Virus record (IMG/VR): IMGVR_UViG_3300009788_000280 | Span: 1-25,965 of that record | DNA from: a virus | DNA: 25,965 nucleotides | Strand: one strand, 5' to 3' | Part shown: piece after piece, positions 1 through 25,965 of the stretch | Position numbering within the stretch: the first letter of the stretch is position 1 | Layout of the letters: each line of letters begins with the position of its first letter | Notes under the pieces: model-generated | The model's input: the letters and a program-made list of their open reading frames with translations, nothing else | What the model was told of the DNA's origin: nothing | The model's database searches: none | Program-made: the position numbers and the translations under genes

Positions 1-1271
1 AGAGCAGAGTTTAAGACCATCGTATCTTCATCTGTGATGCTCGCCACGGTGTTAGAGTCTCCCCCGGTGGTCTTGCTGCTAGTTGCATGGGTGAACACAT
101 CAACAACGTCCCCGGCCTTAATATATTTAGTGCTTGTCACCTCAACCGTGGTTGCTGCTGTGTGTGTTCCTCGCACATGAGCAACTAAATCTATTGGAGG
201 GGAAGAAAACCATACCCGGTCAGGATTAGAGTCTTCGTAAGCCCCGTAGATGCGGTCAAAGAACCTCTCGATGTATCTGAATACAGGAGCATTAGCGGCA
301 TCCCCTGTCGTTAGCGTGGTTGCTGCTGTCCCCGTGGTCGTCCGTAAGGCCTCAAAACCATTACTGACAAAGAGTTTCCCCAAGAAGTCCACCATGAATA
401 CATGGCCTGCTGTGAGCGTCTGTGATAGGGCATTAAAGGTGTTGTTGTCCCAGCGGTAAAGGTCAACCCCGTTGGCGACAATCATAATCTCTTGTACGTC
501 AGGAGCCCACGCACCATCACTCCAATACTTAACGTAATCCCACTTAGAGGTATGGATAGAGTTTGCTCCGATAATGTCCCCGAAAGTTATCTGTTTATTG
601 GAAGTGCCGGTTGGGGTTGTGTATTCTAAAATCAACGACCCATCCATATAGATATTAGCTACAGACCCTTTAAGGGTAGCCCGATATATATGGAAGCCAT
701 CGGTAGTCGTTGTGGTAAAGTTCGCTACGTTAGACCCCGATGTTCCAAACACCCTAACCCCGGTATTCCCTATGACCACCTGGACTCTTTTTGTCCCGTC
801 CTCAAGAATCATCCCGGGGCCAGTAAAGCCGGGTAGAACCGTGGGGTTTAATCGTATTTCTGCTGTTATTCCTACGCTGTTGTCAAAGGCGCTGATGGTG
901 TCTATGTCATAGTTGGCCTGTGAATCCCCGTTAGTGTCTGCAAGCGTTAGTATTCCACCACTTACCGCAGGCACTACCGTTCCAACATCGTTCAAATCCC
1001 AGGCAGGGTCTGAATCATCTGGCTTTGCCGCTGCTGTGTAGTTAACGGTGGCATTACTGCCTGAGTGAAAGCTAAAGACCCCCATGCCGTTTATGGCGCT
1101 AGAGGATATAGCCGCCCCCAGTTGGGTGTAACCATCTCGCCTCTTTAGCGACCCATCTCTTTTAGATAAATCAGTGTTCAGCGCTAAACGAGCCTCATTT
1201 ATCTCTACATTGAAAGGCCCACGGTTGTTGACCTGCCCTCCACTGAAATTATCAATCGTGTACTTGGGCAT
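1..1271 (-). CDS. Tail nozzle/stabilisation-like virion protein with LamG-like insert, partial
   Basis: The frame is open from an ATG at 1271 to the window edge (423 codons seen, C-terminus missing). Its ATG overlaps the TAA of the upstream adaptor gene, so the two are translationally coupled. The N-terminus (FSGGQVNN, GSLKRRDGYTQLG, about residues 9-52) and a later stretch (VDLYRWDNNTF about 269-279, DRIYGAYEDSNPDRVWFSS about 339-357) look like the beta-propeller tail proteins that follow adaptor genes in short-tailed phages. Between them, residues about 85-255 look like a concanavalin A/LamG jelly roll (HIYRATLKG, IYMDGSLI), which suggests glycan binding. Expected location is the tail or neck of the particle. 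The family call is by pattern only; a generic minor structural protein is the alternative. Confidence 0.6.
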   Translation of the reverse strand, partial: MPKYTIDNFSGGQVNNRGPFNVEINEARLALNTDLSKRDGSLKRRDGYTQLGAAISSSAINGMGVFSFHSGSNATVNYTAAAKPDDSDPAWDLNDVGTVVPAVSGGILTLADTNGDSQANYDIDTISAFDNSVGITAEIRLNPTVLPGFTGPGMILEDGTKRVQVVIGNTGVRVFGTSGSNVANFTTTTTDGFHIYRATLKGSVANIYMDGSLILEYTTPTGTSNKQITFGDIIGANSIHTSKWDYVKYWSDGAWAPDVQEIMIVANGVDLYRWDNNTFNALSQTLTAGHVFMVDFLGKLFVSNGFEALRTTTGTAATTLTTGDAANAPVFRYIERFFDRIYGAYEDSNPDRVWFSSPPIDLVAHVRGTHTAATTVEVTSTKYIKAGDVVDVFTHATSSKTTGGDSNTVASITDEDTMVLNSA

Positions 1272-2431
1272 TAGTCTGATGTAATCTCGGTAAAGAAGTT
1301 CGGGTCAAGGACTGTATCTGTGTGAATGCGGCGCACTCTTGTCGGGCGCTCTGATTGTTTTGCTCCATACCTGGACATACGCACAAACGCTCTACCCCTT
1401 AATCTCTCAAAGTTATCTATCTGTCTAGCCGACCTCTCTAATGCCGCTGACAGATGGTGACAAACATCGTAGATAAAATAATCAACATTAGGGAAATCAG
1501 ACTGGGCGTTAATGTCCGAGAGAACATCAGGTATTTTGTGGTGATAAAAAGTCACATCGGAAGAACCCGTACTCTCAGGGATAGGCCACAGAAACACATC
1601 GTCATCCCAGATAGTGTACCTGGTGATTGCCGACTGTGTTGCTTCAAGGCCATCACTCCTGTCGAGTCTTAGGAACTCGTTGTAGGGAATGTACTTAGGT
1701 TGGTAGTTGACTCCTGAAACAAGAATATTGATAGCAGTTAGTGTTCCGGGTTTTATGTTGGTCGGCAAAGCCACTGTCTGTGTGCTGTCGGTTGTGCTAG
1801 CCGATGATGTAGTTTCCAGAAAAGGCCAGCTTCTTTCATCGGCTAATTCAGTGTGTGAGTTGTTTATCATACTTATCAACTCGTCGTCAGTGATTACGCT
1901 CTGGTCGTCCTGTATCCGTAGCTCCCTGCGAATATCAATAATCATACGCCCTAAAGACCTTGCCTTGTATCCCGTAGCTTGTATTGCATCCGAGAAGTCT
2001 GTGACAATGGAATCATCAGAATCAAAGTAAGCAAACTTATACCAGGTCGTGCTTGCCCCAGAAGTGTCCTGGTATATTGTCTCAGGATGATCGTACTGAA
2101 TGTTGACTGTAACAATAGTTGTGAACGTACCTGTTTCAGAGGTGGCGCTTTGAATCCGTATCTGGTTGAAGTCTGTCTTGGTGATAGGTGCGCCAATGCT
2201 GTGAGCAAAGTCTACCGCTGCCGTAGTCATGGAGTTTACGTCTGCAACTGCTGAAATCAACTTAACTTCTGTCTTTTCTTCCCCGACATTACCGAACACA
2301 ACATAGTCCCCCGCAACAATACCGGCGGTATTTTCAGCCGTGACAGCCGTTCCCGCCGCCGCTAAGGCCGCAGTAAGTTTAGTGGTTTGATTGCTCGATA
2401 TATCGGGTGGCGGTATTCTTAATATTGGCAT
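1271..2431 (-). CDS. Head-tail adaptor-like protein
   Basis: 386 aa, ATG start overlapping the stop of the 56-aa gene upstream (TAATG). The central and C-terminal part, about residues 155-370, resembles the head-to-tail connector/tail tubular A group: a helical start (RMIIDIRRELRIQDD, then DDELISMINNSHTELADERSWPFLE), a beta section (YTIWDDDVFLWPIPES) and a closing helix rich in Arg (HHLSAALERSARQIDNFERL). About 150 N-terminal residues form Thr/Ala-rich beta sequence that may be an added immunoglobulin- or fibronectin-like domain. It sits directly before the nozzle-like gene, the usual adaptor-nozzle order. Family assignment comes from pattern recognition, so moderate confidence. Confidence 0.6.
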   Translation of the reverse strand: MPILRIPPPDISSNQTTKLTAALAAAGTAVTAENTAGIVAGDYVVFGNVGEEKTEVKLISAVADVNSMTTAAVDFAHSIGAPITKTDFNQIRIQSATSETGTFTTIVTVNIQYDHPETIYQDTSGASTTWYKFAYFDSDDSIVTDFSDAIQATGYKARSLGRMIIDIRRELRIQDDQSVITDDELISMINNSHTELADERSWPFLETTSSASTTDSTQTVALPTNIKPGTLTAINILVSGVNYQPKYIPYNEFLRLDRSDGLEATQSAITRYTIWDDDVFLWPIPESTGSSDVTFYHHKIPDVLSDINAQSDFPNVDYFIYDVCHHLSAALERSARQIDNFERLRGRAFVRMSRYGAKQSERPTRVRRIHTDTVLDPNFFTEITSD

Positions 2432-2601
2432 TATCTCTCCTTGAGGCTGGGAGGTGAACTTACTTTGGTTTTAGGCAAAACGACAGTACTTATCTTTGCC
2501 CTAAACGTATTGTCTGCTGAATCCGGTTTGACGTTAAGCTTGGCCTTAGTTGGAAACGGAACAGTTACATCTGAGTTTCTAAGTAAAAACAAAAGCGTCA
2601 T
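2431..2601 (-). CDS. Small unknown virion-module protein (56 aa)
   Basis: ATG at 2601 begins one base after the TAA of the LamG gene, and its own TAA overlaps the ATG of the adaptor gene. It therefore fills the gap exactly and is coupled on both sides. The product starts MTLLFLLRNSDVTVPF, is basic (many Lys/Arg) and ends in a Ser/Pro-rich tail. No domain is recognised. The tight packing between two structural genes is the main evidence that it is real. An opposite-strand frame over the same bases (2441-2623) has no such context. Confidence 0.65.
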   Translation of the reverse strand: MTLLFLLRNSDVTVPFPTKAKLNVKPDSADNTFRAKISTVVLPKTKVSSPPSLKER

Positions 2602-2602
2602 C

Positions 2603-3430
2603 TTATGCTCCGTGTCCCACTAAAAGTCTTTGAGAGGCAATCCCTACCCCTGGCGCGTCAATGGCGCTTGGGGTGATAATTCCAGACGGATAACTTAATA
2701 CTTCCTCTGCCTCCCAGACAACAGAAGCTCCACCTGCACCAGTACCAGTATGGGCGTTGCCCGATAAATCAAAGACACTATCTCCGCTTGCGCTTGTCCC
2801 TGCGGCCCCATCATCCATAGGCCAGAACCCAACAAGATTAGCAGCCTGAACCTGTAAGGGTATCCGCTTTACTCTTGAATCACAAAGTAAGGCAATCTCG
2901 GCGGCTGTCATGACCGTGCCTTTCCATATTGCTAGTTCTGTAAGCGAGCCATTCCAGTTTCGGTCAAGACCAGAGGTCATGTCGGCAATGGTCATTGCTG
3001 ATGAAGCGTTAGGCAGAGAGGTAGGTATTGTCCCCGTGTAGGTGTTGGTGGTTTCGGAACCGTTAAGCCAGCACCGTATTTTCCCTGCATCTGTCCCTTG
3101 AGTGCCGTCATAGGCAAATAAAACATGGTTCCAGGTGTTAGCACTGAACAGACCACCAGAGTTATCAAAAGTTATAGAGTCTAGCCTGTCTGCCCCGGCT
3201 CCACCAACTGTCGCCGTTGCCCAAAACTCTAAATCACCCGCGTTGCTACCATCTGTCTGTATTGCCCAGGCCGCTTGGGATGCTTGTGCCCACTTAGAAC
3301 ATAGAGCCTTATTAGCTGTTAGCGCCGCTTGATTAAACCAAATAGATACCGCTAATTGGGTTGTATCATCAAAGTCGGTACTATCGGCAATATTTACTTG
3401 GTCAGCACTATCTACAAAAAGTATCGACAT
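2603..3430 (-). CDS. LamG/concanavalin A-like virion protein
   Basis: 275 aa, starting at 3430 immediately after the stop of the 90-aa gene. The sequence is a nearly complete LamG-type jelly roll: opening strands (VDSADQVNIADSTDFDD), AVSIWFNQ near residue 30, the typical WNHVLFAYDGTQGTDAGKI about residues 101-119, CWLNGSETT, then LTELAIWKGTVMTAAEIALL, the usual closing element of LamG folds. Such domains bind sugars and are common on phage tails and capsids. The C-terminal 70 residues are low-complexity Gly/Ala/Ser sequence. No signal peptide. Likely a particle surface protein; receptor binding is inference. Confidence 0.65.
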   Translation of the reverse strand: MSILFVDSADQVNIADSTDFDDTTQLAVSIWFNQAALTANKALCSKWAQASQAAWAIQTDGSNAGDLEFWATATVGGAGADRLDSITFDNSGGLFSANTWNHVLFAYDGTQGTDAGKIRCWLNGSETTNTYTGTIPTSLPNASSAMTIADMTSGLDRNWNGSLTELAIWKGTVMTAAEIALLCDSRVKRIPLQVQAANLVGFWPMDDGAAGTSASGDSVFDLSGNAHTGTGAGGASVVWEAEEVLSYPSGIITPSAIDAPGVGIASQRLLVGHGA

Positions 3431-3703
3431 CTAACCAAGTGCTCCTGTGCCATGTGAGGGGTGATCTTTACTTTTTAGGGTAGTAGACACTACTCCGTTA
3501 GCTAAAGCGTTTAGGTCGGTCTTAAACGTCCTTAGAGCCGCTAGTTGACCGGCCGTAATGTTTGTGTCTGTTAAATCAATCCCTTTAGCGTCAAACTTAG
3601 TTACAAAATCATCCAATTTCGTATCCGCTTCTTGAATTAAGTCAATGACTTCTATTGCTCCCTGGACAAGAGCCTGAGCTATTTTGTTCTTATGAAGTGC
3701 CAT
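3431..3703 (-). CDS. Unknown helical virion-module protein (90 aa)
   Basis: ATG at 3703; its stop touches the start of the LamG gene. The first 60 residues are predicted helical and amphipathic (ALVQGAIEVIDLIQEADTKLDDF), and the tail is polar with Gly and His. No Cys, no membrane segment and no recognised domain. The position between two Ala/Thr-rich structural genes suggests a minor particle component, a small chaperone or a fibre-associated protein, none of which can be shown from sequence. Confidence 0.6.
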   Translation of the reverse strand: MALHKNKIAQALVQGAIEVIDLIQEADTKLDDFVTKFDAKGIDLTDTNITAGQLAALRTFKTDLNALANGVVSTTLKSKDHPSHGTGALG

Positions 3704-3715
3704 GCTTACTCCTTA

Positions 3716-4216
3716 TCACGAGGTTGTGTAGTCGAGGCCAAACGAGGTCACTTCTGCATCCCCGGTGGCAGAATCTAAAGCCACATCTCTTGAAAGCTGA
3801 ACAACACAGAGTTCTCCTGCGGCTACGCTGTCTTCGTTGGCTAGGTCAGTTGAGAGACTATCTAAGAACCCTGCCGTACCTGGGACTGTGATAGCTCCTG
3901 TGGAGTTAACGGTATCAAGGCTAGGGGTATCAATATCTTCTCCGTCTGCCACCGCCATAATCGCTATATCAAAAGCAACTGTATCGGCCGTGGCTGATGC
4001 CATAGCGTATTGAATCTTTGAGACAAGAGTAGATGCGAAGTTAGACGGCATACGGAACTGCCATACTGCCGCTTCCGCTGTGGTAGCGTCGAACAGAAGT
4101 TTCCAGAGGTCACTACCTCCGTCTATCCCTGCCCCTTGTGCAGGAGAGCCACTTGTGACGATTCCTCCAACTAGTTTTGCTGAATGGATAGGTAGGATTA
4201 TTGAGGCGGTAGCCAT
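3716..4216 (-). CDS. Putative virion (fibre or decoration) protein
   Basis: 166 aa. The product is almost all beta-prone, rich in Ala, Thr, Ser and Asp and poor in Lys. It contains WQFRMPSNF (about residues 52-60), TVAFDIAIMAVADGE, TVPGTAGFLDSLS and a repeat-like end (ALDSATGDAEVTSFGLDYTT). I recognise this style of sequence from uncharacterised structural proteins in metagenomic tailed phages, but not as a named family. There is no signal peptide or catalytic motif. Its neighbours are all structural genes in the same direction. Confidence 0.6.
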   Translation of the reverse strand: MATASIILPIHSAKLVGGIVTSGSPAQGAGIDGGSDLWKLLFDATTAEAAVWQFRMPSNFASTLVSKIQYAMASATADTVAFDIAIMAVADGEDIDTPSLDTVNSTGAITVPGTAGFLDSLSTDLANEDSVAAGELCVVQLSRDVALDSATGDAEVTSFGLDYTTS

Positions 4217-4219
4217 CCC

Positions 4220-4471
4220 TTACACCCAACCCTTCCAATTACATTCACTACAGACAGCTCTTTTAAGGCTGGTCTTAACTGCCCCTGGCTCTCCTGCTCT
4301 GCCTTTTGCATAGTGTTCCTCGATTGGCTGAACAATCATCATTTCTCCCTTACAGTTACGCCACCTTTTATCAATAAGGTGTTTCTCGGTACAAGCCACT
4401 CCTGATGGCTCTCTATCATCTTCTTTTGGTGTTTTCTTCTTTTGGTTTGACGAATATGTTTTAAGTGCCAT
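4220..4471 (-). CDS. Small cysteine-containing, possible zinc-binding protein (83 aa)
   Basis: The ATG at 4471 lies just after the stop of the repeat-containing structural gene, and its stop is three bases before the next start. The N-terminus is strongly basic (SSNQKKKTPKEDDREP). Cysteines occur at VACTEKH, RNCKGE and a terminal C-S-E-C followed by NWKGW, which could hold one zinc ion. It could bind nucleic acid or help an assembly step. It is unlike the beta-rich structural proteins around it. Confidence 0.6.
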   Translation of the reverse strand: MALKTYSSNQKKKTPKEDDREPSGVACTEKHLIDKRWRNCKGEMMIVQPIEEHYAKGRAGEPGAVKTSLKRAVCSECNWKGWV

Positions 4472-4479
4472 ATATCCTC

Positions 4480-5379
4480 CTAGTCGTCCATGACCGAATA
4501 AGTTACTGACCCATGTACGAAGACAGCGGCGGTAAGCTCCATGCTAAAAGCTGTGTTAACGGCTCCAACCCACAATGGAATCAATCCACCCGCTGAGTAG
4601 GTAAAACCTTCTCTAGCCTGTAATGGCATCTGACCAGTAAAAGCCGTCCCCCCTGCGCCATCTTCAAAACGAACATCGGTTGTCCCGTCAGAGATGGCTA
4701 TTACCGACCATATAGCAATTCTCTTAGTCGCTACTGCTGCGATAATTTCATTGTCTCCGCTTGTGTTGTCGTTAATAATTGCCGACTTGGGGTCGAGATC
4801 GCCCCGCACACGCTGATAACCATTCTCATCAGCAAGTGCATTCACCCGGTCATTGTCAGCAACTTCTTCTGGTTGCGCCCAAGGGTCTTGCGCTTTAAAG
4901 CCGATCTTTATTGGGTTACCGGCATCAATCGCATCATTGGCCTCATCACCTGTTGTCTGGGCTGCGGCATTACTCATGGTCAACCCAGCAACAGAGGCTA
5001 CATCAACATCACCAATGTCTACCCCGTCGTTGGCGGCTAGTTTTCCTATGGCGGCTGAGCCGGTTTGGAGTGTGGACTGAACCGCAAATGCCCCCGAGTT
5101 CTTAACATTGCCTATCTCGGCAACACCCGCTGCCAGCTTCCCAACTTCTGCCGTACCTGCTTGTAGTGTGGCCTGGGTGGCAAACGTTCCTCCGTTGGTA
5201 ACATCATTATCTGAACCTAAATTAACCTTTAGCCCAGCCGTGCCATCAACAGGGGCTACTCCTGCCGTTGTTGTCTTGTCAGCAATACATATATTTTGTC
5301 TTGCGTCCCCGCCAGCCTCTATTTCAACATCAACATTAGTTCCACTACCAGCGGTTATTTCAACTTTGTCGTTAGCCAT
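4480..5379 (-). CDS. Repeat-containing virion protein (299 aa)
   Basis: Low-complexity beta-prone protein rich in Ala, Gly, Asp and Val. It carries a degenerate tandem repeat of about 32 residues: TFATQATLQAGTAEVGKLAA near residues 65-84 and AFAVQSTLQTGSAAIGKLAA near 97-116, followed by shorter VDIGDVDVASV units. Such repeats are common in phage fibre shafts. The C-terminal 120 residues (KRIAIWSVIAISDGTTDVRFEDG, then a hydrophobic beta end) look like a compact fold, perhaps a fibre head or trimerisation part. The gene starts after a terminator-like hairpin, so it may be expressed separately from the gene upstream. Role is inferred. Confidence 0.65.
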   Translation of the reverse strand: MANDKVEITAGSGTNVDVEIEAGGDARQNICIADKTTTAGVAPVDGTAGLKVNLGSDNDVTNGGTFATQATLQAGTAEVGKLAAGVAEIGNVKNSGAFAVQSTLQTGSAAIGKLAANDGVDIGDVDVASVAGLTMSNAAAQTTGDEANDAIDAGNPIKIGFKAQDPWAQPEEVADNDRVNALADENGYQRVRGDLDPKSAIINDNTSGDNEIIAAVATKRIAIWSVIAISDGTTDVRFEDGAGGTAFTGQMPLQAREGFTYSAGGLIPLWVGAVNTAFSMELTAAVFVHGSVTYSVMDD

Positions 5380-5406
5380 GCGTGTTCCTTTCTCTTAAAA
5401 ACTCAA

Positions 5407-5429
5407 CAAAAGGGAATTGACGGTTCCCT
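5407..5429 (-). terminator. Terminator-like hairpin before the repeat-protein gene
   Basis: Read on the minus strand, AGGGAA pairs with TTCCCT across a 7-nt loop and is followed by TTTG. It lies in the 62-nt gap between the 128-aa gene and the 299-aa gene. The stem is short and the T-run imperfect, so it may be a weak terminator or an RNA-processing signal. Confidence 0.45.
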
Positions 5430-5441
5430 AATGTTCAATCT

Positions 5442-5828
5442 TTAAGCTGCTTCCAGCTCTTTGATTTTCTTTGCGTCCTTCTTGTTTGTCGGGTCTAACA
5501 CCAGTTCTGCCGCACGTTTGTTGATGACGGCTGGGGCTACTCCTTTAGAGAGTTCTTGGACATGCTCCCAACTGCGTTCGTTCATAGGTTTGTGTCTTTC
5601 CTCAAGCTCGGCCTTTACTGCTGGCGGTACAAGTTCTTCGGTGGCAATATGCTTCGCCAGAAAATGTGCCAATGGCTCGGTATGGTCTGATAGACCTGCT
5701 TTAACCTGGACCTCTTTGCCATCAAAAGCATGTTTGAAAATCTTAGTGAACGGATTGTAGAGCTTGACGATCTTGGTTGGGTCATAGGTCGGTATTACAT
5801 CTGCGATTGGAATAAACTTTTCTCCCAT
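5442..5828 (-). CDS. Unknown protein (128 aa)
   Basis: ATG at 5828 with a clear AGGAGG-like site just upstream (AGGAGGAAGAAAATGG). Unlike its neighbours the product is charged and mixed alpha/beta. The N-terminal region (KLYNPFTKIFKHAFDGKEVQVKAG, in parts) looks like a small beta domain, and the rest is helical with many Glu and Lys (ELEERHKPMNERSWEHVQELS). It resembles short uncharacterised phage proteins that sit near capsid genes. No motif supports a function. A terminator-like hairpin follows it. Confidence 0.65.
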   Translation of the reverse strand: MGEKFIPIADVIPTYDPTKIVKLYNPFTKIFKHAFDGKEVQVKAGLSDHTEPLAHFLAKHIATEELVPPAVKAELEERHKPMNERSWEHVQELSKGVAPAVINKRAAELVLDPTNKKDAKKIKELEAA

Positions 5829-5870
5829 TTTCTTCCTCCTGGTTGATTGCGGTCATTGATTACTTAGTGG

Positions 5871-6392
5871 CTAGAAATGAACCACCAAATCTCTACCTGC
5901 GTTTCTTGCACTCCATCTGGACGGTAAGCGCCACGGTGTTGCACTTGCTGATTGTTCTAATTGCATGTTGTCGCTGTGGAAGGTGATACCTTGCTGGGAG
6001 TCTGTGATTATCCGAGTCCTCGCCTTAACTCCTGTCGCTCCAAACGTCCGAGAGACAGAACAACGTGTCAACGTGCCGGTTAATGTAATTTGGGCCGACG
6101 ATGTACTGCCAATATCACCATCCCCAGAGTTCCTTTCATTTATCTGTATTACTACGGTTCCACTCCCAGTGACCCACGCACTTGCCGTATAAGCGAGAGA
6201 AGCGGAAACATCTCTACTCAAAGACCCCCACCCTTCACCTCCTGCGGCATTATCCGTAATTGTTTTAAGACTCGCTACGCCATGCTTGTTCACAGTCGCA
6301 TCTCTACTTATTGTTGACGAACCATTGGCAAACAAGCCGGTAGTGTCGGTTTCAACTGATGCCTGGTTATCCGTTAGGAGATTTTGGCCCAT
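5871..6392 (-). CDS. Carbohydrate-binding-module-like virion protein
   Basis: The frame is open further upstream, but the first residues there are out of character (Arg/Cys-rich) because they overlie the preceding gene. The ATG at 6392 overlaps that gene's TAA and gives 173 aa starting MGQNLLTDNQASVE. The product matches the CBM4/9-like jelly-roll pattern: a first strand with NLL, HGVASLKTITDN about residues 36-47, YTASAWVTGSG about 69-79, QINERNSGDG, then ITFHSDNMQLEQSASATPW, the standard ending in phage fibre and tail-associated modules. Probably exposed on the virion and sugar binding; ligand unknown. Confidence 0.65.
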   Translation of the reverse strand: MGQNLLTDNQASVETDTTGLFANGSSTISRDATVNKHGVASLKTITDNAAGGEGWGSLSRDVSASLAYTASAWVTGSGTVVIQINERNSGDGDIGSTSSAQITLTGTLTRCSVSRTFGATGVKARTRIITDSQQGITFHSDNMQLEQSASATPWRLPSRWSARNAGRDLVVHF

Positions 6393-6730
6393 TACTGAAT
6401 CCCAATGAAGACAAACAGAGAATCTGCGCCGGGGTCTGTGCCTAGCTTTATCTTCACAAATTGAAATGGTGCGAGGTCGGGGACGAATACAAAGAGGTTT
6501 TCCGTACCGCTGGCAATCTCCCAATTACCACTAAGGTCTGAGAGCAAAAGTGGCCGGTATGTTCCTCCTGATGTATTCGCTATGTGTATGTTGACTGTCC
6601 CGTTGTTTGTGAGTGCCGGGCATTCTATCCCTACGAGTTTTCCTGATTCTCTTAGGTTAACCTCGTTAGACAGGGTTGCCCCATTAGCAACAGTGGCCGT
6701 TCCTAGAATTTTCGGTGGTCGATTACTCAT
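6392..6730 (-). CDS. Small beta-rich virion protein (112 aa)
   Basis: The ATG at 6730 overlaps the end of the glycosyltransferase gene by 4 nt, and the TAA overlaps the next ATG. The product is a compact beta-prone sequence (ILGTATVANGATLSNEVNL, then LVGIECPAL, then LFVFVPDLAPFQFVKIKLG) that looks like small phage proteins seen beside fibre and decoration genes. No signal or membrane segment. A structural role fits; the exact place is unknown. Confidence 0.65.
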   Translation of the reverse strand: MSNRPPKILGTATVANGATLSNEVNLRESGKLVGIECPALTNNGTVNIHIANTSGGTYRPLLLSDLSGNWEIASGTENLFVFVPDLAPFQFVKIKLGTDPGADSLFVFIGIQ

Positions 6731-8109
6731 TTAACTTCCTTTCCTATTAAGCTTTCCTTGTCTTCTTCTCTCTCTCCTAATATGCTCGCTCTATGTGCTT
6801 CCATCTGTGCTTTATAGCCTCGGTAGGTATCTTCACCTACGATTATCTCTCCCAGGTGTCCGACCGGCGCTCCTGTATCCACGTACATTGGAATCTCTTT
6901 TTCTATCATGAGTATTGAAAACCATATGTCCTCACCAGTGTTTTCTTTGATGTAGAAATACGGTCTTTCTAATTTATCAAACACCGAAGTCTTGACCAGG
7001 AAACACGCCCCTCCGATTGCATCTACTTTAGTCAGTTCGTTTTTAGGCCAGTCATCACGGATACCGAACCTATAGCGCCCATCCTCAGTTGTTTCTTCAA
7101 GTCGATACACTAGAGGCAAATATGGGGCGGCTCTCTTAAAGGCAAGACACCCAACACACTCCTTGTCGTGCGCCACCAATCGCTCAAATGTATCGGGGGG
7201 CACAATCATGTCTGCATCAATAAAGAAGATGTAGTCACAACCGGCGCTCTGTGCTGTCTCTACCGCCTTGTTTCTAGCGTCATAGACAAACTGGTTGTAG
7301 ATGGTTAAAGGGAAGAACTCATATTCTTCCTCTGTAAACTGTAGTTTCATTAACCGCACCAACAGGTTCATGTAGTTGATGTGGTACTGCGCTTTTACAT
7401 CACCATAACTGGGTGTTGCGATCAGAACACGTTTTTTGCCTGACTTCGGGTGTCTCTTGTAAAACAGGTTCTTCCCGAACTGGTAATGCTTTACGAAGAA
7501 CGCTGTCTCACCCTTACAGCTCTCGCCTCCTGCATGAATCACTATAGAATCTGCGGCTTGACGTATCTTATAGCCCTTATTGACGGCTATCTGACACCAG
7601 TCTGTTTCCTCCCACATGAAGAAGTATTCTTCTCGGAACTCTCCGATTTCTTCCCAGGCTTTGCGATTTACACAAAAGACTGCACCCGACACCCAATTAA
7701 CTTCCATGTCCACAGTCAATGACAACGGCACATAGGTTGGGTTGCCCGCATACTCAGAGTTCTTGTCGTCGTAAAGCATGGGGCCAGTAGCCGCTATCTT
7801 AGCGTCACTTTTAAGGACTCCTACAAGCCCCTCAAGCCATCCGACTGTTACCCTACAGTCAGGGTTCACAAACACCGCATACGGGTTCTCTGTGGCTCTC
7901 ATGCCTATATTGACACCAGCCGCATACCCAAGGTTCTCATCGTTGTAGATTACTTGGGCTTTGTCGTCCAGTGTCTTGAGGTATGTTGTGTCCTTGGATG
8001 CGTTGTCTACTATCGTGAGTCTGTAGTCCTTGGTGTGCTTCTCAAGCGTTGGTATTAACTTCTTGAGTTCATCGTCTGAATTGTAATTAACCATAATAAT
8101 ATCAATCAT
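6727..8109 (-). CDS. Two-domain family 2 (GT-A) glycosyltransferase
   Basis: 460 aa, ATG at 8109 behind AGGAGG. Domain 1, about residues 1-215, is rhamnosyltransferase-like GT2: VNYNSDDELKKLI, IVDNASKD (34-40), NDENLGYAAGVN (56-67), NPDC (82-85, in the DXD place), then a SGAVFCVNR and MWEETDWC acceptor segment. Domain 2, about 226-440, is a second GT-A unit with ATPSYGD, IFFIDADM containing a clean D-A-D metal motif (298-300), GGACFLVK, GEDIWF and VGHLG. Both units appear intact. It lies in the middle of structural genes, so glycosylation of virion proteins is the simplest idea; modification of host surface sugars is the alternative. Donor and acceptor cannot be read from sequence. Confidence 0.85.
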   Translation of the reverse strand: MIDIIMVNYNSDDELKKLIPTLEKHTKDYRLTIVDNASKDTTYLKTLDDKAQVIYNDENLGYAAGVNIGMRATENPYAVFVNPDCRVTVGWLEGLVGVLKSDAKIAATGPMLYDDKNSEYAGNPTYVPLSLTVDMEVNWVSGAVFCVNRKAWEEIGEFREEYFFMWEETDWCQIAVNKGYKIRQAADSIVIHAGGESCKGETAFFVKHYQFGKNLFYKRHPKSGKKRVLIATPSYGDVKAQYHINYMNLLVRLMKLQFTEEEYEFFPLTIYNQFVYDARNKAVETAQSAGCDYIFFIDADMIVPPDTFERLVAHDKECVGCLAFKRAAPYLPLVYRLEETTEDGRYRFGIRDDWPKNELTKVDAIGGACFLVKTSVFDKLERPYFYIKENTGEDIWFSILMIEKEIPMYVDTGAPVGHLGEIIVGEDTYRGYKAQMEAHRASILGEREEDKESLIGKEVK

Positions 8110-8137
8110 TAGCTATGCCTCCTGGCACATAGGTAAT

Positions 8138-8174
8138 GATAGGGGTGGAGTACCAGGAAATACCCACCCCTATC
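8138..8174 (-). other. Strong intergenic stem-loop
   Basis: Perfect 11-bp inverted repeat (GATAGGGGTGG / CCACCCCTATC) with a 15-nt loop in the 73-nt gap between the cement-like gene and the glycosyltransferase gene. On the minus strand it is followed by ATTACC, not a T-run. It may slow transcription, protect the upstream capsid mRNA end or be a processing site rather than act as a classical terminator. Confidence 0.65.
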
Positions 8175-8182
8175 AAATTTAG

Positions 8183-8827
8183 TTACCTGGGGTCGATGAA
8201 GCAGGCAAAGGTAGTGTCAGAACCGCTGGCAACTGTCGCCATGCACGTTCCTAGACTAATCCCGCCTAGCGTAGCCGACCGATTGGCGTACTCCAGCTTA
8301 GAAGCCTTTTTCGCCACTATCCCACCAGCAATCTGATCGCCGATAGCTACCGAAGTAGTTGTACCATCAACCTTAACTGCCGTGTGATGACCGTAAATCT
8401 GAATCTCACCAAAGGCGGCACTAGCGATTGTTTCCGTAGCAACACCTATGATTCTGGCATCTTGAGCCGTGGTCGAGGAAGCCAAGACACGATATGAAGT
8501 CGCTGTGGAGAGGGTCGGGTCAAACATGACCAAATCTCCATTAGCCAAAGCCCCACCAGAGGCCATAGCTGTCTTGAACTCCTTGTACCCATCCCCACCG
8601 GCTGCGGCCCCCTGTGAATACTCCACAAAGGTTTCCTTGCCGGTGTGGCTTTCGTCGCCAGCGTGCGTTTCCGCTCCTGCATGGGTTTCAATCCCTGCAT
8701 GGGTGTTGGCTCCGGTAAACGTCTGAATGCCAGAAACAGTCCTGGCTCCAGTTACGTCTGCGGTTCCGTCATCATCAAGTCCCAATTTGTAAAGAGGGCA
8801 GGCCGTAACTCTTGTTCCTCTAGCCAT
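8183..8827 (-). CDS. Capsid cement-like protein with hexapeptide repeats (paralogue B)
   Basis: 214 aa. The C-terminal 145 residues are a clear paralogue of the 152-aa protein encoded just upstream: both share DGTTTSVAIGD and an identical 19-residue-plus end (CMATVASGSDTTFACFIDPR). This fold resembles small capsid decoration proteins (DUF2190-like). The N-terminal 70 residues are different: after a short segment come four to five THAGxE-type hexapeptides (about residues 42-66, near 8630-8707), which may form a small beta-solenoid spike. Arises most simply by tandem duplication plus gain of the repeat domain. Expected on the capsid surface. Confidence 0.65.
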   Translation of the reverse strand: MARGTRVTACPLYKLGLDDDGTADVTGARTVSGIQTFTGANTHAGIETHAGAETHAGDESHTGKETFVEYSQGAAAGGDGYKEFKTAMASGGALANGDLVMFDPTLSTATSYRVLASSTTAQDARIIGVATETIASAAFGEIQIYGHHTAVKVDGTTTSVAIGDQIAGGIVAKKASKLEYANRSATLGGISLGTCMATVASGSDTTFACFIDPR

Positions 8828-8836
8828 AGCCCCCCC

Positions 8837-9295
8837 TTACCTTGGGTCAATGAAACAGGCGAACGTGGTATCGCTACCACTCGCTACCGTTGCCATACAA
8901 ATGCCGAGTCTTGCCCCACCATTAGCTGGGCTAACCGTGATTGCTTCAAACTTCTGGGCTTTCGCGGCTGTCACGCTTTGACAAATGTTGTCGCCAATGG
9001 CTACAGAGGTCGTAGTTCCATCAATCTTGACCGTAGTGTTGTGGCCGAAAGTTTGAATCTTGCCATAGGAACCGCTGGCAATAGTCTCCGTACACACGCC
9101 AACTACGCTTTGGTCTTCGGCGGTTGTAGACGTATTCAAGACTTGGTAGATAGAGGCTGTAGAGAGGGTTGAATTAAAAGTAACAACGTCCCCTGCTGCC
9201 AATCCCCCGCTTCCAGCGCGAGCGTTGACGAACTCACTACCAGCCGAATCAGTAAACCGGCCTTTGTTTTCATCAAAAATATCTGCTTCTGCCAT
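8837..9295 (-). CDS. Capsid cement/decoration-like protein (paralogue A)
   Basis: 152 aa, starting directly after the second capsid exon (stop at 9297). Beta-rich, with FVNARAGSGGLAAGDVV near residues 22-38, TTAEDQSVVGVCTETIASG near 57-75 and the same C-terminus as the next gene. Genes immediately after the major capsid protein usually encode head decoration or cement proteins, and the Gly/Thr-rich short beta sequence fits the DUF2190-type group. Position and duplication support a capsid role; the family name is tentative. Confidence 0.65.
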   Translation of the reverse strand: MAEADIFDENKGRFTDSAGSEFVNARAGSGGLAAGDVVTFNSTLSTASIYQVLNTSTTAEDQSVVGVCTETIASGSYGKIQTFGHNTTVKIDGTTTSVAIGDNICQSVTAAKAQKFEAITVSPANGGARLGICMATVASGSDTTFACFIDPR

Positions 9296-9296
9296 T

Positions 9297-9812
9297 TTAC
9301 GTCAACCCCCTAATAACCCCATTGTGGCGAGGATTAGTAGTGATGAACGCGCCATACCAGAGCAAGAATCCAATCTTGCCGTCCTGGGAAGTCGGTTCAT
9401 GCAGCGGCCATAAAGTAAAGCCCCTGTTGTCGGTCTTAAATGTCGGGTGGTTGAGGTAGTAATAATCAATGGTGTTCATATTGAGCATATACCAGAAACC
9501 AGCCGTACATCTTGGGTCTTTCAGAACTTCCGCTCCACGGTAGGTCAACTTATCAAAGCCGCCATCCGCTTTCGGGAAGCCACCTGAACTAAACTCAAAT
9601 CTCGCCTGTGGGTGAAGTGTCTGCTCGTAAGCTGTCCACATAGCCAGAGTTGTAAGGTGGAGGTCTACCGCTTTACCATTGTCCTCAATATCGTCAAGAC
9701 GAGTTGAGAGAATGGATACCGCAAACGCGCCTACAGAGGCAACGTAACTTCCCTTCCACCAAGTGTTGTTGGTACGGTTAATCCCACCGTACACATTGTC
9801 ATTTGTACCGTC
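9297..9812 (-). CDS. Major capsid protein, exon 2 (C-terminal 171 aa)
   Basis: Continuation of the capsid gene after the intron. The frame has no start codon of its own with a ribosome site: it is open back to a TAA at 9837-9839, inside the intron. From the inferred junction it reads DGTNDNVYGGINRTNNTWWKG, in parts the YGGINR-WW signature found in the middle of many HK97-type capsid proteins, then a helical P-domain (LSTRLDDIEDNGKAVDLHL), AMWTAYEQTL and a beta end with TNPRHNGVIRGL. With exon 1 the protein is 321 aa, a normal length. The next gene begins one base after its stop. Confidence 0.8.
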   Translation of the reverse strand, partial: DGTNDNVYGGINRTNNTWWKGSYVASVGAFAVSILSTRLDDIEDNGKAVDLHLTTLAMWTAYEQTLHPQARFEFSSGGFPKADGGFDKLTYRGAEVLKDPRCTAGFWYMLNMNTIDYYYLNHPTFKTDNRGFTLWPLHEPTSQDGKIGFLLWYGAFITTNPRHNGVIRGLT

Positions 9813-10833
9813 CGTACTGTTACCGTAGTAGGCTCTTTATCCTCTACTTCAACGTATTACTACGTTGTCCAGACTATATCATCCCTTTACGGGTAGCGCG
9901 CTCGTGGAGGTGTTACTGTCTTTACGTTTCTTGGCTCGGTATTTAGCCTCTCGTTGTTTCTTACAAGCCTTGCACTGACGATGTTTTTTCCCATAACGAT
10001 CTACTGTGTTATAGGTATTTTTCTCATCGAACGGGTGTCCTTTCTGGCAATGCGTCATACCAGCTTTCTTAGTAATCTCGTTCACCCTTAATCCATGCTT
10101 TAACTCGTATTTGAGCTGACATGAATTGTTGCAATACTTCTTGTCTCGGTTGCGATCTGAGGGCGTGCTTGTGAACTTACCACAATAAAGGCATTTCTGT
10201 CTTTCTCTTGATTTGTAGTTCCCACTGTTCTTCCCCTTGAAGTCCTTTGACCTAAACCACTTGGACTTACAAGCGGGACTACAGACAAACCCTTTCTTAG
10301 CTTTCTCCCATTCATAAAAATATCTATGTATGGTTTTCCCGCAACCCTTACAACGAACTGCTTTTTTCCTGAACCTTTCTATGTCGAAGACTCGACCTCT
10401 AGTCGTTACACCTTCCAAGTCGTTTCCAACCTGGCTTGGCTCGGTATTGTCCCCAGCACTACCTGGTAGGAGTTCCACCGAATTCACGCCATTGTCTATT
10501 AAGCCTAACAATTCTTCTGCGACTCGTCGTTCTTTGCCAAATAATGTTCTGTGACAGGCCACACATAGCGTAATTCCATTTCCAACATCTACCCTTAACT
10601 CAGGATAGTCACGAAATGGATATATGTGATGCGCCTCTATGTCCTGACCTTTATGACTACATATCTTACATGCCCAGCCATCTCGGGCATAAACATTGTG
10701 TCGCCACTCGATGTAAGCAGCGCTATGCTTAAATGCCTCGTCTTTTCTAGTCAGGCGTTTTGCCACAATAAAAACATATTACCAGCAATTTGCCTTAAGC
10801 CGCAAGTCGTAAGCCCAATAGGGACAACTTTTT
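9813..10833 (-). mobile_element. Group I intron in the major capsid gene (1,021 nt)
   Basis: The capsid frame stops at 10795 and resumes near 9812. Drawn on the minus strand: P1 pairs exon GGAT (10837-10834) with GTCC (10825-10822), leaving the required U.G at the 5' site. P element AAATTGCTGG at 10791-10782; P4 TTGC/GCAA; P6 GTAATA/TATTGT. P7 pairs GACTA (10752-10748) with TAGTC (9876-9872) inside the S-like GATATAGTC. P9 is a perfect 7-bp hairpin with a GTAA loop (9867-9850). P10 pairs GTT (10828-10826) with exon 2 GAC. A candidate P3 is GCTTAAG with TTTAAGC (10800-10794 and 10733-10727). The intron ends in G. Both exon ends are phase 0. Splice sites are inferred; subgroup not settled. Confidence 0.85.
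9879..10766 (-). CDS. HNH homing endonuclease in the intron
   Basis: 295 aa with a GTG start at 10766; there is no internal Met before the HNH fold. Residues about 18-75 are a classical HNH domain: YIEWRHNVYARDGW, C33-x2-C36, HH at 46-47, N63, C68-x2-CH. Three further Cys-rich units follow, like zinc fingers for DNA recognition: C-K-G-C with C-x3-C, C-L-Y-C with C-x3-C, and a final HCQKGHPFDEKNTY / CKACKKQ unit. The role expected from the family is cutting the intronless capsid gene so the intron is copied in. The start overlies P6/P4 and the TGA overlies P7, so coding and ribozyme sequence share bases. Start codon is the least certain part. Confidence 0.85.
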   Translation of the reverse strand: MAKRLTRKDEAFKHSAAYIEWRHNVYARDGWACKICSHKGQDIEAHHIYPFRDYPELRVDVGNGITLCVACHRTLFGKERRVAEELLGLIDNGVNSVELLPGSAGDNTEPSQVGNDLEGVTTRGRVFDIERFRKKAVRCKGCGKTIHRYFYEWEKAKKGFVCSPACKSKWFRSKDFKGKNSGNYKSRERQKCLYCGKFTSTPSDRNRDKKYCNNSCQLKYELKHGLRVNEITKKAGMTHCQKGHPFDEKNTYNTVDRYGKKHRQCKACKKQREAKYRAKKRKDSNTSTSALPVKG

Positions 10834-11283
10834 ATCCGCTACATTTACAAGTCCTTCGGGAACTTTGTTAGAGTCCCCTGAACCATCACTGTAAAGATAG
10901 CCACCGAACTTTTCTTCCAAGGACAATTTAGCGTCCTCCATGTCGAGGGCAACTAAGTCCTCGACCTTTTGAATCCCACCGTTCTTTGCAACCTCAATGT
11001 TAGACACCGCAATCGGCTCGTATACCTGCCGCCAATCAAACTGGGCTTGGGTACGAGTCGTCTGTAGGGCCGCAGAAAGCGTTTCAAGGCCAGCGTAACC
11101 GCCGCCCTGAGTACTGTTCTTGAACCTTACGATCTTATTGAGTGTCGTGCCGCCGTCTTCTCGTTTCGCTTTGTTCAAGAAACGATTAAGTCCTGGCGAG
11201 TTCTGTACGATTGCATCAGATACGTTGGGAAGAATATTTGACCGCGTTATTGCGGTCAGGCGACCGAAATCGGCTACCGCCAT
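10834..11283 (-). CDS. Major capsid protein, exon 1 (N-terminal 150 aa), HK97-type
   Basis: ATG at 11283 behind AGGAGG. The product has the usual HK97-fold order: short N-arm, a long beta/E-loop-like part (TLNKIVRFKNSTQGGGYAGLE, in parts, residues 47-67), VYEPIAVSNIEVAKN (87-101), a helix DLVALDMEDAKLSLEEKFG, then LYSDGSGDSNKVPEGLVNVAD (in parts) just before the junction. If unspliced, translation would run on 12 codons into the intron and stop at 10795, giving a 162-aa truncated product. It follows the scaffold gene, as expected. The spliced reading VAD-DGT...YGGINR is what this family shows, which supports the junction. Confidence 0.85.
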
Positions 11284-11301
11284 AGTAATTCCTCCTAAGT
11301 A

Positions 11302-12066
11302 TTACTCATGGTAATTCTCCCTCGACTTCCGCATGATTTCCATAGCGGTCATCTTTTGGTGGTCAGGGTTTTTGGTGTCATAAACCCACCCTAATCCCTG
11401 CTGGGCTGTTCCACCTGTGCCACCGCCTGTGTTGGCTTTCTTCTTGCGAGTTAAATCCGCTTTTGTCTTTGCTGTTGCTACGGCTGCCGCCGAATTACCC
11501 GATAGTCCTCTGGCAATAAACTCTCTGGTGCTGACAGACGAATTAAACGCCTCGTCTATCGCTGCCTCGGACACTCCTGGGTACTTCACCTTTATCGCAG
11601 CCATTTCCACAGCTCTTTGCTGGCTTTCCGTAAGCTGTTCCACTTGACCATTTAGGTTGCCGAACTTTGATTCCACGATCTGTTGTGCTCGTTCGTCAAT
11701 CCTGCGGTCAAGCTCCTGCATAGCCGACCGACTTTCCTCTGGGTACTGAGTGTAGTCAGTTGACTGTTCTTCCTGGCGGCGTTGTTCGGCTTCGGCTTGT
11801 TTGGCTTGTGTGTAACTCTGGTTTAACTCATCTGTGCGACGTTGAGCATCGGCGGCTGTAGCGTTAGCCGTTGCGAGTTGCGCCCTCAGTTGGTCTTCTA
11901 CAGACTCCTCGGTCGTTTCCTCGACGGACGTACTCTCATCCGTTTGCACATCTGACTGCTCCTCGACTTCTGCTCCCACTTGCTCGGGTGCCTCAGTAGC
12001 GCTCATGAATGCTTCTGGGCTTGAGACGGGAGCACCTTGGTCTTGGTTGGCTTGGTCATCTGGCAT
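11302..12066 (-). CDS. Capsid scaffold protein
   Basis: 254 aa between portal and capsid genes, ATG with AGGAGG upstream. The composition is typical of scaffolds: N-terminal 60 residues very acidic (Glu, Asp, Ser, Thr), a long Gln/Glu/Ala coiled coil about residues 60-150 (QRRTDELNQSYTQAKQAEAE and onward), a helical middle, and a basic end (KTKADLTRKKKA) followed by a Gly-rich linker and a final helix (TAMEIMRKSRENYHE) likely to contact the capsid shell. Lost or cleaved on maturation in known systems. A terminator lies immediately upstream. Confidence 0.75.
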   Translation of the reverse strand: MPDDQANQDQGAPVSSPEAFMSATEAPEQVGAEVEEQSDVQTDESTSVEETTEESVEDQLRAQLATANATAADAQRRTDELNQSYTQAKQAEAEQRRQEEQSTDYTQYPEESRSAMQELDRRIDERAQQIVESKFGNLNGQVEQLTESQQRAVEMAAIKVKYPGVSEAAIDEAFNSSVSTREFIARGLSGNSAAAVATAKTKADLTRKKKANTGGGTGGTAQQGLGWVYDTKNPDHQKMTAMEIMRKSRENYHE

Positions 12067-12083
12067 TGTTTACCTCCTGGTAA

Positions 12084-12105
12084 TAAAAAAAGACCTTTCG
12101 GTCTT
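12084..12105 (-). terminator. Rho-independent terminator between portal and scaffold
   Basis: On the minus strand AAGACC-GAAA-GGTCTT is followed by a run of seven T. The loop is a GNRA tetraloop. It ends just upstream of the scaffold ribosome site, so it should limit flow from portal into scaffold and capsid, or be bypassed by antitermination. No promoter is visible in the rest of this 52-nt gap. Confidence 0.8.
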
Positions 12106-12118
12106 GATTCCAATATGT

Positions 12119-14152
12119 CTATTGTTGTGCTGGCGGCGATTCTGCACCTCCTTGCTGATCGCCGCCTTGTCCTTCAATCAATACTAAGTGTTCATTGATG
12201 TGGTCTATGATTATCTGCTGTATTTCAGGTGGTATCTTATTGGCTATTTCCATAAACATATCTTGGTGTGCTTCCATGTGGAGGTCGTGATTATCTAGTT
12301 CGCTCACAGGAACTTGCTGGCCGTCTAATAGTAAGATATTTTCCTGTTGTGGGTCGTGGCCTACTACTTCTTGTGGAACCTGTCCTGGTGCTTGTCCTGT
12401 CTGCCACAGAGCTAAGTTCTCAGCCATTTTTTCAGGGTTTTGGAAGTCTAAGGCTTCATAGCCGTCTACAGGGGCCATAAACCCTTGCTGCATCAACATT
12501 AGCGCCTCTTGTCTACGTGTCTCTTTGTTGACCGGCAAGGTCGAACCGGGCTTAACCCTAATATCCATACCATCGTCTATGTCTGTGCGTGAGAACTCAA
12601 AGAAGTCTCTTGCATCGTTAATACCGTGAATCTGGATAAGTTTAGGTTCGGTGTAGAACAACTTAAACATCTGAATCCACCACTTGAACACATCGACAGT
12701 AGCGGTTTCCAGTTGACGTACCAAGAGCCGCACAACCACCTGGTCTGCCTCTGCCTGTCTCGATACTTGGGTAGCTGTCTGTTTCCCTACGGCCTTAGCC
12801 CCACGGCTAACTTCGTGTTGGCCTGATATGTCATCAAAGATTCTCTGTGAATGAAACATATCTTCAATAACATACTGTGGTAGACCAACTCCACTAACTC
12901 GTTGAACCGAACCAGCATTTTGTGACATACCGGGGAAGTTAGATACCGCACCGGGCATGTTGACTATCTGGGCTTCTACGGTAGTTGAATCAATTTCTCT
13001 GCCGTCATACCATATCTGGGCATTAGCCATGTCGTTAGCGTTGTCGTCTATCTGCTGTTTGCGCTGGTTAATGGTCTGGATAACAGGCAGAAGTTGTTTC
13101 ATCACTCCGCTCGAATAGAGTTGCTTTCCATCATTAACAGACTTGAGGTGCACATAAGGTTTCATTGGTCTGTCAAAGAAGTTGAGAATAGGTTGATGGG
13201 CGTCTTGTATTTGTGCCTGTATTTCTTCTGTTACCTCAACTCCTTCGCTTTCTATAAGTTGTATCTGTTCGTCCATGAACTCTTCTAGTTGTTCCTCTGG
13301 CTCTCGCCACTCCCAAAGAGGGTTCTGTTCTTTCTTAATAATCTTTTTGCCACCACGGATAATCATTACATCGTCTGTCCAGACATGGTCTACCGTAATC
13401 GCGTTCTCTGGCATTGGCTCGTTCACAGTCCCAGTATTAACCTGAACATCTGTGTCTGTGATTTGTTCTGCGGCTACCTCTGGGGCGCCAAGGTCTTTGG
13501 TGTCAAAGAAGTTGTCTTTGAGGTCAAACTGTTTCGTTAGCCATGCCGCTGTACGAGTCTCCCGATGAATTAACCAATCCGCTTCGTCTAATGATTTCGC
13601 GTTAGGTTCGATAAATAGGTTGTGTGGCGGGACTATTACGCAGTCCACATCGTCTTCATGGAAGTTCCAGAACGGATGAAAGAACGTATCCGCGTACTTA
13701 GTCTGTTGAATAGCGGCCTCTGGAAGCTTCTCTTGCATCCCTTTTTCTTCCCACTTCGCACCAAGGGTCTTATCGACAAGTCTCGCTCTCTCTAGTTTAG
13801 CCTCATATTCCTCTTGGTCATTAGACGAACTAGGAATAGCCACAGGTTGAGGGCGCTGGTCGGTCATTAACCCTGCCTGATTACGGACAAACGGATACAC
13901 CAAATTCAACACAGTATCGCTCTTGTAGGCAGGGCTTTGGTCGTGGTCGCTACGAATCAACGACTCTGTATCCCCGGCAAACAACTTATCGGCCGTATCC
14001 CACTCTTTGCGCTTCTTGTTGTACCCATGTTTGCGGGCAAGATTGATAGCCGTGTCAATCTTTGTGTTTATCATTTCATCTGTATCAGTAACCTTAAAGT
14101 CCAGGTCAAGTAGCAGATTCTTTCTTTCGTCTTCTGTTAGATTAGTCGCCAA
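12119..14152 (-). CDS. Portal protein (P22-like)
   Basis: 677 aa, directly after the terminase and overlapping it by 16 nt. The start is a TTG at 14152 with AGGGG six bases upstream; no ATG fits as well. N-terminal segment with KRKEWDTADKLFAGD and the family-like stretch NLVYPFVRNQAGLMTDQRPQ (about residues 82-101), where the chain expected in P22-type portals recognises prior ring contacts. Later HRETRTAAWLTKQFD, a long acidic Gln-rich middle, and a helical C-terminal barrel-like end with many Gln and Glu. Twelve copies form the DNA entry ring at one capsid vertex in known systems. Length is normal for the P22-like group. Confidence 0.85.
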   Translation of the reverse strand: MATNLTEDERKNLLLDLDFKVTDTDEMINTKIDTAINLARKHGYNKKRKEWDTADKLFAGDTESLIRSDHDQSPAYKSDTVLNLVYPFVRNQAGLMTDQRPQPVAIPSSSNDQEEYEAKLERARLVDKTLGAKWEEKGMQEKLPEAAIQQTKYADTFFHPFWNFHEDDVDCVIVPPHNLFIEPNAKSLDEADWLIHRETRTAAWLTKQFDLKDNFFDTKDLGAPEVAAEQITDTDVQVNTGTVNEPMPENAITVDHVWTDDVMIIRGGKKIIKKEQNPLWEWREPEEQLEEFMDEQIQLIESEGVEVTEEIQAQIQDAHQPILNFFDRPMKPYVHLKSVNDGKQLYSSGVMKQLLPVIQTINQRKQQIDDNANDMANAQIWYDGREIDSTTVEAQIVNMPGAVSNFPGMSQNAGSVQRVSGVGLPQYVIEDMFHSQRIFDDISGQHEVSRGAKAVGKQTATQVSRQAEADQVVVRLLVRQLETATVDVFKWWIQMFKLFYTEPKLIQIHGINDARDFFEFSRTDIDDGMDIRVKPGSTLPVNKETRRQEALMLMQQGFMAPVDGYEALDFQNPEKMAENLALWQTGQAPGQVPQEVVGHDPQQENILLLDGQQVPVSELDNHDLHMEAHQDMFMEIANKIPPEIQQIIIDHINEHLVLIEGQGGDQQGGAESPPAQQ

Positions 14153-15807
14153 TCTTTACCCCTTTTGTTCTGACCACTAAGAACGTACTCTAAACTGGCC
14201 TCGTAAAACTTGCCCGTGGGCTTCTCTTGTTTGTCTGTTGTCACCGATATCGGGTCATGAACTAGTTTCGTTAATGCGACTTTGAAATAACACGTTGCGT
14301 GAGAGAAGTGGTCAGCTCCGTGGTTCTCCCATTTGTCACGCTCTACGTTTAATCTCTTGTCGTATATCTTCGTCTTGTAGAGAGCTTCCCAATGACGAAT
14401 GAACTTCTCTAGTCTCTCTGCTGTTGTGTTGTCGGTCTTGATGATGTTCATACGGCCACTGGTTAAATCATCTATTGCTTCGTCAATGATTCTTGTGCGG
14501 TCTACATAAACAACTCCGTACTTCTCTTTGGTCGCCCAGCGGATAGTCTCTCTATCTGCTTTGTCTATCTGATAGTCACAACCAAAAAGACGACCCCGAT
14601 ACTCTTTCATTAGTTTGCGTGTAGCAGTTGGGTCGCCTTTAAGGTCAATGACTGTTACTGGATTATGTTTGGCTATTAACGATTTAGCCTTAGCCTCGTC
14701 ACATACTAGCTGTAAAAATATTCCTTTAGCGTTCCCTAAGACCACATGCCACTCGGCTCCGGTATCAATCCCCATTGCCACGGGCAGGTGTGCGTACTCA
14801 TCGGGGGGAACGTCTATTCTTGCCCTCATCAACGTGTCTCTGTCTACTGTTGTGTCTGAACCTTTATATGGAAGTCCTAAGACAAAGTTATGGAAGTATG
14901 ATTGCCCTCCAACCGTGTGTGCTTTCTTCACAACGTATTCTGCGCTATGCCAGCTACACATCAGATGGTTCAACCAATACCCCGACATATTAGAGTTCTC
15001 ATATGGAACCCAGATACCGTCAGAGCGTTCGTGGTCGGCTATGCTTCGCTTACACTTCTTACAGATGTATTGGGCGTAAACCACCTTTTCTTTGTGGTCT
15101 AATTCGTATTCGATTGAATCAGGCCAAGACAAATATTGTTCATGATTACAGTGAGAGCACTTGATGAGCCAATGTCTTTGGTCTGACATTTCATACTGGG
15201 CGTGGACACCCATACCAGGCGCTGATAGGTTAGACAGCCACCACTGGCCTTGGTATTGGGAGTTGCCTAGCCGTGACTCATACTTTCTAAGAGTCTCCTG
15301 GTCAGCCTGGTCGCACTCATCGTATACGTTAAGGTCAGAGGAAATGGTAAGAGCTTCTGTTGCCCCTCTAGTCCCTCTGAAATAGATAAACCTGTTGCCA
15401 ATTCTCTTTAACCCGATAGAACGATTGGTTTGAACAAACTCGTCAAGGACTTTGTTTTCTTCCAGTATCCTGTTGAACTTAGAATTAACATAACCGGAAA
15501 CATCGTCATCACTCGGTAATGTATAGATGATATTCCACTTGCGATACTTGGCAGCAAAGATAGTCTTGATGCTATATATCTCTGTAAGGCCCATCTGAGC
15601 GCCTTTAGGTGATGCTTGGTTTGGGTTCCAGTCATTCGCCAGGTCTGCCAGAAACTTCCGGTGAACAAACTCATAAGGAACACCGTCAGGGGTAATTAGC
15701 CCTTGTTCTACTATCCAATCAGAAACTTTAGGTGGAGTCTTAACAGGTGCAAGTATTGTCCCGATGGACTTGAGAATATCGGGAGCTTTCTGTTCTTTCT
15801 TGACCAC
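14137..15807 (-). CDS. terL: Terminase large subunit (GpA-like)
   Basis: 556 aa, GTG start at 15807 lying against the TAA of the upstream gene, with AGGACGAGG just before it. ATPase domain: KGAQMGLTE at 68-76 is a lambda-type Walker A with Lys at its first place rather than in GK[ST]; Walker B plus catalytic Glu is LNVYDECD (159-166). Zinc-ribbon-like pairs C217-x2-C220 and C249-x2-C252 are typical of the GpA family. The nuclease domain has D348 (GIDTG), D388 (VIDLKGD) and a C-terminal HGADHFSHA acidic site. It pumps DNA into the procapsid through the portal and cuts concatemers. The portal gene begins inside its last codons. Confidence 0.9.
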   Translation of the reverse strand: MVKKEQKAPDILKSIGTILAPVKTPPKVSDWIVEQGLITPDGVPYEFVHRKFLADLANDWNPNQASPKGAQMGLTEIYSIKTIFAAKYRKWNIIYTLPSDDDVSGYVNSKFNRILEENKVLDEFVQTNRSIGLKRIGNRFIYFRGTRGATEALTISSDLNVYDECDQADQETLRKYESRLGNSQYQGQWWLSNLSAPGMGVHAQYEMSDQRHWLIKCSHCNHEQYLSWPDSIEYELDHKEKVVYAQYICKKCKRSIADHERSDGIWVPYENSNMSGYWLNHLMCSWHSAEYVVKKAHTVGGQSYFHNFVLGLPYKGSDTTVDRDTLMRARIDVPPDEYAHLPVAMGIDTGAEWHVVLGNAKGIFLQLVCDEAKAKSLIAKHNPVTVIDLKGDPTATRKLMKEYRGRLFGCDYQIDKADRETIRWATKEKYGVVYVDRTRIIDEAIDDLTSGRMNIIKTDNTTAERLEKFIRHWEALYKTKIYDKRLNVERDKWENHGADHFSHATCYFKVALTKLVHDPISVTTDKQEKPTGKFYEASLEYVLSGQNKRGKDWRLI

Positions 15808-15808
15808 A

Positions 15809-16225
15809 TTAGCCCTCGTCCTTTAGTGCCGCTGTTAAATCTTTGGGGTCAACCACCGCTCTTAGTGTTCCTCTGCCGTCTTCCATGATTATCATTAATT
15901 TGTCATGAGGCGCTTTGCGTAACTTTATCTTGGCTGTAATCCCATAAGCGGGAACTGTTACATCTTTCTTTACTGTAGGCTTCTCGGCTAAGCCAATCAT
16001 CATTGCCATTTCATCACGGTCTATAACAGCCTCTAATGTTCGTGAATTACGTTGAAGATACACGACCGCCTTGTATTCTCGTATCATCTCTTTGTTGAGT
16101 TGGCTTCTAATCTCTACTCTTACTCCGTTGTAAATAAGATTCTTTACTCTGGTTAAGACCGGCCCCACACGATTAACGTGGTTATCGTGTATCTTCTGGG
16201 CGAACATATCCTTTGATGCTCTCAT
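15809..16225 (-). CDS. Unknown protein upstream of terminase (138 aa)
   Basis: ATG at 16225 overlapping the end of the membrane-protein gene by 4 nt. Basic and mixed alpha/beta: a helical N-terminus with KIHDNHVNRVGPVLTRVKNL, a central beta part (VVYLQRNSRTLEAVIDRDE) and a C-terminal KDLTAAL. There is no helix-turn-helix clear enough to call a small terminase, although the position just before terL is where that gene often sits. I do not recognise the family. Confidence 0.65.
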   Translation of the reverse strand: MRASKDMFAQKIHDNHVNRVGPVLTRVKNLIYNGVRVEIRSQLNKEMIREYKAVVYLQRNSRTLEAVIDRDEMAMMIGLAEKPTVKKDVTVPAYGITAKIKLRKAPHDKLMIIMEDGRGTLRAVVDPKDLTAALKDEG

Positions 16226-16431
16226 TCTGGCTCCTGGTAGCTGAGTATCGGGTTTACTTCTGGTTCTTCTACGGTCTGTCTTTCCCCTTGTCGGCTCGTC
16301 ACTGTCATCGGTTGAGGTTTCTGTTTTCTCTTAGGCGCACGTATGTTCGCATCTATGGGCATTCTTCCTATGTAAAACCCTACCCCTACTGCCAATAACA
16401 TAAGTATTGATGGAACAATCATCTCTAACAT
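16222..16431 (-). CDS. Small single-pass membrane protein (69 aa)
   Basis: Start taken at the ATG at 16431, which overlaps the TAG of the preceding gene; a GTG at 16443 would add four residues. Residues about 4-22 (MIVPSILMLLAVGVGFYIG) form one strong transmembrane helix. After it come a basic stretch (APKRKQKP) and an acidic tail, giving a type I-like or N-in/C-out arrangement that cannot be fixed from sequence. It could be a membrane-bound accessory of the surface-modification genes upstream or a lysis-related protein. No holin feature is convincing. Confidence 0.6.
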   Translation of the reverse strand: MLEMIVPSILMLLAVGVGFYIGRMPIDANIRAPKRKQKPQPMTVTSRQGERQTVEEPEVNPILSYQEPE

Positions 16432-17033
16432 ACACTCACCCACTTAAACGGTACGGACATGCTCTCCTGCGCCCTCTGAGCGCTGCTACGGTAGTAGGCT
16501 ATGGCATGGGTCGGAGACTTGAAGTGAGAGGCGTAATACGGCTCTCCTGTGTGGTCTACCGATAACCCCTCTCCGTCTATAGCATCACAACAAAGTATCT
16601 TAATATCTTTTATCCCCATCAACTCTAATAACCTACAGGCGTTTGGGAGTGACGGCATCATTCGGTCTTTGAACCCTAAGTCATGTGTGTCGATAAACAT
16701 AAATCTGTCAGGATAATGGCTGTAACAGTTGTGTGTCTCTGGGTACGACAACAACAACGCTGCTTTTTCTGGTTCTGGATACCCCGGAGGGCCGCTCTCA
16801 CACCCACCACAAATGTCTTCTCCTGCTATCACTTCATCACAAGGGTTCTTCTGTAACGCATAGACTGTGTTCTCTAGTCCTAGAGCCTCTACGTGTTGAA
16901 CAGCCTGGTTTATCGCTATTATCGGCCCCTCTCCAAAGTGGTCTGCGCTTAGTTTGAGTAGTGATGGGCCTTTACCCACCACATATCCTGTTTCTCCTGC
17001 GTGTTTGTCTGTTAACACCTTAATGCTCTGCAC
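16425..17033 (-). CDS. MptE/DUF115-like protein of the surface-modification cassette
   Basis: The frame is open to 17063 (TTG), but a GTG at 17033 has AGGAGG four bases upstream and is the better start, giving 202 aa. GYVVGKGPSLLKL (about 16-28) and PIIAINQAVQHVEALG resemble the nucleotide-binding front of the MptE/DUF115 superfamily, a Rossmann-like group found in glycosylation and lipopolysaccharide loci and often in phages. Later ICGGCESG could bind metal, and ACRLLELMGIKDIKILCCDAIDGE follows the pattern of the second half. It sits downstream of the cytidylyltransferase and methyltransferases, which suggests a shared task. Reaction unknown. Confidence 0.55.
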   Translation of the reverse strand: MQSIKVLTDKHAGETGYVVGKGPSLLKLSADHFGEGPIIAINQAVQHVEALGLENTVYALQKNPCDEVIAGEDICGGCESGPPGYPEPEKAALLLSYPETHNCYSHYPDRFMFIDTHDLGFKDRMMPSLPNACRLLELMGIKDIKILCCDAIDGEGLSVDHTGEPYYASHFKSPTHAIAYYRSSAQRAQESMSVPFKWVSVC

Positions 17034-17087
17034 AAAGCCTCCTGATCTCTGTGGACTTAACAAATTTCTGTGGCCCGAAGAAGTTAG

Positions 17088-17474
17088 TTATTCGACAATA
17101 TTAGTGTCTTGGACTGTCAGTGTTGCGCTAGTCGAGTCTAAGCTGGTTCCTGTAAGTGTAATATCTGCATTGGTTGATGCCGTACTAGAACACCATACCT
17201 GGTAAGGCTGATACCACGGATACCTATCTCGGTATCGCTCGACAATCGGGAATATCGTTGTGGGCTCTTTGTTAGAAAGCTCCAACACCAACGCTCTGAG
17301 TAGTTCGACTTCTTTCTTAATGTCTTTTAACTCGTTGGTGTTAATGTTGCCCTCTCGGAAAAGTAAGCCAAACGCCTGCTTCTCCGTAATAATACTTTGT
17401 CCGACAAGGCGGGCGACCTCATCGGCTGTCGGAGGCTCTTTTAGTCTCCATATCAAATCATCCTTCTTCGTCAT
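17088..17474 (-). CDS. Coiled-coil protein of unknown function (128 aa)
   Basis: ATG at 17474 with GGAG five bases upstream is preferred over a GTG 30 bases earlier. The N-terminal domain (LKEPPTADEVARLV, then ITEKQAFGLLF) matches a short helical motif I have seen in many phage proteins next to a coiled coil, here residues about 49-70 (ELKDIKKEVELLRALVLELS). The C-terminal 45 residues change to beta-prone Thr/Ser sequence (TLTGTSLDSTSATLTVQD), like a structural add-on. Possibly a minor particle or adaptor protein. No catalytic motif. Confidence 0.6.
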   Translation of the reverse strand: MTKKDDLIWRLKEPPTADEVARLVGQSIITEKQAFGLLFREGNINTNELKDIKKEVELLRALVLELSNKEPTTIFPIVERYRDRYPWYQPYQVWCSSTASTNADITLTGTSLDSTSATLTVQDTNIVE

Positions 17475-17519
17475 CGTGACTCCGTTTCCACTACTCCGGG
17501 CCACAGAAAACTAAATTAA

Positions 17520-17984
17520 TTACGTAGTCGTTTTCGACAAATATGCTAGTGCCTTTTCGATTCTCTCTGCCGAGTCTCCCAACTGTCCAATAGCCCGGTT
17601 ACAGTCAGCACACAGCAGCCCTCTTATTTGGCCTGTCTCATGACAATGATCTACGGCTAGTCTTAGCTTTCTCCCCTGTCTTGTCCGAGTCTCTGGTTTT
17701 CTGTCGCAAATCGCACACTTGTAACCTTGCCTGGCAAAGAGAGCATCATATTCACTTATAGTCAGCCCATAATTTTTTTTAAGATTGTGTTTTCTCTTTG
17801 CCTCCGCAGCTTTTTCAGGGTGCTTTAGCCGCCATGATTTTCTGTATTCCGCCATGCAGGGCGCACACATGTGAGAAAGAGAGCCTCCTTTTTTTCTTTT
17901 CGTGCCAAGAAACGCATCCCGTGGCATGTATGTGTTACACCCTTTACATACTTTTCCGGGAATCAGTGCTCCTTTGGCTGGCAA
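17520..17984 (-). CDS. Endonuclease VII-type HNH nuclease
   Basis: The frame runs up to 18095, but its first part lies under the cytidylyltransferase gene. A TTG at 17984 with AGAGAGG eight bases upstream gives 154 aa and a 22-nt overlap. Two zinc units: C13-x2-C16 with C40-x2-C43, then C90-x2-C93 with C125-x2-C128. The nuclease core VDHCHETGQIRGLLCADCN (111-129) and following helix GDSAERIEKALAYL match the recombination endonuclease VII family, which resolves branched DNA in T4 and is also spread as free-standing nucleases in phages. It sits inside the sugar cassette, so it may be a mobile newcomer or a packaging aid. Start codon is uncertain. Confidence 0.8.
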   Translation of the reverse strand: MPAKGALIPGKVCKGCNTYMPRDAFLGTKRKKGGSLSHMCAPCMAEYRKSWRLKHPEKAAEAKRKHNLKKNYGLTISEYDALFARQGYKCAICDRKPETRTRQGRKLRLAVDHCHETGQIRGLLCADCNRAIGQLGDSAERIEKALAYLSKTTT

Positions 17985-18379
17985 TCTATAATCCTCTCTC
18001 TTATGAGGGTGCTGGATATATTTGGCGTGTATGGCAACAGCATGACGGTCTTCTGTTTTTCTAGCATCCAATCTTGTCCAGGGACATAATCCCAATCGTC
18101 TGCATGAATCAGAATGTCGGGATTGAAGTACTGTAGCTCTCCGTTCTTCGTTGGGTCTGTGTCTTTCTGGAAGAACGCCATATCAACGTACTTGATGGCC
18201 TTGACTATCTCTAGGCGATCTTTCTGTCTGATTATCGTTCTTGGTTTGTATCTCTCGGTAGCCTCATCGGTTAAGACCCCTACAACTAGAAAATCCCCCA
18301 AGGCTTTCGCTCTTTGGAGGATATTGAGGTGTCCGATGTGAAACGTATCCCACACCCCAGCTATGTAGACTTTCGACAC
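17963..18379 (-). CDS. TagD-like cytidylyltransferase (glycerol-3-phosphate type)
   Basis: 138 aa from a GTG at 18379 with GAGGAG eight bases upstream; a TTG at 18400 is less likely. Single nucleotidyltransferase domain: first strand KVYIAGVWDTFHIGHLNIL with HIGH at 14-17, LVVGVLTDE (31-39), RQKDRLEIVKAIKYVD (51-66), DILIHADDWDY (88-98) and the signature PNISSTLIRE (119-128). The whole length and order fit glycerol-3-phosphate cytidylyltransferase (TagD), which makes CDP-glycerol from CTP for teichoic acids. A related sugar- or ribitol-phosphate transferase is possible. The gene overlaps the methyltransferase before it by 19 nt, and a glycerophosphotransferase-like enzyme lies one gene further up. 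Confidence 0.8.
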   Translation of the reverse strand: MSKVYIAGVWDTFHIGHLNILQRAKALGDFLVVGVLTDEATERYKPRTIIRQKDRLEIVKAIKYVDMAFFQKDTDPTKNGELQYFNPDILIHADDWDYVPGQDWMLEKQKTVMLLPYTPNISSTLIRERIIDCQPKEH

Positions 18380-18909
18380 AAGAAACGCTCCTCTACCCAA
18401 TCGGGAGTATTCCCAAACTTTCCTATGTCGTGGCTGATTATCGTAAACCCTGCCTCTTTAAACAGTCTCTCCCACATCTTTGTCGGCATAATCGTAAAGT
18501 GTTCTTCTATCTCACAAAAGGCATCTGTTGTGTGGGTTGGGAGCGCTACATAGAGATAACCATAGCTGTTTAGTGCATCGTTGATGAGCGCCAACACATA
18601 AAGCGGAAAGGGTGAGTGTTCCAGTACGTGCATGGCTAATACTGCGTCAAACCCCATACCGTCTTGTACTATCCCCTGGTGCATGTCGTGGGGTAAGTTA
18701 ATCGTTACCAGGTCGTAGTCTTTGTAAAGATCGTGGTAGAACTCCTCTCCACCTAAGTCTAATATCCGACCTCTAGTGACATATTCTGATATTTGTTCGT
18801 ATCCGTATCTCTTAGCTTCTACCTTCTGCGGCAGCGGTACGGCATTATCCCAGCGGGTTTGTTTGATGACACAATCTTTAATCAGCTTTTCCACCAAAGA
18901 GTGATTCAT
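18361..18909 (-). CDS. Class I SAM-dependent methyltransferase-like protein (182 aa)
   Basis: ATG at 18909 preceded by GAGGTGAT and overlapping the previous gene by 32 nt. Rossmann pattern: motif I as RGRILDLGGEEFY (about 47-59), acidic strand-2 end in YDLVTINLP, motif IV-like FDAVLAMHVLEHSPFP (about 87-102), then NSYGYLYVALPT and a late helix-strand GFTIISHD. This is the Methyltransf_11/23 layout used for small molecules, sugars and lipids. Motif I has GG where GCG is usual, so activity is likely but not assured. Coupled to the cytidylyltransferase downstream. Confidence 0.75.
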   Translation of the reverse strand: MNHSLVEKLIKDCVIKQTRWDNAVPLPQKVEAKRYGYEQISEYVTRGRILDLGGEEFYHDLYKDYDLVTINLPHDMHQGIVQDGMGFDAVLAMHVLEHSPFPLYVLALINDALNSYGYLYVALPTHTTDAFCEIEEHFTIMPTKMWERLFKEAGFTIISHDIGKFGNTPDWVEERFLCRKST

Positions 18910-19819
18910 ATATCACCTCACTGGCGTTGCCGATGTTTTCTACTATGGTATCCAGCCAGTCTGGGCAGCTTGCATATCCCTTGTCATACCTCATGTAATC
19001 TTGTATGGAGTGCTTGACCCCATCTATTTCTACTGCTCTTCGTGCGTATTTGTATGTGTAGAAAAACTCGGGTAGTTTCGGCAAATCAAATGACGGAATG
19101 CTCTTTTTCTTTAAGTACCACTCTTCATGTTCAGGGTTTGCCACCTGTATCACATATTTACCTAAAGCCATGGCCTCTAGTACAGTAGAACCGAAATCAG
19201 CAATTACTATGTCACTATCTAAAATGGCTTGGGTCACATCGCCAGACGAATACCTTGGATATAATTGTGGTGCGTCTGAGTGTGACCGGCTCCGTTCATG
19301 GAGGTGTACCTTAACACCCTCTATCTCATAGATTGAATCTTTCAATACCGATATAGCAGAGAGTTCCGGGTTCCAGGTGGGTGCAAATAATACTCTTGGC
19401 TTCTCTCTTAGTGGCGGTATCTTCTTGATTCCATCGAACTTGGTCAACCCCGCTACAATCAGTTTGTCTTCACTAACCCCCATGTTCGTCAATAAGTCCT
19501 TATAGTATTCAGATGGACATACAATAAAGCCTGGGTAGTTCAGGTATGTATCTTTACGGCTCGTTGACCATGATTGACCTTTTGAGGCTAGACCGTGGGT
19601 TAGGTTGACGTATGTGCCTTTGGCGGGACAGTTCGATTCTTCATCGGTTACAAATACGTAGTCATAATCTAAATCCCCACTACTCCCCATATTGGTTGAA
19701 TCCCAACGCCCTAATTCCCAATGTCGGTCGTATTTCTCGTTTAGTGCTTTCATATAATTAAACATCGGTGTCAGATACGGCCAACTCAGAGGCCAATCGG
19801 CGTAGAATAGTATTCTCAT
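18878..19819 (-). CDS. GT-B glycerophosphotransferase-like enzyme (TagB/TagF group)
   Basis: 313 aa, ATG at 19819 overlapping the upstream stop. N-terminal Rossmann half with RILFYADWPLSWPYLTPMF, LTHGLASKG (73-81) in the place of the WHG motif, and CPSEYYKDLL. C-terminal half with RVLFAPTWNP (142-151, like the APT[FW]R motif), a histidine-rich VHLHERSRSH (171-180), and DSDIVIADFGSTVLEAMALG (201-220), matching the LItDYSSvifD region of CDP-glycerol glycerophosphotransferases. Shorter than TagF because it has no extra N-terminal domain. With the TagD-like enzyme it could move glycerol phosphate to an acceptor. Other GT-B functions remain possible. No membrane anchor is seen. Confidence 0.7.
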   Translation of the reverse strand: MRILFYADWPLSWPYLTPMFNYMKALNEKYDRHWELGRWDSTNMGSSGDLDYDYVFVTDEESNCPAKGTYVNLTHGLASKGQSWSTSRKDTYLNYPGFIVCPSEYYKDLLTNMGVSEDKLIVAGLTKFDGIKKIPPLREKPRVLFAPTWNPELSAISVLKDSIYEIEGVKVHLHERSRSHSDAPQLYPRYSSGDVTQAILDSDIVIADFGSTVLEAMALGKYVIQVANPEHEEWYLKKKSIPSFDLPKLPEFFYTYKYARRAVEIDGVKHSIQDYMRYDKGYASCPDWLDTIVENIGNASEVIYESLFGGKAD

Positions 19820-20142
19820 ACATCGCGCTCTGTTATATCTGTAGCCCCTCTAAATAAATCCTTTGCGTTCGAGAATTTACGAACACCCTCTGGCATTTCA
19901 ACTGGGCCTGACAACATTTCCTCCATATGTTTGTCCAGCAACTCCCTGGAGGGTATCGGGTCGTCTTCGGGTGTTGTTATTCGATAATATATTTGGTTGA
20001 TTGGCGGTACTTCTTTGCCATCATCTTCAATCAACTCAGAAGACCAAAATGAAACGATACTGGTACGTTTTGGTTCATCGACTATGTATTTACCAAGGCT
20101 ATACTTTTTTATTGAAAAGATGTCGTTCAGGCCGTACTTCAT
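19816..20142 (-). CDS. Unknown protein between the methyltransferase and GT-B genes (108 aa)
   Basis: ATG at 20142 and stop both overlap neighbours by about 4 nt, so it belongs to the cassette operon. The N-terminal half is beta-prone (DIFSIKKYSLGKYIVDEP, RTSIVSFWSS), and the C-terminal half is polar with one helix (RELLDKHMEEMLS) followed by an Arg/Lys-rich end. No catalytic motif, signal or membrane segment. It could be a partner of one of the enzymes beside it. Confidence 0.6.
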   Translation of the reverse strand: MKYGLNDIFSIKKYSLGKYIVDEPKRTSIVSFWSSELIEDDGKEVPPINQIYYRITTPEDDPIPSRELLDKHMEEMLSGPVEMPEGVRKFSNAKDLFRGATDITERDV

Positions 20143-20606
20143 GGGGCTATCTTCGTCATAACATGATTAAGGGCTTGTATGGCCCCTGTTGGTCGTCCTG
20201 CCACCATAGCTCTTAGTGTGGTCTGTTCCGTACACTTCCAAGGTTTAGGTTGATACATCTCATACCACGGAAACTCTGGGTCGTAGTAATACCAGGTTAG
20301 TTCGTTCCATGACGTACAGTGGGTTGGGTCTTGTATATCGCCATGACAACCGGCGTAAGGGACGTTGAGTTGCATTACCCCGCCTGGCTTCATGATGCGC
20401 CATATCTCATTAAAGAAATCCATCTGTAGCCACGGTTTAATGTGTTCGGCTATATGACTACAGTGTACTTGTTCGCACTCTTCATCCTTGATCGGCCACG
20501 GGAACACCTCCAAATCATGGACAATATCAACACCATCACGGTCTTGTATATCTATTCCTATATATCCATCTTCTTTATTGAATCCACAGCCTACGTCTAA
20601 CTTCAT
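20139..20606 (-). CDS. Class I SAM-dependent methyltransferase (155 aa)
   Basis: ATG at 20606, overlapping the twin-arginine gene by 4 nt. Starts straight into motif I (KLDVGCGFNKEDGYIGIDI, residues 2-20, with a full GCG), motif II-like DIVHDLE, motif IV region HCSHIAEHIKPWLQ (about 49-62), post-motif IMKPGGVMQLNVPY and a His/Cys-containing CHGDIQDPTHC segment. It is a compact Methyltransf_11-type enzyme with no DNA-recognition domain, so a small-molecule or sugar substrate is more likely than DNA. First enzyme of the cassette in transcription order. Confidence 0.8.
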   Translation of the reverse strand: MKLDVGCGFNKEDGYIGIDIQDRDGVDIVHDLEVFPWPIKDEECEQVHCSHIAEHIKPWLQMDFFNEIWRIMKPGGVMQLNVPYAGCHGDIQDPTHCTSWNELTWYYYDPEFPWYEMYQPKPWKCTEQTTLRAMVAGRPTGAIQALNHVMTKIAP

Positions 20607-20824
20607 GCTTTGTACTCGCTACGGCCAACAGTGTAGGGAACAGTTATCATCCCCATCACCCCCGTATCGCCCGTGACAGGCATACCCGCAAAGCGTTCAT
20701 AGTAGGCGGGTTCTTCTGAAACGTCTTCTGTTTCAGGACTACCAGCCAACAGCTCTAAAGGGTCAGTAGTAGCGGCTACAACACCAGTGGCTCCTAACCA
20801 TTTAAGGAATGTACGCCTATTCAT
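20603..20824 (-). CDS. Tiny protein with twin-arginine (Tat) signal (73 aa)
   Basis: ATG at 20824 overlaps the stop of the preceding gene; an upstream TTG would add three residues. The N-terminus MNRRTFLKWLGATGVVAATT is a near-perfect Tat signal: the RRTFLK motif, a short moderately hydrophobic stretch and then a polar segment. Only about 45 residues would remain after export, acidic first (ETEDVSEEPAYYERF) and then GDTGVMGMITVPYTVG. No lipoprotein Cys and no cofactor motif. The Tat pathway normally exports folded proteins, so so small a cargo is odd. Export is inferred from sequence only. Confidence 0.65.
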   Translation of the reverse strand: MNRRTFLKWLGATGVVAATTDPLELLAGSPETEDVSEEPAYYERFAGMPVTGDTGVMGMITVPYTVGRSEYKA

Positions 20825-21002
20825 GTGGAGCAACCTCGATCAAAGTATCTAGACCAAAAATGACTTCGTTCCATTCGTCTGCGGTTAAATCAAGAAAGAA
20901 ACGATAATCGTCTTTGCCGGGGCTATGCACAGATATATGAACCACCCCATCAGCAAAGCGTTCAAAAAACCCCTCTTTGGTGATTATTTCTGCCGTTTCC
21001 AT
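20817..21002 (-). CDS. Small acidic unknown protein (61 aa)
   Basis: ATG at 21002 with AGGAGG and a good spacing. Acidic, mixed alpha/beta: FFERFADGVVHISVH then DDYRFFLDLTADEWNEVIFGL. The FERF motif also occurs in the twin-arginine protein encoded next (YERFAG), which may be chance. No recognised domain. Confidence 0.6.
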   Translation of the reverse strand: METAEIITKEGFFERFADGVVHISVHSPGKDDYRFFLDLTADEWNEVIFGLDTLIEVAPHE

Positions 21003-21020
21003 AACTACCTCCTGTAATAG

Positions 21021-21203
21021 TTATTTATATGTCTTTGTGCCTTTCTTTATTGTTTCTATCTCTTTGAGAATACCTTGTACTTGAAGTTCTAAGCCTATCA
21101 CCGCCCCCTCTAGGTTAGTGATGGTGTCCACCATAGCCTCTAGTAGTTCTTGTGGGTCTATGGTCTTCTTGTCGTTGAATGGTGGTTTAAGTAGTTCAGC
21201 CAC
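21021..21203 (-). CDS. Small coiled-coil protein (60 aa)
   Basis: GTG start at 21203, overlapping the end of the 56-aa gene upstream by 8 nt. Heptad pattern through most of the chain (ELLEAMVDTITNLEGAVIGL, then QVQGILKEIETIKKG), so probably an oligomer. No DNA-binding motif. Confidence 0.55.
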   Translation of the reverse strand: MAELLKPPFNDKKTIDPQELLEAMVDTITNLEGAVIGLELQVQGILKEIETIKKGTKTYK

Positions 21204-21366
21204 GGGGAACCGGCAATCTGAATAGGCTACAGGTGGTTGTTCTTTTGCCTATAAACACCGGGGCAGGCAAAGCCTCGCACCAAAAGTCATCTTCCCAATC
21301 ACAATCCCTACAAGTCTGTTCTTGTTCCAGTAGATCGGTTGAGGTTATGGTTGTGTTGTCATCCAT
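21196..21366 (-). CDS. Small cysteine-containing protein (56 aa)
   Basis: ATG at 21366, ten bases after the stop of the gene before it; its TGA overlaps the GTG of the next gene. The product starts MDDNTTITSTDLLEQEQ and has C-R-D-C at about 19-22, then C30 and C46, which might hold zinc. Very acidic in its first half. It is just below the usual length for automatic calls; the close spacing on both sides supports it. Confidence 0.5.
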   Translation of the reverse strand: MDDNTTITSTDLLEQEQTCRDCDWEDDFWCEALPAPVFIGKRTTTCSLFRLPVPRG

Positions 21367-21375
21367 CTATATCTC

Positions 21376-21546
21376 TCATAAGTCGCCACCCTCTCCGTCA
21401 GCTAAGTAGTCGTCCAGTAACTCTTGTGGGCTGAACACAACACGCCCGGTTAATGCCATCTCAAGCATAAACTCTGGCCGTTTAGTGGTCAGATATTCAT
21501 AGAACGAATCCATGCTCTTCTCAAGCGCAGCTTGAGGACTAATCAT
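21376..21546 (-). CDS. Small unknown helical protein (56 aa)
   Basis: ATG at 21546 overlaps the stop of the 91-aa gene and the frame ends ten bases before the next ATG. Product begins MISPQAALEKSMDSFYEYL and is acidic and helical. It fills what would otherwise be a 330-nt gap together with the neighbouring 56-aa gene. No domain recognised. Confidence 0.55.
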   Translation of the reverse strand: MISPQAALEKSMDSFYEYLTTKRPEFMLEMALTGRVVFSPQELLDDYLADGEGGDL

Positions 21547-21814
21547 TACACAGCTCCTTCTTGAGATTGAATGATGGGCAGTTATGAGTTAGTGGGTCTT
21601 CTATTTCTTTATTGGTACCCGCCTCTTCGCTCTTACACCAAACCTCAGTCCGGCCCACAAAGACTTCTCCATCATGCCCAGGACACAAATACAAGGACTC
21701 ACATACCCAGCAACAAGGGGAGATGGTTATGAGTTTTGATGGTTTGGCTATCCCTGTAAGACCAAGAGCAGCGGCTTGTACCCGATTGTATTGTTTTCCT
21801 AAAGATTCTTTCAT
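21539..21814 (-). CDS. Cysteine-rich small protein (91 aa)
   Basis: ATG at 21814, coupled to the zinc-ribbon gene by a 4-nt overlap. Seven Cys in a short span: CCWVC, LCPGHDGE, VWCKSEE, NCPSF and a last one near the C-terminus. The arrangement suggests one or two metal sites. The first 25 residues are basic and helical. Function unknown. Confidence 0.6.
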   Translation of the reverse strand: MKESLGKQYNRVQAAALGLTGIAKPSKLITISPCCWVCESLYLCPGHDGEVFVGRTEVWCKSEEAGTNKEIEDPLTHNCPSFNLKKELCND

Positions 21815-22146
21815 TTCTTACACTCAGGATTAACACATTTACCCACAGACAAGATATGACCACACTTCTTACAGGTGTTCGTATTATCTGTCTGTTTAGG
21901 TGAGCCAGTGTTGTATATCTTCTTAATAGGTTCTTTGGGTGTATGCGGAACCTGAACAATCATTTGCGTTGGGGTAACCTCGACCAACGGGTCATCTGCC
22001 ACGGCCCCGATCTTCTTCTTAACCCTCTTTACCTTTTCAGGTTCAGTGAGAGCCATGTCGGCCTGGACTAATGTACGGACATAGCCTTTACCTTGTTTCT
22101 CAACATAAGCATGTTCTTCGTCGGTTAAGTAGATGGTCTTATTCAT
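21811..22146 (-). CDS. Zinc-ribbon protein with an N-terminal helix-rich domain (111 aa)
   Basis: ATG at 22146, overlapping the gene upstream. The N-terminus (KTIYLTDEEHAYVEKQGKG, then YVRTLVQADM) resembles small ribbon-helix-helix-like phage proteins. A basic middle (KVKRVKKKIG) follows, then a Pro/Thr linker and a C-terminal zinc ribbon CKKCGHILSVGKCVNPECKK (about 92-111). The combination suggests nucleic-acid binding, maybe a regulator of this operon. Not assigned to a named family. Confidence 0.6.
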   Translation of the reverse strand: MNKTIYLTDEEHAYVEKQGKGYVRTLVQADMALTEPEKVKRVKKKIGAVADDPLVEVTPTQMIVQVPHTPKEPIKKIYNTGSPKQTDNTNTCKKCGHILSVGKCVNPECKK

Positions 22147-22313
22147 GATAGGCGCAACACTTCTCTGCGAGTCTCAGTCTGGTCGAAGCCACGATAGTTG
22201 TCGGTAATCTCTGCGTCACTAATTTGTAAATCTCCGTACTCACAATCAGCGAAGACAACTTCCATGTCTGATGGATGCTTCCTTAACACCCATATGAGTT
22301 GACCAACGTTCAT
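22143..22313 (-). CDS. Small conserved-type phage protein (56 aa)
   Basis: Start taken at the ATG at 22313 (MNVGQLIWVLRKHPSDMEVV), since this opening is typical of short phage proteins with a VGQLIxxLxKxPxDMxV pattern; a GTG 15 bases upstream lies within a promoter -10. The rest is acidic. The ATG falls at the predicted transcription start of a strong promoter, so the message could be nearly leaderless. Confidence 0.6.
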   Translation of the reverse strand: MNVGQLIWVLRKHPSDMEVVFADCEYGDLQISDAEITDNYRGFDQTETRREVLRLS

Positions 22314-22319
22314 ATCCTT

Positions 22320-22347
22320 ATTATACACATATACGTATACGTGGCAA
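22320..22347 (-). promoter_or_regulatory. Sigma70-like promoter for the small-gene/late operon
   Basis: Minus strand: TTGCCA (22347-22342), 16-nt spacer, TATAAT (22325-22320). Five of six and six of six consensus bases. The spacer holds overlapping palindromes TATACGTATA and ACGTATACGT (22330-22342), a possible operator. Transcription would begin near 22313, at the ATG of the 56-aa gene. Confidence 0.6.
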
Positions 22348-22352
22348 GTATA

Positions 22353-22613
22353 CTAATGTATCTGTCCGTGTACTTCCAGGCTGTAGTCTTTAGCCGGGAT
22401 ATATTCTCCCTCAAGCGTACAGACAACCTTTTCAGGGAACCGTAGCAGTGGCCTGCGGAAACAAAGACGACCTTCATGTCTTAGTAGACCAAAAGAAGAC
22501 CAGAACCTTATCTTAGGGATATTTAAAGACAAGTAGAACCAAAAAGGCTTCTCAAAAGCAAGACACAACCAATAGGTACGTACATCTCTCTTGTAGGTGA
22601 AGTACTTTTTCAT
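22353..22613 (-). CDS. Unknown basic/aromatic protein (86 aa)
   Basis: ATG at 22613 with AGGAGGAAC just upstream, one of the best ribosome sites in the window. Rich in Phe, Trp, Tyr, Arg and Lys (KKYFTYKRDVRTYWLCLAFE, then FWFYLSLNIPKIRFWS). Not hydrophobic enough for a clear membrane span. No family recognised. Confidence 0.6.
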   Translation of the reverse strand: MKKYFTYKRDVRTYWLCLAFEKPFWFYLSLNIPKIRFWSSFGLLRHEGRLCFRRPLLRFPEKVVCTLEGEYIPAKDYSLEVHGQIH

Positions 22614-22903
22614 AGTTCCTCCTGGTAGTAGTGTTATTACTAAAAAATATTATCTTGTCAGAGGTGGTACTTAATAAAATAATATGTTGACTGAGCTGGT
22701 AATAGTCATATATACCGAACCCACCGGCAGGGGTCATACCCCGGCCCCTATCATACCCCTATACCCGGTATCACGCTGCTAACTCTTGGCACTTTGGTCC
22801 TCTAACACGTGTTAACACTGGCTTAATCACCCAATCTACCACTGTCAACGCACTGTAAGCCATTCTAAGGGGGGATATGTACTGGTTGAGTACCTAGAGT
22901 ACC
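22614..22903. promoter_or_regulatory. 290-nt noncoding region with palindromes and short repeats
   Basis: No gene, tRNA or convincing terminator found. It contains a 12-bp palindrome TAACACGTGTTA (22803-22814) overlapping GTGTTAACAC (22809-22818), an inverted repeat GGGGT-CAT-ACCCC (22730-22742) and a direct repeat TCATACCCC at 22734 and 22751 (17-nt period). A candidate weak minus-strand promoter is TTATTA (22677-22672), 17-nt spacer, GATAAT (22654-22649), about 35 bases before the 86-aa gene. An isolated TTGACA at 22848-22843 has no good -10. Confidence 0.4.
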
Positions 22904-23446
22904 CTACTCTTGAGAGGTCATGGCCTGTAGCTCTTGGGCTAGTGTCTCCAGCTTGTCACACCCTTTACATGATCGCTGTATGTGGCCTGCTGCTTTCCTT
23001 ATCTGGTCTTGTACGTGGTCAGGTGAAAGATAGTGTCCTACCTGTATCTTGTGGTTGGTCTCGATCATCTTTGCTAGGTTGGTGCTTATTACACCCACCG
23101 ATTTAGCCTGTTCTAACTTACTGCTCTCATCACTCTCTAGGTTATTAACTGCTCTTTCCATCATAGCTATTGATAAGGCTATCTGTTCAGGGATGCTGGT
23201 TAGGTTTGGGTCTTCCTTTAATTCCTTAACTCTCTCTAATAAGTCCTGGTCATGCTGTACATACATACTCCGTGGCCCTGACGGACTTGCCCCACCATGT
23301 AACTTGCATTTCCCTTGACCCGGATGCCATGTCCCCCATCCTTGAGGTCTTTCACAGGTCTTCCCGCTCTTGGTTTTGGCCCCGCAATACTTCTTTTCTA
23401 TCTCTTCTGCCTTGTCATAGACTGCGACCTTGTCCTTGACTGTCAT
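22904..23446 (-). CDS. HGG-motif zinc protein at the head of the minus-strand operon
   Basis: ATG at 23446 with AGGAGA eight bases upstream is preferred over an ATG 51 bases earlier that has no ribosome site; 180 aa. Residues 21-59 form the phage-type motif C-G-A-K-T-K-S-G-K-x-C, then CKLHGGASPSGP, where C21, C31, C47 and H50 may bind zinc. A long helical region follows (about 65-140), then C160-x2-C163. HGG proteins are found near packaging and replication genes of many phages; some are annotated as small terminase or DNA-binding proteins. Here it could be the missing small terminase, but it is far from terL, so this is a guess. Confidence 0.6.
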   Translation of the reverse strand: MTVKDKVAVYDKAEEIEKKYCGAKTKSGKTCERPQGWGTWHPGQGKCKLHGGASPSGPRSMYVQHDQDLLERVKELKEDPNLTSIPEQIALSIAMMERAVNNLESDESSKLEQAKSVGVISTNLAKMIETNHKIQVGHYLSPDHVQDQIRKAAGHIQRSCKGCDKLETLAQELQAMTSQE

Positions 23447-23512
23447 GGGCTTTGTCTCCTGGGGATAAGTGTAAATACTACCTACGCTGTATACCATATT
23501 TAAGGGTTACCC

Positions 23513-23529
23513 CGCAACCCGTGGTTGCG
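23513..23529. promoter_or_regulatory. Inverted repeat, possible operator
   Basis: Perfect 7-bp arms CGCAACC / GGTTGCG with a CGT centre, in the divergent region between the HGG gene and the plus-strand cassette. On the minus strand it overlaps a weak promoter-like pair (TTGCGG, 18 nt, TATACA), where a bound protein would block transcription. Nothing shows which protein binds. Confidence 0.4.
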
Positions 23530-23584
23530 ACTGCCCTCTCCCTCTGTGGTGTTCTCCCTGCTCAACCCCTTAAACCTTGTTTTA

Positions 23585-23613
23585 TTGACTTCTACTCCTA
23601 CCATGTGTACACT
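23585..23613 (+). promoter_or_regulatory. Sigma70-like promoter of the plus-strand cassette
   Basis: TTGACT (23585-23590), exactly 17 nt, TACACT (23608-23613). The -10 lies in an 8-bp palindrome GTGTACAC (23605-23612). The first ribosome site (GGGAGG) follows about 20 bases downstream. Only good promoter facing right in this region. Confidence 0.7.
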
Positions 23614-23642
23614 ATGGGGTAGGCAACCAACGGGAGGTAAAG

Positions 23643-23759
23643 ATGTGGTACGAAGTAATCGCTAACGGGGTTCTTCTCTATGTAACCGACGATCAACTGG
23701 TGGCAGACGCCTACGCTGCGAACTGTGGCGAGGACGCTAGAGTCTTGGAGTGTGAATAA
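23643..23759 (+). CDS. Very small unknown protein (38 aa)
   Basis: ATG at 23643, seven bases after GGGAGG. Sequence MWYEVIANGVLLYVTDDQL then ADAYAANCGEDARVLECE. It looks like a short beta-hairpin/helix protein. First gene after the plus-strand promoter, which supports it being real. Function unknown. Confidence 0.6.
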   Translation: MWYEVIANGVLLYVTDDQLVADAYAANCGEDARVLECE

Positions 23760-23761
23760 CA

Positions 23762-23887
23762 ATGACTATCGTTAGAGGAGCACTAATCATCTACTTTGTT
23801 GTTATTGGCCTGTTAATAGCCAGCTCTGCCGTTAGTTTAGTCCAGTCAAAAATGCTGACTGTTAACCAAATCTTAGGGGGTGTATAG
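23762..23887 (+). CDS. Small membrane protein (41 aa)
   Basis: ATG at 23762, two bases after the previous stop. One transmembrane helix, residues about 7-27 (ALIIYFVVIGLLIASSAVSL), with a short N-terminus and a small polar tail. The upstream GGAG is about 12 bases away, so translation may depend on coupling. No lysis or immunity motif. Confidence 0.5.
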   Translation: MTIVRGALIIYFVVIGLLIASSAVSLVQSKMLTVNQILGGV

Positions 23888-23888
23888 A

Positions 23889-24062
23889 ATGAAAAAGAAC
23901 AAATATACATATCTGCATGTGATACAAGGGAACTACGGGTATGGTTGGGAGGATTTGACCGCCGCAGAAACCTACTTTGAAGCAAGAGGGTATCTCAAGG
24001 ACTACCGCGAGAACGAGCCGAACACATCAACCCGCATGATCGAACGACGGGAACTTAATTAA
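23889..24062 (+). CDS. Small conserved-type phage protein (57 aa)
   Basis: ATG at 23889 with AGGGGGTG upstream and one base after the previous stop. Sequence KKNKYTYLHVIQGNYGYGWE, then DLTAAETYFEARGYLKDYRENEP, a pattern (QGNYGxGWEDLTxxE...LxxYRENEP) I recognise from many small uncharacterised phage proteins. Start beats a GTG at 23880, which lacks spacing. Function unknown. Confidence 0.7.
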   Translation: MKKNKYTYLHVIQGNYGYGWEDLTAAETYFEARGYLKDYRENEPNTSTRMIERRELN

Positions 24063-24086
24063 ACCAAATACTGGGAGGTATTTAAC

Positions 24087-24497
24087 ATGAGTACGAGAAG
24101 CAACATAGACTTTTACGAGCACAAGCCGGACGGAGGCACACCATTTGTAGCCCGCCTGTATCATCACAGTGACGGCTACCCGTCCTGGCGCATGAAGAAT
24201 ATCAAGGCCATGCGTGACCTCGCAAACAAAGGGTATGATGCGAGTGGAGGATATGGCTACCGAGTAAACGAACCAGACATGTACGATCTAGCGGCGTTCT
24301 ATGTGTTGGCTAACAAAGATGGCCCCGGCGATGTTTATATTGATTCCGGCCCACTGCACGAAGACATAGAATATTATTACCAGATATGGCCAGAGGATAA
24401 CGTGATTATGGTACGCATCAACAATATCCACTCTCCTGACGAAACAGAAACAGGAACACTTGCTGCTCTGCATTCAAAGCATGTAAGGGAGGGGTAA
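24087..24497 (+). CDS. Uncharacterised phage protein, STRSNI type (136 aa)
   Basis: ATG at 24087 with GGGAGG upstream. Opens MSTRSNIDFYEHKPDGGTPF and continues RLYHHSDGYPSWRMKNI, a motif set (STRS-x-I ... LYxHxDGYP) that marks a widespread family of unknown function in phages and archaeal or bacterial genomes. The middle is acidic with DMYDLAAFYVLANKDGPGD, and the last third is beta-prone. Largest gene of the plus-strand cassette. The family carries no established activity, so none is claimed. Confidence 0.75.
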   Translation: MSTRSNIDFYEHKPDGGTPFVARLYHHSDGYPSWRMKNIKAMRDLANKGYDASGGYGYRVNEPDMYDLAAFYVLANKDGPGDVYIDSGPLHEDIEYYYQIWPEDNVIMVRINNIHSPDETETGTLAALHSKHVREG

Positions 24498-24664
24498 TGC
24501 GTAAATATGATGGCCAGATACATTGTGAACTGGGGTCTAAGCGGTTAGATCGGTTAAGGTTGTTCTTGTCCAAAAGAAAAACAGAAGATATTGAACACAA
24601 CATTAAAGACCACCTAACACAGACGCAGTTCTTAAAGGATGCTGTTGATAGACATTTACCTTAG
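24497..24664 (+). CDS. Small basic unknown protein (55 aa)
   Basis: ATG at 24497 shares a base with the previous TAA (TAATG), with AGGGAGGGG upstream. Basic and helical (KRLDRLRLFLSKRKTEDIEH), ending DAVDRHLP. A perfect 7-bp hairpin (CTTAACC-TGGC-GGTTAAG, 24667-24684) follows its stop, without a T-run. Unknown function. Confidence 0.6.
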   Translation: MRKYDGQIHCELGSKRLDRLRLFLSKRKTEDIEHNIKDHLTQTQFLKDAVDRHLP

Positions 24665-24706
24665 TCCTTAACCTGGCGGTTAAGAGAGAGAAGGGCGGTG
24701 ATTAAC

Positions 24707-24850
24707 ATGGACAAAGGTTGTGATGCTTGCTACCACGGCAAGCCACGGACAAAAGGAGATTTTCGCCAAACGACCCCAAGTTGTTTCCGTAGGCACAAAG
24801 AGGTTGGCTCCATACGTCCGGCCAGGAACACATGCAAGGACAAACAATAA
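24707..24850 (+). CDS. Small cysteine-containing basic protein (47 aa)
   Basis: ATG at 24707 with AAGGGCGG upstream. MDKGCDACYHGKPRTKGD, then SCFRRHKEVG and a final NTCKDKQ. Four Cys (C-x2-C plus two more) and several His could form one zinc site; strongly basic, so nucleic-acid binding is possible. Last gene before the terminator. Confidence 0.55.
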   Translation: MDKGCDACYHGKPRTKGDFRQTTPSCFRRHKEVGSIRPARNTCKDKQ

Positions 24851-24872
24851 ACCTAACCTATATCAACTAAGA

Positions 24873-24905
24873 AAGCCTCTGGATTAGTCCGGGGGTCTTC
24901 TTTTG
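24873..24905 (+). terminator. Terminator of the plus-strand cassette
   Basis: GCCTCTGGA (24875-24883), TTAG loop, TCCGGGGGT (24888-24896), a nine-pair stem with three G.T pairs, followed by TCTTCTTTT. A second perfect hairpin CCGTAAC-TGC-GTTACGG (24909-24925) follows, without a T-run; it may serve the opposing minus-strand transcript. Confidence 0.7.
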
Positions 24906-24949
24906 TCCCCGTAACTGCGTTACGGCTGGTCAATCTGGAGAATTACCCA

Positions 24950-25312
24950 TTATTTGCCCTCCCTCGCTTCCTGTAATCTCTTTTCTCTGTTCTCTCTAAT
25001 AAAACTATCACTCACCACTAAGCTTAATGCTTTGGTCATCGCCAGTAGTTCTTTGGCGATAAATGCGTCTTCGTACATAGAAATCCCATCGGCGTGACCG
25101 GACTGTTGAACTAACGGCATATCTGATTTGCCCTTTATGTCACCATCCACCACAATAAGTCTACCCACAAGTGCTATGACACGCGCTGTAACGTTGTCTA
25201 AGGCACTTTCAGCCTCATTGGAGTACCTATCCCTACCCCCAACCCCATGATATACCTTAGAAATCTTCTGAGCGGTTATGGTTTCTGTTCTTCTTTTGTT
25301 GTGTGTTGTCAT
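24950..25312 (-). CDS. Unknown protein (120 aa)
   Basis: ATG at 25312 lies directly after the stop of the gene upstream. Basic N-terminus (NKRRTETITAQKISKVYHGVG), then a long helical part (SALDNVTARVIALVGRLIVV and ELLAMTKALSLVVS) and a charged tail. Hydrophobic patches are too short for a membrane span. No family recognised. Its transcript runs towards the plus-strand cassette. Confidence 0.6.
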   Translation of the reverse strand: MTTHNKRRTETITAQKISKVYHGVGGRDRYSNEAESALDNVTARVIALVGRLIVVDGDIKGKSDMPLVQQSGHADGISMYEDAFIAKELLAMTKALSLVVSDSFIRENREKRLQEAREGK

Positions 25313-25636
25313 TTAATCCTCTCTCTTTAGTGCTGCGGCTAGGTTGTCTATCCTTTTGTCCAATATGCTATTACTTCTTAGCGCCGCCATCCTCTCCTCC
25401 ACAACCGCTTGTGCAGCATCCTTTAGCGTAGGTTGTGGGTCTGGGAAGAATAACCACATTCCTTCTCGCCCGCTAGAACACAGCGGGGCTAACTGGTGTT
25501 CCTCTGCTCCGTCGATAAGGTCTAAAAGTTTGTTGGTGCGTTCAACCTCGTAATAGTCCCACCTATCGCCGTTTCGGTCACGGTGTCTACAAGCATTCAT
25601 CCGTATCTCTCTCGCCAGCTCTTTAATCCTGCTCAT
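25313..25636 (-). CDS. Unknown phage protein (107 aa)
   Basis: ATG at 25636, overlapping the preceding TGA (ATGA). Helical and charged: IKELAREIRMNACRHRDRNG, YYEVERTNKLLDLID, then GREGMWLFFPDPQPTLKDAA, and a closing helix. Reminiscent of short early proteins of unknown function in several phages. No motif supports an activity. Confidence 0.6.
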   Translation of the reverse strand: MSRIKELAREIRMNACRHRDRNGDRWDYYEVERTNKLLDLIDGAEEHQLAPLCSSGREGMWLFFPDPQPTLKDAAQAVVEERMAALRSNSILDKRIDNLAAALKRED

Positions 25637-25773
25637 TTCTTCTCCTTTGGCTTAATCTTCTCAAGCGCCCGCTCTCGCTCATCATTAGTCATCGAGGCCC
25701 ACACATCAACGCCTATTCGTTCTCGCACAAGGGAAAGCTTGGCGAGGTGTTCGTCGCTACTTATTTTCCTCAT
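25633..25773 (-). CDS. Small unknown protein (46 aa)
   Basis: ATG at 25773 with AGGAGAG upstream, overlapping the genes on both sides by 4 nt. Short helical basic protein (MRKISSDEHLAKLSLVRERI then TNDERERALEKIKPKEKK). Too short for most automatic calls; the double ATGA coupling supports it. Confidence 0.6.
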   Translation of the reverse strand: MRKISSDEHLAKLSLVRERIGVDVWASMTNDERERALEKIKPKEKK

Positions 25774-25965
25774 TTTCTCTCCTTTTTAGCCGGGACTCTC
25801 TGATCGAAATAAAACTCTGTTGTTACTTTCTTGGTTAATCCACTGTCGGTGAAGTCGTCTGATGCTTCTTTTGGATTGAATGTCTCTACTGTTATTGTTT
25901 TCCACTTTACTTCGTCTGTAGTGATAGCTTCAATGATTGAGAGGTTGTCCTGAACCGTTGGTTCA
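25770..25965 (-). CDS. C-terminal end of an unknown gene, partial
   Basis: Frame open from the right window edge to a TGA at 25770; 64 residues visible (ends FYFDQRVPAKKERK). Thr/Glu/Asp-rich, mixed beta. N-terminus lies outside the window, so no start or family can be given. Its stop overlaps the next ATG. Confidence 0.55.
   Translation of the reverse strand, partial: EPTVQDNLSIIEAITTDEVKWKTITVETFNPKEASDDFTDSGLTKKVTTEFYFDQRVPAKKERK

Follow-up and report, generated by a model that had tools for sequence, protein, structure and literature searches.

The locus studied here raises the question of what the enzymes of a cassette just upstream of a phage terminase would activate, transfer and modify, and whether they constitute the CDP-glycerol-type system suggested in a preliminary description of this DNA. 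The window, i.e. the whole stretch of DNA analysed, corresponds to an IMG/VR virus record with a length of 25,965 bases and represents a fragment of a virus genome. Terminase, portal, major capsid protein (MCP) and structural genes are located downstream of the cassette, with an SU10-type adaptor close to the left end of the window, and the defining genes are on the minus strand. No phage near-identical to the window was found in the phage collection. The relevant features are the following:

20139–20606, minus strand: MT1, SAM-dependent methyltransferase of 155 aa, first conserved gene of the cassette (PF08241, 23.3 bits against a cut-off of 21.2; phrog_6636, E 4e-7; orthologues in L001 and L006)
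19816–20142, minus strand: protein of 108 aa, overlapping the MT1 and GT-B genes (52% identity to L006)
18878–19819, minus strand: GT-B transferase of 313 aa, putative divergent relative of PF04464 Glyphos_transf (hhalign and motifs)
18361–18909, minus strand: MT2, SAM-dependent methyltransferase of 182 aa, overlapping the GT-B and cytidylyltransferase genes (PF13489, 32.6 bits against a cut-off of 27; orthologues in L001 and L006)
17963–18400, minus strand: CTP_transf_like nucleotidyltransferase of 145 aa (PF01467, E 5e-20, 72.6 bits against a cut-off of 21)
17520–18095, minus strand: endonuclease VII/HNH gene, inserted and outside the function of the cassette (PF02945, E 1e-23; absent from L001 and L006)
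17088–17504, minus strand: ORF of 138 aa, in the window copy only (without counterpart in L001 or L006)
16425–17063, minus strand: MptE/DUF115-like protein (PF01973 below cut-off; hhalign; orthologues 83% and 48% identical)
14137–16443, minus strand: packaging genes, a 73-aa gene in the probable TerS position and TerL (phrog_675, E 5e-89)
6727–8109, minus strand: GT2 glycosyltransferase with two domains, encoded within the structural gene block (PF00535 over two stretches, E 9e-26)

All genes named in the preliminary description for positions 16425–20606 were present on the minus strand, including both methyltransferases, and the cassette leads into the terminase as had been proposed. Two details of its layout differ from that description. 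The cytidylyltransferase and GT-B genes, placed two genes apart, have a single gene between them, MT2; and the set, described as coupled throughout, is interrupted in the window by the HNH gene and the 138-aa ORF. The true start of the cytidylyltransferase is likely the GTG at position 18379, giving 138 aa, and the MptE-like protein probably starts at the GTG at position 17033, after AGGAGG (202 aa). In profile searches no family match was obtained for the 108-aa protein and no significant one for the 138-aa ORF; the 73-aa gene upstream of TerL had no family match either.

Orthologues were identified on three further virus contigs, L001, L006 and L007. Since L006 and L007 showed identical identities to the window, they were counted as one lineage, and the orthologues span three lineages in total, all of them uncultured. 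The order MT1, GT-B, MT2, CTP_transf and MptE-like, just upstream of the terminase, is the same in L001 and L006/L007, and the 108-aa gene is present in L006/L007 and absent in L001. The five enzyme-type genes share 48–83% amino acid identity between the window and the two other phage lineages. Nucleotide comparison gave pN/pS values from 0.15 to 0.44 for these five genes, with synonymous change high to saturated, indicating that all of them are under purifying selection. The recurrence of the same order before the terminase, together with these values, excludes chance, and the cassette is confirmed as a real, conserved gene set.

The cytidylyltransferase was described as TagD-like. Its membership of PF01467 was clear, with the HxGH motif, which it shares with TagD, present as HIGH at residues 21–24, together with HADDW and YTPNISST, the latter position being occupied by YTPGVSTT in L001 and YTKSISTT in L006. 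The closer assignment to TagD did not stand. The enzyme reached 72.4 bits against the TIGR01518 (TagD) equivalog cut-off of 165.4, it carries YTPNISST in place of the TagD signature RTEGISTT, and in a 42-sequence tree the clade of Bacillus subtilis and Staphylococcus aureus TagD (support 100/98) leaves it outside. The CDP-glycerol label is consequently not retained. A true CDP-glycerol cassette, composed of a CTP:glycerol-3-phosphate cytidylyltransferase and a glycerophosphotransferase, would agree with the TIGR01518 match (E 3e-20), with the DDW motif common to the window enzyme and TagD, with the relationship of the GT-B enzyme to PF04464 and with an Fe-ADH_2 gene adjoining the relative from Butyricimonas, as this Pfam family includes glycerol-1-phosphate dehydrogenases; against the missed cut-off, clade and signature, we regard it as unlikely. 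HldE-type ADP-heptose activation was rejected as the primary reading, as the score for TIGR02199 (HldE C-terminal domain) was 74.8 bits against an equivalog cut-off of 181.5 and no heptose genes were seen.

Comparison of the family profile with solved structures gave Fom1 as the best match (126 bits), followed by human ECT and TagD (85 bits). Fom1 cytidylylates hydroxyethylphosphonate (PMC6697681), and its CTP domain (PDB 5x3d) has motifs of the HGDDW and YTPGISST types, similar to those of the window enzyme. The activated compound, here called X, could then be a phosphonate (2-hydroxyethylphosphonate or 2-aminoethylphosphonate) leading to phosphonoglycan decoration, and PF01467 and LicD-like genes are found in phosphonate clusters (PMC6697681). 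In Fom1, however, the CTP domain is fused to a PEP mutase, and no PEP mutase was matched among the Pfam-scanned window proteins. None was found either in five bacterial genomes bearing a cytidylyltransferase–phosphotransferase pair (four Saccharibacteria and one Sedimentisphaerales, all assemblies of unstated completeness), which weakens the phosphonate reading, and we consider it distinctly improbable.

Identification of the GT-B transferase was based on more distant comparisons. The PF04464 HMM (gathering threshold 22.1 bits) did not match the protein even at E 10, and since HMMER searches against Pfam returned only sub-threshold GT-B matches, its GT-B character is drawn from profile–profile comparison and motifs. 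A profile built from the three phage GT-B proteins was aligned by hhalign with the PF04464 proteins of eight bacterial genomes (E 3e-14) and with those located beside bacterial CTP_transf genes (E 4e-15), against E 0.69 for a reversed-sequence control. Matches to GT4 (E 2e-6 over 44 columns) and Epimerase_2 (E 0.003) were weaker and sub-threshold in Pfam, and membership of these families was rejected; the match to canonical TagF-type polymerases was also weak (E 0.005). When a pooled GT-B set was ranked by the phage GT-B HMM, the top nine proteins were all PF04464, above every GT4 or epimerase protein. When eight whole bacterial genomes were searched with the same HMM, two proteins reached E ≤ 0.01: in Butyricimonas a PF04464 protein encoded near the cytidylyltransferase gene, and in Saccharibacteria the product of the gene adjoining that for the cytidylyltransferase.

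The motif residues of the window protein are H75-G76, A146-P147-T148-W149, H172, D203, D208 and S211, with a C-terminal IGNASE. The HG, APT(W), second His and D..SS positions are in register with PF04464 in all three phage copies, and the C-terminal segment aligns with the DGKAS-like motif. The phage enzyme shares these features with PF04464 proteins (TagB/TagF), especially short bacterial ones that are likewise paired with a PF01467 gene, but differs from them in the lack of a Pfam HMMER match, in being a single unit of 313 aa and in its weak similarity to the canonical polymerases. No relatives were obtained by a pattern scan of the bacterial genomes or among phage records, and comparison of the profile with PDB sequences gave chance matches only. 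The AlphaFold model, calculated from a three-sequence alignment, was not usable (pLDDT 36), and the GT-B fold is therefore a prediction. Profile–profile comparison, the ranking among GT-B families and the in-register motifs place the enzyme as a putative divergent relative of Glyphos_transf, so that the glycerophosphotransferase pattern noted earlier was borne out by these analyses and not by the Pfam HMM.

For the MptE-like protein the earlier assignment was recovered in part. An N-terminal motif aligned with PF01973 by hhalign (E 1e-5 over 50 residues), a weak match, whereas the Pfam score was 11.9 bits (E 0.2), below the gathering threshold of 34.6. The protein had no match among phage records, its profile gave only chance matches to PDB sequences, and its AlphaFold model, also from a three-sequence alignment, had a pLDDT of 31. 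A role for it in the cassette can only be conjectural.

The association of activation with phosphotransfer was also observed outside the cassette phages. Bacterial relatives were chosen solely by similarity to the cytidylyltransferase, and a PF04464 or GT-B-like gene was found beside it in seven of the eight genomes: PF04464 was directly adjacent or one gene away in L057, L042/L043, L045 (two genes) and L048, and the match of the neighbour was near threshold in L047 and weak in L053. A second PF04464–cytidylyltransferase pair was found at G008:C64, and several of the pair-bearing genomes contain one or two PF04464 genes in total. In viruses other than the cassette phages, most proteins related to the cytidylyltransferase are fusions arranged as GT2-LicD-CTP_transf-GT2. 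LicD is a family of phosphotransferases working with CDP-activated donors. These fusion proteins, from uncultured viruses (L015–L036), are the nearest cytidylyltransferase relatives outside the cassette phages (45–49% identity) and, like the cassette, couple a cytidylyltransferase to a phosphotransferase; unlike the cassette, they contain LicD instead of a PF04464-type enzyme, form one polypeptide and are located in the tail module and not before the terminase. A tail terminator gene follows the fusion gene in all five viruses checked (L017, L018, L021, L028 and L029), with a neck protein upstream and a tape measure downstream where tested. That the same cytidylyltransferase is coupled to two unrelated transferase types argues more strongly for the mechanism than any other observation. 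Together with the profile–profile homology, the bacterial PF04464 neighbours and the viral LicD fusions give good support to activation plus phosphotransfer, as had been suggested for this locus.

According to the model proposed here, the PF01467 enzyme would form CDP-X from CTP and a small phosphate or phosphonate compound X, and the Glyphos_transf-like GT-B enzyme would use CDP-X as donor to attach phospho-X to a glycan, creating a phosphodiester. One or both methyltransferases may add a cap to the transferred group or to the underlying sugar; the O-methyl phosphoramidate pathway of Campylobacter, with a cytidylyltransferase plus methyltransferases, offers an analogy. The likeliest acceptor would be the virion, given the late-gene position of the cassette and the presence of a GT2 glycosyltransferase gene farther downstream in the structural block. 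We judge this model as a whole, with CDP-X made, phospho-X put on a glycan, a methyl cap and the virion as the likeliest target, to be moderately probable.

The preference for the virion derives from position, since both the cassette and the fusion genes are located among late structural genes; the same position is also compatible with a change of the host surface late in infection. The same chemistry could act on the host wall or capsule and alter a receptor, blocking superinfection. The bacterial relatives are located in loci with polysaccharide glycosyltransferases, which accords with such a target, and in Flandersviridae, where phage LicD has been reported, a superinfection block was suggested as its role (PMC8008677). 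On the other hand, the cassette precedes the terminase and the fusion enzyme is encoded within the tail module, nor was a flippase, a lipid-linked glycosyltransferase or a membrane anchor seen among the cassette genes; a host-wall acceptor is somewhat unlikely on this balance. The vicinity of the packaging genes could also be explained if the genes hypermodified phage DNA, given the methyltransferases and the GT-B-like enzyme and the ability of virus glycosyltransferases to hypermodify DNA, as attributed to Pyle et al. 2024 in PMC12619734. However, the scanned window proteins included no recognisable thymidylate synthase or DNA-hydroxymethylpyrimidine kinase, and the fusion relatives are in tail modules, which leaves DNA modification with very little probability.

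With respect to decoration of the virion, the GT2 glycosyltransferase of the window is a possible partner of the cassette. It shows weak similarity to the GT2 proteins of the LicD-fusion viruses, too weak to claim that it is the same gene as the GT2 domains of the fusions.

Phage PF01467 genes annotated as glycerol-3-phosphate cytidylyltransferase (tagD/GCT) have been reported in the RCA phage CRP-6, in cyanophages, in Lake Baikal and in Arctic vOTUs, and in the relevant passages of these reports their function is considered unclear or roles in the host wall or in cryoprotection, the latter in PMC11515562, are guessed (PMC6918029, PMC9146016, PMC7678222, PMC11515562). They belong to the same family as the enzyme of the cassette but, in those passages, appear singly and without a described paired phosphotransferase, whereas the cassette has the pair. 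According to Freeman et al. 2023, as cited in PMC12363180, the mycobacteriophages Che8, Corndog and Myrna encode transferases that decorate their capsid and tail tube. The proposed system would similarly place phage-encoded transferases at work on the virion, but a CTP-activated phosphate group is not mentioned in the relevant passages. No description of a phage cassette with a cytidylyltransferase and a phosphotransferase was found in the open-licence literature (phage with glycerophosphotransferase or Glyphos_transf), and none of the GT2-LicD-CTP_transf-GT2 viral fusion.

As a tentative generalisation, the virions of several unrelated phage groups might carry a teichoic-acid-like or phosphonoglycan-like phosphodiester decoration, which the phages would build from CDP-X either with separate genes, including one for a PF04464-type transferase before the terminase, or with a single GT2-LicD-cytidylyltransferase-GT2 fusion in the tail module. 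The presence of a tagD-like gene together with a phosphotransferase, in two genetic designs and within late structural blocks, gives these genes a testable function, CDP-activated phosphate decoration. If the decoration proves to be carried by the virion, phage glycosylation would reach beyond sugars to include phosphodiester groups.

The major capsid protein gene of the window is interrupted precisely at the boundary of codons 150 and 151. The exons end at 10834 and 9812, 1,021 nt lie between them, and an HNH ORF is located within the insert.

9297-11283, minus strand: major capsid protein gene, split
9879-10766, minus strand: HNH ORF within the putative intron, with two HNH-matching stretches

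Rfam group I intron pieces matched the insert weakly and in the correct order, the 5' exon ends in T and the insert ends in G; on these sequence features, the insert is suggested to be a group I intron. The HNH matches cover residues 4-84 and 228-286 of the ORF, which overlaps a weak intron-core match (10484-10398). The corresponding gene of L006, a virus contig with cassette orthologues, is broken at a position that agrees with this one exactly or to within a few codons; that of L008 is uninterrupted.

Two further genes of the window were as follows:

17520-18095, minus strand: HNH gene of the endonuclease VII type, an insertion within the cassette
2603-3430, minus strand: Concanavalin A-like lectin/glucanase domain protein, among structural genes

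The former is present within the cassette only in the window phage, and is followed there by a 138-aa ORF of unknown function.

Fusions, and one possible fusion, of the cytidylyltransferase-like domain (PF01467) were detected:

L059:6024-8411: 795-aa Lachnospiraceae protein, C-terminal PF01467 domain
L021:6621-9206 and L029:6534-9206: examples of GT2-LicD-cytidylyltransferase-GT2 fusions

The Lachnospiraceae protein also matches a methyltransferase weakly (E 0.004) and is possibly a methyltransferase-cytidylyltransferase fusion. A SnoaL-like domain is fused to the viral PF01467 domain in L004 (7983-8726) and also in L005. None of the phage records covered 80% of the one GT2-LicD-cytidylyltransferase-GT2 fusion protein searched. 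The viral GT2-LicD fusion proteins, of about 850-1,100 aa, occur in the uncultured-virus loci L015-L036, and their genes adjoin tail terminator genes.
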